Source: Silvimonas terrae (GTDB lineage Bacteria > Pseudomonadota > Gammaproteobacteria > Burkholderiales > Chitinibacteraceae). Taken from it: 64,000 nucleotides of DNA. Below are positions 1-64,000 of the stretch, piece after piece. The DNA lies in NCBI RefSeq assembly GCF_014202765.1, contig NZ_JACHHN010000007.1, forward strand, positions 90,194 through 154,193, in the 5' to 3' direction. Within the stretch, counting starts at the first letter, position 1. The number at the start of each line of letters is the position of its first letter. The notes beneath the pieces are model-generated. The model made no database searches. It had not been told where the DNA came from and saw only the letters and a program-made list of their open reading frames with translations. The position numbers and the translations under genes are program-made.

Positions 1-98
1 AAGACCCGCGCCGCAAGGCGCTAACACCAACAACAATATGAACCAGGTCCACTACCCCGGATTCCCGGCCTGAAGGCCTCCATCCGGGCTACGTAGCT
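1..98. repeat. 98-bp direct repeat, copy 1
   Basis: Bases 1-98 recur without visible change at 168-265. The unit contains the phrases ccgcgccgcaaggcgctaac and ccatccgggctacgtagct, which also occur in diverged form at 360-446, 26910-26925, 31217-31240 and 37379-37466. This marks an intergenic repeat family rather than a gene. Confidence 0.9.
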
Positions 99-101
99 TT
101 G

Positions 102-133
102 GTTACTTTCTTTGGCGAAGCAAAGAAAGTAAC
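102..133. repeat. perfect palindrome (13-bp stem) of the dispersed repeat
   Basis: GTTACTTTCTTTG (102-114) pairs perfectly with CAAAGAAAGTAAC (121-133) around a GCGAAG loop. A sister hairpin with the same loop lies at 31151-31182. Its stem carries changes on both sides that mostly keep pairing. Confidence 0.85.
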
Positions 134-167
134 GTGGGCCCGGCACCCCGGATATCAAACGCTTTTC

Positions 168-265
168 AAGACCCGCGCCGCAAGGCGCTAACACCAACAA
201 CAATATGAACCAGGTCCACTACCCCGGATTCCCGGCCTGAAGGCCTCCATCCGGGCTACGTAGCT
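168..265. repeat. 98-bp direct repeat, copy 2
   Basis: Second copy of bases 1-98. The two copies are separated by the 102-133 palindrome and a short stretch containing gggcccggcaccccgg. Confidence 0.9.
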
Positions 266-446
266 GAGGGCAGCCCGGAGAGCCGCCCGGCTGGGGTCGC
301 CTTTCTTTGGTTACTTTCTTTGGGCCCGGCACCCCGGGCATCAAAATGCTTTTCAACCCCGCGCCCTCAGGCGCCAAGACCGACAACAATATGAACCAGG
401 CCAGCCACCCCGGATTCCCGCTATCACTTTATCCGGGCTACGTAGT
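266..446. repeat. diverged repeat-family copy upstream of waaF
   Basis: Bases 266-372 (gagggcagcccggag through ccccgcgcc) match 31107-31217 closely. Bases 378-446 are a decayed third copy of the 98-bp unit. No coding sequence is supported between 1 and 571. The short frames here are repeat-derived. Confidence 0.75.
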
Positions 447-571
447 GGCCGTCACCAGCAAAGGAGAACAACTCCCTTTGCAAACCGCCCCAATGACATG
501 CAAACTTCCGCGCCGCAAGGCGTTAACATAAACAGCATCCCGACCCAACCAGAAGCACCACCATACATCGC

Positions 572-1594
572 ATGAAAAAAATCCTGATCGTGGCCCCGGC
601 CTGGGTAGGCGACGCCATCATGGCGCAACCTCTGTACCGTCGCCTCTCCGAGCGCTGGCCTGGCGTACAGATCGACGTCCTCGCGCCACCCTGGACACGC
701 CCCGTTCACGCCCGCATGCCGGAAATCAGCGAAACCATCGACAACCCGTTTGGTCATGGCTCGCTGCGACTGATGCAGCGCCTCAAGCTGGGCCGCCAGT
801 TGCGCAAGCGTGGTTACGATCAGGTCATCGTACTGCCCAACTCGCTCAAGTCCGCGTTGATTCCGTGGTTTGCCAACATCCCCAAACGCACGGGTTGGGT
901 GGGAGAGGCGCGCTTCATTTTGATGAACGACACCCGTACGCTGGACCCCATCGCCCTGCCCCAAATGGTGGAGCGCTTCGCCGCACTGGCTGATGACGCC
1001 GGCACACCGCTGGCCCGGCCGGTGCCGCATCCGCGTTTACAAATCAACGCAGCCGCGCGGGACGCCGCGCTGGCCAAGCTGGGTTTGTCGGCTGACAAAC
1101 CGATTGTGGCTTGTTGTCCGGGTGCCGAATACGGCCCGGCCAAACGGTGGCCAGCCAATCATTTTGCCGATCTGGCCAACCATCGCATGGCGCTGGGTGA
1201 ACAAGTCTGGTTGTTTGGCTCGAACAAGGATGAAGAGATTGCCGGCGAGATCGCCGCACTGGCACCTGGCGCAGTCAACCTGTGCGGCCGCACCAGTCTC
1301 GCGGAGGCCATCGACCTGATGTCGCTGGCACAGGTGGTGGTGGCGAATGACTCTGGCCTGATGCACGTGGCCGCCGGGCTGGATCGCCCACTGGTGGCTA
1401 TTTATGGCTCCAGCTCCCCCGAGTTCACCCCGCCGCTGTCCAACCGGGCCGAGATCGTCACGCTGGATCTGGAATGCAGCCCCTGTTTTGAGCGGGTGTG
1501 TCCGCTGGGCCACATGAATTGTCTGAACCAGCTGGAGGCCGGGCGCGCCAATCGCGCCATCAACAAATTGTTGTTGCTGGGCGCACATACCTGA
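572..1594 (+). CDS. waaF: ADP-heptose:LPS heptosyltransferase II
   Basis: This 340-residue GT9-family glycosyltransferase adds the second L-glycero-D-manno-heptose to the inner core of lipopolysaccharide on the cytoplasmic face of the inner membrane. The N-terminus MKKILIVAPAWVGDAIMAQP is the classic WaaF start. The donor-binding half has CCPGAEYGPAKRWP, VVANDSGLMHVAAGL and RPLVAIYGSSSPEFTPPL, all typical. The C-terminus has the WaaF cysteine motif (CSPCFERVCPLGHMNC). Length is normal for the family. It stands alone after a repeat-filled intergenic region, without other LPS genes in view. No clear Shine-Dalgarno precedes the ATG, but the start agrees with family N-termini. Confidence 0.95.
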   Translation: MKKILIVAPAWVGDAIMAQPLYRRLSERWPGVQIDVLAPPWTRPVHARMPEISETIDNPFGHGSLRLMQRLKLGRQLRKRGYDQVIVLPNSLKSALIPWFANIPKRTGWVGEARFILMNDTRTLDPIALPQMVERFAALADDAGTPLARPVPHPRLQINAAARDAALAKLGLSADKPIVACCPGAEYGPAKRWPANHFADLANHRMALGEQVWLFGSNKDEEIAGEIAALAPGAVNLCGRTSLAEAIDLMSLAQVVVANDSGLMHVAAGLDRPLVAIYGSSSPEFTPPLSNRAEIVTLDLECSPCFERVCPLGHMNCLNQLEAGRANRAINKLLLLGAHT

Positions 1595-1820
1595 TCGGCG
1601 TTGATAAAACCAGGTTCGACGGGGCCTGTGCGCCCTGGTCGGCCCGAAACCAGCCATGACACCACCGGCCAGACCGGCCGGATGCAAATTGTATCTGCCG
1701 CAAGCCCGGCCAACAGAATGGCATCCGTAAGGGCTGTCTGTTGCGCCGACTTGGCTGAATGACCCAGGGCCCGCATAATGAGCAACATTACAAGTCACTT
1801 TAAGAAGCACTGCCACTGCG

Positions 1821-3347
1821 ATGGTTGTTAAAAAATTCTACGGCGCCACCACCCGGGACGCGCTCCGGCAGGTGCGGGACGAACTGGGCCCGGACGCCCT
1901 GATTTTGTCCAACCGCCAGGTGTCTGGCGGCGGCGTGGAAATCATGGCAGTGGCCGATTCTGATGTGGCCTCGCTCACTGGCGTGCCCAGCCCGAACAAT
2001 TCGTCGCGCACACCTTCCCGGGCCAACGGTGCGCGCTTGATGCGCTCCATCCATGCCGAGCCGCCAAACTCCCCGGCCACCCGCGCGCTGGAACGCTCTT
2101 ACGCCATTCCGGACGAAGAACACGAGGATGACGACAGCGAACCGTCGCTAGCCGATATCACGCCATCGGCACCCGCCTATGAGCCGCCCGCGCCGGCCCC
2201 CGGCTATGTCAGCTTGCTGGATGAACCCATGCCGCGTGCCCCGCAACCGGCGCCCGCACCTTCGCTGGGTCTGAAGCCGGTTGCGCCATCGCCGCGCCGT
2301 GAAGAACCGCTACATACCGCGACGCACTTCCGTTACGAAGACGACCTGGGTCAGCCACGCAAAGAAACGCCGGCCAACAAAGAAGTCATGGAAGACATCG
2401 CACGGGAAATCCGCCTGCTGCGTGGGTTGATGGAAAGCCAGATTGCCGGCATGGCCTGGGGTGAACTCTCGCGCCACAAGCCGGAAAAACTGGAAGTCTT
2501 GCGCCAGTTGCTGGCCGGCGGGTTCTCCCCGGCCCTGAGCCGCCAACTGGTCGAAAAAATGCCGGACCTGGCGCTGGATGCCGGCCTGCGCTGGATCAAG
2601 GCCGCGCTGGTGCATAACCTGCCCGCCAGCGCGGGCGACCTGATTGAGCGCGGTGGCACCTATGCGTTGATTGGTCCCACCGGCGTGGGCAAAACCACCA
2701 CCGTTGCCAAGCTGGCTGCGCGTTGCGCCTTGCTGCATGGCCCGGATTCGGTGGCCTTGCTGACCACCGACAGCTACCGGATCGGCGCGCAGGATCAGTT
2801 GCGTATCTATGGCCGCATCATCGGGATTCCGGTCCATGACGTCAAAGATCAGACCGATCTGGAACTGACGCTGGCCGACCTTTCTGACCGCCATCTGGTG
2901 CTGATCGATACCGTAGGGATGGGCCAGCGTGATCAACGTATCAGTGAGCAACTGGCGCTATTTGGCCGTGACCGGGTGGAAACCATTCTGCTGCTGGCTG
3001 CCAATGCCGCACCGGCCACGCTGGACGATGTAGCCCGCCGCTACAAGAACCCGACACTGGCCGGTTGCATTCTGACCAAGCTGGATGAAGCCATGAGCCA
3101 GGGCGGCTGCCTGGATGTGGCCATTCGCCACCGGCTGGCCCTGCAGTTTGTCACCAATGGCCAGCGCGTGCCGGAAGACCTGCACCGCGCCAATGTCGAC
3201 TATCTGATTGACCGCGCCTTCCGCAATGCGGTGGGCGACAACCCGGTGTACCAGTTGCGCCAGGACGAATACCCGCTTTATATGGGTTCGCAAAATACCG
3301 CGAGCGAAATCCCGCTGGATCTGTCGGTGAGAGATCGTCGTGGCTAA
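1821..3347 (+). CDS. flhF: flagellar biosynthesis GTPase FlhF
   Basis: FlhF is an SRP-type GTPase that sets the site and number of flagella at the membrane. The 508-residue product starts MVVKKFYGATTRDALRQV, the conserved FlhF B-domain start. A long Pro/Ala-rich linker (about residues 60-180) follows, then the NG domain. The P-loop GPTGVGKT has its lysine at residue 291. DTVGMGQRD (G3) and TKLDEA (G4) are present. It overlaps the next gene flhG by 8 bp, so the pair should be cotranslated. The usual neighbours flhA and fliA are absent, and lipid-transport genes follow instead. Confidence 0.95.
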   Translation: MVVKKFYGATTRDALRQVRDELGPDALILSNRQVSGGGVEIMAVADSDVASLTGVPSPNNSSRTPSRANGARLMRSIHAEPPNSPATRALERSYAIPDEEHEDDDSEPSLADITPSAPAYEPPAPAPGYVSLLDEPMPRAPQPAPAPSLGLKPVAPSPRREEPLHTATHFRYEDDLGQPRKETPANKEVMEDIAREIRLLRGLMESQIAGMAWGELSRHKPEKLEVLRQLLAGGFSPALSRQLVEKMPDLALDAGLRWIKAALVHNLPASAGDLIERGGTYALIGPTGVGKTTTVAKLAARCALLHGPDSVALLTTDSYRIGAQDQLRIYGRIIGIPVHDVKDQTDLELTLADLSDRHLVLIDTVGMGQRDQRISEQLALFGRDRVETILLLAANAAPATLDDVARRYKNPTLAGCILTKLDEAMSQGGCLDVAIRHRLALQFVTNGQRVPEDLHRANVDYLIDRAFRNAVGDNPVYQLRQDEYPLYMGSQNTASEIPLDLSVRDRRG

Positions 3348-4233
3348 CCACGGCCGGCTGGATCAGGCCGCCGGCTTGCGCGCCCTGCTCAGCCCCACGC
3401 CGTGCCGCAGTATCAGCCTGAATGGTGGGCGCGGCGGTACCGGCGCCACCGCACTGGCCATCAACCTTGCCGCCGCCCTGGCCGAACGGCAGCGTGAAGT
3501 GTTGCTGCTGGATGAGTTTGATGGCTTGTCCAATTCGCTGCATCGCTTGCGGCGCAACCAGACCTGGCATTTTGAAGCCGTCTTGCGCCGCGAAGTCACC
3601 CTGGCCGATGCGCTGGTGCCCACGGACGCGGGTTTTTCCATTTTGCCTGTATCCGCCCGCGCCACCATGCTGGCCAATTTGAACGAGCGGGAACAAACCT
3701 GGCTGGCGCAGGAATTTGAAACCCTGGTAGCCAGTACGGACTTCTTGCTGCTCGATACCCGCCCGACCACGCTGGCCGGCGTACCCAGCCTCTCTCTGGC
3801 GGCAGATGACGTCCTCATCATTGTGACCCACAATGCCGAGTCCATCACCGACGCCTACGCCACCATCAAGGTATTACACAACGAGTATGCCCGGCGCGAG
3901 TTCCGCATCCTGGTGAACCGCGCCGCCAGTCTGGCGGATGCCCAGCTTTTGTTTGAACGCATCCGCAGTGTGGCTGTGCAGTATCTGGGCACCCAAATCC
4001 AGTTGCGACTGGTGGGTTATGTGCCGGAAGACGATAAACTCAAGCGCGCCACCCGCCTTGGCCGTACCGTGCTTGAGGCATTTCCGGATGCAGAAGCCAG
4101 TCATGCCTTCCGCCAACTTGCGGATGCCATGCTACGCTGGAAGCGGTCCAGTCAATCTCATGAGACACCGGGCCACTTTGTCTACCGGCTGGTGGAATCC
4201 AGCCGTATCCTCACCGACCGACTGCAAAGCTGA
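3340..4233 (+). CDS. flhG: FlhG/FleN-like MinD-type protein with degenerate Walker A
   Basis: FlhG is a MinD/ParA-family ATPase that limits flagellar number by acting on FlhF. The 297-residue protein starts at a GTG inside flhF and keeps the DQAAGLRALL motif (residues 8-17) that contacts FlhF. In the P-loop the deviant-Walker signature lysine is Arg31 and the catalytic GK lysine is Ala36 (RGGTGATALAINLA). The switch region reads VLLLDEFDG instead of the usual DAD. The fold is otherwise MinD-like. I infer that ATP hydrolysis is weak or lost. Betaproteobacterial relatives may share this change, which I could not check here. Confidence 0.85.
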   Translation: MANHGRLDQAAGLRALLSPTPCRSISLNGGRGGTGATALAINLAAALAERQREVLLLDEFDGLSNSLHRLRRNQTWHFEAVLRREVTLADALVPTDAGFSILPVSARATMLANLNEREQTWLAQEFETLVASTDFLLLDTRPTTLAGVPSLSLAADDVLIIVTHNAESITDAYATIKVLHNEYARREFRILVNRAASLADAQLLFERIRSVAVQYLGTQIQLRLVGYVPEDDKLKRATRLGRTVLEAFPDAEASHAFRQLADAMLRWKRSSQSHETPGHFVYRLVESSRILTDRLQS

Positions 4234-4248
4234 GCCGATCCGCGACCC

Positions 4249-5355
4249 ATGGCCCCTACCGAGCCGACCAACACTGCCATTGCACAAATCCGCCAGGATG
4301 CAGGCGGCGACTATCTGTATCTGGCTGGCCGGCTGGATGCCGAAGGCACCGCCGTCATCTGGACTCAGGCCAGGCAACTGGCGCGGCCGCAGCTGCGGGT
4401 TGAAGCCGCCGCAGTCGAATACTGCGATGGCGCCGGCCTGGCACTGATCTACGCGCTGATCCAGCAAGGCGCGCACGTCGAAAATCTGCCGCAGCGCTAC
4501 GGCGCGCTGCTTAATGAACTCAACCCCAATGAGCCACTGCAAAGCACTCCGCCAGAGGCGCGTGCGCCGTTCCTGATCCGGCTGGGTGCCCGCGCCGCCA
4601 CCATCTGGAACGCCTTCTACGATCTGATGGAATTTACCGGCGAGCTGACCGCTGCCTGGGGTGTCTGGCTCAGAAAACCCGGCATCATGCGCTGGGGCGA
4701 TATGCTGGAGCAATGCCTCAAATCCGGCGTCAACGCGCTGCCGATTGTGTTGCTGGTGGCGTTTTTGTTCGGCGTGATCCTGGCGTTCCAGTCCGCGGTG
4801 CCCATGCGGCAGTTTGGCGCAGAACTGTTTGTTGCCAACCTGGTGGGTTTATCTTTGGTGCGGGAACTGGCGCCGCTGATGACGGCCGTGTTACTGGCCG
4901 GCCGTACCGGTGCGGCATTTGCCGCTGAAATTGGCACCATGAAGGTCAATGAGGAAATCAACGCGCTGATTACGCTGGGTCTGGAACCCGTGCGTTTTCT
5001 GGTGTTGCCACGCATTCTGGCCGTGACGCTGATGGCGCCCCTGCTGACCGTACTGGCCGAGATCATCGGCATTCTGGGCGCGGGGCTGGTGTTGCTGACG
5101 TTTAATATTCCGCTGCAAACCACGGTAGCGCAGGTGATGGATTCGGTGGGTTTTGCCGATTATGTGGGTGGTCTGGCCAAAGCAACCGTGTACGGGTTTG
5201 GCATTGCAGTCATTGGTTGCCGGCGCGGCTTGAATACCGGTGCAGGCGCCAGCGCCGTGGGGGCGAGCACCACGCAGGCCGTGGTCAGCAGCATTGTCAT
5301 GCTGGTGGTGGCAGACGGGCTGTTTGCCGTCGCCTTTTACTATCTGGGGTGGTAG
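4249..5355 (+). CDS. MlaE-type ABC permease with N-terminal STAS domain
   Basis: Inner-membrane permease of an MCE lipid-transport system, 368 residues. Residues about 15-95 form a STAS/MlaB-like domain (ends near the helix YALIQQGAHV). Residues about 155-368 are the MlaE/YrbE domain, with hydrophobic helices and the motifs FQSAVPMRQFGAELFV and GRTGAAFAAEIGTMKVNEEI. In E. coli the STAS role is played by separate MlaB; here it is fused. The gene begins 15 bp after flhG and directly abuts the ATPase gene (stop TAG, next base ATG), so the four MCE genes form one unit, perhaps cotranscribed with flhFG. Start has no clear Shine-Dalgarno. Confidence 0.9.
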   Translation: MAPTEPTNTAIAQIRQDAGGDYLYLAGRLDAEGTAVIWTQARQLARPQLRVEAAAVEYCDGAGLALIYALIQQGAHVENLPQRYGALLNELNPNEPLQSTPPEARAPFLIRLGARAATIWNAFYDLMEFTGELTAAWGVWLRKPGIMRWGDMLEQCLKSGVNALPIVLLVAFLFGVILAFQSAVPMRQFGAELFVANLVGLSLVRELAPLMTAVLLAGRTGAAFAAEIGTMKVNEEINALITLGLEPVRFLVLPRILAVTLMAPLLTVLAEIIGILGAGLVLLTFNIPLQTTVAQVMDSVGFADYVGGLAKATVYGFGIAVIGCRRGLNTGAGASAVGASTTQAVVSSIVMLVVADGLFAVAFYYLGW

Positions 5356-6099
5356 ATGGACGTCATCCAGGTAGATAACGTGACCTGCGCCTACGGCCGC
5401 AATGTGGTGCTCAAAGATATCAATCTGACCGTCACCGAGGGCGAGATACTGACCATTCTGGGCGGCTCGGGCTGCGGTAAATCCACCTTGCTCAAGCATA
5501 TGATCGGGCTGGAAACGCCGCGCAAAGGTCACGTACTGATCAAGGGCGAAAACCTGACCCGCGCTACCGGGGATGAGCGTCGGCGCATTTTGTCGCAATT
5601 TGGGGTGGCGTATCAGTCTGGCGCGCTGTTTGGCTCCATGAGCGTGCTGGAAAACGTCATGTTGCCGTTGCAGTCTTACACACATCTCACGCCGGATGCG
5701 CAAGAGCTGGTGGCCCGGCTCAAGCTACGGCAAGTGGGGCTGGAACAATTTGCCGATTACCTGCCGTCGGCCTTGTCGGGCGGCATGCAAAAGCGCGCGG
5801 CCATTGCCCGGGCCCTGGCGCTGGACCCTGCCATTCTGTTTCTGGATGAACCCTCGGCCGGGCTGGACCCGATCACCTCGGCCGAACTCGACGCCCTGAT
5901 CATTCGCCTTGCGCGCGTGCTGGGGCTGACCTTTGTGGTGGTGACGCACGAGCTGGCCAGCATCTTTGCCATTGCCGATCGCGCCATCATGCTGGATAAA
6001 AAGAACAAGGGCATCATTGCCGAGGGCACGCCCGCCGATTTGCGCGACCATCATCCGGATGAACGTGTAACCCGGTTTTTCCGCCGTGGAGCCGTATGA
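5356..6099 (+). CDS. MlaF-type ABC transporter ATPase
   Basis: Cytoplasmic ATPase (247 residues) that powers the MCE transporter. Visible motifs in order are Walker A GGSGCGKST (about residues 35-43), the Q-loop VAYQSGALFGSM, the signature LSGGMQKR, Walker B ILFLDEPSAGLDP and the H-loop VTHE. The sequence is close to MlaF/Ttg2A. A G-rich ribosome-binding site (GGGGTGG) lies inside the end of the permease gene, and the 3' end overlaps the MCE gene by ATGA. Confidence 0.93.
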   Translation: MDVIQVDNVTCAYGRNVVLKDINLTVTEGEILTILGGSGCGKSTLLKHMIGLETPRKGHVLIKGENLTRATGDERRRILSQFGVAYQSGALFGSMSVLENVMLPLQSYTHLTPDAQELVARLKLRQVGLEQFADYLPSALSGGMQKRAAIARALALDPAILFLDEPSAGLDPITSAELDALIIRLARVLGLTFVVVTHELASIFAIADRAIMLDKKNKGIIAEGTPADLRDHHPDERVTRFFRRGAV

Positions 6100-7148
6100 C
6101 GACTCACAACCGACATTATTTTCGCCTGGGGCTGTTTGTGGTGATCGCCGTGGTCGCCGCATCGCTCTTGTTTGTGGCCTTTGGTGCCAACCGCTGGCTG
6201 GGCAAGCGCGTCACCATGGAGACCTATTTTGACGAATCCGTGCAGGGGCTGGATGTGGGCTCCAAGGTGCGTTATCGCGGCGTGACAGTGGGCGAGGTCA
6301 GCAAGATTTCGTTTACCTACACCAAGTACCAGCAGGATGAATCGCCATCGGAGCGCTTGCAGTATGTGCTGGTCGAGATGCGTTTCCGGCCAGAGGCTTT
6401 TGGCGGGCGCACCATGCAGATTCCCAGTCAGGACAACCTGCAGCGGGAAATCGACCGGGGCCTGCGGGTACGGTTAACGCCGCAGGGCCTGACCGGCACC
6501 AGCTATCTGGAAATCGACTATTTCAACCCCTATGCCAATAAACCGCTGGTCATCAACTGGAAGCCGCAAGATCTGTACATCCCCTCGGCCCACAGTGCGG
6601 TGTCGCAATTGATGAACGCCACCCAGGATGTGATCACCCGGATGCAGAAGCTGGATATCGAAACCACGGTAGACCGCCTCAATCATCTGCTGGCAACCAC
6701 CGATAACACGCTCAGTGCGCTGCCGGTGGAACGCATTGCGCGCTCCATCGATAGCCTGGCGGCCAAGCTCGATAAAATCCAGGTCGGCCGGCTGGCCGAC
6801 GACACCAGTGCCATGGTGAACGAGGTTCGCGCTACCTCGGCCAGCCTGCACAGTTTGCTGAATGCACCCGGCATGGCCAGCGCCCCGGCCAATCTGGCCG
6901 CCAGTACCGAGAAACTGCGCGCCTTGCTCGATAGCCCGCAACTGGCCGATTCGCTCAAACACCTGGATCAAACCATGGCGCGGCTGGATCAAATCACGGC
7001 GGGTAACGAGGGCGAGCTTTCCGAAACGCTGTCGAACCTGCATGCGGCCAGTGACGATTTGCGTCGCCTGACCGACCGTGCCAACAACAACCCCGGTAGC
7101 CTGCTGTTTGGCAGCGAGCCTACCCCCTACCCGCTGCCCACGCCATGA
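6096..7148 (+). CDS. MCE-domain periplasmic lipid-binding protein (MlaD-like)
   Basis: Membrane-anchored MCE protein (350 residues) forming the periplasmic ring or tube that passes lipids between membranes. Residues about 8-30 form one transmembrane helix. The MCE domain (about 38-125) shows the typical YFDESVQGLDVGSKVRYRGV start. A long helical region follows, as in MCE proteins longer than E. coli MlaD. Ribosome-binding site GTGGAG precedes the ATG, which overlaps the ATPase stop. The substrate cannot be told from sequence; phospholipid or another hydrophobic compound is likely. Confidence 0.92.
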   Translation: MTTHNRHYFRLGLFVVIAVVAASLLFVAFGANRWLGKRVTMETYFDESVQGLDVGSKVRYRGVTVGEVSKISFTYTKYQQDESPSERLQYVLVEMRFRPEAFGGRTMQIPSQDNLQREIDRGLRVRLTPQGLTGTSYLEIDYFNPYANKPLVINWKPQDLYIPSAHSAVSQLMNATQDVITRMQKLDIETTVDRLNHLLATTDNTLSALPVERIARSIDSLAAKLDKIQVGRLADDTSAMVNEVRATSASLHSLLNAPGMASAPANLAASTEKLRALLDSPQLADSLKHLDQTMARLDQITAGNEGELSETLSNLHAASDDLRRLTDRANNNPGSLLFGSEPTPYPLPTP

Positions 7149-7756
7149 CCCGAGTCCGGTATCTGCTGATCGCCCCCTTGCTGGCCCTGCTGGCCGCCTG
7201 CTCGTCCACGCCGCCGGCAGAGTCCCGTTATCAACTGGACGCCACCCGACCTGAGCAGGCCAGTAGCGCACCCCGCTTTGCCGATACGCTCAAGATCATG
7301 CTGCCCAACGCGCCGGCAGAACTGGGCGGAACCCGGTTTATCTATCGCGAGACCAGCCAGCGCTATGCCCGTGATCCATATCGGGGTTATACCGCGCCGA
7401 TTCCGCTGTTTGTGGCGGACCAGTTAAGCGACTGGCTGACGCGCAGCAAGCTCTTTGCCAACGTGATCCCCGGTCGCTCGCCGTGGGGTACACGTTATGT
7501 GCTGGAAAGCGATATCCGCGCGTTCTACATTGACCTGCGCCCGGATCAACCACACACCGCACAAGTGCGGTTGGGGCTGCGCCTGCGTGACACCGTCAAC
7601 AACACCTTTGTTTACACCGGTGAAGTCACCGGCAGCGCGCCCGTCGCCAACCCGGCCAGCGGTGACAACTTTGCGGCGGCACAATCCCAGGCACTGTCAG
7701 CGGCACTGGCGCAACTGGAAAGCGCACTGCAAAACGCGCCCGCACCCGCGCCATAA
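7145..7756 (+). CDS. ABC-type transport auxiliary lipoprotein (PqiC-like)
   Basis: 203-residue lipoprotein: signal peptide MTRVRYLLIAPLLALLAAC, with the lipobox cysteine at residue 19 followed by SSTPP. The body (YRETSQRYARDPYRGYTAPI, FADTLKIM) is typical of the auxiliary lipoproteins of MCE systems (PqiC/DUF330-like). In such systems the lipoprotein serves as the outer-membrane partner. It overlaps the MCE gene by ATGA and closes the operon. No Mla-type soluble MlaC or MlaA gene is in the window. Confidence 0.85.
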   Translation: MTRVRYLLIAPLLALLAACSSTPPAESRYQLDATRPEQASSAPRFADTLKIMLPNAPAELGGTRFIYRETSQRYARDPYRGYTAPIPLFVADQLSDWLTRSKLFANVIPGRSPWGTRYVLESDIRAFYIDLRPDQPHTAQVRLGLRLRDTVNNTFVYTGEVTGSAPVANPASGDNFAAAQSQALSAALAQLESALQNAPAPAP

Positions 7757-7929
7757 ACTGTTTCATACCTTGTTTGTTCCGGGCTGGACCGGCGTTTATG
7801 CGTCTGTCCAGTCAGCATTGCCGCCCGCAACGCACTTTCTTTTCTTAAAATAACCCTGATTTGACTTGTATCTACCAGCAAGCTTGTGCTGGATAAGGCA
7901 AAATCAGTACTGCGTATTTCGAGAAAGAT

Positions 7930-10128
7930 ATGGTCGCCGTTACCCGCCCGCTTGCCCAGTCCATTGCTGAAGCCGCCGATCCGGCGCGCTGGCTGTCTGC
8001 GCTCTCCAGCCGCTATCCGGCTGAGCATGTCCGCCGCCTGGAACAGGCGCTGGACTGGTCTGCCTCGCTCTATCAAGGCAAGACTCACCCCGACACCAAC
8101 GAGCCGCTGTTTCCGCACGCGGTCGCGGCGGCCTCAATTGTGGCTGACCTGCACCTGGATGCCGACGCGGTCATTGCAACCCTGTTGTTTGCCGTGCCCG
8201 ACAGTCTGGCCGATGCCACCGCCGCCATCGAAACCCATTTTGGCAAAGCCGTCGCCACGCTGGTCGAAGGCGTCTGGCGCGTTCGCAAAATCCGCTCTTT
8301 GGCCCAGGGACGTACACGGGGCGCAGACCATGCCGAGCAGATAGAAGCCCTGCGCAAGATGTTGCTGGCCATGGTTGAAGACATGCGCGTGGTGCTGATC
8401 AATCTGGCCTGGCGCACGCAAACCATGCACACGCTGGGGGGCATGCCCGACGAAGACCGTCGCCGCATCGCGCGGGAGACGCTGGATATCTACGCCCCGC
8501 TGGCCAACCGGCTGGGCGTCTGGCAGATCAAGTGGGAGCTGGAAGACCTGGGTTTCCGCTATATGGAGCCGGAAACCTACAAAAAGATTGCCAAGCTGCT
8601 GGACGAGCGCCGCGTTGACCGCGAGAGTTTCATCAACGACGTGCTCGCCACCTTGCGCACGGAACTGGCCGCCGCCGGCGTAACCCATGTCGATCTGATG
8701 GGCCGGCCCAAGCACATTTTCAGCATCTGGAAAAAGATGCAGAAAAAGAAGCTGGATTTCTCTGAACTCTACGACATCCGCGCCGTGCGCGTGCTGGTCG
8801 ATGACGTCAAAGATTGCTACACCGTGCTGGGGATCATCCACAATCTGTGGCAGCCCATTCCCGGCGAGTTTGACGACTACATTGCCAACCCCAAGGGCAA
8901 CTTCTACCGCAGTTTGCACACGGCCGTCATCGGCCCCAGCGATAAGGCGGTAGAGGTCCAGATCCGCACCTTTGACATGCACGAACACGCCGAATTTGGC
9001 GTGGCCGCGCACTGGCGCTACAAGGAAGGCGGCAAGGGCGACAGCAAGTATGAAGAGAAAATCGCCTGGCTGCGCCAGTTGCTGGACTGGCGCGAAGACA
9101 TGGCCCAGGAAGCGCATCTGGCCGACGCCTTCAAGGCTGAACTGTTTGATGACACCATTTACGTCTTGACCCCGGCCGGCCGCGTGATCGCCTTGCCCAA
9201 GGGCTCTACGCCGGTGGATTTTGCCTATCACTTGCACAGTGATCTGGGCCACCGCTGCCGCGGCGCCAAGGTCAATGGGCAGATCGTGCCGCTGAACACC
9301 GCGCTGGAAAACGGCCAGCGCGTGGAAATCCTCGCGGCCAAAGAAGGCGGCCCCAGCCTGGACTGGCTGCATCAGGGTTATGTCAAAAGCCACCGCGCAG
9401 CGCAGAAAATCCGCTATTGGGTCCGCCAGCAAAACCTGGATGTGGTGGTGGCAGAAGGCAAATCCTTGTACGACAAGGAAGCCGCCCGCGCTGGTGCTAC
9501 CCAGGCCAATCAGGATGAAGTCGCCCAGCGTCTCGGTTACAAAACGGTCAACGAGTTGTATGTGGCGCTGGGGCATGACGATGTGTCGCTGCGGCAACTG
9601 GCCGATGCTTTTGTCACCAGCCCGCCGCCTGTGGAAGAACACATTGCGCCGGAGGACGTGGTCAAGCGCGCCCGCGCTGACCAGCATGGCGAAGGCATTC
9701 TGATTGAGGGCGTGGATCAGTTGATGACCATGCTGGCCAAGTGCTGCAAGCCAGTGCCGCCGGATTCGGTAGTCGGCTTTGTGACCAAAGGCCGTGGTAT
9801 CTCCATCCACCGCTCGGACTGCATTACGCTCAAGCGGCTGGCGGCGGCATCACCCGAGCGCCTGATCAAGGCCGATTGGGGCAAGCAGACTGGCAATGTC
9901 TTTGCCACCGACATCCTGGTGGAGGCCCATGACCGCCCCAGCCTGTTGCGCGACCTCTCGGACGTGATGTCGCGGGAGAAAATCAACGTCACTGGCGTCA
10001 ATACGCTCTCTAAAAACACCTTGGCCCGCATGCGCTTCACGGTGGAAATCCGCGGCGTTGCCGACCTGCCGCGTATTTTTGTGCGGCTATCGGACGTGCC
10101 CGGTGTACTGAAGGTGGAACGTGTCTAA
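7930..10128 (+). CDS. relA: (p)ppGpp synthetase RelA (hydrolase-dead HD domain)
   Basis: Ribosome-associated GTP pyrophosphokinase of 732 residues, the stringent-response synthase activated by amino-acid starvation. The N-terminal HD domain is degenerate: the HDxxED motif is replaced by FAVPDS (residues 87-92), so hydrolysis is not expected. The synthetase domain carries the RelA-type EXDD motif (E313-FDD) and YRSLHT. It is followed by a TGS domain (about 398-460) and a C-terminal ACT domain (about 655-732). These marks separate it from bifunctional SpoT, which must be elsewhere. The downstream gene overlaps its end by 8 bp. Confidence 0.95.
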   Translation: MVAVTRPLAQSIAEAADPARWLSALSSRYPAEHVRRLEQALDWSASLYQGKTHPDTNEPLFPHAVAAASIVADLHLDADAVIATLLFAVPDSLADATAAIETHFGKAVATLVEGVWRVRKIRSLAQGRTRGADHAEQIEALRKMLLAMVEDMRVVLINLAWRTQTMHTLGGMPDEDRRRIARETLDIYAPLANRLGVWQIKWELEDLGFRYMEPETYKKIAKLLDERRVDRESFINDVLATLRTELAAAGVTHVDLMGRPKHIFSIWKKMQKKKLDFSELYDIRAVRVLVDDVKDCYTVLGIIHNLWQPIPGEFDDYIANPKGNFYRSLHTAVIGPSDKAVEVQIRTFDMHEHAEFGVAAHWRYKEGGKGDSKYEEKIAWLRQLLDWREDMAQEAHLADAFKAELFDDTIYVLTPAGRVIALPKGSTPVDFAYHLHSDLGHRCRGAKVNGQIVPLNTALENGQRVEILAAKEGGPSLDWLHQGYVKSHRAAQKIRYWVRQQNLDVVVAEGKSLYDKEAARAGATQANQDEVAQRLGYKTVNELYVALGHDDVSLRQLADAFVTSPPPVEEHIAPEDVVKRARADQHGEGILIEGVDQLMTMLAKCCKPVPPDSVVGFVTKGRGISIHRSDCITLKRLAAASPERLIKADWGKQTGNVFATDILVEAHDRPSLLRDLSDVMSREKINVTGVNTLSKNTLARMRFTVEIRGVADLPRIFVRLSDVPGVLKVERV

Positions 10129-10714
10129 AAAACCGGGCTTCTTGCCATTGCTGGCCCTGCTCCTGCCCGCCATCGCTGGCGCGGCAGATGTGGCATCGGG
10201 GGGCAGCGCCGCCGCACCCAGCCCGGCGCAGCAGCTGGCGGCAGCCGGGGCACTGACACCAACCCGCTTTCGGGATAACTGGAACGGGATCGTCAGCAAG
10301 ATTGCCGCCATGGGCACGGCCGAGCGGGGCCGCGCATTAAGCGAGAGCCTGATGCTGGGCGAAATGACACCTGTGGCAGACAGCGCCTGGCTGGCGCGTT
10401 GCGGCGATGGCGACCGCGTGACGCTTGCCGCAGCCACGCTAACATCACCACTTACCCAGGTGATGATCGAGACCCCCATCAACGCAGCGCAACTGGGCCC
10501 CGGCCGCGTCGCCCCAGCGGTGATGTGGACCATTGGTTTCTTCCACCCGGAACGCAACAGTGACGACATCCAGAACATGGCGGTGCAATTGATGCGGGGC
10601 ATGGCTAGCCAGCAAGTCAGCACTCTCCAGGATGGCACCGATGAATACCGCCTGAGCGCCCTGCCCGACGGCGCACTGCGGTTTGAAGCACGCCGTTTCG
10701 CTGCTGCAAAATAA
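10121..10714 (+). CDS. secreted protein of unknown function
   Basis: 197-residue protein starting at GTG inside the end of relA, with AAGGTGG as ribosome-binding site. Residues 1-22 form a signal peptide ending IAGAA, so export to the periplasm is expected. The mature part has a single obvious cysteine (near WLARCGDGD) and an Ala-rich start, and no family is recognised. Overlap with relA implies translational coupling. Whether it has any stringent-response role is unknown. Confidence 0.75.
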   Translation: MSKKPGFLPLLALLLPAIAGAADVASGGSAAAPSPAQQLAAAGALTPTRFRDNWNGIVSKIAAMGTAERGRALSESLMLGEMTPVADSAWLARCGDGDRVTLAAATLTSPLTQVMIETPINAAQLGPGRVAPAVMWTIGFFHPERNSDDIQNMAVQLMRGMASQQVSTLQDGTDEYRLSALPDGALRFEARRFAAAK

Positions 10715-10724
10715 TCTTGATTTT

Positions 10725-10845
10725 GTAACCCGGATGGAGGCGTAGCCGGGAATCCGGGGTTGCGCTATTGACCAGGGTAGAGGGTGTGCTTGCGTTCCTT
10801 CTTGCCGGCCCCCCCGGATTCTCGCTTCGCTCCATCCGGGCTACG
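10725..10845. repeat. large imperfect inverted repeat between convergent genes
   Basis: GTAACCCGGATGGAG (from 10725) and the reverse complement of the segment ending CTCCATCCGGGCTAC (10829-10844) match over about 34 bp, extending through AATCCGGGG. The arms belong to the same dispersed family as 60-98. Between two convergent genes it could end both transcripts. Confidence 0.7.
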
Positions 10846-10847
10846 AA

Positions 10848-11912
10848 TCAGCCCAGCGTCGGGCTAATGATCCCGGTGATCAACAGCACCGTCTGCAACA
10901 CCCCAAACAATGCAATCGCCCCCGCCCCCGCCCAGGACAAGCCGCGTTGCCAGCCACTACGCCGACCGTGCGCGGGCGTGAGCCGGTTGACACCCATCGC
11001 GCCCAGACTGATCAGCGAGACGGTGATGGCCACGCCTGCGGCCATGGCAAAGGTAGAGAGCACACCAGTCAGGAAAATCCCGTTGGCCAGGCAAAAGATC
11101 AACACCAGAATCGCCCCGGTACACGGGCGTAAACCTACCGCCGCGCCGGCCAGCGCCATTTGGCGCCAGTTACGGGCCGCACGGTCTGACCCGGCTGCAC
11201 GATAAGTGATCTTGCCCGTGCCCTTGCCCGCCGTCTTACGCCGCAACGGCGCATGCATCGCCCCGGCTTTGGGCGCTTGCGCCTGGTCAGGCTCGCAACC
11301 GCAGGTATCCAGCCCGCGCGCCAACCGCCATAACATCAACACACCCATGCCGCCCAGGATGGCGTAACTGACCGTTTCCAGCGTGGCCGCGTGGTTAAGG
11401 ATGCTCAGCGAGCTATTGCCCAGCAATGCCGCCAGGCCCCCCACCAGCACAATGGCGCACAAGGCTTGTACCGTCGCCGCCCAGGCACTCAAGGCCACGC
11501 CATGCAACACACGTGCGCGCTGGGTCAGAAAATAACTACCAATCACCACCTTGCCATGTCCTGGCCCGGCGGCATGCAGCACGCCATACACGAAGGACAC
11601 CAGCACAATCAGCCACAGGGCTGTGGAACTGCCATTCTGCCGGCTCTGCTGCAATGCCTCGCGCAGAACGGCGTTGAGCTTGCTTTGCCACACCACCAAC
11701 TGGCCAATCACCGCGCGAACCGGCGCGGGCAAAGTGGAGAGTGCCGGTTGCGCAGTGGCGGTTGGTGCAACCGCGCTGGCCGCGGGCGCAGAGGCCGTTT
11801 GTACGACAGCACGGCCAAAGTAATCCACCGCCATGGCCGGTTGCGCCACGGCGATCGCCACCAGCGCCAGCAACAGGGCGATGAACCAGCGGGGTGATGC
11901 AAGCAGCGACAT
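10848..11912 (-). CDS. NicO/RcnA-family nickel-cobalt (metal) permease
   Basis: 354-residue inner-membrane protein with an N-terminal signal/anchor helix, an Ala/Pro/Thr-rich periplasmic stretch and about six further hydrophobic helices. The motif GVLHAAGPGHGKVVIGSYF is the HxxxPGHGK signature of the NicO family (Ni/Co transport, RcnA-like). The ATG at 11912 shares its A with the stop of the upstream DUF1007 gene (TGATG) and has GGAAGGTG upstream, so the two are translationally coupled. The metal and direction of transport are inference. Terminal Cys pair LDTCGCEPDQ in a cytoplasmic loop could bind metal. Confidence 0.88.
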   Translation of the reverse strand: MSLLASPRWFIALLLALVAIAVAQPAMAVDYFGRAVVQTASAPAASAVAPTATAQPALSTLPAPVRAVIGQLVVWQSKLNAVLREALQQSRQNGSSTALWLIVLVSFVYGVLHAAGPGHGKVVIGSYFLTQRARVLHGVALSAWAATVQALCAIVLVGGLAALLGNSSLSILNHAATLETVSYAILGGMGVLMLWRLARGLDTCGCEPDQAQAPKAGAMHAPLRRKTAGKGTGKITYRAAGSDRAARNWRQMALAGAAVGLRPCTGAILVLIFCLANGIFLTGVLSTFAMAAGVAITVSLISLGAMGVNRLTPAHGRRSGWQRGLSWAGAGAIALFGVLQTVLLITGIISPTLG

Positions 11913-12502
11913 CAGCAATTCACCTTCCAGACCAGCGGGTTGACCGAGCCATAAAAGATCGGATGCGCATGGTCTTCAAACGAGTTGAGTTTGCAGCTCC
12001 CGATGCCATCGCCCGTCACGGTCACGGACGTGGCGTTGGTGGGCTCGTAATCCACAAAATAAGACTCATCATAAAACCCCAGCGTCACCCGCCCCTGATG
12101 CGGATCGACCGGCCGCTCCAGCGGCAGGGTGAACTCGTACACCATTTTGTTGCCTTCCAGCTTTGCCACAAAGTCGGTAGGCGATTTGACGTTGATCTGG
12201 GTTTTTTCGATAAACACGTGCTGAAAGTAACCGTAGTTCTGCAAATTATCGAACCCGCCTTTTTTGACTTTGGCGGCCTCGGCTTTCGTCAGCGGTTTGC
12301 CTGGTTTGTGATCTTTGGCGACATCACCCAACACCGCCGTGGTGAAGTCTTCATCAAACACCCAGCGCTCTTTGAGCGCTTCAATCTTGCCCTGTTTGAA
12401 CTGGACGGCCACATCGTAAGTAACCCAAACGTGCGGATGGGCCTGCGCCAGCGCAGGGAGCAACACAATGGCCAGCGGCCAGCAACGGAACACGCGCAAC
12501 AT
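11912..12502 (-). CDS. DUF1007 periplasmic protein, partner of NicO permease
   Basis: 196 residues with a signal peptide (MLRVFRCWPLAIVLLPALAQA) followed by HPHVWVTYDV, the hallmark start of DUF1007 proteins. The His-rich mature N-terminus could bind a metal ion. DUF1007 genes are commonly next to NicO permeases, as here. An in-frame upstream ATG at 12547 would add 15 residues before the signal peptide and lacks a ribosome-binding site, so 12502 is preferred. Confidence 0.85.
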   Translation of the reverse strand: MLRVFRCWPLAIVLLPALAQAHPHVWVTYDVAVQFKQGKIEALKERWVFDEDFTTAVLGDVAKDHKPGKPLTKAEAAKVKKGGFDNLQNYGYFQHVFIEKTQINVKSPTDFVAKLEGNKMVYEFTLPLERPVDPHQGRVTLGFYDESYFVDYEPTNATSVTVTGDGIGSCKLNSFEDHAHPIFYGSVNPLVWKVNC

Positions 12503-12617
12503 GAGATCAACCAGAAGAACATCAACAAAGCCGCAAGCGGTGGGCATTTAACGGCCAGGCGCGCCGGACGATGACACGCGTGGCGCGCCAGTATGGCGCC
12601 ATGCAGCGGGACCCAAT

Positions 12618-12645
12618 AAAAAAGCGGCCAGAAGGCCGCTTTTTT
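12618..12645 (-). terminator. intrinsic terminator of pyk
   Basis: GCGGCC-AGAA-GGCCGC stem-loop flanked by A6 and T6. It lies 20 bp after the pyk stop and could work in either direction. Confidence 0.92.
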
Positions 12646-12665
12646 GGGAATGCCGTTCGTTCGCC

Positions 12666-14105
12666 TTAGCGCGTACGACGCTCACCCACTTTCACGATCT
12701 TCAGGCTGTTGGTGCTGCCACCCAGGCCAACCACGTCGCCGTAAGTGAACACCACCAGATCACCCTGCTGGACCACACCGCGCTGGATCAGTTCCAGTTC
12801 GGCACGGATCAACAACGCTTCCTGATTGGCGTTTTCGTAAGACATGATGAACGGGTAGACGTCGCGGAACAGTGCCAGACGGGCGTAGGTGTCGGCTTCC
12901 GGCGTCAGGGCGTAAACCGGTACGCCACTGATAAAGCGCGACAGCCACAATGCCGAAGCACCAGACTGCGTCAGCGCAGCAATCGCCTTGACCTTCAGGT
13001 GACCGGCAGCGAACAGTGCCGCCATGGCCACAGATTGGTCGATACGGGTGAAGTCGCCTTGTTTGAGCACTTCGTCGCTGATGCGGCTGTCTTGCGACTT
13101 TTCCGCTTCCAGACAGATCCGTGCCATGGCTTCCACGGTTTCGACCGGGAACTTGCCGCTGGCAGACTCGGCCGACAACATGACGGCATCGGTACCGTCC
13201 AGCACGGCGTTGGCCACGTCGGAGACTTCCGCACGGGTCGGCACCGGGCTGGAAATCATGGACTCCATCATCTGCGTGGCAGTAATGGTCAGCTTGTTCT
13301 TGCGGCGTGCCGCCTTGATCATCTTCTTTTGCAAGGCCGGCACAGCAGCGTCGCCCACTTCAACCGCCAGATCGCCACGGGCAACCATGATGCCATCAGA
13401 CGCATCCAGAATTTCTTCCAGATTGGTAATGGCTTCAGTGCGTTCGATCTTGGCGATCAGCAATGCCTTGCTGCCAGCAGCGCGCAACAGCGTGCGGGCC
13501 ATGTACATATCGGCGCCACTCTTGGGGAAAGACACAGCCACATAGTCCGCCTTGATGACGGCAGCGGTCTTGATGTCTTCCATGTCTTTGGCAGTCAGCG
13601 CCGGTGCGGTCAAACCACCGCCTTGCTGATTGATACCCTTGTTGTTGGACAGCACGCCACCCACTTTGACGCGGGTATGGACTTCGCTACCCAGCACTTC
13701 GGTGACTTCCAGCACAATGCGACCGTCATCGAGCAGCAGGATGGCGCCCGGCGACACATCGTTCGGCAGCTCTTTGTAATCCAGACCCACGCGATGCACG
13801 TTACCGAGGCCATCGTACGCAGCATCCAGAATGAAGCTTTCGCCGTTGACGAGGTCAACCTTGTTGTCTTCAAACTTGCGCACGCGGATTTTGGGGCCTT
13901 GCAAGTCCACCAGGATTGCCAGCGGCTGGTTGGCCTTGGTGGCTTCCTGGCGCACCAGGTCGGCACGATCCATATGGTCTTGCGCCGTGCCGTGAGAGAA
14001 ATTGAGGCGGACCATGTTCACGCCGGCGTTGACAAGACGGCCCAGTGTGGCGGCATCGTTGGAAGCCGGGCCCAGCGTGGCTACGATTTTTGTGCTGCGT
14101 TGCAT
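12666..14105 (-). CDS. pyk: pyruvate kinase
   Basis: Glycolytic enzyme converting phosphoenolpyruvate and ADP to pyruvate and ATP, 479 residues, close to the PykA length. Motifs: RSTKIVATLGPAS at the N-terminus, NMVRLNFSHG, DLQGPKIRVR, LIAKIERTEA, MVARGDLAVEVG and ITATQMMESMI (K+/Mg2+ and substrate residues), and the C-terminal allosteric domain ending VGLGGSTNSLKIVKV. The start at 14105 (MQRSTKI) has AGGAG upstream; the 11 residues from an earlier in-frame codon are not family-like. It is single-gene, with its own terminator. Confidence 0.96.
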   Translation of the reverse strand: MQRSTKIVATLGPASNDAATLGRLVNAGVNMVRLNFSHGTAQDHMDRADLVRQEATKANQPLAILVDLQGPKIRVRKFEDNKVDLVNGESFILDAAYDGLGNVHRVGLDYKELPNDVSPGAILLLDDGRIVLEVTEVLGSEVHTRVKVGGVLSNNKGINQQGGGLTAPALTAKDMEDIKTAAVIKADYVAVSFPKSGADMYMARTLLRAAGSKALLIAKIERTEAITNLEEILDASDGIMVARGDLAVEVGDAAVPALQKKMIKAARRKNKLTITATQMMESMISSPVPTRAEVSDVANAVLDGTDAVMLSAESASGKFPVETVEAMARICLEAEKSQDSRISDEVLKQGDFTRIDQSVAMAALFAAGHLKVKAIAALTQSGASALWLSRFISGVPVYALTPEADTYARLALFRDVYPFIMSYENANQEALLIRAELELIQRGVVQQGDLVVFTYGDVVGLGGSTNSLKIVKVGERRTR

Positions 14106-14304
14106 GCAATTCACTCCTGTCTCTGATCGAGAGATCACTGTTGTTCTGCTGCTGTTGCAATCGGGTAGTCAGGCTAGCCGGCGCGGCAGGATTGGCACCC
14201 CTGCCCGGCACGGCTAGTCAATACGAAGCTGACGGGGTATGCAATACCCATATTGATTTATGTCGCTGGGCACGCACCGCATAGCGGCGCGATCAATGGT
14301 CAGG

Positions 14305-14379
14305 TGGTGTCCCCAGCAGGAATCGAACCTGCAACTAGCCCTTAGGAGGGGCTTGTTATATCCATTTAACTATGGAGAC
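14305..14379 (-). tRNA. tRNA-Arg (anticodon CCT)
   Basis: Cloverleaf on the minus strand. Acceptor GTCTCCA pairs with TGGGGAC, with discriminator A and encoded CCA (14305-14307). The anticodon loop is CTCCTAA closed by AGCCC/GGGCT, giving anticodon CCT (reads AGG). The T-arm contains GGTTCGATTCC. 75 nt with CCA. Confidence 0.95.
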
Positions 14380-14903
14380 ATGCCAGACAACCAAAACCCG
14401 CTATCTCCATGAAACGCTTGCAAAAAGCCGGTTTAACGGGGTTGTGCGCGCGGGCGCCTGGTGGTGTATTCCCGCTTTTATGGTCGTTTCCCTCAAGCCG
14501 GGCGCTGTAAATTGGCAGCAAAGCCACTTTGCCGCGTACCCGGCGATGTGGCCCGCATTATACCGGCTTGCCCAGCAAGACGCGCAAGTCCAGCCAGTAA
14601 AGAGCGCAGAAACTGATTTCGGGCAGATTCGGGCATGTCTATTGGCGGATTTGCGCAAAATACCAGACGGATCAGACTGGCCTGTCCCGCAATGTGCGCC
14701 ACCCTCTCCCTACAGTATTGCGCAAAAGCCGCAGTTTTTTCGTGCGGCATGCGCTTTCGTAAGCAAATGATAAAATCGGATCAAAATTTGCCCGTTACAA
14801 ATAAAGATCCATTACAGATTCAGACATAAAATCAACGGCATTTTCTTGAAACCCAATAAATATCGAAAACACGAAGAAATCCCAGGGAAAGGATTGACCA
14901 TAA
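14380..14903. other. 524-bp stretch without a supported gene
   Basis: No frame here has a family-like sequence. From about 14760 the sequence turns AT-rich up to the next start at 14904, so the promoter of the NHL lipoprotein gene probably lies here. I could not fix a -35/-10 pair. The tRNA-Arg promoter should lie just right of 14379. Confidence 0.5.
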
Positions 14904-16277
14904 ATGACGCGAAATAAAATCAGCTTGCTCGCGCTGGTATTGAGCACGGCCCTCCTGGGCGCGTGCGGCAGCAGCTCAGACAACAGCACATCGGCTCCGG
15001 TTGGCACCACACCAACGCCCACGCCAGTCACGCCAACGCCGACACCGGCAGTGGTCACCTATACGGTCAGCGGTACCCTCACCGGGTTGGCCAATGCGGC
15101 CGTCTTGACGCTGCAAAACAATGGTGGCGATACATTGACTGTGCAGGCCAATGGCACCTTCAAGTTTGCTACGCCACTGGCAGCCGCCAGCAGTTATGGC
15201 GTCACCATCAAGGGCCAACCGGCAGGCTTCCAGGCCTGTGTCGTGACCCAGGGCAGTGGCACCGTGAACGCCAATGTGGGCAGTGTGCTGGTGAACTGTG
15301 CGGCGGGTCGTGGCCAGACCAGCGTGGTTGCGGGTGTTGCCGGCATTGCCAGTTTGCATAACGGTGCGGGCACAACGGCATTCTTCCACGGCCCGGATGC
15401 GCTGGCTGAGGATAGCCAGGGCAACCTGTATGTGGCGGATCAATGGAATAACGCAATCCGCAAGGTGGTATTCAATACCGATGGCACAACCACCGTCTCC
15501 ACCGTCGCCGGTGGTACGCAGGGTTCCGCAGACGGTACCGGGGCGGCTGCGCAATTCAATCTGCCTTCCGGCCTGGCGCTGGATGGCAATGGCAATCTGT
15601 ATGTGGCGGACTCCAGCAACAACATGATCCGCAAGATCGTGCTGGCGACCGGGGTCGTTACCACCGTGGCTGGCAGCACCAGCGCCGGCAGTGCAGATGG
15701 CAGCAACACGGTTGCCCGCTTCAGCATCCCCTACGGCGTGGCGATTGATGCCAGTGGCGCGCTGTACGTGGCAGATGCCAGCAATAACGCCTTGCGCAAA
15801 ATCGTACTGGGCGCCGGCAATACCGCAACGGTCTCCACCATTGCCAACGGGGTGTCCGGCCTGGTAGCACCCACCGCAATCGCCCCTGACAGTAGCGGCA
15901 ATTTCTATATCACCGGTGGCAACCAGATCTTCAAGGTCACGGCCGGCGGTGTCGTGACCAGCATTGCCGGGTCGGCGAGCGCAGGTAGCGCCGATGGCCA
16001 GGGCGCGGCGGCCGGGTTTAACGCGCCGTTTGGATTAGCGCTGGATGCGCAGGGTAACCTGCTGGTGGCTGATGCGCAGAACAACGAAATCCGCATGGTC
16101 AAACAGGATGGTACGGTCAGCACGCTGGCGGGCACGACCACGGCCAGCAGTGTGAACGGTACGGGTAGTGCTGCCGGTTTCTACTTGCCACGCGGTCTTG
16201 TGCTTGACCCCAGCGGCACCTTGTTCGTTGCGGAATGGGGCAATCAGCTTATTCGCAAGGTCACACCGGTTCAGTAA
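14904..16277 (+). CDS. NHL-repeat (beta-propeller) lipoprotein
   Basis: 457 residues. Signal peptide with lipobox LLGAC (Cys 21), then a Ser/Thr/Pro linker (TPTPTPVTPTPTP), then an immunoglobulin-like segment (about 50-130), then at least five NHL repeats. The repeats show the recurring GLALDGNGNLYVADSSNNMI-type phrase (also DALAEDSQGNLYVADQWNNA and GLALDAQGNLLVADAQNNEI). Such propellers usually bind proteins or sugars at the cell surface; no enzyme activity can be read from it. It is monocistronic with a terminator at 16322. Confidence 0.88.
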   Translation: MTRNKISLLALVLSTALLGACGSSSDNSTSAPVGTTPTPTPVTPTPTPAVVTYTVSGTLTGLANAAVLTLQNNGGDTLTVQANGTFKFATPLAAASSYGVTIKGQPAGFQACVVTQGSGTVNANVGSVLVNCAAGRGQTSVVAGVAGIASLHNGAGTTAFFHGPDALAEDSQGNLYVADQWNNAIRKVVFNTDGTTTVSTVAGGTQGSADGTGAAAQFNLPSGLALDGNGNLYVADSSNNMIRKIVLATGVVTTVAGSTSAGSADGSNTVARFSIPYGVAIDASGALYVADASNNALRKIVLGAGNTATVSTIANGVSGLVAPTAIAPDSSGNFYITGGNQIFKVTAGGVVTSIAGSASAGSADGQGAAAGFNAPFGLALDAQGNLLVADAQNNEIRMVKQDGTVSTLAGTTTASSVNGTGSAAGFYLPRGLVLDPSGTLFVAEWGNQLIRKVTPVQ

Positions 16278-16321
16278 AACGTGAATGCACCCGCCCTGTT
16301 GCCGCCGGTGCGGCGCAGCCA

Positions 16322-16353
16322 ACAAAAGCCCGTGTTTCACGGGCTTTTGTTTT
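16322..16353 (+). terminator. intrinsic terminator after NHL lipoprotein
   Basis: ACAAAAGCCCGTG-TTT-CACGGGCTTTTGT followed by TTT. A perfect 13-bp stem, 45 bp past the stop codon. Confidence 0.9.
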
Positions 16354-16514
16354 GCCAGCTGTGGGACAAAACGTTGCATAAACATCGCCAGGCTGGATAT
16401 ATCCGGTCCTCTGGCGCTACGCTCGTCATCCAGGCCGCGACCCGGCCGTTAATGGCATACCGCAAGTACTGCTTCATCCCCCAATACGGACACCCCGTCA
16501 CACAGGAGCACAAC

Positions 16515-18695
16515 ATGGCAAGTCAAGGCTGGCAGCGTAGAGACGTTCTTAAAATTCTGGGCGCGATGCCCTTGCTGACCAGTTTGCCCTCGTGGGCGGC
16601 GATAGCGCGGCCCCCTGCAGCGCCCCTGAAGCCCGTAACCGAGACGCTGTGGGACATCAAGGTGACGGATCCGTATCGCTGGATGGAAAATACCGATTCG
16701 CCGCAGTGGCAACAGTGGCTCAAGGGCCAGGCGCAATATGCACGGCAGGTGCTGGATGCCATTCCGGGCCGGGCGGCGCTGGCCAAACGGTTGTCCGAGC
16801 TGTCTGCCGGGGCGGAATCCCCCAATGCCATCATTCCGGCACCGGGGCGGGTGTTTTATTCCAAGCGCCCCAAAAATGGCGACAATTTCAAACTGTTCAT
16901 GCGCAATGATGGCGATGCCACCGAGCATTTGCTGCTTGACCCGACCGCCATCCAGATTGAAGGCTCCCATGTCGCGCTGGACTGGTGGTTGCCTTCGCCG
17001 GACGGCAAGTATGTGGTCTACGGCATGTCCAAAGCCGGCTCCGAGAACTCGGTGTTGCGCGTGCTCAATGTCGATACCAACACCAATTTGCCGGAAGAAA
17101 TCGACCGCACTCCGCAAGCGGGCCCGACCTGGCTACCCGACAGCAGCGGTTTCTTCTACAACCGCTATGCACCAGGGCGCAAACCGACTGATCTGAACTA
17201 CCAGCAAAACAGTGTGAACTGGCTGCACAAGCTGGGCACGCCAGTGAGTGATGACCAGCGCATGCTGGCCGCCAACCAGTGGCCGGGTGTGGTGGTAGAC
17301 CCGCTGGAGTTTCCGTTTATCCAGACCGATCCGTCATCGGACTACGTGCTGGCGGTATCGATGGGTGGCGTGCGTCTGGCTAACCCGTGGTACAGCGCCA
17401 AACTGGCGGATGTACTGGCCGGCAAGCCGGACTGGCGCAAGGTGTGCGATATCACCGATGACGTCAACAACGTGATCCAGCGCGGTGATCAGTTGTATCT
17501 GCTGAGCACCCACGGCGCGGCGCAAAACGGCCAGATTCTGCGCACCAGCGCGGCGATGCCCGATCTCCAATCAGCGCAAGTGGTGCGCCCGGCCGGCGAC
17601 GTGGTGATCAGTGCCATGACGCTGGCGCGGGATGGTCTGTATCTGCAATTGATGGATGGCGGCTACAACACCCTGAGTCGCATTGATGACGCCGGCAAAA
17701 ATCTGGACGTCAAACTGCCCTACGAGGGTTCCATTGACGGCCTGGGCACGCTATCGACCATTGATGGCATCTGGTTTACCGGTTCCAGCTGGCTGGTGCC
17801 GTTCACCATCTTCCGCTTTGATCCGGCCACAGGCCAGGCGACCGACACCGGCCTGTGCGCACAACCGGATGTCGATCTCTCTCTTTACGAAGCCCACCGC
17901 ACCTTTGCCATTGCCCGTGACGGTACGCGCGTGCCGCTGTCCATCGTCGCCAAAAAAGGCCTCAAGCGTGACGGCAAGAACCCGACGCTGGTGCAGGCGT
18001 ATGGTTCATATCAGATTGTCAGTTCACCGTATTTCTCCACCCGGTTTATTTCTTTCCTGGAACAAGGCGGCGTAATGGCGACCGCACATGTCCGTGGCGG
18101 TGGCGAGTATGGCAAGCGCTGGTGGCAAGCCGGCAAAGGCCCCAACAAGCACAACACCTGGGGCGATCTGATTGATTGCTGCAAGAGCCTGATCAAGGAC
18201 GGCTGGACCGATAATCACCACCTGGCCATCGAAGGTGGTTCTGCCGGTGGCATTACCGTCGGCCGCGCCATGACCGAAGCGCCGGAATTGTTTGCCGTGG
18301 TGGTGTCAGATGTCGGCGCATCCAACACCGTGCGCATGGAGTTCTCGCCCAACGGGCCGGACAATATCGACGAGTTTGGCAGCATCAAAAACAAACAGGG
18401 CTTCAAGGATTTGCTGGCGATGGATTCCACCCAGCACGTCAAGAACGGGACCCGTTATCCGGCCGTGTTGTTGACCACGGGCGTGAACGATCCGCGCGTG
18501 GCGCCGTGGGAAGTCGGCAAGATGACCGCGCGCCTGCAAAAAGCCACCACCTCGGGCAAGCCCGTCATTCTGAGTGTGGATTACGATGCCGGCCACGGCA
18601 TGGGCTCATCACGCAAGCAGATTGACGAGCATCTGGCCGACGAATACGCCTTCATTTTCTGGCAGACCGGCGTCAAGGCATTTCAGCCACGCTAA
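16515..18695 (+). CDS. Tat-exported prolyl oligopeptidase family protease (S9)
   Basis: 726-residue serine peptidase. The start at 16515 has AGGAG upstream and gives a twin-arginine signal (QRRDVLKILGA, Arg 8-9), so a folded protein should be exported to the periplasm. The N-terminal propeller begins DPYRWMENTDSPQWQQWLKG, typical of S9A. The C-terminal hydrolase domain has the nucleophile in GGSAGG (Ser576), an acid in TGVNDPRV (Asp659) and His694 in DYDAGHGMG. The family cleaves short peptides after proline. A longer frame upstream to 16281 overlaps a terminator and is not used. Confidence 0.93.
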   Translation: MASQGWQRRDVLKILGAMPLLTSLPSWAAIARPPAAPLKPVTETLWDIKVTDPYRWMENTDSPQWQQWLKGQAQYARQVLDAIPGRAALAKRLSELSAGAESPNAIIPAPGRVFYSKRPKNGDNFKLFMRNDGDATEHLLLDPTAIQIEGSHVALDWWLPSPDGKYVVYGMSKAGSENSVLRVLNVDTNTNLPEEIDRTPQAGPTWLPDSSGFFYNRYAPGRKPTDLNYQQNSVNWLHKLGTPVSDDQRMLAANQWPGVVVDPLEFPFIQTDPSSDYVLAVSMGGVRLANPWYSAKLADVLAGKPDWRKVCDITDDVNNVIQRGDQLYLLSTHGAAQNGQILRTSAAMPDLQSAQVVRPAGDVVISAMTLARDGLYLQLMDGGYNTLSRIDDAGKNLDVKLPYEGSIDGLGTLSTIDGIWFTGSSWLVPFTIFRFDPATGQATDTGLCAQPDVDLSLYEAHRTFAIARDGTRVPLSIVAKKGLKRDGKNPTLVQAYGSYQIVSSPYFSTRFISFLEQGGVMATAHVRGGGEYGKRWWQAGKGPNKHNTWGDLIDCCKSLIKDGWTDNHHLAIEGGSAGGITVGRAMTEAPELFAVVVSDVGASNTVRMEFSPNGPDNIDEFGSIKNKQGFKDLLAMDSTQHVKNGTRYPAVLLTTGVNDPRVAPWEVGKMTARLQKATTSGKPVILSVDYDAGHGMGSSRKQIDEHLADEYAFIFWQTGVKAFQPR

Positions 18696-18715
18696 GGCTT
18701 GAGGTAGCATCACCC

Positions 18716-18742
18716 ACGCCCGCCTCGCTGGCGGGCGTTTTT
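18716..18742 (+). terminator. intrinsic terminator after S9 peptidase
   Basis: ACGCCCGCC-TCGCT-GGCGGGCGT followed by TTTT, 20 bp past the stop and 22 bp before the next start. Confidence 0.9.
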
Positions 18743-18763
18743 CATTGTTATCGGGCCATCAGC

Positions 18764-19195
18764 ATGACCGTCACTATTTATCACAACCCCTCCTGCGGCA
18801 CTTCTCGCAACACGCTGGCGCTGATCCGCAATGCCGGTATCGAGCCGCAGGTTATCCAGTACCTGCAAACCCCGCCAGACCGCGCCCAACTGACCGCGCT
18901 GCTGGCCGCCATGAGCATGTCGCCACGTGCCCTGCTGCGCAAAAAGGGCGACGTGTATGCCTCGCTAAGGCTGGATAACCCGGCGCTGACAGACGATCAA
19001 TTGATCGACGCCATGCTGGCCCACCCCATCCTGATTGAGCGCCCGATTGTGATCACGCCGTTGGGCACGCGTTTGTGCCGGCCATCTGAACTGGTGCTCG
19101 ATATCCTGCCCGCACCGCAGCAAGGCCCGTTTAGCAAAGAAGACGGCGAAGTGGTGATTGACGCCAACGGCCAGCGCGTCGCCCATGAGCGATAG
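18764..19195 (+). CDS. arsC: ArsC-family arsenate reductase (glutaredoxin-coupled type)
   Basis: 143 residues, the usual length. The N-terminus MTVTIYHNPSCGTSRNTLAL contains the catalytic cysteine of the ArsC fold (Cys11). Later RPIVITPLGTRLCRPSE matches the arginine-bearing substrate loop. The family reduces arsenate to arsenite with glutathione/glutaredoxin, but it also includes Spx-like or YffB-like proteins. No arsR, arsB or other ars gene is nearby, so a resistance role is uncertain. It overlaps the Ogt gene. Confidence 0.88.
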   Translation: MTVTIYHNPSCGTSRNTLALIRNAGIEPQVIQYLQTPPDRAQLTALLAAMSMSPRALLRKKGDVYASLRLDNPALTDDQLIDAMLAHPILIERPIVITPLGTRLCRPSELVLDILPAPQQGPFSKEDGEVVIDANGQRVAHER

Positions 19196-19724
19196 CGGGC
19201 CCATCGCGCGCCACGACTTTGATACGGTGCTGGGGCGCATGATTGCTTGCGCCACCGACCGTGGTCTGTGTTTGCTGGAGTTTGCCGAGCGCCCGATCCT
19301 GGAGAAGGAATTCGCTGACCTGACGCGCCTGCTGCGCGCCCCGATCGTGGACACGGCGCATGAGTACACGCAAGAAACAGAGCGCCAGATCAACGCCTGG
19401 TTTGCTGGCGAGCGACTTACGTTTGATCTGCCATTGCATATGCCCGGCACGGCGTTTCAGCAGCAGGTCTGGCAAGCACTGCTGGCCCTGCCCTATGGCG
19501 CGACAGCCAGTTACCAGCAACAGGCAGCGCGCATCGGCCGGCCCGATGCAGTGCGGGCGGTGGGTGCGGCCAACGGCCAGAACCGGCTGGCGGTGATCGT
19601 GCCTTGCCACCGGGTGTTTGCCAAAAATGGCGCTCTGACCGGTTACGGTGGCGGCATTGAGCGCAAGCGCTGGTTGCTGGCGCACGAGGCAGCATGCCTT
19701 GCGCGCCAGCAGTCTCAAGCTTGA
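19185..19724 (+). CDS. ogt: methylated-DNA-protein cysteine methyltransferase
   Basis: Suicide DNA-repair protein that takes methyl groups from O6-methylguanine onto its own cysteine, 179 residues. Motifs: GTAFQQQVWQAL (DNA-binding HTH region), YQQQAARIGRPDAVRAVG, the active site IVPCHRV, and GYGGGIERKRWLL. The ATG at 19185 lies within the end of arsC (11-bp overlap). A TTG at 19158 is an alternative start. The coupling with an ArsC-like gene has no obvious functional reason. Confidence 0.93.
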   Translation: MSDSGPIARHDFDTVLGRMIACATDRGLCLLEFAERPILEKEFADLTRLLRAPIVDTAHEYTQETERQINAWFAGERLTFDLPLHMPGTAFQQQVWQALLALPYGATASYQQQAARIGRPDAVRAVGAANGQNRLAVIVPCHRVFAKNGALTGYGGGIERKRWLLAHEAACLARQQSQA

Positions 19725-20585
19725 TCAGGCTGCTGGTTTTTTGACGCGGAACACCACCAGCAAGCCGGCGATGATAATGCCCATGCCCAGCATGGCCCAG
19801 CCGGTCAGCGCGTTACCCAGCACCAGATAATCCAGCAAGGCCGTGACCACCGGCACCAGATAAAACAGGCTGGTCACGTTGACCAGATTGCCGCTGGCCA
19901 TCATGCGGTACAGCAGCATTTGTGCCCCCACTGACACCACCAGCCCCAGCCACAGCACCGAAACCAGCACCGTGCCGTTCCACTCCACCTGCATGGGCTG
20001 GAATGCACCCAGAATCAGGCATACCCCAAGGCTCATGGCGCATTGCAATGGCAACACGGCACCGGGAGATTGCTTGACCCGGCTTTGCACCAGCGCGCCC
20101 GTGGTCATGCAGGCCAGAGCCCCCAGCGAGAACAGCACGCCAGTGCCGCTCAGCCGGGCCACGATCAGGCTTTGCCAGACTACGAGCGCCAGCCCGCACA
20201 AGGCCAGCAGCAAGCCGGCCAGCCGCGCCGGGGCAAAGCGGCGTTCCGTCGCCAGCAGGGTTAACACCGGTTGCGTGCCCAGCACGGTCGCCAGCACGCC
20301 AGGCGTCATGCCGTGGGCCATGGCCTGGAAATAACATACCGAGTAGCAACTCATCATCAGCAAACCTGCGCCAGCTACCCGCCAGCGCGTGCCCGGCGCG
20401 GGTAGCCAGGCGCGCTCACGCCAACCCAGGATCAGCAATGCCGCCAGCGCTGCAGCAAAACGCAATGCCAGCAAGGCCATCACCGAGGCATGGTTCAGGC
20501 CCCAACGGGTAAACAGCGGTGCACTGCTCCAGAGCAGCACAAAAAACGTCATGGGCGCGGCCCAGGACAAAGTACGGATATTCAT
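19725..20585 (-). CDS. EamA/DMT-family transporter
   Basis: 286 residues with ten predicted hydrophobic helices arranged as two EamA repeats. Features are the N-terminal VLLWSSAPLFTRWGLNHASV and, in the second half, VTSLFYLVPVVTALLDYLVLG, the conserved helix pair of drug/metabolite exporters. The substrate is not predictable. ATG 20585 is chosen over an in-frame TTG 18 bp upstream. It converges on ogt, the stop codons being adjacent. Confidence 0.9.
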   Translation of the reverse strand: MNIRTLSWAAPMTFFVLLWSSAPLFTRWGLNHASVMALLALRFAAALAALLILGWRERAWLPAPGTRWRVAGAGLLMMSCYSVCYFQAMAHGMTPGVLATVLGTQPVLTLLATERRFAPARLAGLLLALCGLALVVWQSLIVARLSGTGVLFSLGALACMTTGALVQSRVKQSPGAVLPLQCAMSLGVCLILGAFQPMQVEWNGTVLVSVLWLGLVVSVGAQMLLYRMMASGNLVNVTSLFYLVPVVTALLDYLVLGNALTGWAMLGMGIIIAGLLVVFRVKKPAA

Positions 20586-21064
20586 GGGAAAACTCGTCTG
20601 CAAAAGTCATGAAGGCCCTGACCACGCAGCAATCACCGCGAGAGCAAACCAGAACAGTCAGGGACTAAAGCGGGCGCGAATCAGCGCACTGCAACGACAC
20701 GGGGAGGTGCCAGTGCAAGCACTGCGGCCACTGCAACAACCGCAGACGGCGGGGGCATGTTTGCGCACGCGTGCATACGCTCCGGCAGCGGGGCCGGGGT
20801 GGATGCCAGGTGATGAGCTAAGGCAAACATGGTGGATAGAAGCCTGATGGAAATGGCGTTAAATCAGCGCACTTATGCTACCAGAATACCCGCGCGCCCT
20901 GTCAATACGCGGCAAAGCGGGCGTCGGCGTATTCCCGCAATCGGTTGAGCTGGCAGCGGCTTGCAATCGCCAACACAGCATCGTTCATAAGCTTGCATTC
21001 ATGGTAATGGAGGCTATTGTTAGAAACGCTTTGGGCGACATTGACACTTCTGACAGGGGGCGTT
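20586..21064. other. intergenic region upstream of narK and EamA gene
   Basis: 479 bp between divergent genes. It must hold both promoters. I looked for an FNR-type TTGAT-N4-ATCAA site and a NarL heptamer pair before narK and saw none that is convincing. Confidence 0.5.
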
Positions 21065-22465
21065 GTGGCTAACAGGATCACGAAGTGGGAACCGGATAAC
21101 CAGGCCTTCTGGGCCGCCGGTGGTGAGCGGATCGCCAAGCGCAATTTATGGATTTCCATCCCCTGTCTGTTGCTGGCTTTTTCCACCTGGGTGATCTGGA
21201 GCGTGGTGGTACTGAAGATGCCGCAGGTGGGGTTTCAGTACACCAAAAACCAGCTTTTCATGCTGACCGCCTTGCCCAGCCTGTCTGGCGCCACCTTGCG
21301 GATTTTCTACAGTTTCATGCCCTCGCTGATAGGCGGGCGCAAATGGACCACCATTTCAACCGCCAGTTTGCTGATCCCCTCGCTCTGGCTGGGCTTTGCC
21401 TTGCAAGACCCCACGACACCGTTCTCCGTCATGCTGATCATTGCGCTGTTGTGCGGCTTTGGTGGCGGCAATTTCTCCAGCTCCATGGCCAACATTGCGT
21501 GGTTCTTTCCCAAAGCCCGCAAGGGCTGGGCCAACGGCATGAACGCCGGTCTGGGTAACCTGGGCGTGTCGGTCATGCAGTTTCTGGTGCCGATTGTGAT
21601 CACCATGAGCGTGTTTGGCGCGCTGGGTGGGCAGCCCCAAATCTATACGCAAAATGGTGCTGAACATCAGATGTGGCTGCAAAACGCCGGCTTTATCTGG
21701 GTGCCGTTTGTCATCGCCGCCACGCTGGCGGCCTGGTTTGGCATGAACGATCTGGCCACGGCCGAGGCCACGGTGGCAGAACAGGCCGTCATCTTCAAAC
21801 GGCTGGATAACTGGCTGATGTGCTGGCTCTATCTGGGCACATTCGGCAGTTTTATCGGCTTTTCTGCCGGCTTTGCCTTGCTGACCAAAACCCAGTTTCC
21901 GGATATCCAGGTCACGGATTACGCCTTTATCGGCCCGTTGATCGGAGCGATTATCCGGCCGGTGGGCGGCACCGTATCAGACAAACTGGGGGGCGGTGCG
22001 CGCGTCACCATGTGGGTGTTTGTGCTCATGACCCTGGCCATTTTTGGCGTGCTGTTTTTTCTGCCGCACACCGGTGCAGATGGCAACCCGGTCGGCGGTA
22101 GTTTCTGGGGCTTTTTCCTGATGTTCCAGGCGCTGTTTTTGCTGTCGGGCATTGGCAATGGCTCTACCTACAAAATGATCCCGGTGATTTTCCCGCGCCT
22201 GGCCAAAAAAGAGGCTGAAGGCAAAGGTGAGGCGGCGCAGCAGAAAGCCGTGCTGGATGGCGCGGTAGAAGCGGCGGCGGCAGGCGGTTTTATTAGCGCT
22301 ATCGGGGCGTACGGCGGGTATTTCATTCCGCAAAGCTTTGGCATTTCGATGAATGCCACGGGCTCTGCCGAGGCGGCGCTGTATGCCTTTATCGTGTTCT
22401 ACATCACCTGTGTCTTGTTGTGCTGGTGGCGTTATGCCCGCAAGGGCGCAGCCATGCCCTGCTGA
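21065..22465 (+). CDS. narK: nitrate/nitrite antiporter NarK
   Basis: Major-facilitator transporter of the inner membrane bringing nitrate to the NarG site and exporting nitrite, 466 residues. Signatures: RNLWISIPCLLLAF near the N-terminus, GGNFSSSMANIAWFFPK and GWANGMNAGLGNLG (NNP nitrate-signature type), and GPLIGAIIRPVGGTVSD. The GTG at 21065 has GGGGG upstream and starts at the usual family position before WEPDNQAFW; no ATG is available. It directly precedes narGHJI on the same strand. Confidence 0.95.
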   Translation: MANRITKWEPDNQAFWAAGGERIAKRNLWISIPCLLLAFSTWVIWSVVVLKMPQVGFQYTKNQLFMLTALPSLSGATLRIFYSFMPSLIGGRKWTTISTASLLIPSLWLGFALQDPTTPFSVMLIIALLCGFGGGNFSSSMANIAWFFPKARKGWANGMNAGLGNLGVSVMQFLVPIVITMSVFGALGGQPQIYTQNGAEHQMWLQNAGFIWVPFVIAATLAAWFGMNDLATAEATVAEQAVIFKRLDNWLMCWLYLGTFGSFIGFSAGFALLTKTQFPDIQVTDYAFIGPLIGAIIRPVGGTVSDKLGGGARVTMWVFVLMTLAIFGVLFFLPHTGADGNPVGGSFWGFFLMFQALFLLSGIGNGSTYKMIPVIFPRLAKKEAEGKGEAAQQKAVLDGAVEAAAAGGFISAIGAYGGYFIPQSFGISMNATGSAEAALYAFIVFYITCVLLCWWRYARKGAAMPC

Positions 22466-22512
22466 GCTGCGTATTGGCCCCGCAGGCGCGATAAATAGCA
22501 ATGCTCCGGTTC

Positions 22513-22584
22513 CGTAGGGTGGATTCGGAGTGCAGCGACAATCCACCGCAGCAACGGCGGATTGCTACGCGAATCCACCCTACG
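22513..22584. repeat. nested inverted repeat between narK and narG
   Basis: CGTAGGGTGGATTCG (22513-22527) pairs perfectly with CGAATCCACCCTACG (22570-22584). Inside, CAATCCACCG (22539-22548) pairs with CGGCGGATTG (22555-22564) with one wobble. Fragments of the same element occur near 26501-26535 and 31266-31302. Confidence 0.9.
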
Positions 22585-22624
22585 ACTGGTACCAGACCTG
22601 ACCATTCACTTGCCGGGGCAAGTC

Positions 22625-25600
22625 ATGAGCCATTTTCTTGATCGACTGACCTTCTTCACCCAGAAACGCGAGCCGTTTTCCAACGGTCATGGCGAGATGC
22701 GGGCCGAAGACCGGCAATGGGAAGACGCCTACCGCCTGCGCTGGCAGCACGACAAAATCGTGCGCTCTACGCATGGCGTGAACTGTACGGGTTCCTGTTC
22801 CTGGAAAATCTACGTCAAGGGCGGCATTGTGACGTGGGAAACCCAGCAAACCGACTACCCGCGTACGCGCCCGGACATGCCCAATCACGAGCCGCGCGGA
22901 TGTTCGCGCGGGGCGTCCTATAGCTGGTATCTGTACAGCGCCAACCGCATCAAATACCCCATGATCCGCGGCCGACTGGTGCGGCTGTGGCGTGAGGCCC
23001 GCAAGACGCTGGCCCCGGTTGAGGCGTGGAAATCCATCGTCGAAGACCCGGCCAAAACGCAGCAATACAAAGAGATTCGCGGCCGGGGCGGCTTTGTGCG
23101 CGCCACGTGGGAAGAAGCCAACGAGATCGTTGCCGCCGCCAATATCTACACCATCAAGACTCACGGCCCGGACCGGATCATTGGTTTCTCGCCCATTCCG
23201 GCCATGAGCATGGTCAGTTACGCCGCCGGCGGCCGTTATCTGAGTTTGCTGGGCGGCACGCTGATGTCGTTTTACGACTGGTACTGCGACTTGCCGCCTT
23301 CCAGCCCGCAAACCTGGGGCGAACAGACCGACGTGCCCGAATCAGCCGATTGGTACAACTCGGCCTTCATCATTGCCTGGGGCTCCAACGTGCCGCAGAC
23401 GCGCACGCCAGACGCCCATTTCTTTGTTGAGGCCCGTTACAACGGCACCAAGATCGTGGCGGTAACGCCCGATTACTCGGAAGTCGCCAAGCTCTCTGAT
23501 ATCTGGCTGCATCCCAAACAAGGCACCGACGCCGCGCTAGGCATGGCTATGGGCCACGTGATCCTCAACGAGTTTCACGTCAAACGCACCGTCCCCTATT
23601 TTGATGACTACTGCCGCCGCCTGACCGATTTGCCCTTGCTGGTGCAACTGAAGAAACACGGTGAGCACTGGGTTGCTGACCGTTTTTTGCGTGCGTCCGA
23701 CTTTGCCGATCACCTGAACCAGGCCAATAACCCCGAGTGGAAAACCGTCGGTTTTGACGAAACCAGCCAGCGCTTTGTAGCGCCCCAGGGTTCGATTGGC
23801 TACCGCTGGGGTCAGCAGGTAGAAGGTGATCTGGGCAAGTGGAACCTGGAACAGAAAGACGGCGCGGGTAGTGAGGTGAAACTGGCGCTCAGCCTGCTCG
23901 AAGCCAAAGAGGATGTGGTGGGCGTCGCCTTCCCCTATTTCGGGGCAGAGGAACACGAACACTTTGCCCACAACGATCAGGGCGGCGATGTGCTGGTGCG
24001 CAATGTGCCGGTGAAACATGTGGGCGAGACACTGGTGACCACCGTGTTTGACCTGATGTGCGCCAATTACGGTATCGAGCGCGGCCTGGGCGGTCAGGCG
24101 GCACAGAGTTACGACGATGACATTGCCTACACACCCAAGTGGCAAGAAAAGATCACCGGCGTGCCGCCCGACAAGGTGATTGAAATTGCCCGCCAGTTTG
24201 CGCAGTCGGCCGAGAAAACCGAAGGCCGCAGCATGGTGATCATCGGCGCTGCCATGAATCACTGGTATCACCAGGACATGAACTACCGCGCCGCCATCAA
24301 CATGCTGATGTTGTGTGGTTGCATTGGCAAAAGCGGTGGTGGCTGGGCGCATTACGTGGGCCAGGAAAAACTGCGTCCGCAAACCGGCTGGACCGCACTG
24401 GCCTTTGCGCTGGACTGGTCCCGTCCGCCACGCCATATGAACAGCACGTCGTTCTTTTATGCGCATACCGATCAATGGCGTTACGAATCGCTCACCACGG
24501 CGGAAGTGCTCTCGCCCCTGGCCGACACCAGCCGTTATGGCAAAACGCTGATCGACTGCAATGTGCGCGCCGAGCGCATGGGCTGGCTGCCTTCTTCACC
24601 GCAGATCAACGTCAACCCGCTGAGCGTGGCTGGCAAAGCGGCGGCGGCGGGGGTTGAACCCAAAGACTGGCTAGTGCAGCAACTGAAATCCGGCCAGACC
24701 CGCATGGCCTGCGAAGACCCGGACGCGCCGGAGAATTTTCCGCGCAATCTGTTTGTGTGGCGCTCTAACCTGTTTGGCTCATCCGGCAAGGGGCATGAGT
24801 ATTTCCTCAAGCATTTTGTCGGCGCGCAGCATGGCATTCAGCAAGGCGATATGGGCGAAACCGGCGGTGAGAAGCCGGAAGAAGTGGTGTGGCATGACAA
24901 GGCGCCGGAAGGAAAGCTGGACCTGATCACCACGCTGGATTTCCGCATGAGCACGACTTGTCTGTATTCAGACATTGTGCTGCCCACGGCCACCTGGTAT
25001 GAAAAGAACGACCTTAATACCAGCGATATGCATCCGTTTATTCACCCGCTGTCTGCCGCCGTCGACCCCATCTGGCAAAGCCGCAGCGACTGGGAAATCT
25101 ACAAAGGGTTTGCGAAGAAATTCTCCGAACTCGTCCCCGGCTATCTGGGCGTGGAAAAAGACATGGTGCTGGTGCCGCTGCAACACGACACCCCCGGGGA
25201 ACTCTCCCAGCCATTCAATGTGGAAGACTGGAAAAAAGGCGAGTGCGAGCTGATCCCCGGCAAGACCGCGCCCAATATGGTGATGGTGGAGCGGGACTAC
25301 CCCAACGTGTACAAGCGCTTTACCGCACTCGGCCCGTTGATGAAAAAACTGGGGAACGGCGGCAAGGGCATCAACTGGAACACCGAACACGAGGTGGATG
25401 GGCTAGGCAAACTGAACCGGCTGGTGACGGAAGAAGGCGTCAGCAAGGGCTTGCCGCGCATCGAAACCGACATTGATGCCGCCGAAACCATCATGCAACT
25501 GGCGCCGGAAACCAATGGCGAAGTGGCGGTGAAAGCCTGGCAAGCGCTGGAGAAATTCACCGGCCGCCAGCACAGCCATCTGGCCGATGTGCGCGAAGAC

Positions 25601-26377
25601 GAGAAGATTCGCTATCGGGATATCCAGGCCCAGCCGCGCAAGATCATCAGTTCCCCCACCTGGTCTGGTATTGAGAGCGAGCACGTCAGCTACACCGCCG
25701 GGTATACCAATGTGCATGAACTGATCCCCTGGCGCACCATCACCGGCCGCCAGCAGTTCTACCAGGACCACCGCTGGATGATCGACTTTGGTGAAGGTCT
25801 GGTGAGCTATCGCCCGCCGATTGACACCCGCACCGTCACGCAACTGCTGGGCAAGCAAGCCAACGGCTTTCCGGAAATCACCCTCAACTTCATTACGCCA
25901 CACCAGAAATGGGGCATTCACTCTACCTATACCGACAACCTGATCATGCTGACCCTGAGCCGGGGCGGCCCGATTGTGTGGCTATCTGAAGTGGACGCGC
26001 AAAAGGTGGGGATTGAAGACAACGACTGGATCGAACTCTTCAACGTCAACGGCGCCATCGCCGCCCGCGCCGTGGTCAGCCAGCGGGTGAAAGAAGGCAT
26101 GTGCATGATGTACCACGCGCAGGAAAAGATTGTGAATGTGCCGGTGTCTGAGGTCACCAAACACCGTGGCGGCATTCATAACTCGGTCACCCGCGCGGTG
26201 CTTAAACCCACGCACATGATTGGCGGCTATGCCCAGCTTTCCTACGGGTTTAACTACTACGGGACGGTGGGTTCCAACCGGGATGAGTTTGTGATTGTGC
26301 GCAAGATGAACCGGGTGAACTGGGCGGATGCGGCGGAGGATCATGTGGCGGCGCTGGATGTGGATAGGGCGACGTGA
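22625..26377 (+). CDS. narG: respiratory nitrate reductase alpha subunit
   Basis: Catalytic molybdenum subunit (1250 residues) of membrane-bound nitrate reductase, cytoplasmic face, reducing nitrate to nitrite. The N-terminus MSHFLDRLTFF is canonical. The FS0 [4Fe-4S] site is HGVNCTGSC plus the downstream Cys in EPRGCSRG (histidine ligand type). The molybdenum ligand Asp is in MSFYDWYCDLPPSSPQTWGE. ATG 22625 follows GGGGCAAG and is preferred over the longer in-frame extension, which runs through the 22513-22584 repeat. It is separated from narH by about 750 bp of repeats, unlike the usual tight spacing. Confidence 0.97.
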   Translation: MSHFLDRLTFFTQKREPFSNGHGEMRAEDRQWEDAYRLRWQHDKIVRSTHGVNCTGSCSWKIYVKGGIVTWETQQTDYPRTRPDMPNHEPRGCSRGASYSWYLYSANRIKYPMIRGRLVRLWREARKTLAPVEAWKSIVEDPAKTQQYKEIRGRGGFVRATWEEANEIVAAANIYTIKTHGPDRIIGFSPIPAMSMVSYAAGGRYLSLLGGTLMSFYDWYCDLPPSSPQTWGEQTDVPESADWYNSAFIIAWGSNVPQTRTPDAHFFVEARYNGTKIVAVTPDYSEVAKLSDIWLHPKQGTDAALGMAMGHVILNEFHVKRTVPYFDDYCRRLTDLPLLVQLKKHGEHWVADRFLRASDFADHLNQANNPEWKTVGFDETSQRFVAPQGSIGYRWGQQVEGDLGKWNLEQKDGAGSEVKLALSLLEAKEDVVGVAFPYFGAEEHEHFAHNDQGGDVLVRNVPVKHVGETLVTTVFDLMCANYGIERGLGGQAAQSYDDDIAYTPKWQEKITGVPPDKVIEIARQFAQSAEKTEGRSMVIIGAAMNHWYHQDMNYRAAINMLMLCGCIGKSGGGWAHYVGQEKLRPQTGWTALAFALDWSRPPRHMNSTSFFYAHTDQWRYESLTTAEVLSPLADTSRYGKTLIDCNVRAERMGWLPSSPQINVNPLSVAGKAAAAGVEPKDWLVQQLKSGQTRMACEDPDAPENFPRNLFVWRSNLFGSSGKGHEYFLKHFVGAQHGIQQGDMGETGGEKPEEVVWHDKAPEGKLDLITTLDFRMSTTCLYSDIVLPTATWYEKNDLNTSDMHPFIHPLSAAVDPIWQSRSDWEIYKGFAKKFSELVPGYLGVEKDMVLVPLQHDTPGELSQPFNVEDWKKGECELIPGKTAPNMVMVERDYPNVYKRFTALGPLMKKLGNGGKGINWNTEHEVDGLGKLNRLVTEEGVSKGLPRIETDIDAAETIMQLAPETNGEVAVKAWQALEKFTGRQHSHLADVREDEKIRYRDIQAQPRKIISSPTWSGIESEHVSYTAGYTNVHELIPWRTITGRQQFYQDHRWMIDFGEGLVSYRPPIDTRTVTQLLGKQANGFPEITLNFITPHQKWGIHSTYTDNLIMLTLSRGGPIVWLSEVDAQKVGIEDNDWIELFNVNGAIAARAVVSQRVKEGMCMMYHAQEKIVNVPVSEVTKHRGGIHNSVTRAVLKPTHMIGGYAQLSYGFNYYGTVGSNRDEFVIVRKMNRVNWADAAEDHVAALDVDRAT

Positions 26378-27120
26378 GGTGTGGGGTGTGGGGTGTGGGG
26401 TGTACAGATTGTGCGTATCACTTCTGCCTGCACGCCAAGGCCTCGTCATTCCGGCCTTGAGCCGGAATCCGGCTGCGATGCAGGCATGCTCTACGGGGAA
26501 AATTCGGAGTAGTGAGGATGATCCACCGCAAGCAGCCCGCTGGGCTGCGTACTGGATTCCCGCCTCCGCGGGAATGACGAGGTGGTGGGCGAAGTGAAAC
26601 ATTCTTGCGGGCAGATGGTTTACGGGGTTGGGTTGCTTTTGATGTTGAAGTTGCTTTTGACGTACCTCCCCTTCGGCAGCGCCGAGCATCGCAGAAAGGT
26701 GCGGGGTTTCGGCGTAAGGGTGTTTGAGGCCAAAGGCCGAGTTCCCTGGAGCCAGCCGCGCCTTGCGAGAAGCGCAGGGAATCCGCAAAGCGGGCGCTGT
26801 CGCCGGGGTCGCCTTTCTTTTGGTTACTTTTCTTGGGGCCGCCGAGGCTGGCGACCCAAAAGAAAGTGCCTTGCTGTCGGGCAACCCCCGACATCCAAAA
26901 CACCGCGCCGCAAGGCGCTAACAGCGTTTCAAGATTTTGCAGCAGTACCCAAACCGGCATTGCCGCTGGATTCCGGCTCAAGGCCGGAATGACGAGTCAG
27001 TGGGAAAGGATAGAAGTCATTAGCTAAAGCAAATATCGCCGCTGGATTCCCGCCTCCGCGGGAATGACGAAGTAGAAAAGCAGCCGCACGCAAGTGCAAC
27101 CAGCGCCCCACAACGGCGCA
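26378..27120. repeat. dispersed-repeat island inside the nar operon
   Basis: No gene is supported. Contents: a 7-bp tandem (tgtgggg x3, 26384-26404); palindromes of the type tcattccggc...gccggaatcc (26447-26470, 26969-26995) and ggattcccgcctccgcggga (26549-26570, 27042-27063); a copy of the waaF-upstream repeat (26805-26925, ggggtcgcctttctttt through ccgcgccgcaaggcgctaac); and a fragment of the 22513 element (26501-26535). Confidence 0.85.
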
Positions 27121-27135
27121 ATGGAGAACACGCAA

Positions 27136-28695
27136 ATGAAAATCCGCGCCCAAATCGCCATGGTGTTGAACCTGGACAAATGCATCGGCTGCCACACCTG
27201 TTCGGTCACCTGTAAAAACGTGTGGACCAGCCGGTTGGGCGTGGAGTACGCCTGGTTTAACAACGTCGAGACCAAACCTGGCGTCGGTTATCCCAAAGAC
27301 TGGGAAAACCAGGAGCACTGGAAAGGCGGGTGGGAGCGCAAGACCAACGGCAAGCTCAAGCTCAAACAGGGTAGCCGGCTGCAAATCCTGTTCAATCTGT
27401 TCGGCAACCCCAACCTGCCAGAGATTGACGACTACTACGAGCCGTTCACCTTCGATTACGAGTACCTGCAAACCGCGCCGGAGATGAAAACCCAGCCGGT
27501 GGCGCGGCCGATTTCCATCCTCACCGGCAAGCGGATGGAGAAGATCGAATGGGGCCCGAACTGGGAAGAAATCCTGGGCGGAGAGTTCTCCAAACGCAGC
27601 CAGGACTACAACTTTGAGTCGGTCCAGAAAGAGATTTACGGCGAGTTTGAAAACACTTTCATGATGTATTTGCCGCGCCTGTGCGAGCACTGCCTGAACC
27701 CGGCGTGCGTGGCGTCCTGTCCGTCCGGGTCGATCTACAAGCGGGAGGAAGACGGCATTGTGCTGATAGATCAGGACAAATGCCGTGGCTGGCGCATGTG
27801 CGTGTCCGGCTGCCCGTACAAGAAAATCTATTACAACTGGTCGTCCGGCAAGGCAGAGAAATGCATCTTCTGCTACCCGCGCATTGAGGCCGGCCAGCCG
27901 ACGGTGTGCTCGGAAACCTGCGTGGGCCGCATCCGCTATCTGGGCGTGTTGCTGTATGACGCAGACCGCATCGAAGAAGCTGCCAGCGCAGAAAACCCGC
28001 AAACGCTGTACGAGGAACAACTGGGCATCTTCCTGGACCCGTATTCCGAAGCCGTGCGTGAGCAAGCCCGCAAGGATGGCATCCCGGAAAACTGGCTGGA
28101 CGCCGCCCGGCAGTCCCCGGCCTACAAGATGGCGGTGGAATGGAAGATTGCCTTCCCGTTGCACCCGGAATACCGCACCTTGCCCATGGTCTGGTACGTG
28201 CCGCCGCTCTCCCCCATCCAGGCGCGCGCCAATGCCGGCGAAGTGGGCGTGAACGGGCATATTCCGGACGTCAACAGCCTGCGGATTCCCGTGCGCTATC
28301 TGGCCAATTTGTTGACAGCCGGGGCAGAGGCACCGGTGGTCTCCGCGCTGGAACGCATGCTGGCCATGCGCGCGTTCTTCCGCCAGCGCCAGCTTGAGGG
28401 CACAGATGACCTGGCCTTGCTCGATCAAGTGGGCATGAGCCTCAATCAGGTGGAAGACATGCACCGCTATCTGGCGATTGCCAATTACGAAGACCGTTTT
28501 GTCATCCCGTCCACGCACCGGGAGTACGCCGAAAACGCCTACCAATTGCGCGGCGAGTGCGGGTTCTCGTTTGGCAACGGGTGTTCTGATGGCACCACAG
28601 AGACCAGTCTGTTTGGCGGCAAGATGGGGACCAAGAAGGTGTTCCCGCTCAAGACCATCGCCGGGAATTCGCCGGAGAAAACCGTTGACTACTGA
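27136..28695 (+). CDS. narH: respiratory nitrate reductase beta subunit
   Basis: Iron-sulfur electron-transfer subunit (519 residues) carrying electrons from NarI haem to NarG. Three cysteine clusters are visible: CIGCHTCSVTC, CEHCLNPACVASCP, and CRGWRMCVSGCP with CIFCYPRIEAGQPTVCSETC (the Trp marks the 3Fe-4S site). ATG 27136 gives the family start MKIRAQIAMVLNLDKCIGC and has GGAGAA upstream; ATG 27121 and GTG 27094 are alternatives. It overlaps narJ. Confidence 0.97.
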   Translation: MKIRAQIAMVLNLDKCIGCHTCSVTCKNVWTSRLGVEYAWFNNVETKPGVGYPKDWENQEHWKGGWERKTNGKLKLKQGSRLQILFNLFGNPNLPEIDDYYEPFTFDYEYLQTAPEMKTQPVARPISILTGKRMEKIEWGPNWEEILGGEFSKRSQDYNFESVQKEIYGEFENTFMMYLPRLCEHCLNPACVASCPSGSIYKREEDGIVLIDQDKCRGWRMCVSGCPYKKIYYNWSSGKAEKCIFCYPRIEAGQPTVCSETCVGRIRYLGVLLYDADRIEEAASAENPQTLYEEQLGIFLDPYSEAVREQARKDGIPENWLDAARQSPAYKMAVEWKIAFPLHPEYRTLPMVWYVPPLSPIQARANAGEVGVNGHIPDVNSLRIPVRYLANLLTAGAEAPVVSALERMLAMRAFFRQRQLEGTDDLALLDQVGMSLNQVEDMHRYLAIANYEDRFVIPSTHREYAENAYQLRGECGFSFGNGCSDGTTETSLFGGKMGTKKVFPLKTIAGNSPEKTVDY

Positions 28696-29380
28696 ACCCG
28701 GCAGTCACGCTTTACCGCTGCGGGCGCTGGCCGCCTTGCTGACCTACCCCACGCCGGAGATGGTCGCCGCGCTGGCGGAAATCCACGCCGTGCTGATGGA
28801 GAGCCGCTTGCTGAACCAGCCGCTGAAAGAACGGCTCACGCCGCTGTGCACGCGGCTGGCCACCACAGAGCAGCTTGAACTGGAAGAAACCTGGGTGGGC
28901 CAGTTTGATCGGGGCCGGCGTACCTCGCTGCATCTGTTTGAGCATCTGCATGGCGAGTCACGCGATCGCGGCTCGGCCATGGTTGATCTGTTGCAAACCT
29001 ATGAAACCGCCGGGCTGTATCTGAAAGATGGCGAGTTGCCCGATTACCTGCCGGCGCTGCTGGAGTTCTGCAGCTGTGTGGATGCCAAAACGGCACACAC
29101 ATTCATTGCCGATTGCGCCCATCTGTTACGCCCGCTTGGGGACACCCTGGTCGCCAAAGGCAGCGACTATGCCGCCGTGCTGGAAGCCATCCTGCAACTG
29201 GGCCGGCAGGCCGGGCTGGACTGGACCAACGCCGCCCCGCCGCCCGAGCCCGAAGATATCGACAAAGAGTGGCAAGAAGAACCCGCCTTCGGCCACACCC
29301 GCTGCGGGAATGAGCCCGTAACGCAAACCATCCAGTTCATGTCGCAACCGGCCTTGCGCCGTTCAGGAGCCTCATCATGA
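28685..29380 (+). CDS. narJ: nitrate reductase assembly chaperone
   Basis: Cytoplasmic chaperone for molybdenum-cofactor insertion into NarG, 231 residues. The region LRALAALLTYPTPEMVAALA is the typical N-terminus, followed by RTSLHLFEHLHGESRDRGSA and YLPALLEFCS. The start is TTG at 28685, 8 bp before the end of narH, with CGGAG in front; no ATG is available. The C-terminus is acidic (EPEDIDKEWQEEPAF), as in many NarJ. It overlaps narI by ATGA. Confidence 0.94.
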   Translation: MTTEPGSHALPLRALAALLTYPTPEMVAALAEIHAVLMESRLLNQPLKERLTPLCTRLATTEQLELEETWVGQFDRGRRTSLHLFEHLHGESRDRGSAMVDLLQTYETAGLYLKDGELPDYLPALLEFCSCVDAKTAHTFIADCAHLLRPLGDTLVAKGSDYAAVLEAILQLGRQAGLDWTNAAPPPEPEDIDKEWQEEPAFGHTRCGNEPVTQTIQFMSQPALRRSGASS

Positions 29381-30081
29381 CCGATCCCTGGTGGCATCAG
29401 TTTCTGTTCGGTTTCTACCCCTATATTGCGCTCGCCATGTTTTTTGTCGGCAGCCTGGTGCGCTTTGACCGCGAGCAATACACGTGGGAGAGCGATTCAT
29501 CCCAACTCTTGCGCAAACGCCAGTTACGGCTGGGTTCCACACTGTTTCATCTGGGCGTGCTGGTGGTGTTCTTTGGGCATCTGGTCGGTTTTTTGATGCC
29601 CGAACCCATCGTGCTGGCGCTGATGAGCCCGCATATGCATGAAATGATGGCGATGGTGGCCGGCGGTGTGGCCGGCGTGTTTGCCCTGATCGGCATCACC
29701 GTGCTGGCTTACCGGCGTTTCACCGACCCGCGCATCTGGTCCAACACGCGCACCTCTGACGTGCTGGTGCTGGTCATTTTGTGGCTGCAACTGGCGCTGG
29801 GCCTGTTGACGGTGGTGTTCTCGCTCAACCATCTGCCCGGTTACAGCTTTGAAGTGCTGGTGCAGTACGTGCAAGGCATCGTCACCTTCCGCCCGGGTAA
29901 CGCCGACCTGCTGATCGGTGTGCCGTGGGTCTATCAGGTGCATATTTTTCTGGGGCTGACCATTTTCCTGGTGTTCCCGTTTACCCGGCTGGTGCATATC
30001 TGGAGCGGATTTGCCTCTGTGCTGTATCTGATCCGGCCGTACCAGATCGTCCGCACCCGTCGCCGCAGCCTGGAGCGCTGA
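29377..30081 (+). CDS. narI: respiratory nitrate reductase gamma subunit (cytochrome b)
   Basis: Five-helix membrane subunit (234 residues) that oxidises quinol and holds two b haems. It keeps the N-terminal FLFGFYPYIALAMFFVGSLV and the haem-ligand histidines in LFHLGVLVVFFGHLVG and VPWVYQVHIFLG through TRLVHIWS. AGGAG lies before the ATG. Ending 2 bp before the parvulin gene, it is part of the same transcript. Confidence 0.97.
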   Translation: MTDPWWHQFLFGFYPYIALAMFFVGSLVRFDREQYTWESDSSQLLRKRQLRLGSTLFHLGVLVVFFGHLVGFLMPEPIVLALMSPHMHEMMAMVAGGVAGVFALIGITVLAYRRFTDPRIWSNTRTSDVLVLVILWLQLALGLLTVVFSLNHLPGYSFEVLVQYVQGIVTFRPGNADLLIGVPWVYQVHIFLGLTIFLVFPFTRLVHIWSGFASVLYLIRPYQIVRTRRRSLER

Positions 30082-30083
30082 GC

Positions 30084-30803
30084 ATGCCCTTTGCCACCAT
30101 CAATGACACCCGGATCGAAGCCGACGATGACGCCGCGCTGCCCACTGCGGCCGTGCAAGAACTCTTGCGCCAGCGCGCGTTACACCTGGGTCTGCTGGAA
30201 GCCGAGGCTGACGAAACCCATCTGAGCGGCGCACTGGAACAACTCCTGGCGCAGGAGGTTCATGTCCCCCAGCCCGAGCCAGAGGAACTGGCGCGCTACT
30301 ATCACGCGCACATCGGCCGCTACACCGCAGGCGAACTGGTCTTTGCCTCGCACATTCTGTTGCAGATGACACCGGGTATGCCGGTACAGGCGCTGCTGGG
30401 CCGGGCGGAAGCCATTTTGCACCACGTGCAATCTCACCCTGAAGACTTTGAAGCCGCCGCGCGGGAGAACTCCAACTGCCCTTCTGGCGAAGTCGGGGGC
30501 AGTTTGGGGCAACTGCAGCGCGGGGATACGGTGCCTGAATTTGAACAAACCCTGTTTGCCGATCAGTCTGTCGGGCTCTGGCCACAACTGGTCCGCACCC
30601 GTTTTGGCTTTCACATTGTGCGCATTGACCGGCGAGAACCGGGCAAGGTGTTGCCACTGGAGCTGATTACGGAGCGCGTGCAGAAAGACCTGCAACGCCA
30701 GGCGCTGGACAAGGCGCTACGGCAATACGTGAGCGTGCTGGCGGGTGCGGCGAAGATTGAAGGGGTGATGCTGGAACAGGCGACTTCGCCGTTGATGAAT
30801 TGA
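30084..30803 (+). CDS. parvulin-type peptidyl-prolyl isomerase of the nar operon
   Basis: 239 residues, no signal peptide, so cytoplasmic. The C-terminal parvulin domain (about 95-200) shows VFASHILLQM, ENSNCPSGEVGGSLGQLQRG and RTRFGFHIVRIDRREPG, the PpiC/NifM pattern. A helical N-terminal region could hold a client. TGGAG lies before ATG 30084. Parvulins follow narI in many betaproteobacteria and pseudomonads, where they are thought to help nitrate reductase folding. That role is inferred from context. Confidence 0.9.
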   Translation: MPFATINDTRIEADDDAALPTAAVQELLRQRALHLGLLEAEADETHLSGALEQLLAQEVHVPQPEPEELARYYHAHIGRYTAGELVFASHILLQMTPGMPVQALLGRAEAILHHVQSHPEDFEAAARENSNCPSGEVGGSLGQLQRGDTVPEFEQTLFADQSVGLWPQLVRTRFGFHIVRIDRREPGKVLPLELITERVQKDLQRQALDKALRQYVSVLAGAAKIEGVMLEQATSPLMN

Positions 30804-30954
30804 TCACTCGAAGGTGCGTGGGCAGCGCCCGCGCGATGCCTCTGGCCTTGCTGGCATAGCGACATCTGGCGTATTCAATGCGCGGAAGGCATTGCTGGAT
30901 TCCCGCCTGCGCGGGAATGACGAGTCAGCGGGATGCGTGGGGTTGGGGTTGATT

Positions 30955-31033
<79 letters not shown>

Positions 31034-31150
31034 GGATTTTGACTTTCCCTCCCCGTTAAAGCCAAGCGCCGAAGAAGGGAGAGAGACCTTAGGCTCCCGA
31101 CCGACTGAGGGCAGCCCGGAGGGCCGCCAGGCTGGGGTCGCCTTTCTTTG

Positions 31151-31182
31151 GTTCCTTTCTTTGGCGAAGCAAAGAAAGGGAC
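31151..31182. repeat. hairpin sister of 102-133
   Basis: GTTCCTTTCTTTG - GCGAAG - CAAAGAAAGGGAC. Relative to 102-133 one A-T pair has become C-G by changes on both sides, and one T-A has become T-G. Confidence 0.85.
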
Positions 31183-31482
31183 GTGCTCCGGCCACCGCCG
31201 GTATCAAATGTTTTTCAACCCCGCGCCGCGAGGCGCTAACAACGGCTCAGGTTTTAACGAAGCCAAGGTGGATTGTCGCTACCGCTCCGAATCCACCCTA
31301 CGAGTTTGCCACCAGGCCACCTGCAGCAGCTAGCCCTCGGCAGCCCCCTGGATTCCGGCTCAAGGCCGGAATGACGAATCAGTGGAAAGCCAGCAAATCA
31401 TGCCTGCCAATCCGGCATTAAACATCGCGCCGCAGCGCGTAAACAGGGATTCCAGGCTTTCCGGCTGCAGCCGGCAAACCAC

Positions 31483-34400
31483 TCACTTCACCTCAAACTC
31501 CCCCGCCGGCACCGCCTTCCCCCAGTGATACCCCTGCCCCATATCGCACCCAATCGCCTTAAGCCACCCGGCCTGTTCGGCGGTCTCTACCCCTTCAGCC
31601 ACCACCGTCATCCCCATGCCATGCGCCATGGCGATGATGGATTGCACCAGCACCGCGCTGGAAGGCTTGTGGATTACATCCTTGATAAAGGAGCTATCGA
31701 TCTTGAGCGTGGTAATCGGGAAATGCGTCAGGTAACTGAGCGCAGAGTAGCCCGTGCCAAAATCATCCACCGCAATGTTCACGCCCATGGCGTAAATGGT
31801 TTCCAGCGTGGTGCGGGTGGCGGCGTGGTCTTTGAGCAGCAGGCTTTCGGTCATTTCCAGTTCCAGCCAGCGTGGGGCGCAGCCGGTTTCTGCCAGCACC
31901 TTGCGGACGGTCGCGCCCATATCGCTTTGCTGCACCTGACGCGGCGAAATATTCACCGCCACATGCAGATCACGCTGGTGGATGCGGTTCCATTCCAGCG
32001 CCACGCGGCAGGCATCGCGCAGCACGTATTCGCCAATTTCCACAATCAGGCCGGTGTCTTCGGCAATGCCGATAAAACTGTCTGGTGCCACCCAGCCACG
32101 CTCGGGATGATGCCAGCGTAGCAGGGCCTCCGCGCCGACCACCTCGCCATGCATGAAATCGAACTTGGGCTGGTAGTACACCATCAACTCACCGCGAATC
32201 AGACTGCGGCGCAAATCGGCCTCCAGCCCCAGCCGTTCATGGTCGCGCTGGCTGATTTCCTGCGAGTAAAACTGGAAGTTGTTGCGGCCTTTGGCTTTGG
32301 CGTCATACAGCGCCCCATCCGCGTTTTTGACCAGCGTTTCGGCCAGTGCCCCATCCTGCGGAAAGACGGAGATACCGATACTGCCGGTGACTACCAGCTC
32401 GCGGCCATCCAGCGTCATCGGCGTGGCCAGGCGGCCCAGAATATGGCTTGCCAGCGTACTTAAGCGGGTTTCTTCGCGGATGCCCGGCAAGACCAGAATG
32501 AATTCGTCGCCACCCAGCCGCGCCACGGTATCCGAGGCACGTACGCAGCTTTTGAGCCGCGTTGCGGTTTCACACAGCAAATCGTCCCCGGCGGAGTGAC
32601 CCAGAGTGTCATTGATGGTCTTGAAGCGGTCCAGGTCCAGCATCATCACGCCGACCTTGTCGTTGTTACGCTGTGCGTTCACAAGGGCCTGGGCGATACG
32701 GTCATTGAAGAGTGCGCGGTTGGGCAAGCCGGTGAGGACGTCGTAAAACGCCAGCGAGTGGATTTTCTGGCGATACGCCAGCAATTCCGTGATATCCCGG
32801 CCCACCGCCAGCACAGAGACCACATTACCCTGCGGGTCGAACTCCGGGTTCAGACGCATCTGCCAGGTTTTCAGCGGTTTGCCGAACTCTACATCCACCG
32901 TATCGGCCAACCCGCTTTGCAAGACGTTTGCCAGGGCGGCATTGAAGGCAGCCGGGTTTTTCAGTACCGAGCCCTCAGTGACCGGTTTATCCAGCACATC
33001 ACTGAGCAACTGGCCGGTGGCGTCGGCAAAGGCCTGGTTGGCGTAGAGCCGGCGCGTGTCGTGGTCATAGCGCACGATCAAGTCGGGCGAGTTTTCCGCC
33101 AGCGTGCGGAAATCCTGCTCGCGGGCGATCAGTTGGGTCTGGACCCGTTTGAAATCGGTGATATCGCGTCCGATGGTCAGTGCGCCACCGACCGAGCCAT
33201 CGGCATCGTGTTCAGCCACCAGCAACACGTGATAGGTCCGCATGACCTCACCGGGGGGCTGGATGGTCAGTTCGACCTCGTTATCCTGCCCGGTGGCAAT
33301 CACCTGGCGGAGCACCTTGAGAAACCGCCGCTGGCTTTGATCAGGGAAACGCTCCGGAGAAATGCGTTCCTTCGGGTCATTGGTGGTTTTGCCCAGGATC
33401 TGGTGCAGATGCGAATTCATGTAGAGAATTTCCGCATCCCGCCCATAACGGCATACGGCATCCGGTGAGTTCTCTGCCAGGGCCCGGAACTCTCGCTCAC
33501 GGTCGGCCAGCAAGCGTTCTACCCGCATGCGCTCCGTAATGTCGGCCACCAGTTCTGCATTGGCGTGCTTGAGCGCGGCGGTGCGTTTTTCGACAAGACG
33601 GCGGACTTCCACCGCCTGCAAGGCCTGACGCAGCAACCAGGCGGAGGCCAGCACGCTGAGCAGTACGCCGCCCAGCAGAGCCATCAGCGAGCCCACGTGA
33701 TTGACCAGAAACGGCACCGGCGCATATGCCACCACGTACCAGTTCTGCCCGGCCACGTTAAAGCTGCGGGTCACAATCTCCGTGTTGTGCGGGGTAAGCC
33801 AGTCCGGCCACCAGCTACGCGCCGCAGCGGCCGGCGGCTGACCGCCGGTACGGAATGCCAGGTTGTGCTCATCTTGCCGGGTGCCGGCGTAAATGCTCAG
33901 CCCGATACTGGATTTGGGATCAAATTCACCCACGCTATCGAGCAGGGTTTTAAATAGACCATCCGTACGGAACACGGCGGCTGTATCGCCAATGGCCGGG
34001 GTGCCTGGCGGGGCATTGCGCGGGTACACCGGCATCAGCATCACAAAACCACGGCGCGAGGCGTCTCCCGCATGACCCTGCGCCAGTTGCAGCAAGCCGG
34101 TGCTGGCCGGTTTGCCGGTGGCCAGGGCATTGGCCAGCGCGTCACGTTCGCCCAGATTGCGGGTGACATCCAGCCCCAACGCCGGCTCGTTGCCGGCCAG
34201 GGGTTCAAGATAATCCACCACGGTATAAATGGGCCGGCGCGGGCTGGGATACACCTTGCCGTCTTTAAGCATGGTGATGCCAAAACCGGGGTACAACGCC
34301 CGCATGCGTGCTTCATACGCCGGACGATCTTCATCCAGGATAATCCGGTGGAAATTGAACGCCTGCACGTACGGATAGCGGGCCAGCAAGGGCTGGGTAA

Positions 34401-34662
34401 AGATATGGAACTGCTCCCGCGTGACGGGGGTGTCTACCGTGACAAACAAGCGGTTGAGCACCACCAGCACCTGGGCGGAGTCGTCCAGACCATCACGGAT
34501 GGCAAAGACGCGCTCGTCGGCCTGCTGGCGGAAATCCAGCAATACCCGATCGTACTCAAGCTGCCCTACGCCCAGAAACAACAGCGCCGTAGCAGACAGC
34601 CCGGCCAGCAGGGCAAACAAGGCTGCAAAAGGAAACGCAGACAAACCGCGGGATCTGAACAA
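31483..34662 (-). CDS. CHASE-PAS-PAS-GGDEF-EAL cyclic-di-GMP protein
   Basis: 1059-residue membrane signalling protein. Order: TM helix (about 10-30), periplasmic CHASE domain (about 35-320, with RYPYVQAFNFHRII), second TM (about 325-345), two PAS domains (about 390-630), GGDEF (RLGGDEFILVLPG) and EAL (GAEALLRWHH, DDFGTGYSALSYL, KIDSSFIKD). The inhibitory RxxD site (RASD) stands five residues before GGDEF. All signature residues are kept, so both synthesis and breakdown of c-di-GMP look possible. The TTG start has AGAGGAC upstream. CHASE domains sense small extracellular ligands; the ligand is unknown. Confidence 0.93.
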   Translation of the reverse strand: MFRSRGLSAFPFAALFALLAGLSATALLFLGVGQLEYDRVLLDFRQQADERVFAIRDGLDDSAQVLVVLNRLFVTVDTPVTREQFHIFTQPLLARYPYVQAFNFHRIILDEDRPAYEARMRALYPGFGITMLKDGKVYPSPRRPIYTVVDYLEPLAGNEPALGLDVTRNLGERDALANALATGKPASTGLLQLAQGHAGDASRRGFVMLMPVYPRNAPPGTPAIGDTAAVFRTDGLFKTLLDSVGEFDPKSSIGLSIYAGTRQDEHNLAFRTGGQPPAAAARSWWPDWLTPHNTEIVTRSFNVAGQNWYVVAYAPVPFLVNHVGSLMALLGGVLLSVLASAWLLRQALQAVEVRRLVEKRTAALKHANAELVADITERMRVERLLADREREFRALAENSPDAVCRYGRDAEILYMNSHLHQILGKTTNDPKERISPERFPDQSQRRFLKVLRQVIATGQDNEVELTIQPPGEVMRTYHVLLVAEHDADGSVGGALTIGRDITDFKRVQTQLIAREQDFRTLAENSPDLIVRYDHDTRRLYANQAFADATGQLLSDVLDKPVTEGSVLKNPAAFNAALANVLQSGLADTVDVEFGKPLKTWQMRLNPEFDPQGNVVSVLAVGRDITELLAYRQKIHSLAFYDVLTGLPNRALFNDRIAQALVNAQRNNDKVGVMMLDLDRFKTINDTLGHSAGDDLLCETATRLKSCVRASDTVARLGGDEFILVLPGIREETRLSTLASHILGRLATPMTLDGRELVVTGSIGISVFPQDGALAETLVKNADGALYDAKAKGRNNFQFYSQEISQRDHERLGLEADLRRSLIRGELMVYYQPKFDFMHGEVVGAEALLRWHHPERGWVAPDSFIGIAEDTGLIVEIGEYVLRDACRVALEWNRIHQRDLHVAVNISPRQVQQSDMGATVRKVLAETGCAPRWLELEMTESLLLKDHAATRTTLETIYAMGVNIAVDDFGTGYSALSYLTHFPITTLKIDSSFIKDVIHKPSSAVLVQSIIAMAHGMGMTVVAEGVETAEQAGWLKAIGCDMGQGYHWGKAVPAGEFEVK

Positions 34663-34823
34663 GTCAGCCGTCCTCTCTTACCCGCATACAGGGCAAAGCC
34701 ATGCCATTGCCTCCAGTTGTTTGTCATTATTCCGGTAAACGCGAATCTAGCGCATGGGCCGGTTTACGGCTACGTTCACCGCGCGGGTGATGCACAGGTG
34801 GAACAAACTGGTGCATCGATGCG

Positions 34824-35459
34824 TCAGGTTCTGGTGTTGATACTGCATTGGGCATCAGGTTGACCCGGTTGTTGCAGCAGTACGGTGGCGCCTTTGTCCC
34901 AGAGCGAAAACACCCCTTCGTCCGTCCCCAACTGATAATGCGCGCCAGACGCGGCCACCACTTGCGTGAGCACCCGCGCGCCCCCAGGCAAGCCGGCATA
35001 AGCATAGCCCGCCCCGACTTGCACAAACGTAGTCTGGATCGGTGTCTCTACACCCGGGCAGTGCATCACAAACGGCCCGGTGCTGGTGCTCGCCCCGCTG
35101 TTGCGGCGCGCCCCCGGGAAATCCTGGCGCAGTTCGTCGATGCGCGTGACATAGCTGGCAGTCACGCAGGCGTCCAGGTCATCGGCTTTCCAGCAATCAT
35201 TGCGCCCCTTGATCCAGCCGCGCTGCAAGGCTTTGAGGTTGCTGCGGGCGGGCGCGGCAGCTGTTTTATCCGCGCTGGCCAGTTTGTACAGCCGGCTGGT
35301 TTCTCTATCCAGCGCGGCCAGATCGTCGTCGCCGCAGATGGCTTTTTCTACGGTGGTCGTGGCTTTGCTGCAATTGAATGCGGGTTTGGCGGCCAGGGCG
35401 CTGGTGCTGACAAACAAGGCAGCGCCAGCGCTGAGGAGATACATGGCGACAAATTTCAT
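34824..35459 (-). CDS. LprI-domain plus MliC-like lysozyme inhibitor
   Basis: 211 residues. Signal peptide (1-23, ends ALAA). Residues about 26-110 are a DUF1311/LprI domain with paired cysteines (FNCSKATTTVEKAICGDDDL, LDRETSRLYKLA, RGWIKGRNDC). Residues about 130-205 resemble MliC/PliC inhibitors of C-type lysozyme (FVMHCPG, RVLTQVVAASGAHYQLGTDE, FSLWDKGATVLL). AGGAC lies before the ATG. The predicted job is protection of the periplasmic cell wall from host or competitor lysozyme. The MliC assignment is by pattern, less certain than LprI. Confidence 0.82.
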   Translation of the reverse strand: MKFVAMYLLSAGAALFVSTSALAAKPAFNCSKATTTVEKAICGDDDLAALDRETSRLYKLASADKTAAAPARSNLKALQRGWIKGRNDCWKADDLDACVTASYVTRIDELRQDFPGARRNSGASTSTGPFVMHCPGVETPIQTTFVQVGAGYAYAGLPGGARVLTQVVAASGAHYQLGTDEGVFSLWDKGATVLLQQPGQPDAQCSINTRT

Positions 35460-35611
35460 GGGTTGTCCTGAAAGAGAAGAATGACCGTTTTGTCATTCAA
35501 GCACGGTTTGTCCTTGACTGCCGGTCAAGAGTTTCTTTCGACTCAGGCGGTTTTTCCAGGCGCGCTACAGCGATAGTCTGAGGGCCTTCTCTTAAAACAC
35601 AACGAACCATC

Positions 35612-36208
35612 ATGACCCGTTTCCTGATCATTAATGGCGGCAAGGCGTTTGGCCATTCTGCTGGCGAACTCAACCGCACCCTGGCAGACTTTGCCGCCAG
35701 TACCCTCAAGGACTTCCAGTTTGAAGTTGAAACCACCTTTGTCGATGGCGGTTACGATGTGGAGGCCGAAGTTGAAAAATACCTGCGCGCCGATGTGGTG
35801 ATCTACCAGATGCCCGGCTGGTGGATGGGGGCGCCATGGACACTGAAAAAATACATGGATGAAGTCTTCACCGCCGGACATGGTCGCCTGTATGCCAGCG
35901 ATGGCCGTAGCCGCAGCGATTCCAACCTCAAGTATGGTTCTGGCGGGCTGATCCAGGGCAAGCAGTACATGCTCTCCTTGACCTGGAATGCGCCAATGGA
36001 GGCATTCACCGATCCGGCTCAGTTCTTTGAAGGCGTGGGCGTGGATGGCGTTTACCTGCCCTTTCACAAGGCCAACCAGTTTCTGGGCATGTCACCGTTG
36101 CCGACGTTTATCTGCAATGATGTGATCAAAGCGCCCGCTGTTGCAGCGGATATCGACCGTTACTACGCGCATCTGGCCACGCAGTTTGCCCCGGCCAGAC
36201 ACGCCTGA
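35612..36208 (+). CDS. mdaB: NAD(P)H:quinone oxidoreductase MdaB
   Basis: 198-residue flavodoxin-fold FAD enzyme doing two-electron reduction of quinones, which avoids semiquinone radicals. It keeps the strongly conserved MdaB runs: FLIINGGKAFGHSAGELN, VVIYQMPGWWMGAPWTLKKY, AGHGRLYASDGRSR, MLSLTWNAPMEAFTDP and FHKANQFLGMSPLPTF. It is followed 30 bp later by a YgiN-type gene, the same pair as E. coli mdaB-ygiN. Promoter candidates lie in 35480-35600, opposite the lysozyme-inhibitor gene. No linked LysR gene is seen. Confidence 0.95.
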   Translation: MTRFLIINGGKAFGHSAGELNRTLADFAASTLKDFQFEVETTFVDGGYDVEAEVEKYLRADVVIYQMPGWWMGAPWTLKKYMDEVFTAGHGRLYASDGRSRSDSNLKYGSGGLIQGKQYMLSLTWNAPMEAFTDPAQFFEGVGVDGVYLPFHKANQFLGMSPLPTFICNDVIKAPAVAADIDRYYAHLATQFAPARHA

Positions 36209-36238
36209 ATTTCTGATGATCTCTTTGTGGAGCACCCC

Positions 36239-36547
36239 ATGCTGACCGTTATTGCCATCATCAAGGCCCGCCCGGGCCAGCGCGACAACCTGGTGGCCCA
36301 GTTTGCCCAAATCACCCCTGCCGTGCTGCAAGAAGAAGGCTGCATGGCCTACGCGCCACTGGTCGATGCGGTGACGCAAGCCGCCTTCCAGACAACCTCG
36401 CCCGACACGGTTTTCATGTTGGAGCAATGGGCCAGCGTGGAACACCTGCAAGCGCATATGCACGCGCCGCATATGCTGACCTACCGGGAAGCCACCAAAG
36501 ACATGGTGGAAAGCGCATCCATCCATATCCTGAACCCGGCGCTATAA
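36239..36547 (+). CDS. antibiotic biosynthesis monooxygenase-fold protein (YgiN-like)
   Basis: 102 residues, one ferredoxin-like ABM domain: MLTVIAIIKARPGQRDNLVAQF, LQEEGCMAY, FMLEQWASVEHLQAHMHAPH. In E. coli YgiN is a quinol monooxygenase that works with MdaB in a quinone redox cycle, and the same pairing is present here. TGGAG at 36228-36232 supports ATG 36239 over a GTG at 36227. Confidence 0.88.
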   Translation: MLTVIAIIKARPGQRDNLVAQFAQITPAVLQEEGCMAYAPLVDAVTQAAFQTTSPDTVFMLEQWASVEHLQAHMHAPHMLTYREATKDMVESASIHILNPAL

Positions 36548-36575
36548 CCACGCCGGCCCCCGGCGGCGCAGTGGT

Positions 36576-37244
36576 TTAGTCCTGGCTGAGCAGGCTCAAG
36601 CTGCCATCGGCCGCGACGGCCACGCTCAGACCTTCATAGCCCGGTACTTTGGTATTGGTGGTATCCATGGGGTGGCTGTGCGTGGCCGTAATCACCACCA
36701 CCGTCGCCCCCGCCGCCTCTGCCCCGGCAATCCCGGCCGGCGCATCTTCAAACACCACACAATCTGCCGCATTCACACCCAGCTTGCGCGCGCCCAGCAA
36801 AAAGCAATCGGGCGCAGGCTTGCCGTGTGCGACGTCTTCACCACACACCATCAAGGGCGGCATGGGCAGGCCCGCAGCGGCAATCCGTTTCTCTGCCAGT
36901 TCTCGCGTAGCAGAAGTCACCACCGCCCAACGGTCCCGGGGCAATGCGGCCAGGAACTTTGCCACGCCGGCAATCGGCTCAATGCCTTCCAGATAGTCGA
37001 TCTCGCCTTGCAGGATTTTTGCGGCTTCCACCTCTTCATCAATACCCGGCAACTGCTGCTTTCTGATGGTTTCGATCGCGCGCACGCCATGGATGGTCGG
37101 CAGGAAAGCGGCCACGTCCAGACCATGTTCCAGCGCCCAGTCGCCCCAGACTTTTTCAGCGGCGGCGATTGAACTGAGGATGGTGCCATCCATATCGAAC
37201 AGGAAGGCGGAGAAGGTGCGGGGGAACAGTGCTTGCGTAGACAT
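36576..37244 (-). CDS. HAD-family sugar phosphatase (YfbT/GPP-like)
   Basis: 222-residue HAD subfamily IA phosphatase. Motif I FDMDGTILSS (nucleophile Asp16, acid Asp18), motif II VVTSAT, motif III lysine GKPAPDCFLLGA and motif IV VFEDAPAGIAGAEAAG. The cap domain and the GKPAPDCFL run resemble sugar-phosphatases such as YfbT/YniC and yeast Gpp/Dog. The exact substrate is not predictable. Single gene, cytoplasmic. Confidence 0.9.
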   Translation of the reverse strand: MSTQALFPRTFSAFLFDMDGTILSSIAAAEKVWGDWALEHGLDVAAFLPTIHGVRAIETIRKQQLPGIDEEVEAAKILQGEIDYLEGIEPIAGVAKFLAALPRDRWAVVTSATRELAEKRIAAAGLPMPPLMVCGEDVAHGKPAPDCFLLGARKLGVNAADCVVFEDAPAGIAGAEAAGATVVVITATHSHPMDTTNTKVPGYEGLSVAVAADGSLSLLSQD

Positions 37245-37378
37245 GAGGGCTCGTCAGGGAAGTGGCACAAGGACGGCGCGCGGGGTCTGGGTTTGTTGCG
37301 CTGCCGCAGGGGAGATTATGGCATAGGGAGGGGTGAGGTGTTTCGGGGTAGTTGCGTGCAAGTTTCGTTTGCGTGGGG

Positions 37379-37466
37379 TGTTAGCACCCTCAGGCACTAA
37401 CACCCCCACAACAATATTAACCAGGCCCGCCACCCCGGACTCCCGCCTCCGGCTCCATCCGGGCTA
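37379..37466. repeat. dispersed repeat copy
   Basis: Decayed relative of the 98-bp unit at 1-98 (tgttagcaccctcaggcact, aacaatattaaccaggc, ccatccgggctacga). It lies between two minus-strand genes. Confidence 0.7.
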
Positions 37467-37500
37467 CGAGTAGAACCTGCTTCCATCAAAACCGGCACAC

Positions 37501-38655
37501 CTACCGCCATGCACTCCCCACCTGGATATACCATGCATTCTGATCCCGGCTATGCGCCACATCGATCCCCATCCCCAAGCCCAGCTTGCGCGCTATCAGG
37601 TAGCGGAACCCCACCCCTACGCCGACCGGCGTTTCTGCCTCATCCCAACTGTGCCAGCGCCCCCAGGCCCGCCCGCCGCCGACAAAGCCCAGCGCGGCCC
37701 AGCGCTCGGTGACGTTCCAGCGCAGTTCAGTTTCCAGTGCGATGGTGTTCTTGTCCTGAAACCGTCCTTTTTGCACGCCGCGCTGGTCCACATAGGGCTG
37801 GGCATAAAACGGTACGTCCCCGCTGGTGGCCTGGAGCTGGCCGCGCAGGCCCAGTACCCAGGTTTTATCGAACGGAATCCACCTGTAGATGCGGGCGTCG
37901 TAGGTATCAAAATCGGCTGAACTGCCGTAGGCGCTACGGGCGTACTGGGCTTCCACTTCAGAATAGGTGCCGGAGTTGGGCCAGAAGATATTGTCGCGGG
38001 TGTCGTAATCCACCACTGCGCCAAGCTTGCTGATAGTGAGGTCTTTCTGGAATCCTCCCAGTTCGGTCGCCACCTGTCCGGTGAACTGGGTGTTGGCATC
38101 CAGCCAGGTGTAGCGCGGGCCGACGAACCAGGGGCTGTCAGCAATCTTGAACAGCACCTGCTGCATCAGGAATGTCCCCTCCAGTTTGTAGGAACGGGCG
38201 ACATCAAGCGCTCCGAAATAATCGGTTTTCAGGTCAAACCGGGCCAGCGCGCCCAGATAGCGGATACGGTCACCATCCCAGGTATGAAAATGAAACAGGC
38301 CGGCGCCCCAGGTGCCGTTTTCCGTACCAACGCCCCCCACCCCGGTGATGTTGGGTGGGGCCATGACCCCGTTTTTTTTGCCTTCCTCGCTGGCCTCTGC
38401 CATGGATTTATCAAAAAACAGCAGCGCGCCACCGCCACCGTAGCCGATCGCTGGCTCGGTAATGATGGTTGGCACCGGCAAGAAGCCTTTCTGATTCAGC
38501 AGATAGTCACTCACATCCAGCGCGCCATCTTCCGGATCGCGCATACTGCTCCAGTCCAGGGCGCAGGCGTTGGCAGAAGCAAGCAGCAGCGCTGTCGCCA
38601 GCCATGACGCCCTGGGCGATAAGCCTGACAAGCAAAAAGTACCGTGTGACTGCAC
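37501..38655 (-). CDS. Omp85/BamA-TamA-like outer-membrane beta-barrel protein
   Basis: 384 residues. A signal peptide precedes ALDWSSMRDPEDG. The N-terminal part FLPVPTIITEPAIGYGGGGALLFF and the C-terminal barrel (VVDYDTRDNIFWPNSGTYSE, VGVGVGFRYLIARKLGLGMG, ending IQVGSAWR) fit the bacterial surface antigen/D15 family. No POTRA repeats are present, so it is a short barrel-only member, not BamA itself. Function unknown. The start is uncertain: GTG 38655 gives a normal signal peptide, while a TTG at 38697 adds 14 residues without a ribosome-binding site. Confidence 0.82.
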   Translation of the reverse strand: MQSHGTFCLSGLSPRASWLATALLLASANACALDWSSMRDPEDGALDVSDYLLNQKGFLPVPTIITEPAIGYGGGGALLFFDKSMAEASEEGKKNGVMAPPNITGVGGVGTENGTWGAGLFHFHTWDGDRIRYLGALARFDLKTDYFGALDVARSYKLEGTFLMQQVLFKIADSPWFVGPRYTWLDANTQFTGQVATELGGFQKDLTISKLGAVVDYDTRDNIFWPNSGTYSEVEAQYARSAYGSSADFDTYDARIYRWIPFDKTWVLGLRGQLQATSGDVPFYAQPYVDQRGVQKGRFQDKNTIALETELRWNVTERWAALGFVGGGRAWGRWHSWDEAETPVGVGVGFRYLIARKLGLGMGIDVAHSRDQNAWYIQVGSAWR

Positions 38656-38819
38656 GATGTAGATACCCCATCTGGTCTGGCGGTTTTTTGGGCGCAATGG
38701 TTACAGCATAGGCAAATCACGGGCAGTCGACCTACAGCGCTTTCAGCATGTGCCGGGTCGTGAAAAAGCCGGTCCCGGGCTAGATTGCAAATATCGCGTT
38801 ACCCTGCACGGGGCAAACC

Positions 38820-39035
38820 ATGAATCCATCCCTGAAAACCGTTTCGGTGACCGAAGTGGAAAATGCCATCGCCAACGCGCTGAGCGATCTGCTGGATGGG
38901 CACGTGATCGTGGCCGTTCACCATATGCAGTTCAAACCTGAAGGGCTGTTTGATAGCGCCAATCATGCCGATTTCACCGTCTCTGCCAGTTTCAAGCGCT
39001 GGCCAGAGCCCGGTGCACCCGAGATCCCGCTCTAG
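38820..39035 (+). CDS. small hypothetical protein
   Basis: 71 codons with GGGGCAAACC before the ATG. The product (VTEVENAIANALSDLLDGHV, then FKPEGLFDSANHADFTVSAS) has mixed hydrophobic/polar composition compatible with a small folded protein. No family is recognised and no partner is obvious. It is the only supported candidate between the divergent outer-membrane protein and the regulator at 39222. Confidence 0.4.
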   Translation: MNPSLKTVSVTEVENAIANALSDLLDGHVIVAVHHMQFKPEGLFDSANHADFTVSASFKRWPEPGAPEIPL

Positions 39036-39221
39036 GTCTGGGGAGTGCCAAACCGGCAATTTGCCTTGTCAGGCTGCCTTCCGTCGCCCATTTGTCCTGT
39101 TGGGCCCGGCCAGCGCCCGCTATCCGGCAAACGGTCTTGAATTGCTGCAATGCTGCGGGCTAATTTGACAGCTTGCAGACAGCATTCATCAGACCAATCT
39201 GCGCCGCGCCGGAGCACCCTC

Positions 39222-40820
39222 TTGGGCCGTATTCTTATTGCCGATGCCTCGCCATTGTTCCGGCAGGCCATGGTTCAGCTTGTCACACTGGAAGGCCACG
39301 ATATTGTGGCCCAGGTGGGTGATGGCGAATCCCTGTTCAGCGCCGTACGGGCGCAGCATCCAGACCTGGTGGTGATTGAACTGACGCTGCCCGCGCTGGG
39401 TGGCGTCGATGGGCTGCGCTGCATCTGCGCCCTGAGTGCATCCACCCGCATCCTGATGTACACCACGCAACCATCACGCCACTTTGCCCTGCGCTGCGCC
39501 CAGGCCGGCGCCAGTGGTTATGTGAGCAAATTTGCCGGGGCGCGGGCCTTGCGTCTGGGTGTGCGCAATGTACTGCAGGGGCGACGTGCTTTTCCGGCTA
39601 CGCCGCCAGCCGGCGTGGCCGAGGGAGCGGCGCGGCTCGATAGTTTGTCGGGCCTCGATATCGCCATCTTGCAAATGCTGGCAGCCGGGTTCTCTACCGC
39701 CGAAATCTGCGAGCAAATGGCGACGGATCGCCAGAACGTGAACCAGAGCAAGCATCGGCTGCTCAACAAGTTTGGTCTGGAAACCCTGGCCGGATTGATC
39801 GACCTGACCCAGACCCATGGGCTGGATCTGGGCAGCAGCTTGCGCTGCGACGACAGCAGCATGGCGGGTATGGAAAACCTGCATCTGTTGCGGGCGATGA
39901 TTGAATCCTCCCCCAACGGCATGTTTCTGCGAGACAAAGAAGGCCGCCTGGCACTGTGCAACCCGCGTTTTATGGACCTGTATGCCGCCGCGCTGGCCGA
40001 TCCGGATTACGCCCTGCCTGATGAAGCCACCTGGTTCGACCCGGCGCTGCAAGCGCATGTTGCCGCGCATTTTCAGTTATTGATCCAGACTGGCCGCACC
40101 ATTGCACTGGATACGCATGTGCACGTCAATGGCGTATTGCGTTCCTTGCATGTGTGGTGCATGCCGGTACGCGACAGCTCAGGCCAGATTCAGGGTGCCA
40201 TTGGCGGCATGATCGATTTTACCGACCGGGCCAACAGCGTGAAGCGCCTGCGTGACGCCCGTACTTCGCCCGCCGGAAACGAAAGCACCCAAGCGTCTGA
40301 ATTGGCCGCCGAAGCGTCGCAAACCCGTGTGGTCAATCTGGTAGAAGCCAGCTCCCGGCTCTATCGCACGGTGCTGGAACTGGGTGAACTGATCCGCATG
40401 GGCGCCGCGCCCACCACGGTGCCCGAGCAGGCGCTCTCATTACATGCTGTGATTGAACGCTGGCAACGACAGCATCAGCACACGCCTTCCGCCGCCATAC
40501 TGGATCTGCGGCGGGTTGCGGTGGATGAAGTCTGGCTGGATGAAAAACGGCTGGAGCAATTGCTGGATAAACTGGCGCAAGTGGCCGCACACCCGGTGCA
40601 TTTAACCTTGAGCAGCCTGCCGCAACCGGGCAGGTCCGCGCGCGTGACCATTGGGGCCAAAGCCGGGCTGACCACGCACGTGGGCGGCGATATAGCGGTC
40701 ACGCTGGCACTGATCCAGGCGCTGGCGCAGGCGCTGGGGGGCAGTTTGCTGATGGATCGCAACGGCCATCTGGCAGTCAGCCTTGCCGCCAGCGTGGTCC
40801 GCCCGGCGCGGGCAGCCTGA
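39222..40820 (+). CDS. pseudo-receiver/LuxR-HTH/PAS/degenerate-kinase regulator
   Basis: 532 residues from a TTG with GGAG seven bases upstream (ATG 39150 is an alternative without one). Order: receiver (1-115), LuxR-type HTH (about 130-195, LSGLDIAILQMLAAGFSTAE, NVNQSKHRLLNKFG), PAS (about 220-345), then a degenerate histidine-kinase core. The receiver's phospho-acceptor Asp is Glu53 (VVIELTLPAL), its acidic pair is Asp8-Ala9, and Lys103 remains. The kinase part shows no H-box and only remnants of N and G2 boxes (DEKRLEQLLDKLAQVA, LIQALAQALGGSL). I infer a phosphorylation-independent DNA-binding regulator whose input is the PAS domain. Confidence 0.8.
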   Translation: MGRILIADASPLFRQAMVQLVTLEGHDIVAQVGDGESLFSAVRAQHPDLVVIELTLPALGGVDGLRCICALSASTRILMYTTQPSRHFALRCAQAGASGYVSKFAGARALRLGVRNVLQGRRAFPATPPAGVAEGAARLDSLSGLDIAILQMLAAGFSTAEICEQMATDRQNVNQSKHRLLNKFGLETLAGLIDLTQTHGLDLGSSLRCDDSSMAGMENLHLLRAMIESSPNGMFLRDKEGRLALCNPRFMDLYAAALADPDYALPDEATWFDPALQAHVAAHFQLLIQTGRTIALDTHVHVNGVLRSLHVWCMPVRDSSGQIQGAIGGMIDFTDRANSVKRLRDARTSPAGNESTQASELAAEASQTRVVNLVEASSRLYRTVLELGELIRMGAAPTTVPEQALSLHAVIERWQRQHQHTPSAAILDLRRVAVDEVWLDEKRLEQLLDKLAQVAAHPVHLTLSSLPQPGRSARVTIGAKAGLTTHVGGDIAVTLALIQALAQALGGSLLMDRNGHLAVSLAASVVRPARAA

Positions 40821-40830
40821 AGCAGGCCAC

Positions 40831-40875
40831 GCCAACAAAAAAGCCGGCGCGTACCGCCCCGGCTTTTTTGTTGGC
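40831..40875. terminator. bidirectional terminator (17-bp perfect stem)
   Basis: GCCAACAAAAAAGCCGG (40831-40847) pairs perfectly with 40859-40875. It lies between the convergent regulator gene and xylH and carries A/T tracts for both directions. Confidence 0.95.
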
Positions 40876-40889
40876 TGTGTCAGCACTGA

Positions 40890-42092
40890 TCAACGACTGC
40901 TACCGCGCGAGACCACATCAATCCAGACCGCCAGCAACAGGATCGTGCCTTTGACGATCATCTGCCAGAACGAATCCACATCCAGCATGGACATCCCGTT
41001 ATCCAGGCTGGCCATGACCAGCGCGCCGATCAACGCACCGTGTACGGTCCCTACCCCGCCGCGCATGGACGTGCCGCCAATAAAACACGCCGCAATGGCA
41101 TCCAGTTCACCCATCGAGCCGGCCGAAGGCGAGCCCGCCGCCAGCCGCGCGGTATTGACCACGCCGGCAAAGGCGCACATCAACCCCATCAGCGCAAAGA
41201 TGGCCAGTTTGACGCCGCGCACGTTCACGCCGGATAAACGCGTGGCCTCCATATTGCTGCCCACCGCATAGATACGACGACCAAACACGGTTTGCGTGGC
41301 CATATAGGTAAACAGCGCCAGCAGCACCATCAACAACAGCACGGGGATGGGAATACCGTCATAGGCGTTGAGCACGCGCACAAAACCCAGAATCACCAGC
41401 CCCGCCACCACCACGCGGGTGATATCCCGCCACAACGGTGCCACGGGCAGACCATAGCGGACATTGGAAAGACGGCTGCGCCAGGTCACCACGCCCGCAA
41501 TCGCAAAGATGATCACGCCCATCAGATCGCCCAGCAGCGTGGGCAGATACCCCTGGCCCAGGTACACCAGTTGGTCCGACACTGGCGCAATGGTAGACCC
41601 GCCGGTCACGCCCAGCAGCACGCCACGAAACGCCAGCATGCCCGCCAAACCCACAATAAACGAGGGCACGCGCAAATAAGCTGCCCAGTATCCGTTGAAC
41701 AGCCCGACCAGCAAACCCAGGCCACACACAATGGCCAGGTTGGCCGCCAGCGGCATGTGGTAATGCACATCGAGCACCGCCGCCACACCGCCCAGCAAGC
41801 CCAGTAGCGAGCCAACCGAGAGGTCAATCTCGCCAGAGATAATGACAAACACCATGGCGCTGGCCAGCATGCCGGTGATGGACATCTGCCGCAGCAGGTT
41901 GGAGATATTGCGCGGCGTCAGATAGCCGCCTTCGGTTTTCCAGGCAAAAAATGCCCAGATCAACGCAATGGCGATCAGCAAGGCCAGAATCTTGTTCTGG
42001 CTGAACAACTGCTTCACGCCGGGAAACCCATGCGCGGGTTTGTCCTGACCCGGCAGACTGGTAGTTGCGGCGACTGCGCCGGTCTTGATCAT
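40890..42092 (-). CDS. xylH: D-xylose ABC transporter permease
   Basis: Inner-membrane permease (400 residues) of the xylose importer, BPD_transp_2 family with about ten helices. Marks: NISNLLRQMSITGMLASAMV, IISGEIDLSVGSLLGLLGG, FGRRIYAVGSNMEATRLSGV and FIGGTSMRGGVGTVHGALIG, all standard for XylH/RbsC. GAGGAG lies before the ATG. Last gene of xylB-F-G-H, 148 bp after xylG. Confidence 0.95.
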   Translation of the reverse strand: MIKTGAVAATTSLPGQDKPAHGFPGVKQLFSQNKILALLIAIALIWAFFAWKTEGGYLTPRNISNLLRQMSITGMLASAMVFVIISGEIDLSVGSLLGLLGGVAAVLDVHYHMPLAANLAIVCGLGLLVGLFNGYWAAYLRVPSFIVGLAGMLAFRGVLLGVTGGSTIAPVSDQLVYLGQGYLPTLLGDLMGVIIFAIAGVVTWRSRLSNVRYGLPVAPLWRDITRVVVAGLVILGFVRVLNAYDGIPIPVLLLMVLLALFTYMATQTVFGRRIYAVGSNMEATRLSGVNVRGVKLAIFALMGLMCAFAGVVNTARLAAGSPSAGSMGELDAIAACFIGGTSMRGGVGTVHGALIGALVMASLDNGMSMLDVDSFWQMIVKGTILLLAVWIDVVSRGSSR

Positions 42093-42240
42093 CTTGAACT
42101 CCTCGTTCTTTCTTTATCTTTCATGAAGCGCTGATGCGCGCAGGGTCAGCCATGCGAAACGCAGCGAAAAGCGGTGTTGACCGGCGGTCAATGCGCATTT
42201 TGAGCTTCGTTTCAACGCCCCGAGTGCAGTAGAGCGTGCC

Positions 42241-43788
42241 TTATGCCGCCTCAGGCAACACCTGATCCAGCGGCTTGAGCGCGGCAGCCAGAACCTGTTC
42301 TTGTGTCAGGCCTTCGTTATTGAACTCGCCGCGCAACTCGCCTTCGCCCATCACCAGCACCCGGTCACTCACGCCCAGCACTTCGGCCAGTTCGCTGGAC
42401 ACCATGATGATGCTGATACCCTGGCGGGCAAGGTCAAACATGAGCTTGTAGATTTCATACTTGGCGCCCACATCCACGCCGCGGGTAGGTTCATCCAGGA
42501 TCAGGATGTCCGGCTTGGGTTGCAGCATCTTGGCCAGCACCACTTTTTGCTGATTGCCGCCCGACAAACCGGTGATCTGCAAATGCGGGCTGGCGGTTTT
42601 GATGCGCAGCCGGCCAATCTCATGCATGACGTTTTTCAGCTCGGCGCTTTTATCAATGCGCCCCAGATGCGTGTACTGGCCCAGTACCGGTAAGGAGATA
42701 TTCCAGCCCACGCTAAACTCCGGCACGATGCCGTGGTGTTTGCGGTCTTCCGGCACCATGCAGATGCCATGCCGAATAGCCTTTTGCGGCGTGGATACAT
42801 CCACCACCTTGCCATTGATGCTGACCGTGCCTGCGGACTTGCCACGCCACGCCCCGAACAGTGCACTCACCAATTCCGTACGGCCCGCGCCGACCAGACC
42901 GGCAATCCCCAGAATCTCGCCCTTCCTGAGGCTGAACGACACATTCTTGACCTTGCGCCGTTGCGGGTTGCTCACGTCGTAGCAGGTGATGTTCTGGGCC
43001 TCCAGCACCACCTCTCCGATCGGATGCGGCTCACGCGGGTAGAGGTTGGCAATATCGCGCCCCACCATCATGGAGATAATCCGGTCTACCGACATGCTGC
43101 TCATCGGCTGTGTGCCAATGTGCGTACCGTCACGGATCACGGTAATGGTGTCGCCAATCTCCGCCACTTCATCAAGCTTGTGAGAGATATACACACAGGC
43201 CACGCCACGTGCTTTCAGGCCTTTGATGATGTTCAGCAGCACGCGGATTTCTGCGGTGGTGAGCGAGGATGAGGGCTCATCCAGAATCAGCAGTTTGGCC
43301 TTTTTGTTGAGCGCCTTGGCGATCTCAACCAATTGTTGTTGTCCGCCGCCGTAAACCGATACCGGCAGCGCCACATTGACATCCGGCATTTCCAGTTCAT
43401 TCATCAGCGCCTGGGCGCGCTGGTGCATGGCGGCGTAATTGAGGCGGCCGCCCGGCAAGGTGATTTCATTACCCAGGAAAATGTTCTCGGTCACCGAGAG
43501 CTCAGGCACCAGCATCAGTTCCTGGTGGATGATGACAATGCCCGCATCTTCGGTTTCGCGAATGGTGTGTGCAGCCAGGGGCTGACCTTGCCAGAGAATC
43601 TCGCCCTCCCACGTGCCGTGCGGATACACGGCGGAGAGCACTTTCATCAGTGTGGATTTGCCGGCCCCGTTCTCGCCACACAAGCCCACACATTCGCCGG
43701 CCCGCACCCGCAAATCAATCCCGTCGAGCGCTTTCACGCCAGCGAAGGATTTACGGATATTGCGCATTTCCAGCAAGTATTCAGACAT
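42241..43788 (-). CDS. xylG: D-xylose ABC transporter ATPase
   Basis: Double-domain sugar ABC ATPase (515 residues) powering XylFH. First half: Walker [13 protein letters not shown], signature [16 protein letters not shown], Walker [11 protein letters not shown]. Second half: [55 protein letters not shown] 43788 ([11 protein letters not shown]) is the family-like start; seven upstream codons are not. Divergence of the second Walker A is usual in this subfamily. Confidence 0.96.
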
Positions 43789-43924
43789 ACCCGTTTCCCG
43801 ATCACTCAAACCTGTTCAACAAGCAGGGCAAACCAGGAAGACTGCCGCCTTCGGGTTTGCCCTGGCCGATCAGACCCACCACACGCTCCCCGGCAAGACA
43901 GACCGGCAAAGCGTCCAGCGGGTG

Positions 43925-44011
43925 GGCAAGGGCCCAGTGGCAAGGCATGTTCGCGCAGACAGTACACATTCGTACCGCAAGCGGACATCACGCAGCCAAT
44001 GGGCCCTTGCC
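43925..44011 (-). promoter_or_regulatory. long inverted repeat between xylF and xylG
   Basis: GGCAAGGGCCCA (43925-43936) is the exact reverse complement of TGGGCCCTTGCC (44000-44011). In the transcript it lies directly after the xylF stop (44022) and could form a 12-bp stem around a 63-nt loop. Such stems often protect the mRNA of the abundant binding protein. That role is inference. Confidence 0.55.
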
Positions 44012-44021
44012 GGCCCGCGGC

Positions 44022-45041
44022 TTACTGCGCGGCCAACTGAGCTTGAGTGTAGAAGTTGTCCTTCACCAGGATGTCCGCTGCGTTGTCTTTGGTCAGCATG
44101 GTCGGCTTCAGAAGGATGGTGTTGACCTTCTTCTTGCCGTTATCCAGTTGGGTGTCAAACTTCACCGGCTTGTCTTGCACCAGGTTCACGGTCAGTTGTG
44201 CGGCCTCGGTGGCGATCAGCTTGAGCGGCTTGTACACGGTCATGGCTTGCGTACCGCCAATCACGCGCTTCACGGCGGCCAGATCAGCATCCTGCCCCGA
44301 TACCGGCACCTTGCCAGCCAGCTTTTGTGCAGCCAGGGCCTGAATCGCACCACCGGCAGTACCGTCGTTGGAGGCCACAATGGCGTCAATCTTGTTCTGA
44401 TTGGCGGTCAGTGCGTCTTCAACAATGTTCAGGGCCTTTTGCGGGCTCCACTCATCCACCCATTGCTGGCCGACAATCTTGATGTCGCCCTTGTCAATGT
44501 ACGGCTTGAGCACCTTCAACTGACCGTCGCGCAACATGCGGGCGTTGTTGTCGGTCGGTGCGCCACCCAACAGATAGAAGTTGCCCTTGTTCTTGAACTT
44601 GAGCACGCCTTCAGCCTGCATCTCACCCACTTTGGTGTTGTCGAAGGTGATGTAAGCGTCGATGTCGGCATCGTTGATCAGGCGGTCATAAGCCACAACC
44701 TTGATCCCCGCCTTCTTGGCTTCAGCGATGGTGTTGGTCAGTACCTTGCCATTGAACGGCACAATCACGATGGCATCTACACCACGCGAAATCAGGTTTT
44801 CAATTTGCGAAATCTGGCGTTGCTCGCTGGCATCGGCCGATTGCACAAAGACCTTGGCGCCCATCTTTTCTGCAGCGGCCACGAAGAAATCGCGGTCACG
44901 CGCCCAACGTTCCACGCGCAAATCGTCAATCGAGAAACCGATAACGGGCTTGTCCTTGCTGGCCTGAGCGGCCGGTGCGGCAAACAGCAGCACCGAGGTC
45001 AGCGTGCTGGCAAGCAGGGTCGTAATCAATCTGGCTTTCAT
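44022..45041 (-). CDS. xylF: D-xylose-binding periplasmic protein
   Basis: 339-residue solute-binding protein delivering xylose to XylGH. Signal peptide to about residue 27 (AAPAAQASKDKPVIGFS). The binding fold has SIDDLRVERWARDRDFF, YDRLINDADIDAYITFDN and VSGQDADLAAVKRVIGGTQ, all XylF-like. ATG 45041 has GAGGAG upstream. It is followed by a 232-bp spacer with an inverted repeat before xylG. Confidence 0.96.
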   Translation of the reverse strand: MKARLITTLLASTLTSVLLFAAPAAQASKDKPVIGFSIDDLRVERWARDRDFFVAAAEKMGAKVFVQSADASEQRQISQIENLISRGVDAIVIVPFNGKVLTNTIAEAKKAGIKVVAYDRLINDADIDAYITFDNTKVGEMQAEGVLKFKNKGNFYLLGGAPTDNNARMLRDGQLKVLKPYIDKGDIKIVGQQWVDEWSPQKALNIVEDALTANQNKIDAIVASNDGTAGGAIQALAAQKLAGKVPVSGQDADLAAVKRVIGGTQAMTVYKPLKLIATEAAQLTVNLVQDKPVKFDTQLDNGKKKVNTILLKPTMLTKDNAADILVKDNFYTQAQLAAQ

Positions 45042-45157
45042 GGTGACTCCTCGTTTCATTTAGTTGTGGGCAAAACATTTCCTGATATGACGCTGCGGGT
45101 GCAGACGCCGTGGTGCTGCAGTACTTCCTCCTGCCGCTCTGGCCTGGTCCGCCAGGT

Positions 45158-46624
45158 TCAGAACAGCGGTTCGACAGCCCGATACAAGGTGGCAAAGCGT
45201 GCGCGGCGCGGCGATAGCCAGGTCGTGCGTTTTGCATCGGGCGTAAATCGGCCGGTCACCGGGGGCACCGGGCACACTGTGGCAATGTCTGCGGCAGGGT
45301 CGATGGCCAGGTGGGCCAGCCGTGCAGCGCCCAAGGCCGGGCCCACTTCGCCACCTTCCCGGCAGACCAGTTCCCGGCCCAGCACATCGGCCAGCAGCTG
45401 CACCCAGTAAGCGCTCCGCGAACCGCCGCCAATAACGGTGACTTCTTCCGGCACCACCCCGGTGGCTTCCAGCGCGTCCACGCCGTCGGCCAGACCAAAG
45501 GCAACGCCCTCCAGCGTGGCATTGGCCAGATCAGCCGGGGCGGTCCCGGCGGTCAGGCCAAAAAACGCCCCTTGCGCGGCCGGGTTGTTGTGCGGGGTAC
45601 GCTCACCGGTCAGGTACGGCAAAAACAGCGGAGTGCGCGCATCCAGACCTTTGCGTTCTGCGGCCTGCAGCATGGTGGGCACGTCAGCAAAACCGGCCAG
45701 TTGCGCGGTGAAATCCAGGCAGGATGCGGCAGAGAGCATCACCGACATCAAATGCCAGGTCCCCGGCAGCGCATGGCAAAAGCTGTGTACGGCGCGTTGC
45801 GGGTTAGCGCGGAAACCATCCGAGGCAGCAAAGTACACGCCGGAGGTCCCCAGCGAGAGCATGGCCTGCCCCGGCGCGACAATACCCGCGCCAATGGCGC
45901 CGGCGGCGTTATCGCTGGCGCCAGCCACAATCGGGATGCTGCGCAGCCCCCAGCGGGCTGCCAGTTCCGGCTTGAGCTGACCGGTAATCTGATTGCCTTC
46001 AAACAGCTTGGGCATGTGATCGCGAGTGAGACCGGTCGCGGCCAGAATCTCGTCACTCCAGTCCCGTTTGCCCACATCCAGCCACAAGGTGCCAGCGGCG
46101 TCGGACAGATCCGTCGCAAAGTTGCCGCTCAGGCAATAACGCAGATAATCCTTGGGCAAGAGGACCGTGGCCACCTGCTTGAAGAGGTCTGGTTCGTGTT
46201 CGGCCACCCACAACAATTTGGGCGCGGTGAAGCCGGGCATCATCAGGTTGCCGGTGATCTGGCGCGATTGCGGCACGCGTTTTTCCAGTGCGGCGCATTG
46301 GGCAAAGGCGCGGCCATCGTTCCACAGCATGGCCGGGCGCAAGACCTTGCCGGCTGCGTCCAGCAGCGTGGCGCCATGCATCTGGCCGGTCAGGCCAATG
46401 GCTTCGATATCGCTGGCGACAATGCCCTCTTTGGCACCCAGCGCCAGCACGGCGGGAATAGCAGATTCGCAAGCGGCCCACCAGTCGGCCGGGCTTTGTT
46501 CAGACCACAAGGGTTGCGGGCGCGATACCGTCAATGGCGCACTGGCGCTGGCGCGCACGGTGCCGGCGCGGTCCAGCAAAATGGCTTTCAGGCTGGAAGT
46601 ACCCAGATCAATACCAATAAACAT
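45158..46624 (-). CDS. xylB: xylulokinase
   Basis: FGGY-family kinase (488 residues) phosphorylating D-xylulose to xylulose-5-phosphate for the pentose-phosphate pathway. N-terminus MFIGIDLGTSSLKAILLDRA, then TGQMHGATLLD, GASDNAAGAIGAG and the C-terminal VTVIGGGSRSAYWVQLLADV. AGGAG lies before ATG 46624. A promoter/operator-like sequence copied from that of xylA lies 62 bp upstream, so xylB-F-G-H may be a unit separate from xylA. Confidence 0.96.
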   Translation of the reverse strand: MFIGIDLGTSSLKAILLDRAGTVRASASAPLTVSRPQPLWSEQSPADWWAACESAIPAVLALGAKEGIVASDIEAIGLTGQMHGATLLDAAGKVLRPAMLWNDGRAFAQCAALEKRVPQSRQITGNLMMPGFTAPKLLWVAEHEPDLFKQVATVLLPKDYLRYCLSGNFATDLSDAAGTLWLDVGKRDWSDEILAATGLTRDHMPKLFEGNQITGQLKPELAARWGLRSIPIVAGASDNAAGAIGAGIVAPGQAMLSLGTSGVYFAASDGFRANPQRAVHSFCHALPGTWHLMSVMLSAASCLDFTAQLAGFADVPTMLQAAERKGLDARTPLFLPYLTGERTPHNNPAAQGAFFGLTAGTAPADLANATLEGVAFGLADGVDALEATGVVPEEVTVIGGGSRSAYWVQLLADVLGRELVCREGGEVGPALGAARLAHLAIDPAADIATVCPVPPVTGRFTPDAKRTTWLSPRRARFATLYRAVEPLF

Positions 46625-46685
46625 CGTGACTCCTGCACCAGACAGGTGCAATCCATACATGACAATCGGGTGGACACAGGTTCTG

Positions 46686-46740
46686 CTTGTAGTCAGTTTC
46701 GGACAATTACAAAATCTGCCGAAACGGATGACGTTTTTTC
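46686..46740 (-). promoter_or_regulatory. putative XylR operator/promoter upstream of xylB
   Basis: Aligns without gaps to 48487-48541, sharing cttgtagtc, acaattac, aaatc and cgtttttt at equal spacing. In this copy the centre is also bordered by GTTTCGG...CCGAAAC inverted arms. Distance to the xylB ATG is 62 bp, against 58 bp for the xylA copy. Confidence 0.7.
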
Positions 46741-46949
46741 AGCAGAAAATCCCGTTTGAAATCAAACACAAGATCACAAGGCAAAAGAAAGGCGCCACGG
46801 AATGGTCCGTAGCGCCAGAGCTGCCGCGCCGTTGTTGCCATGGCACCAAACAGCAAGCGAGGAAGGCCGTCATCGGCCCAATCTGCACACCCCGCGAGCA
46901 TGGGGTCAGGCGGGAGGTGCGAAATACATATCCTGACTCGGCACACCAC

Positions 46950-47090
46950 TCACTCGTCATTCCGGCGAACGCCGGAATCCAGTTCTAAACAACCGCGTCG
47001 AAGACGCTGACCACGGTTGTTCCAATCCGCAAAGGCCACCTTCGGCGCCCCACTGGATTCCGGCTCAAGGCCGGAATGACGATGTTTTGG
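46950..47090. repeat. dispersed repeats between xylA and xylB
   Basis: Two palindromic units, cattccggcgaacgccggaa (46960-46979) and ggattccggctcaaggccgg (47053-47072), the same family as in the nar region. With the operator they fill the 485-bp gap between xylB and xylA; no gene is seen there. Confidence 0.8.
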
Positions 47091-47109
47091 TATGCGCAGC
47101 CCGGTTCAA

Positions 47110-48429
47110 TCAACCGTAGATGTACCGGTTAACGATGTTCTCCAGGTGCTCCTGGCGACCGCTGACATGCTTGGGCGCAATATTGTTCGAGATCGCCCAC
47201 TGCGCCACGTCTTCCAGCGATTGCTGGCCGGCCAGCACCTGTTTGCCAAACTCGCCATTCCAGCCGGCGTAGCGCTTGTCTTTCAGTTCGGCCAGGGTGT
47301 CTTTCTCGATCATTTTTGCGGCGCGCTTGAGGGCCAGCGCCAGCACATCAATCGCCCCGATGTGGCCAAGAAACAGGTCCTCCAGGTCCGAGCTTTGGCG
47401 CCGTACTTTGGAGTCAAAGTTAAAGCCGCCTGTGGTGAAGCCGCCGCCCTTGAGAATCTCATACGTTGCCAGCGTCATTTCTTCCACGCTGTTGGGGAAC
47501 TGGTCGGTATCCCAACCGTTTTGCGGATCGCCGCGGTTGGCATCGATCGAGCCCAGAATACCCAGCGACACCGCCGTGGCAATTTCATGCTGGAACGAGT
47601 GCCCCGCCAGCGTGGCGTGGTTGGCTTCGATGTTGACCTTGATTTCTTTTTCCAGGCCAAAGTCTTTGAGAAAGCCGTACACCGTGGCGCTGTCATAGTC
47701 GTACTGGTGCTTGGTCGGCTCTTGCGGCTTGGGTTCGATCAGGATCGTGCCCTTGAAACCCAGCTTGTGCTTGTGTTCCACCACCATTTGCATAAAGCGG
47801 CCCAGTTGGGCGCGTTCACGCTTCAGATCGGTATTCAGGAGGGTTTCATAGCCTTCACGGCCGCCCCACAGCACATAGTTGGCACCACCCAGACGATGGG
47901 TCGCGCCCATGGCGTTGAACACCTGCGTGGCCGCATAGGCAAAGACTTCCGGGTTCGGGTTGGTGGCAGCGCCAGCGGCATAACGCGGATTGCTGAAGAC
48001 ATTGGCGGTACCCCACAACAGTTTCACGCCGGTTTCGGCCTGCTTCTGTTCCAGGTAGTCCGTCATGCGTGCGAAGTTTTCTACGTATTCGCCAATGGAA
48101 TGGCCTTCCGAAACCACATCGCAATCGTGAAAGGTGTAAAACGGGACGGAGAGCTTGGAGAAAAACTCGAACGCGGCATCGGCCTTGCCCTTGGCGACAC
48201 TGATGGCGTCGCCACTTTTGAACCAGGGCCGCTCGAATACACCCGGACCGAACACGTCAGAGCCAGGCCAGCAGAAGGTATGCCAGTAACACACAGCCAG
48301 TCGCAAATGCTCGGCCATGGTTTTGCCCAGCACCACCTCATCTGGGTTGTAGTGCCGGAAAGCAAACAGGTTGTCGGATTGCGGACCTTCAAAACGGACC
48401 TTGCCGACGTTGGCAAAGACTTCAGCCAT
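47110..48429 (-). CDS. xylA: xylose isomerase
   Basis: Converts D-xylose to D-xylulose, 439 residues, the class II length. Signature runs: [15 protein letters not shown] (catalytic His/Asp), [44 protein letters not shown] and [20 protein letters not shown] (metal ligands). ATG 48429 ([15 protein letters not shown]) has GTGGAG upstream. It is transcribed divergently from xylR. Confidence 0.97.
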
Positions 48430-48486
48430 ATGCGTAACTCCACGGATAACGGATTGGAAAACCACTGAACGAGGCAAATCGTAGGA

Positions 48487-48541
48487 CTTGTAGTCGCCTT
48501 GCCACAATTACGAAATCGGCCAGCGACATTGCCGTTTTTTG
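48487..48541 (-). promoter_or_regulatory. putative XylR operator/promoter upstream of xylA
   Basis: Sister of 46686-46740. It lies in the 222-bp gap between the divergent xylA and xylR genes, 58 bp before the xylA ATG, the expected place for an AraC-type activator site. Confidence 0.7.
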
Positions 48542-48651
48542 GCAAGGGGGTGCGCCCCGAAGCGGCGCAATTTACAATCCATCTCATACCTTGAAACCGT
48601 TTCCGGACCCTGATTTGCACCAGTTTGGCGCAATCACCCAAGGACACACGA

Positions 48652-49872
48652 ATGAGCCACCCCAGCCAGGCAGACCGTAGCGGCAAAGTGCCGCACCGTA
48701 TTGCCCTTCTGTTCAATGCCAACAAGATTTACGACCGTGAGGTGATTACCGGTATTGGCGAGTACCTGCGCTCTACCCGCGTGGCCTGGGATCTGTTTCT
48801 GGAAGAAGACTTTCGCTGTCGCCTCAATGGCCTGGAACACTGGCAAGGTGACGGCATCATTGCCGACTTCGATGACCCCGCCGTGGCCGAGATCCTCAGC
48901 CGCAGCCCGTTGCCTGTGGTGGCTGTGGGCAGTTCTTATCAGGATGAGGCGGACTATCCGGGCGGCGTGCCCTACGTGGCCACCGACAATTTCAAGCTGG
49001 TGCGGCTGGCGCACGATCACTTGATTGATGTGGGGCTGGAACGCTTTGCCATGTACAGCCTGCCGGAATCTACGGTGAACCGCTGGGCGCAAGAGCGTGA
49101 GAAAGCGTTTATCAAGCTGGCCGGTGCGGATGCCCCCATTAACCGGGGTCTGGCCACCTCTCCGGATGGCTGGAACAGCGCCAGCGAGCGCCTGGTCAGT
49201 TGGTTGAACGCCCTGCCCAAACCGGTGGGCATCATTGCCGTGACCGACGCACGTGCGCGCCACCTGTTGCAGGCTTGCCTGACGGCGGGTATTGCCGTGC
49301 CGGAAGAAGTCGCCATCATCGGCATCGATAACGATCCACTCACCCGCAATCTCAACCGTATTCCGTTAAGTTCAGTCGCCCAGGGGTGTGAAGAAATGGG
49401 CCGTACCGCCGCGCACATGCTGCACCAGATGCTCAATGGGGCGCGGCTGGGCAACACGCGCATTCTGGTGCCACCGGTGGGCATCAATGTGCTGGCCTCC
49501 AGCCAGTATCAACCGCTCTCCAGCCCCTATGTGATGCGGGCGCGGCATTACATCCGCCAGTACGCCTGCCAGGGCATCAAGACCGAACAGGTGGCGGATT
49601 ACGTCGGCGTGTCGCGTTCCTCACTGGAAAGCTATTTCCGCCGCGAACTTGGTTACACCGTGCACCAGGAAATCCTCCTGTTCAAACTGGAAAAAGCCCG
49701 CGAAATGCTGCTGCAGGGCGAGCTTTCTACCGGCGACATTGCCGTGCGTTGCGGATTTACCTCGCTGCAATACCTGCACGCGGTGTTCAAGCGCGAACTG
49801 GGTTGTACCCCGCGTGAATTCTACGACCGCAGCAAAGACGCGCGCGGCGTGCCGCCGACAGTCACGCAATAA
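48652..49872 (+). CDS. xylR: xylose operon activator XylR
   Basis: 406-residue AraC-family activator with a LacI/GalR-like N-terminal xylose-binding domain (IALLFNANKIYDREVITGIG, GIIADFDDPAVAEIL, PEEVAIIGIDNDP) and a C-terminal double HTH (about 300-395: VADYVGVSRSSLESYFRREL, IAVRCGFTSLQYLHAVFKRE). ATG 48652 has AGGAC upstream. It is divergent from xylA. By analogy with E. coli it activates xylA/xylB/xylFGH when xylose is bound; the two paired 55-bp sequences are its likely targets. Confidence 0.95.
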   Translation: MSHPSQADRSGKVPHRIALLFNANKIYDREVITGIGEYLRSTRVAWDLFLEEDFRCRLNGLEHWQGDGIIADFDDPAVAEILSRSPLPVVAVGSSYQDEADYPGGVPYVATDNFKLVRLAHDHLIDVGLERFAMYSLPESTVNRWAQEREKAFIKLAGADAPINRGLATSPDGWNSASERLVSWLNALPKPVGIIAVTDARARHLLQACLTAGIAVPEEVAIIGIDNDPLTRNLNRIPLSSVAQGCEEMGRTAAHMLHQMLNGARLGNTRILVPPVGINVLASSQYQPLSSPYVMRARHYIRQYACQGIKTEQVADYVGVSRSSLESYFRRELGYTVHQEILLFKLEKAREMLLQGELSTGDIAVRCGFTSLQYLHAVFKRELGCTPREFYDRSKDARGVPPTVTQ

Positions 49873-49960
49873 ATCCCAACACAAGAAAACAGGGCCGGCA
49901 AACGTCTGGCCTGCCAATCAAAACAGAAACGCGGCTTTACGCTTTATCCCCGGAGATTGA

Positions 49961-50989
49961 ATGTCCATTTTGCCCATCCAGACCACGGCCTGGGATCACG
50001 GCGCCAGCCTGTTTACCCTGCGCAACTCTCACGACATGCGCGTGGTGGTGACCGACATCGGTGCCTCGCTGGTCTCCTGGTATGCCCCGGACCGGGCTGG
50101 TCGCATGGCCGACGTATTGCTGGGATATCCGGACGCGGCCGGCTACCTGGAAGGCAGCGGTTTTTTTGGCAGTGTGGCCGGACGCTGGGCCAACCGCATC
50201 AAAGGTGCCCGTTTCAATATCGACGGCCAGGAATTCAGCCCGGATGCCAATGAGGGCGCCAACCATCTGCATGGCGGCTTTGCCGGCTTTCATAACCAGC
50301 GCTGGCAGGCGCATGTGTCACTGGATTCATTGCGTCTGTCTTTGATCTCGCCCGATGGCGCCGGCGGTTTTCCCGGCAACTTGCGGGTCGAAGTGGACTA
50401 CCGGCTGGATGATACTGGCACGCTGACCATTGCCTACGCGGCGGCCACCGACGCCCCTACCCCGCTCAATCTGACCAGCCACGCCTATTTCAACCTGTCT
50501 GGCGGCGATTCGGATGTGCGCGACCACCTGTTATCAATTAACGCCGATGACTATCTGGCCATTGATGACGAGTCCATCCCCATCGCCACTGTCCCGGTGG
50601 CGGGTTCCGCCTTTGATTTCCGGGCCGCTGCCCCTGTGGGCTCCCGGCTGGACTGGCCGGACTCCCAACTGGCCCTGGCCAGCGGCTTTGATCATTGCTA
50701 CGTACTCAATGGCGAACCTGGCACCTTGCGTGACGTCGCCACCCTGTACGATCCGGCCAGTGGTCGGGAGCTAGTGACGGCCACCACTGAGCGTGGTCTG
50801 CAACTGTATACCGGCAATTTTCTGGACGGCATGAAAGGTCGCCGTGCCTGGCAAGCACGCGACGGCTTGTGCCTGGAGGCGCAGCGCTTTCCCAACCAGA
50901 TCAACTCGGAAGACGCGGAACTGGTGATCTTGCGACCAGGCAAAATCTACCGCCAGGTCACCACTTACCGCTTGGGCGTGCGCAACTGA
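49961..50989 (+). CDS. galM: aldose 1-epimerase (mutarotase)
   Basis: 342 residues. Interconverts alpha and beta anomers of aldoses. Motifs: GFFGSVAGRWANRIKGARF, NEGANHLHGG, LTSHAYFNLSGG (catalytic His), GFDHCYVLNG and GLQLYTGNFLDG with C-terminal CLEAQRFPNQIN (catalytic Glu). CGGAG lies before the ATG. It sits 88 bp after xylR on the same strand, so it probably serves xylose here, possibly supplying the alpha-pyranose for XylA. The galactose name is by family only. Confidence 0.93.
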   Translation: MSILPIQTTAWDHGASLFTLRNSHDMRVVVTDIGASLVSWYAPDRAGRMADVLLGYPDAAGYLEGSGFFGSVAGRWANRIKGARFNIDGQEFSPDANEGANHLHGGFAGFHNQRWQAHVSLDSLRLSLISPDGAGGFPGNLRVEVDYRLDDTGTLTIAYAAATDAPTPLNLTSHAYFNLSGGDSDVRDHLLSINADDYLAIDDESIPIATVPVAGSAFDFRAAAPVGSRLDWPDSQLALASGFDHCYVLNGEPGTLRDVATLYDPASGRELVTATTERGLQLYTGNFLDGMKGRRAWQARDGLCLEAQRFPNQINSEDAELVILRPGKIYRQVTTYRLGVRN

Positions 50990-51010
50990 CCCAAGGGTTA
51001 TATCAGGAAC

Positions 51011-51041
51011 AAAAACGCCGCCATGCTCGCGGCGTTTTTTT
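51011..51041 (+). terminator. intrinsic terminator after galM
   Basis: ACGCCGC-CATGCTC-GCGGCGT stem-loop followed by a run of T. Confidence 0.9.
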
Positions 51042-51519
51042 CTGCCTGATGTAACCCGATCAGGCTATTTGTTTTTAAAAGACGTCCTGCCGTTTTGCCA
51101 AAACGCCCCCTGACAATGCCAGGAAAATCCTGCTAAATCAATTCAGCTACCTATATCACTCCAATTACTTAAAACACACCAGCATACCGATTGGCCGATA
51201 AAAAAATCGTGCTGGAAGACGGGTTCAATGTATTAAGCGCAATATGGCTGAAACACCGCCGACACAAATCGCCCGGACGCCCCGTTACGACCGCCGGCGT
51301 GTTCATTTTTACCGTTCATCAAAAAACATACACTTTCGTATATTAAAGTTTGCTTAAGTTGTCTTTCTGCCAGAATCCCACCTAGTATTTTTAATTGCCA
51401 CTGATTCCAGAATGGCAGCACTTTCACGTGCGCAATAAACGTACCCGTATTTTTATTGCAGACCGCGCGCACCGCGTGGATTTTCGCTATGCAAAAGCAA
51501 AACCAATAAAGCAAGGAAA
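51042..51519. other. AT-rich 478-bp non-coding stretch
   Basis: Clearly richer in A/T than its surroundings and without a convincing frame. It must contain the promoter of the chemoreceptor gene at 51520. I cannot place one exactly. Confidence 0.5.
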
Positions 51520-52851
51520 ATGCAGATCATGTTCAATAGCCAATTAAAAAGCAGACTCAAAACACTGGAGCAAACACTCCAGCAAGAACAGGCCTGGAAG
51601 AGCGCACTAGACCGCTCTACCGCAGTGATTGAGTTTGCCCCTGATGGCACGATTCTGGACGCCAACGAAAACTTCACCCGCACCACGGGTTATCGCCGCG
51701 ATGAATTGGTCGGTAAACACCACCGTATGCTGTGCGACACCCAATATGCCAATTCAGCCGAATACGCAGATTTCTGGCGACGCCTGGCACAGGGCGAATA
51801 CTTTAACGGCAACTACAAGCGCCTGGGTAAAAGTGGTCAGCGCCTTTGGCTGGAGGCGACCTATAACCCGATCTTTGATGAGCACCGCCGCGTGATCAAG
51901 GTCATCAAATTTGCGCACGATATTACCCGCCAGATCGAAGACAGCCTGGCACAGCACAATATGCTTGAAGCGCTGGATCGTTCCATGGCGGTGATTGAAT
52001 TCAATATGGATGGCACCATTCTCACCGCCAACGAAAATTTTCTGAAAACCACGGGTTACCGGCTGGATGAAATCAAGGGCAAACATCACCGGATTTTTTG
52101 CGAGCCGGAATACCGCGATAGCGTGGCTTACGCTGATTTCTGGCGTGCCCTGAACCGGGGCCAGTTCATGTCCGGCCAGTTCAAGCGCGTTGCACGCAAT
52201 GGTTCTGCGCTGTGGATGGAAGCCACCTACAACCCTATTTTCAATAGCGATAACCAGCCCTACAAAGTCATCAAGTTTGCCAACGACATTACAGAACGGA
52301 TGGTGCAGCAGGAGGCTGATGCGCAGAACGCCCGCCGCGCCTACGCCATTTCTGAAGAGACCGATGTGGTCTCGGAAGAAGGCAAACAGGTTATTCACCG
52401 CGCCGCACAAGAAATGCACGACATTGCCAGCACCGTGCAATCCGCCTCAAAACTGATTGAAGAGTTGGGCACAAAATCGTCGCAGATCAGCAGCATCGTC
52501 AATACCATCAAGGAAATTGCCGATCAGACCAACTTGTTGGCACTGAACGCCGCCATTGAAGCGGCCCGCGCCGGTGAACAAGGCCGGGGATTTGCGGTCG
52601 TGGCCGATGAAGTGCGCAAACTCGCGGAACGCACCGGGGTGTCCACCACGGAAATCGCCGGCATGACTGGCAAAATCCAGGAAGGCACCCGCACCGCAAT
52701 CGAGAGCATGGGCGCGTGCGTCATGCAGGCCAACGATGGTGTTGGTCTGGCCCGGCAAGCGGGCGACGCCATTACCCGCATCAGCGATAGTTCCAAACAG
52801 GTGGTACGCGTGATCGGGGAGTTTTCTGCGGTGAAATCAGCGACGGTGTAG
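51520..52851 (+). CDS. soluble PAS-PAS methyl-accepting chemoreceptor (BdlA-like)
   Basis: 443 residues without a transmembrane helix. Two PAS domains (about 25-140 and 147-262) are clear internal duplicates ([20 protein letters not shown] against [20 protein letters not shown], both with [20 protein letters not shown]). They are followed by a short MCP signalling domain with the invariant hairpin [41 protein letters not shown]. The protein stops soon after the hairpin helix, a size close to P. aeruginosa BdlA (biofilm dispersal). Redox or c-di-GMP-linked sensing is inference. The start could also be ATG 51529. Confidence 0.88.
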
Positions 52852-52866
52852 GCAAACGTCTGCAGC

Positions 52867-52893
52867 AAAAAGGGCGCCCCTGGCGCCCTTTTT
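52867..52893. terminator. terminator between convergent genes
   Basis: AAAAAGGGCGCC-CCT-GGCGCCCTTTTT. A/T tracts on both sides let it serve both strands. Confidence 0.92.
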
Positions 52894-52910
52894 CATTCAC
52901 TGCACCTGCC

Positions 52911-54296
52911 TTATGACGCCTTGCAGCCCAACCCCTCAAACGATGCCTTGCTGCCATAGGTGACCGAAGGCAAATAGGGTCCGATCACGGATTGCTCCTG
53001 GCCTGGCACCAGCACGTTTTGTAGCGCGTTGGCGAAGGATGGCTCTGGCAGCATGTTCCGCATGATCAAGAGTCCATCGTTGGGATGGCCATTGCCGTCA
53101 CCCACATCCGACCACTGGACCCAGCCATAACCGCACGCGGTGGTGGCATTGGCCGGTCGGTCTGCGCTGCGACTGATAGCGATGACGTAATTGCCATTGG
53201 CATCTACCGGCACCTGCTCGTCATACATGCAGTCGGTCACCTTCTGCGTGTAAAACTCGTTCATGCAGATGGACCAGTATCGCAACTGCCCGGCCACGTG
53301 CGTCAGGCTGTTGTGGAAGGTGGCCGGCACTTGCGGCAACTTGCCGCGCAAGATGGCTACCGTACCGTAATCGCGGCTGATCATGCTCTCCACATAGGCG
53401 TTATCCGGATTGCCATACCAGTTTTGTTGATACGCCGGGGTGCCACTACACAGGTAATAAAACAGGCATTGCAGGTTCCAGGTGCGGTTGAACGGGAAAT
53501 GCCAGTCACCCGGGTTCTGGGCCGGAAAGCTGTCGGGCACGTTGGCCTGATCCCGCAAACTGGCGTACGTGGCCTGCGGCAGAAAATTGGGTGTGCTCAG
53601 CGCGCTGGCGGGGTTGAGCTCTGCACAGGCGGCGTCACCGCTGAGCGTGCTGCCATCTGCATTCAAGACCGATACGTCCGGCAAACCCACCGCCCCCGTG
53701 TCATCCGCCCCTTGATCGGGTACGTAGACGCGGTACCAGAAGGTCACGGTCGGACCTGGCATGCCGGTGTAGAGCGTATTCGCGGCCGGTGTGGCAGGCG
53801 TGCTGCCAGCCACGATCTCTACCTGATAGTTGCGGGCATCGGCATAACGCGGGTTACCGGCAATAAACGGGTTGGTCGCGCCCGTAGCCGGCTGGATATC
53901 TTCATCATGCAGTACGTTCACCGGCTGCGCGTTGGTGTCGTAGCTCACGTAGGAGATATACCGTGAGTACGGAAACTGGCCGTTGACGAACAGATGCGCC
54001 CCAGCCGGGATGGTCACCGTTGCCGACCAGTAAGCGGCGCCGCTATCCGGATAGGCAAAGTTACCGTTGGGGTTATCCCGGGAGAGCGGCCCCTTCCACA
54101 AGCAGGTTTGTGCAGCATGTTGCACGCTGAACGAAGCCGGCAGAGGATTGGTCGGCGCCGGTGTGGGGGTGGCTGGCGTGGGTGCAGCAATGCTACTGGA
54201 GCCATCACTGCCGCAAGCGGACAGCAAGAGCGCGGAGATTGCACAGCTCAGGCCGATGGCCAGCGCACGGCGAGGTTTGGAAATGACAGCAGACAC
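52911..54296 (-). CDS. lipoprotein of unknown function
   Basis: 461 residues from a GTG with a near-perfect AAGGAGGAG ribosome-binding site, which overrules an ATG 75 bp upstream. Signal peptide with lipobox LLLSAC (Cys 28) and a TPTPAPTNP linker. The mature part is rich in Tyr, Asn and Pro, with several cysteines (QTCLWKGPLSRDNPNGNFAY, QCLFYYLC, WSICMNEFYTQKVTDCMYDE). I recognise no named family. It follows the TetR-type gene by 93 bp on the same strand, so that regulator may control it. Confidence 0.8.
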   Translation of the reverse strand: MSAVISKPRRALAIGLSCAISALLLSACGSDGSSSIAAPTPATPTPAPTNPLPASFSVQHAAQTCLWKGPLSRDNPNGNFAYPDSGAAYWSATVTIPAGAHLFVNGQFPYSRYISYVSYDTNAQPVNVLHDEDIQPATGATNPFIAGNPRYADARNYQVEIVAGSTPATPAANTLYTGMPGPTVTFWYRVYVPDQGADDTGAVGLPDVSVLNADGSTLSGDAACAELNPASALSTPNFLPQATYASLRDQANVPDSFPAQNPGDWHFPFNRTWNLQCLFYYLCSGTPAYQQNWYGNPDNAYVESMISRDYGTVAILRGKLPQVPATFHNSLTHVAGQLRYWSICMNEFYTQKVTDCMYDEQVPVDANGNYVIAISRSADRPANATTACGYGWVQWSDVGDGNGHPNDGLLIMRNMLPEPSFANALQNVLVPGQEQSVIGPYLPSVTYGSKASFEGLGCKAS

Positions 54297-54389
54297 GGAC
54301 TCCTCCTTGGATTTTGGTCGTGTATTACCGGTACTGGTTGTCGTTTTTTGCAGAGTCAAAAGCCGGTGCAACCGGCGCGATCAGCGCGA

Positions 54390-54980
54390 TCAGGGCAACG
54401 GGCGGCTGGAAAAACTGATGCCGCCGACGATGTAATCGCGCAGATATCGGTCCAGCCGGTCCCGGCTGGTGGTCTCAAGAGGCCACCAGCGCTCCAGACC
54501 GGCGTCGGGAATGACGTTCAGAACGGTATTGAAGGCATAGAGAATCTTGACCCCGGCGGCTTCCTGATCAAGCGCAGGGAGTGCCTGCCGGGCACCTGCT
54601 GAAAGCTGGAGGGAGACGGGCCCGAGGCCACGCGCCAGCAGTTCACGTCCGCGCTGGCCGCAATCGCCGGCCATCCGCGCCATCAGTTGCACGCGACCAC
54701 GGCCTTGCGGCGTGACCACCATGCGCACAATCGGGCGGATCATGGCTTCGGCGATATCCATCAGCGTGAGGGTGGCCCGTTGCGCGGCCAACATGGTTTC
54801 AATGTCATGGCTGTACGCGCTGGTGGCTTCAGCCACGGCGGCCTCGACCAGACCCCAGACATTGCCGAAGTGGTAATTCACCGCCGACTGATTCGCCACC
54901 CCAGCGAGCTTGTTGATGTTGCGCACGGAGGTTCCGTCCAGACCGCGCTCAGCCACGAGTTCGGTAATCGCCTCGATCAT
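54390..54980 (-). CDS. TetR-family transcriptional regulator, possibly 5'-truncated
   Basis: 196 residues. The N-terminal HTH is clear (MIEAITELVAERGLDGTSVR, LAGVANQSAVNYHFGN). The C-terminal ligand domain is of the type seen in TetR regulators with long helices and no clear ligand. The first residue aligns with the IL-AA part of helix 1, so 5-10 residues usually found before it are missing. A stop codon lies directly before the ATG and no ribosome-binding site is present. A terminator hairpin ends 11 bp upstream, leaving no room for a promoter. Confidence 0.8.
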   Translation of the reverse strand: MIEAITELVAERGLDGTSVRNINKLAGVANQSAVNYHFGNVWGLVEAAVAEATSAYSHDIETMLAAQRATLTLMDIAEAMIRPIVRMVVTPQGRGRVQLMARMAGDCGQRGRELLARGLGPVSLQLSAGARQALPALDQEAAGVKILYAFNTVLNVIPDAGLERWWPLETTSRDRLDRYLRDYIVGGISFSSRPLP

Positions 54981-54991
54981 CTAAAACAGAC

Positions 54992-55020
54992 AAGGCCCGC
55001 ACATTGCGGGCCTTTGCTTT
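54992..55020. terminator. terminator of the DUF262 cassette
   Basis: AAGGCCCGC-ACATT-GCGGGCCTT. On the minus strand it follows the cassette (ends 55130) and runs into a T-rich tail directly before the TetR-type start. Confidence 0.8.
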
Positions 55021-55129
55021 ATCTGGGATCGCCTGATCCGTTCTCTACAGTCTGAACCACGCCTTGAATGGCAATCGGGGTGGCGCTTCCCTTTCCTCAA
55101 AGAAAACCCAGACCGTCGAACTGTTACCG

Positions 55130-56131
55130 TTAAGGCAAAGGAAGATGTCGATGGAATATAGCAATGATCACTTTTTCACCAGACTCTGGAACCGGTGGAT
55201 GAAAGTGCAGTCGATTCTGATGTGGCTTTAATTTGCCATGCCATTCGCAGTAAAGGGTTCTGCCCCCGAGAACTATTTCGCGGGCCTCCCGGCATCTGGT
55301 GTCATCATGCACATTCGGCTTTTCGGGTGCGACTTCCAGTGCGAGCCCCATAAACCGTCTTTCGATGATTTGATTTGAGGGGCGTGCCTTTGGGTCTGGG
55401 CCATCAGCTTCTCCTCTACTTAGAGCTGGGGGCGGACAGGTAAATGCCCAGTAACCTTGATCGTCGAGAACCCTCAGGTACTTCTGCACAGTTTTACGTT
55501 CTGCGTCGTACCCGCCTACAAGTTCGTTTAGCCCACGCCATACATTTGCTTGAAAAAACAAGTCTGGAAAGGCATGAGGTGCCAAGCGCTCCAAGGCTTC
55601 CTGGCTATCGCCTTCCAATTCGATGGCGTCACGCCAAAATGCCCGGTGGCTGTTTTCGTCCACAACCCAATGAACCACCGCATGGCCATAAACAGAGTCC
55701 GTATCATGCACACCAGATCGCCGAAGCCCAATGCAAGCAACGGGACGGCCATTTCTGACATGATGGTGGGCCCATGCCCAATCTGCATTTTCTGCTTGTT
55801 GGGCTTGTCCATCCACACCAATGAGTAGTGCGTCGGCCATCCCGTGGGGCCAATCTGGTTCGTCCAGGTACTTGGAAGCACGCCCCAACCATGCCGCCAA
55901 TTCTTGCCGGATTTCAGGGGGCACCGAAATCGGAGAATCTGGTGCAACAAGGCTCCAAAGATCAAGGTCTCCCAACATAGAGCGAGTCTGTAAGTCATCG
56001 CCAATCCAGATTGTTTCTTTCCGATTCTTGGCAATTTCTACCCGTTCAAGCAGCAAGTCTATGGCAAAGATAATGTCTTCAGATGACCAGCCATTGAAAT
56101 TCCACTCGCTACCATCAATGACGAAGGACAT
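55130..56131 (-). CDS. unrecognised protein, third gene of the DUF262-AAA cassette
   Basis: 333 residues, no signal peptide or membrane helix. I recognise no family. The N-terminal third is helical and acidic (WSSEDIIFAIDLLLERVEIA). The C-terminus carries a dense polar motif at residues 280-311: Cys280, Cys295-Glu-Trp-His298, Lys300, His304, Asn306-Arg307, His309, His311, ending IIAIFHRHLPLP. This pattern could be a catalytic site (nuclease-like), which is inference. The ATG follows the ATPase stop with no gap, so it is surely cotranslated. Composition is AT-richer than the flanks. Confidence 0.8.
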   Translation of the reverse strand: MSFVIDGSEWNFNGWSSEDIIFAIDLLLERVEIAKNRKETIWIGDDLQTRSMLGDLDLWSLVAPDSPISVPPEIRQELAAWLGRASKYLDEPDWPHGMADALLIGVDGQAQQAENADWAWAHHHVRNGRPVACIGLRRSGVHDTDSVYGHAVVHWVVDENSHRAFWRDAIELEGDSQEALERLAPHAFPDLFFQANVWRGLNELVGGYDAERKTVQKYLRVLDDQGYWAFTCPPPALSRGEADGPDPKARPSNQIIERRFMGLALEVAPEKPNVHDDTRCREAREIVLGGRTLYCEWHGKLKPHQNRLHFHPPVPESGEKVIIAIFHRHLPLP

Positions 56132-57238
56132 TTAATTTCTTTTCCGGCGTATCTGCCCAAGCGAGGCAATATCGATCTGGTACTGATCGAAAAATCCCTG
56201 CGGCCAGTGTGAAATACTTCCATCGGACAGAAACGACAGTTCATAAGTCGTTGGCAAATTATCCGCATCTGGACCAAAAAAATGCGTAATTGCATTGTCA
56301 TGCGTCAGATAATGATGTTCTCCAATCGCACGCCTGACACCATTTAAAACATGATCGGAATGTGTCTCGAGAATGACCTGGATGCCACAACCGGCAAGCC
56401 AAGCGAGAAATGCCCCCATACGTGACTGGCCCGCTGGGTGCAGGTGAGCTTCAGGATTTTCGACAATCAGGAGACCGTTATCCTGGGCCGTAAGACCAGC
56501 CAGAATAATCGGCAGAGCATAAGAAATACCAAACCCCATATTTGGAGCATGAACCCATGCTTCACCGGAGGTTCGAAAGCGCATCGAGTTTACGGTGGTA
56601 CCTGGATATCGAATAGCATCGATCTCAATCGGCTTGGCAATTTCTCCGATCCATTTCTCCACTTCATACTTCAACAGCGAAGCGCCCCCCATTTCTGCAT
56701 CCGGGTGCTGCCTTGCGACATTTTGCAGAGGGCTATTACCCATTGTTGCGACCATTTGGGCACAATATTCACCATGGACCCCAATTTCCAGCGTGTCGTC
56801 TGGGCAGGGAGATGCCCCTAAAACGCTTCTCGGGCCAAGCCTTTCTGCACATAGATAAGTGAACGCACGAGGGCGCCCTGAGAACGACGAGGGTACAAAG
56901 TCTGGTTTATTTTCGATGGTCAAATACAAGGCTTCCTCAGACGAGGCTCCAAAATGCCAGCTACTGATGTCCTCTCCCTCGACCAGTTGCAACTTGATGG
57001 CATCATCAGAATCCCAATTACGCACACTTTCGGCGGTTCCTAATTGCAACCCAAAAGGTCCGTTCAGTTGCACTGTATTCCCAGTTCTACCACTGGAAGC
57101 CTCCCAGCACAGGAGTAGCGCGTGAATAAGAGATGTTTTCCCCGACCCGTTCAATCCAGTAAGGATGGTTAGAGGGGCCGCTCTGAACGTTTTGTCAGAG
57201 AAGCGTTTAAATCCCTCGATGCGTATCTCAGTAATCAC
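56132..57238 (-). CDS. AAA ATPase, RecF/OLD-like with DUF3696 C-terminus
   Basis: 368-residue ABC-type ATPase. MITEIRIEGFKRFSDKTF is followed by Walker A GLNGSGKTS (28-36). Later come a signature-like MGFGISYALPIILAG, Walker B LLIVENPEAHLHP (Asp replaced by Asn-Pro context as usual in this group, Glu kept) and the H-loop ETHSDHVLNGVRRAI. The C-terminus FLSDGSISHWPQGFFDQYQI is the DUF3696 pattern. Such ATPases occur in OLD, Septu- and Gabija-like defence proteins. The GTG start overlaps the DUF262 stop. It probably senses a trigger and controls its two partners. Confidence 0.88.
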   Translation of the reverse strand: MITEIRIEGFKRFSDKTFRAAPLTILTGLNGSGKTSLIHALLLCWEASSGRTGNTVQLNGPFGLQLGTAESVRNWDSDDAIKLQLVEGEDISSWHFGASSEEALYLTIENKPDFVPSSFSGRPRAFTYLCAERLGPRSVLGASPCPDDTLEIGVHGEYCAQMVATMGNSPLQNVARQHPDAEMGGASLLKYEVEKWIGEIAKPIEIDAIRYPGTTVNSMRFRTSGEAWVHAPNMGFGISYALPIILAGLTAQDNGLLIVENPEAHLHPAGQSRMGAFLAWLAGCGIQVILETHSDHVLNGVRRAIGEHHYLTHDNAITHFFGPDADNLPTTYELSFLSDGSISHWPQGFFDQYQIDIASLGQIRRKRN

Positions 57239-58434
57239 TTCATGACCTCTTGCAAAATTTCTTTCGTAGTCATGAGCCGTTTGTTTACAGCAACAGGGTC
57301 ACCAGTGCTAACGGAAACCACACGGCTATAGTCCTGATCATCAAACGCCGCCCGAAATGCCGCTACAATCTTCTCTTTCTTAGGCAACAGCTCGCTTAAC
57401 CCATAGTCCGCCAGTGCGATTGATTGAGCTTCGAAAACAGCACGGTTGATCGGGCCTCGCCGCGTTTGCTCCGTAGGCCAACGTCGAAAGGCTGCAGTAC
57501 CGAGTATTTGGTGCGCGTTTATCATTGCCCTCTCGAAGTCTTCTTTGAGGGCGAAGAGTTCATCATCCGGAATGGCTGGACTGCCGTCCGAGCGACCATC
57601 AATCCGGCGGATGAATTCAACCAAGAATGCGTCAAGGCTCGAGTAACTACGATAGTCCGCATCTGTATAGCGGCGGAAAGCGCAAAATCTTAGTACCAGT
57701 TCACGATTGGTCATCCGTCCACCATCGCGAACCCGACCCTCCTCCGCATCGCGGTCTTTACGCCAGTATTGCCACTCGGTAGCTTCGTCAAACGAAGGAA
57801 ATTCAGATAGTTCTTTGATGAATTTTCGTGACTTAGGCTTGCTCATTGCGTGGCGAATCTCTTGAGCCGAAAGCGGACTACCTAATGTATTGACACGACC
57901 AAAGATGTCGTACTTCACTTCTGCCGGGGTCTGCGGTTCAATTACGTGCACAACAATTTGCGTACTTCGAAAGCGCCGACTTGCCGCAACATCCAGTTCA
58001 GCATAAGTCAGGCCGTCCAAGCTCTGTAGATACTCGAGATCAGCCCCATCAAGCTGATGACGATTGTTCATAAACAATGAGACGGTCGAGAGACGCTGCA
58101 CCCCATCAACAACTTGATAAGTGCCGTCCACGTCTTGATTGAAATAAAACGCAGGGAGGGGAATACCGAGAAGGATGGACTCAACCAACCTGGTACGCTG
58201 ACGCTTTTTCCACACAAACTCACGCTGAAAATCTGGCGACAGCTCGATTTCCTTCTCTGTGATCTGGTCAACGATATCTCGAAGTGAAAGATGTTTGGTG
58301 GTTATGCGAATCTTGCTCGGATCCCAAGGCTTGGTCCCAGACTCACCATTGCCGGTGTCTTCATCATCCACAGCATCAATTGGCAGGGCTACATCGTCAT
58401 CGTATTGCAGTGAAGGATCGATCTCGTTTGACAT
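57235..58434 (-). CDS. DUF262 (GmrSD/ParB-like) protein
   Basis: 399 residues. An acidic N-terminal tail (1-40) precedes the DUF262 domain: HLSLRDIVDQITEKEIELSP, DFQREFVWKKRQRTRLVESI, PLPAFYFNQ and the nucleotide/active-site motif DGVQRLST (110-117), where most members have DGQQRL. Helical C-terminal part. DUF262 is found in the GmrSD type IV restriction enzyme and other phage-defence nucleases. First gene of a three-gene minus-strand operon; AAGG lies before the ATG. No HNH (DUF1524) domain follows within the protein, so any cutting may depend on the partners. Confidence 0.9.
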   Translation of the reverse strand: MSNEIDPSLQYDDDVALPIDAVDDEDTGNGESGTKPWDPSKIRITTKHLSLRDIVDQITEKEIELSPDFQREFVWKKRQRTRLVESILLGIPLPAFYFNQDVDGTYQVVDGVQRLSTVSLFMNNRHQLDGADLEYLQSLDGLTYAELDVAASRRFRSTQIVVHVIEPQTPAEVKYDIFGRVNTLGSPLSAQEIRHAMSKPKSRKFIKELSEFPSFDEATEWQYWRKDRDAEEGRVRDGGRMTNRELVLRFCAFRRYTDADYRSYSSLDAFLVEFIRRIDGRSDGSPAIPDDELFALKEDFERAMINAHQILGTAAFRRWPTEQTRRGPINRAVFEAQSIALADYGLSELLPKKEKIVAAFRAAFDDQDYSRVVSVSTGDPVAVNKRLMTTKEILQEVMK

Positions 58435-58720
58435 CTAAGACGGCCTTAAAAATTATTGTCTTGGAATAGCTTAGCAGCTTACCTACCTCTACGGCAGACC
58501 TCCGGTCTCGAACACTGTCGCGGCTGTTTCCGTTCAACTAGACCGTCCCGACGTGTCATTCTCGCTCCGATCTGGAATTACCTCGCCAATTGATCCGCCC
58601 ATCATGCTTCTAACAAGCGAGAGCCTGTCTCAGAAAAAAACCGGGCAATCGGAAAAACATAACCGATTCCGTTTGTGGGGGCTGGTGTTGGGGTTGGCAG
58701 TATCGGCAAGCCAGAAATGC
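58435..58720. other. gap between cassette and tRNA-Pro
   Basis: Non-coding as far as I can see. The part next to 58434 is AT-rich and should hold the cassette promoter. I searched for a repeat of the tRNA 3' end near 55000 and found none. Confidence 0.5.
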
Positions 58721-58758
58721 AACAAGGGCCTGTAAACCGAAGTTTACAAGCCCTTGTT
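58721..58758 (-). terminator. terminator of tRNA-Pro
   Basis: AACAAGGGCcTGTAAAC-CGAA-GTTTACAaGCCCTTGTT, a 16-pair stem with one mismatch, 6 bp beyond the tRNA 3' end. Confidence 0.85.
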
Positions 58759-58763
58759 TTGTT

Positions 58764-58840
58764 TGGTCGGAATGGCGGGATTCGAACTCGCGACCCCTTG
58801 CACCCCATGCAAGTGCGCTACCAGGCTGCGCTACATTCCG
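58764..58840 (-). tRNA. tRNA-Pro (anticodon GGG)
   Basis: Minus-strand cloverleaf. It starts CGGAATGTAGCGCAGCCTGG and the acceptor CGGAATG pairs with CATTCCG. The anticodon arm CTTGC-ATGGGGT-GCAAG gives GGG. T-arm GTTCGAATC, encoded CCA at 58764-58766. 77 nt. Confidence 0.96.
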
Positions 58841-58889
58841 AGGAAGGGCGATTATAGCCGCACCTTGTTAGTCTGCCTACCCCTTTCGC

Positions 58890-59276
58890 TCAGTTTTGCA
58901 GTTGGCCGTTATTTACGGCGCCGATTGGCTCGTTGAGCCAATCCAGCAAAGCCTGAAGCTCCTCCCGGATGGAGGTTGCAGGGTTGGCGGCTTCTTCACC
59001 GGCATGAGCAAGCTGGTTGCGTGCGCCGCTGATGGTGAAACCTTGTTCGTAAAGCAGCGAGCGGATACGCCGCACCAGCAGCACTTCGTGGTGCTGGTAG
59101 TAGCGGCGATTGCCACGCCGTTTTACCGGCTTGAGTTGGGTGAATTCCTGCTCCCAATAGCGCAAGACGTGCGGCTTGACGCCGCACAAGTCGCTCACTT
59201 CACCGATGGTGAAGTAGCGCTTGGCCGGGATGGAGGGCAGTTCACTGGTTGGAATGACGTTGCTGTTGCTTTGCAT
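58890..59276 (-). CDS. MerR-family transcriptional regulator
   Basis: 128 residues. The N-terminal MerR HTH is [47 protein letters not shown] short C-terminal helix follows without metal-binding cysteines. This is the MerR-like protein regularly found directly after ihfA in the pheST-ihfA cluster of beta- and gammaproteobacteria. It overlaps ihfA by 35 bp, so coupling is expected. Its targets are unknown to me. Confidence 0.92.
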
Positions 59277-59559
59277 AGTGCAGTTCAACAAGTCCCTTCA
59301 GTTTCTGGCTGGCATGAAACGTCACCACACGACGTGCAGAGATAGGAATCTCTTCGCCGGTCTTGGGGTTGCGACCAGGCCGTTGCGGCTTGTCGCGCAG
59401 CTGGAAATTGCCAAAACCGGACAGTTTGACGACGTCCCCTTCTTCAAGGGAGGTACGGATTTCTTCAAAAAACGCCTCGACCATATCTTTGGCTTCGCGT
59501 TTGTTCAGGCCAACCTTGTCAAACAGCAAATCGGCGAGGTCTGCTTTGGTAAGCGTCAT
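59242..59559 (-). CDS. ihfA: integration host factor alpha subunit
   Basis: 105-residue DNA-bending protein that pairs with IhfB and shapes promoters, recombination and replication sites. Sequence [40 protein letters not shown] (the DNA-intercalating arm, [18 protein letters not shown]). It follows pheT as in most proteobacteria. Confidence 0.97.
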
Positions 59560-59622
59560 TGTTGTTATCTCAAAAACTTATGTGAGTCGGCACAGGGCGT
59601 GCACATCAAAAAAAGAAACGGG

Positions 59623-61977
59623 TTACGCGCGCAATGTCGCACCACAAGCGTGCGCGGCAGCAATCAGCGCAGCCACGGCAGCTTCGACTTCCTCGTCGGT
59701 CAGAGTCTTCTGAGTATCTTGCAACAACACTTTGAATGCAAGGCTCTTTTTCCCTTCCGGGACACCCTTGCCACGGTAGATATCAAAGAGTTCGATACTG
59801 GTTACCAAAGGTTGCGCGGCGCTTGCAAAAGCGTTTTGCAGGCTTGCAAGTGACTGGCTTTCATCGACCACCAACGCAAGGTCACGGCGCACCGCTTGCA
59901 GGCGGTTTACCGCTTTGGCGCGAACCGGAGTGACTGCCAGTAAAGGCGCAACGTCCAGTTCAAACACTACCGGCGCTTGCACCAGGTCATAGCCTTGAAC
60001 CCACTGCGGATGCAGTTCACCCACCCAACCGACCACAATGCCATCAACGATGATATCGGCAGAGCGGCCCGGATGCAGGGCGCTGTGGCTGGCACGGCGG
60101 AATTCTGCCACGCGCGGTGCAATCAGTGCTTCCACGTGGGCTTTGACGTCAAAGAAATCCACCGTCGCCTTGGGCGTAGCCCATTGCTCTGGATCACGCG
60201 TACCCCAGGCAAGACCAGCCACTTTTTCTGGCTGGGCCCGATCCGACACGCCATGGAACACACGGCCCAGTTCAAACAGGCGCACGCGTTCGGCCTTGCG
60301 GTTCAGATTGTATTGCAACGCGCTGATCAGACCGCCCAGCAAAGACGAACGCATGACGCTCATCTGGCTGGCGATCGGGTTGATCAGTTTGACGGCGGCA
60401 TTGTTGCCTGCCAGTTCTTGCTCCCACTTCTCTTCCACAAAGGAATAGGTGATGGCTTCCTGGTAGCCGGCAGCCACCAGAATGCGTTTGAGCGCGAACT
60501 TGTCGCGGGCATTGCCGGGCTGCGGCAGCATGGCAATGCGGCTACCCGCCGGGTTTACCGGGATATTGTCGTAACCGTATACACGGGCGACTTCTTCGAT
60601 CAGGTCTTCTTCGATTTCGATATCGAAACGGAAGCTTGGCGGGGTCACCGTAATGACATCGCCATCAAGTTCGGCAGACAGGCCCAAACGTTGCAGCAGC
60701 GAAAGCACATCGGCCGCTGGCAAATCGAGGCCCAGTACGCGTGCCACGCGCGACACGCGCAATGCCACGGGCTTGCGGGCTGGCAGCGTGGTGGTGGTTT
60801 CAACCACGGGGCCGACCTGGCCACCGCAGATATCCACCAGCAGGCGGGTGGCACGTTCCAGCGCTTCACGGGCATGGCCAAAGTCCACCCCACGCTCGAA
60901 CCGGTGGCTAGCATCAGAGGAGAAACCCAGACGGCGAGCCTTGCCAGCGATATCGGCCGGCGCAAAGAACGCGGACTCCAGGAAAATATCGTTGGAGTTG
61001 TCGTCGATCTCGGAATTGGCACCACCCATGATGCCAGCCAGCGCCACCGGGCGGACGCCATCGGTGATCACCAGCATGTCGGCGGTCAGTTCCAGCTCTT
61101 TGCCATTCAGAAGCGTGAGTTTTTCGCCGTCCCGGGCAAAGCGCACCAGGATGCCGCCTTGCAGCTTGTTGGCATCAAACGCGTGCATCGGCTGGCCTTG
61201 TTCGAGCATCACGTAATTGGTGATGTCGACTACAGCAGAGATACTGCGAATGCCGGAGCGCTCCAGGCGTTGCTTCATCCAGTCCGGCGTGGCGACCTGG
61301 CGATTGATATTGCGCACAACACGACCGGCGTAACGCGAGCAGGCTGCGCCGGCTTCCAGCTTGATGCTGATGGCATCGTCAATCGTCGGTGCGACCGCAG
61401 CAATGGCTATCGGGTGCTGTTCAGCGCCGGTCAGCGCAGCCACTTCACGCGCAATACCACGGATCGACAGACAATCAGCACGGTTCGGCGTGAGCTTGAG
61501 CGTGAGCAGCGTGTCGTCCAGATTCAGGTATTCGCGCAGCGACACGCCCACCGGGGCATCGGCTGGCAGAATCAGCAAACCATTGGATTCTTCGCTAATA
61601 CCCAGTTCTTTGGCCGAACACAGCATGCCGCTGGATTCAACACCCCGGACCTTGGCTTGCTTGATCTTGAAGTCGCCGGGCAGCACGGCGCCGACGCGCG
61701 CGCACGGCACGCGAACGCCTGCGGCCACGTTGGGTGCGCCACAAACGATCTGGATCGGCTCGGCTTCACCCACGTTGACGGTACAGACGTTCAGGCGATC
61801 GGCGTTTTCATGTTTGGTGACTGTGAGCACTTCGGCCACGATCACTTGCGTAAATGCCGGAGCAGCCGGATCGGCTTCTTCTACTTCCAGCCCGGCCATC
61901 GTCAACAGATGCGCCAGCGCTTCGGATTCGAGCTTGGGGTTAACCCAGCTACGCAACCACTGTTCAGAGAATTTCAT
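59623..61977 (-). CDS. pheT: phenylalanine-tRNA ligase beta subunit
   Basis: 784 residues, part of the (alpha beta)2 enzyme charging tRNA-Phe. N-terminal MKFSEQWLRSWVNPKLESEA, an EMAP/tRNA-binding fold (ITVTKHENADRLNVC-type, QIVCGAPNVAAGVRVPCA), B3/B4 editing domain, B5 (RVLGLDLPAADVLSLLQRLG) and C-terminal anticodon-binding domain (AVRRDLALVVDESQSLASLQ through LLQDTQKTLTDEEVEAAVAA). 15 bp after pheS. Confidence 0.97.
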   Translation of the reverse strand: MKFSEQWLRSWVNPKLESEALAHLLTMAGLEVEEADPAAPAFTQVIVAEVLTVTKHENADRLNVCTVNVGEAEPIQIVCGAPNVAAGVRVPCARVGAVLPGDFKIKQAKVRGVESSGMLCSAKELGISEESNGLLILPADAPVGVSLREYLNLDDTLLTLKLTPNRADCLSIRGIAREVAALTGAEQHPIAIAAVAPTIDDAISIKLEAGAACSRYAGRVVRNINRQVATPDWMKQRLERSGIRSISAVVDITNYVMLEQGQPMHAFDANKLQGGILVRFARDGEKLTLLNGKELELTADMLVITDGVRPVALAGIMGGANSEIDDNSNDIFLESAFFAPADIAGKARRLGFSSDASHRFERGVDFGHAREALERATRLLVDICGGQVGPVVETTTTLPARKPVALRVSRVARVLGLDLPAADVLSLLQRLGLSAELDGDVITVTPPSFRFDIEIEEDLIEEVARVYGYDNIPVNPAGSRIAMLPQPGNARDKFALKRILVAAGYQEAITYSFVEEKWEQELAGNNAAVKLINPIASQMSVMRSSLLGGLISALQYNLNRKAERVRLFELGRVFHGVSDRAQPEKVAGLAWGTRDPEQWATPKATVDFFDVKAHVEALIAPRVAEFRRASHSALHPGRSADIIVDGIVVGWVGELHPQWVQGYDLVQAPVVFELDVAPLLAVTPVRAKAVNRLQAVRRDLALVVDESQSLASLQNAFASAAQPLVTSIELFDIYRGKGVPEGKKSLAFKVLLQDTQKTLTDEEVEAAVAALIAAAHACGATLRA

Positions 61978-61992
61978 GGTATTCGCCCTGAC

Positions 61993-62988
61993 TTATTTGA
62001 ATTGCTGCAGGAAAGCGAGATCGTTCTCGAAGAAAAGCCGCAGATCGTTCACGCCGTAATAGAGCATGGCAAAGCGATCAAGGCCAAAACCAAAGGCAAA
62101 ACCGGTGTAGGTCTCGGGGTCGATGCCTACGTTGCGCAGCACATTCGGGTGCACCATGCCGCAACCGCCGATTTCCAGCCAGCCGCGTTCGCCCAGCACG
62201 TCGACTTCGGCCGACGGTTCGGTAAACGGGAAGAACGAGGGACGGAACCGCACTTGCAGATCGTCACGCTCAAAGAAATTGCGCAGCCAATCGGTAATCA
62301 CCGCTTTCAGATCGGCAAACGACACGCCCTCTTCCACCCACAGGCCTTCCATCTGGTGGAACATGGGGGAGTGAGTGGCATCCGAATCCACGCGGTACAC
62401 GCGACCTGGCGCGACGATCTTGATCGGCGGCTTGTTATCGAGCATGTAGCGCACTTGGATGGGCGAGGTGTGCGTGCGCAGGACCAGCGGCTCGGCAGCG
62501 GTCGAACCTTCTACGTAGAAGGTGTCCTGCATGGCGCGGGCCGGGTGGTCTTTGGGAATATTGAGTGCTTCAAAATTGTGGAAATCGTTTTCGATTTCCG
62601 GGCCATCGGCCACGGCAAAGCCCAGCGAAGCAAACAGGGTTTCCATGCGATGCTGCACCAGGGTCACAGGGTGCAGGCCGCCCTGACCGTGTGCACGGCC
62701 GGGCAAAGTGATGTCGAGCGCTTCCGATGCCAGCTGGCGGGCCAGCTTTTCCTGGGCAAGCGCTTCACGACGGGAATTCAGGGTGGCTTCAAACGCCTGG
62801 CGGGCTTGGTTGACGGTGGCACCGAAGGTTTTTTTCTCTTCCGGCGGCAGCGTGGCCAGTTGTTTGAGCAGCGCGGTGATCGCGCCTTCTTTGCCTACAT
62901 ATTTGGCTTTTACGTTTTCCAGTGCGGCGGCTTCACTGGTTGCATTCAGTTCGGCGAGGCCTTGCGCAAGAAGGGCTTGTACGTCCAT
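61993..62988 (-). CDS. pheS: phenylalanine-tRNA ligase alpha subunit
   Basis: 331-residue class II synthetase catalytic subunit. N-terminal coiled coil from [14 protein letters not shown], then the core: [15 protein letters not shown], FNFxx-type [24 protein letters not shown] (motif 2 region), [19 protein letters not shown] and [17 protein letters not shown] (motif 3). ATG 62988 is the family start; the longer frame to 63114 runs through a terminator. Confidence 0.97.
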
Positions 62989-63074
62989 ATCGAATGTCGC
63001 GCGTATCGCGCGCTCCTGCCTGGAAATCAACAATTCTTCGGTCGTGTCCTGATGACTCAAGACCCGGAAACCAA

Positions 63075-63102
63075 TAAAAAAGGGAGGCCGGGAAGCCTCC
63101 CT
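63075..63102 (-). terminator. terminator between rplT and pheS
   Basis: On the minus strand AGGGAGGC-TTCCCG-GCCTCCCT followed by TTTTT. It could also act as an attenuator of pheST. The short frame before it (MSAVQ) contains no phenylalanine codons, so PheL-type control is not supported. Confidence 0.85.
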
Positions 63103-63155
63103 GATCTTGCTCACTGCGTTGATACGCCGCCGTTATTGCACGGCGCTCATTGCAA

Positions 63156-63515
63156 TCAGGCTGCGAGGCTAGCCTTGGCGGTTTCAACAAACTTGGCAAA
63201 AGCCGGCTTGTCGAACACAGCCAGATCGGCCAGAACCTTGCGGTCAACTTCAATACCGGCCTTCTTCAGACCGTTCATGAACTTGCTGTAAGCCAGACCC
63301 AGTTCACGGGATGCAGCGTTGATACGCGCAATCCACAACTGACGGAACTGACGCTTCTTCTGACGGCGGTCACGGTAGGCGTATTGGCCGGCCTTCATTA
63401 CCGCTTGCTTGGCAATGCGGTATACGTTCTTGCGACGGCCGCGATAGCCCTTCGCCAGATTCAGGATTTTCTTGTGACGAGCACGGGCGGTTACACCACG
63501 TTTAACGCGAGGCAT
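63156..63515 (-). CDS. rplT: 50S ribosomal protein L20
   Basis: 119 residues, [35 protein letters not shown] and [20 protein letters not shown], all invariant for L20, an early 23S rRNA-binding assembly protein. Strong AAGGAGAAG ribosome-binding site. In E. coli L20 represses its own operon. Confidence 0.98.
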
Positions 63516-63531
63516 GGTTCTTCTCCTTTAG

Positions 63532-63729
63532 TTACGCGTAGGGCAACATCGCACGTACGTGACCCATGTTGGTCGAATCGACCATGCAGGTGCCGCGCAG
63601 TTGACGCTTGTTCTTGGTGGTTTTCTTGGTCAGGATGTGACGCTTGAACGCTTTAGAGCGCTTCACGCCACCGCCACCAAGGACTTTCAGGCGCTTGGCA
63701 GCGCCGCTTTTGGTTTTCATCTTGGGCAT
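63532..63729 (-). CDS. rpmI: 50S ribosomal protein L35
   Basis: 65 residues starting [18 protein letters not shown], canonical for L35. TTGGAGAG precedes ATG 63729. Tightly linked to rplT (16 bp). Confidence 0.97.
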
Positions 63730-63856
63730 TTGTATGCTCTCCAAGTATGTTTAGATCCGGTGAAAGGCGCCCTCTTGCAAGGGACTTTGAGCCCGCCACC
63801 ACGCTTTTATTGCGGCTGCTTGTTCTGGCCTTTGGTTGCCCATTGCCCAGAACATC

Positions 63857-63880
63857 AGCGGGGGCAGCCGCACCCCCGCT
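63857..63880 (-). promoter_or_regulatory. stable hairpin in the infC-rpmI spacer
   Basis: AGCGGGGG-loop-CCCCCGCT, 34 bp after infC and without a T tract. It may be part of an L20-type leader or an mRNA processing stem. Function is inference. Confidence 0.45.
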
Positions 63881-63913
63881 TGAAACTATCTCACCGATAC
63901 CAGCCGACGAAGC

Positions 63914-64000
63914 TTATTTCTTCTTCGGGGCCAGCATCATGACCATCTGGCGACCTTCCAGGCGGGGGAATTGTTCTACCACCGCCAATTCCACCAGATC
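63914..64000 (-). CDS. infC: translation initiation factor IF-3, C-terminal end (partial)
   Basis: The last 28 codons of infC are in the window. They encode ...VEQFPRLEGRQMVMMLAPKK then K and a TAA stop, the characteristic IF-3 C-terminus. The gene continues past the window edge. It heads the infC-rpmI-rplT operon. Confidence 0.95.
   Translation of the reverse strand, partial: DLVELAVVEQFPRLEGRQMVMMLAPKKK

What the first reader, a model, noticed from the sequence alone, without database searches (positions are those of the whole stretch)
55130..58434. Three-gene DUF262 / DUF3696-ATPase / unknown cassette beside tRNA-Pro: candidate defence system
Seen: three minus-strand genes with 0-4 bp junctions (DUF262 protein, RecF/OLD-like AAA with DUF3696 C-terminus, unrecognised 333-aa protein). 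They are bounded by a terminator (54992-55020) and tRNA-Pro(GGG), with visibly more A/T than the flanks (one sampled 60-bp line, 57841-57900, is 52% GC). Known: DUF262 occurs in GmrSD-type restriction and RecF/OLD-like ATPases recur in anti-phage systems. Inference: a self-contained defence module in which the ATPase senses and DUF262 and/or the third protein act. I cannot match the full trio to a named system.
Basis: partly seen in the sequence, partly recalled or inferred. Interest (0 to 1): 0.78.

Follow-up and report, generated by a model that had tools for sequence, protein, structure and literature searches.

The report
Known Menshen anti-phage operon, horizontally acquired
The three genes beside the proline tRNA are a member of Menshen, an already named bacterial anti-phage defence system, which this strain appears to have acquired from elsewhere; the useful extra is a structure-based hint that its least understood protein carries a toxin-like RNA-cutting domain.

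Summary
Three minus-strand genes (57235-58434, 56132-57238, 55130-56131), joined by a 4-bp overlap and a 0-bp junction, lie between a terminator and tRNA-Pro(GGG); G+C is 50.4% against 59.1% for the window. They match the PADLOC profiles NsnA, NsnB and NsnC over nearly their whole length. The order A-B-C is kept in 14 of 15 related loci; the 15th is cut by its contig end. The trio is absent beside this tRNA in 3 of 3 congeners. NsnC, unknown to Pfam, gives a confident model (pLDDT 90). Its C-terminal part resembles RelE/YoeB toxins (Z 6.6) and its N-terminal part VapC/PIN (Z 6.2), but sequence profiles show no kinship. H298, K300 and R307, invariant in 24 of 24 NsnC, lie in the RelE-like part. 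Inferred mechanism: NsnA senses, NsnB gates, NsnC cuts RNA. The 2025 paper on Menshen domains could not be read, so whether the NsnC reading is new stays open.

The parts
57235..58434 (-). nsnA: DUF262 (GmrSD_N, ParB/sulfiredoxin-like fold) protein, 399 aa, keeps DG.QR, no DUF1524 hit
   Evidence: PF03235 E 5.4e-26; PADLOC NsnA E 4.8e-112; D110 G111 Q113 R114 invariant in 12 of 12; model best match BrxU Z 9.3
56132..57238 (-). nsnB: RecF/OLD-like ABC-type ATPase ending in DUF3696, 368 aa, no TOPRIM hit
   Evidence: AAA_15, AAA_21, DUF3696; PADLOC NsnB E 3.6e-95; Walker A and PEAHLHP / ETHSDH kept in 12 of 12
55130..56131 (-). nsnC: 333 aa, proposed effector
   Evidence: PADLOC NsnC (PDLC03914) E 1.2e-98, profile positions 1-314 of 314; no Pfam or NCBIfam match
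55652..56131 (-). nsnC residues 1-160: PIN/VapC-like fold, probably without a working acidic site
   Evidence: VIA Z 6.2, rmsd 4.4, 118 aligned to 3tnd_A; residue 6 is D in 15 and N in 8 of 24, residue 117 acidic in 9 of 24
55133..55576 (-). nsnC residues 186-333: RelE/YoeB-like fold with invariant H298, K300, R307
   Evidence: VIA Z 6.6, rmsd 3.6, 87 aligned to 7v6w_E, a chain of 89 residues; conservation; not supported by profile comparison
54992..55014 (-). likely operon terminator (10-pair stem, T-rich tail; also reads on the + strand)
54980..58700 (.). approximate extent of the inserted DNA; right edge uncertain within about 58678-58715
   Evidence: homology to congeners ends at 54979 on one side (G001, G002) and at 58678, 58710, 58715 on the other
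58764..58840 (-). tRNA-Pro(GGG), conserved flank of the site, not duplicated

Best explanation
This is a horizontally acquired Menshen (NsnABC) anti-phage operon read from nsnA to nsnC. Shown here: gene order, profile matches, conservation of the operon, absence at this site in congeners, foreign composition. Inferred: NsnA, a DUF262 protein that keeps the nucleotide-binding motif but has no nuclease domain of its own, detects an infection cue. NsnB, an ATPase related to AriA and PtuA, transmits it and restrains NsnC in the resting cell. NsnC is then activated and its RelE/YoeB-like C-terminal domain cuts RNA, most likely mRNA on ribosomes, which stops translation and aborts phage growth. The PIN-like N-terminal part of NsnC, its fastest-changing part, would serve docking or recognition and not cutting.
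For: Near-full-length PADLOC matches to NsnA, NsnB, NsnC. Order A-B-C in 14 of 15 related loci, proteobacteria and actinobacteria. Absent beside the tRNA in 3 of 3 congeners, each with other DNA there. Lowest G+C of the window. NsnA model closest to BrxU, SspE and ParB. NsnB profile matches solved OLD-family, PtuA and AriA chains in part. NsnC model confident; all 20 entries at Z 5 or more fall in two sets, 13 RelE/YoeB-type on residues 186-333 and 7 VapC/PIN-type on residues 1-159 (three titles assigned from recall). Invariant H298, K300, R307 and near-invariant E270, W297, H309 in 24 NsnC proteins, all in the RelE-like part. A residue pattern shared with YoeB is in 15 of 24 NsnC, 12 of 12 YoeB, 1 of 497 other ORFs (written after seeing both families, so only suggestive).
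Against: NsnC-YoeB and NsnC-PIN profile comparisons give no signal (probabilities below 1%). Foldseek finds nothing for NsnC at E 0.001 in the PDB or in BFVD, and Z below 8 may be a common arrangement (note). The shared pattern is missing in 9 of 24 NsnC, and H329 is K in 4 of 24. No residue-level superposition was possible. No activity, sensing or gating was tested. The 2023 review calls the Menshen partner of DUF262 a predicted OLD nuclease (PMC10952713, section 6), a different assignment of the effector.
Confidence: 0.6

Rival explanations
1. Menshen in which NsnB is the nuclease (OLD-like) and NsnA regulates it by NTP hydrolysis, while NsnC is a specificity or sensor subunit.
For: A review describes the DUF262 partner as a predicted OLD nuclease (PMC10952713, section 6). 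The NsnB profile's best solved match is an OLD-family protein. NsnC is the least conserved protein in 104 of 105 pairs, as a recognition subunit could be.
Against: The window's NsnB has no TOPRIM hit among 13 Pfam families, and only about 70 residues follow its ETHSDH motif. The most conserved polar residues of NsnC cluster in one domain, which suits a catalytic part.
Confidence: 0.2
2. Menshen in which NsnA acts on DNA as a GmrSD-like restriction component and NsnC is an accessory RNA- or ribosome-binding protein.
For: DUF262 keeps DG.QR; the NsnA model resembles BrxU, a GmrSD-family enzyme (Z 9.3 at rmsd 14.6 over 274 residues).
Against: No DUF1524/HNH hit. NsnC is always next to NsnB in the loci read.
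Confidence: 0.1
3. A housekeeping unit of this lineage that merely resembles defence genes.
For: It lies alone among ordinary genes (pheT, ihfA and merR-like on one side, sugar genes on the other; names from inspection).
Against: Absent from this site in 3 of 3 congeners. In the 60 other related genomes the NsnB matches are partial, at 23-43% identity. Foreign composition.
Confidence: 0.02

Closest known systems
Menshen (NsnA-NsnB-NsnC)
   Same: All three genes, their order, near-full-length profile matches
   Different: Nothing that takes it outside; this NsnC subtype is rare (matches in 7 of 398 genomes of the phylum, the own genome included)
GmrSD / BrxU type IV restriction enzymes
   Same: DUF262 domain and fold of NsnA
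   Different: No DUF1524 nuclease domain found in the trio
PARIS (AriA-AriB)
   Same: NsnB profile matches AriA in part; AriB effector is a Toprim nuclease that cleaves tRNA (abstract start in listing), so an ATPase partnered by a translation-stopping RNase is a precedent (gating recalled)
   Different: No TOPRIM effector here; three genes with DUF262
RelE/YoeB-type mRNA interferases, including the CRISPR-linked effector Cami1
   Same: Predicted fold of NsnC 186-333 (YoeB Z 6.6; Cami1 8phj_X Z 3.9)
   Different: No detectable sequence kinship to YoeB; NsnC is a 333-aa two-domain protein in a three-gene operon

Membership tests
Menshen | Three genes nsnA, nsnB, nsnC adjacent in one operon | tested here: met
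Menshen | Each protein matches its Nsn profile over nearly its full length | tested here: met
   NsnA 24-398 of 399, NsnB 1-360 of 368, NsnC 1-332 of 333
Menshen | DUF262 protein without DUF1524 (PMC10952713, section 6) | tested here: met
   only GmrSD_N hit at E up to 1
Menshen | Anti-phage activity | not testable with these tools
   needs a plaque assay
GmrSD type IV restriction enzyme | DUF262 plus DUF1524 (HNH) domain | tested here: not met
   DUF262 present, no DUF1524 hit in any of the three proteins
OLD-family nuclease (NsnB) | ABC-type ATPase plus TOPRIM domain | tested here: not met
   ATPase domain hit, no TOPRIM among the 13 Pfam families at E up to 1
RelE/YoeB toxin (NsnC C-terminal part) | RelE-type fold | tested here: inconclusive
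   13 of the 20 entries at Z 5 or more, best Z 6.6 over 87 residues of an 89-residue chain; Foldseek E above 0.001
RelE/YoeB toxin (NsnC C-terminal part) | Sequence kinship to YoeB | tested here: not met
   hhalign with 12 YoeB proteins: probability 0.51%, 5 columns; no Pfam hit
RelE/YoeB toxin (NsnC C-terminal part) | Catalytic residues in equivalent places | tested here: inconclusive
   collinear pattern in 15 of 24 NsnC, post hoc; no superposition available
PIN/VapC (NsnC N-terminal part) | PIN fold | tested here: inconclusive
   7 of the 20 entries at Z 5 or more, best Z 6.2 over 118 residues
PIN/VapC (NsnC N-terminal part) | Sequence kinship to PIN (PF01850) | tested here: not met
   hhalign with 16 PIN proteins: probability 0.24%, 8 columns; no Pfam hit
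PIN/VapC (NsnC N-terminal part) | Conserved acidic active site | tested here: inconclusive
   residue 6 D in 15 of 24, 117 acidic in 9 of 24, 73 and 90 acidic in 20 and 22 of 24; equivalence to VapC residues not established
PARIS | AriB Toprim effector beside AriA | tested here: not met
   no Toprim hit in the trio; best PADLOC matches are Nsn, AriA only at 9.4e-23 for NsnB

The most novel reading that the evidence does not exclude
Menshen is an ATPase-gated RNase system: NsnC joins a degenerate PIN-like domain to a RelE/YoeB-like ribonuclease, so the system works as a phage-triggered toxin that shuts down translation and not as an OLD- or GmrSD-type DNA nuclease. The PIN-like half is the fast-changing interface that carries specificity.
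Probability: 0.4. Interest if true: 0.5.

Novelty: new member of a known kind. Interest (0 to 1): 0.3.

Why it matters
As a system it adds one more Menshen locus and shows that the DNA next to tRNA-Pro is a site of gene turnover in this genus (3 of 3 congeners differ there). If the NsnC reading is right, it gives a testable catalytic cluster (H298, K300, R307, with E270, H309, H329) for a system whose mechanism a 2026 review lists as unknown (PMC12926258, passage), and it places the effector in NsnC instead of NsnB.

Tried and rejected
Tried without result: viral contigs for NsnC relatives (none). A repeat of the tRNA 3' end elsewhere in the window (only the tRNA itself) and exact direct or inverted repeats of 7 bases or more between the two junction regions (none), so no integrase-type or transposon-type insertion is shown. 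Foldseek with NsnC on the PDB and on BFVD (nothing at E 0.001). Profile comparison of NsnC with YoeB and PIN (negative). NsnC profile against PDB sequences (one hit at E 0.21). Pfam scan of 13 NsnC proteins (four families, each in one member, best E 0.052, taken as chance).

Rows dropped: of 15 YoeB loci, one gave no frame and two gave a wrong frame, so 12 were used, one of them (L063) with its upstream extension trimmed off; of 20 PIN loci, 16 gave a frame and were used. L043 is left out of the pairwise table (no nsnA or nsnB on its contig). L039 was not read, being another match in the frame held in L035.

Considered and rejected: an unnamed trio, GmrSD membership (no DUF1524), OLD-nuclease membership of NsnB (no TOPRIM), a housekeeping operon.

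[quoted passage not shown] 2025, gkaf357; title seen only in two reference lists) are not held, so I cannot say whether the NsnC reading is already in print. Paper searches. The search for Menshen with RelE found one review; in its passages the two words stand in unconnected places.

Full report
What was claimed and what is there. The trio has the lowest G+C of the window (50.4% against 59.1%; the only 3 of 1214 sliding windows that are as low overlap it), and its genes have GC3 of 0.47-0.50 against 0.57-0.74 for nine other window genes that I chose.

Identity. PADLOC profiles assign the three proteins to NsnA (E 4.8e-112), NsnB (3.6e-95) and NsnC (1.2e-98), each over nearly its full length. 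Nsn is the gene prefix of Menshen (recalled; no call states it). [quoted passage not shown] So this is a known kind of system.

Conservation. A scan of one genome per species with an NsnC alignment matched 59 stretches, of which 12 encode a relative: Burkholderiales and other proteobacteria, Frankia, Nocardia, Cellulomonas and another actinobacterium. With three plasmid loci (Ensifer, Pantoea, Burkholderia glumae) this makes 15 loci. In 14 the genes stand in the order A-B-C; in L043 the contig begins at nsnC. A family search with this NsnC profile found matches in 7 of 398 genomes of the phylum, the own genome included. The eight loci that I read from the other six genomes show an NsnB-like frame directly upstream of nsnC, by inspection; these loci were too short to test for nsnA. 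This NsnC subtype is rare but stays with its partners.

Site. In 3 of 3 congeners the tRNA-Pro and its merR-like neighbour are present (91, 92 and 84% identity), but homology ends just past the tRNA at 58678, 58710 and 58715, and each congener has different DNA there: sugar-transport and glycosidase genes with an SseB-like protein (G001), a protein with a sub-threshold DUF2971 match (G002), an AlpA-like regulator and IS21-type genes (G003) (several names by inspection). In G002 the left flank is collinear with the window up to 52838. On the insert's left side homology to G001 and G002 ends at 54979, inside the start of a tetR-family gene that lies elsewhere in the three congeners (in G003 homology already ends at 54770). 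In a search of 61 related genomes with NsnB, 21 have a match, but outside the own genome all are partial stretches of other ATPases at 23-43% identity, some of them longer proteins matched at both ends. This reads as an acquisition at a variable site. No att duplication or terminal repeat was found, so the way of insertion is unknown.

NsnA. D110, G111, Q113 and R114 (VDGVQR or VDGLQR) are kept in 12 of 12 aligned sequences. The model (pLDDT 80.8; residues 1-35 under 50) is closest to BrxU (Z 9.3, at rmsd 14.6 over 274 residues, so with domains shifted), then SspE (Z 7.0) and ParB (Z 6.1). Pfam shows no nuclease domain.

NsnB. A RecF/OLD-type ATPase: Walker A (G28, N30, G33, K34), PEAHLHP and ETHSDH are invariant in 12 of 12, and DUF3696 ends the protein. 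No TOPRIM is hit. Solved sequence relatives, matched in part, include an OLD-family protein, PtuA and AriA.

NsnC. No Pfam or NCBIfam match. A model from 13 sequences is confident (pLDDT 90.1, pTM 0.86). Foldseek alone found nothing, but the VIA second look lists 20 entries at Z 5 or more that fall in two sets only: 13 RelE/YoeB/HigB/YafQ-type toxins on residues 186-333 and 7 VapC/PIN-type proteins on residues 1-159 (three titles, 8yxv, 1w8i and 2fe1, are not explicit and were assigned from recall). The tool warns that Z below 8 may be a common arrangement. Profile comparison does not support kinship with YoeB or PIN. Over 24 NsnC proteins H298, K300 and R307 are invariant, E270 and W297 are kept in 23, H309 in 22 and H329 in 20, all in the RelE-like part; the PIN-like part has no invariant acidic residue. 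A residue pattern drawn from YoeB and NsnC after seeing both is found in 15 of 24 NsnC, 12 of 12 YoeB, 1 of 497 other ORFs and 4 of 4800 shuffles; it is suggestive only. NsnC is the least conserved protein in 104 of 105 pairs of loci, and its first 185 residues diverge most (median identity 21% against 35% for the rest). In Burkholderia glumae NsnA and NsnB are 53% and 52% identical to the window's but NsnC only 26%.

Mechanism proposed. NsnA detects an infection cue, NsnB gates, NsnC cuts RNA. Only the anatomy is shown; sensing, gating and cleavage are inferred, with PARIS as precedent, where the effector AriB is a Toprim nuclease that cleaves tRNA (abstract start in listing; its control by the ATPase AriA is recalled). 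I put the identity as Menshen at about 0.97, the RelE-like fold of NsnC at about 0.65 and NsnC as RNase effector at about 0.5.

Novelty. A new member of a known kind. The NsnC reading may or may not already be in the 2025 Menshen paper, which I could not read.

Noticed in passing
window 54390-54980 (-): A tetR-family gene begins abruptly at the insert junction: relative to its congeners' orthologues it lacks about 15-17 N-terminal residues and the upstream region. It is the only copy in the own genome, and in the three congeners this gene and its lipoprotein neighbour lie at another place.
   Followed up: partly
window 52911-54371 (-): A lipoprotein-like protein of 486 aa with no Pfam match, kept next to the tetR-family gene in the three congeners.
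   Followed up: no
L024:17798-18637: In congener G002 the same tRNA-Pro site holds a protein with a sub-threshold DUF2971 match (18.5 bits, cut-off 22).
   Followed up: no
L031:4995-5936: Burkholderia glumae plasmid Menshen: NsnA and NsnB about half identical to the window's, NsnC only 26%, which looks like an exchanged or very fast-changing nsnC.
   Followed up: partly
L042:1370-2368 and 8397-10094: The closest relative (a gammaproteobacterial MAG) has its trio between a phage-type integrase and a C5 cytosine DNA methylase; a survey reports Menshen genes colocalising with restriction-modification outside defence islands (PMC10924106, passage).
   Followed up: no
L030:5001-6014: The Pantoea plasmid nsnC has a stop codon inside the stretch aligned to NsnC, and the annotated gene starts downstream of the expected start.
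   Followed up: no
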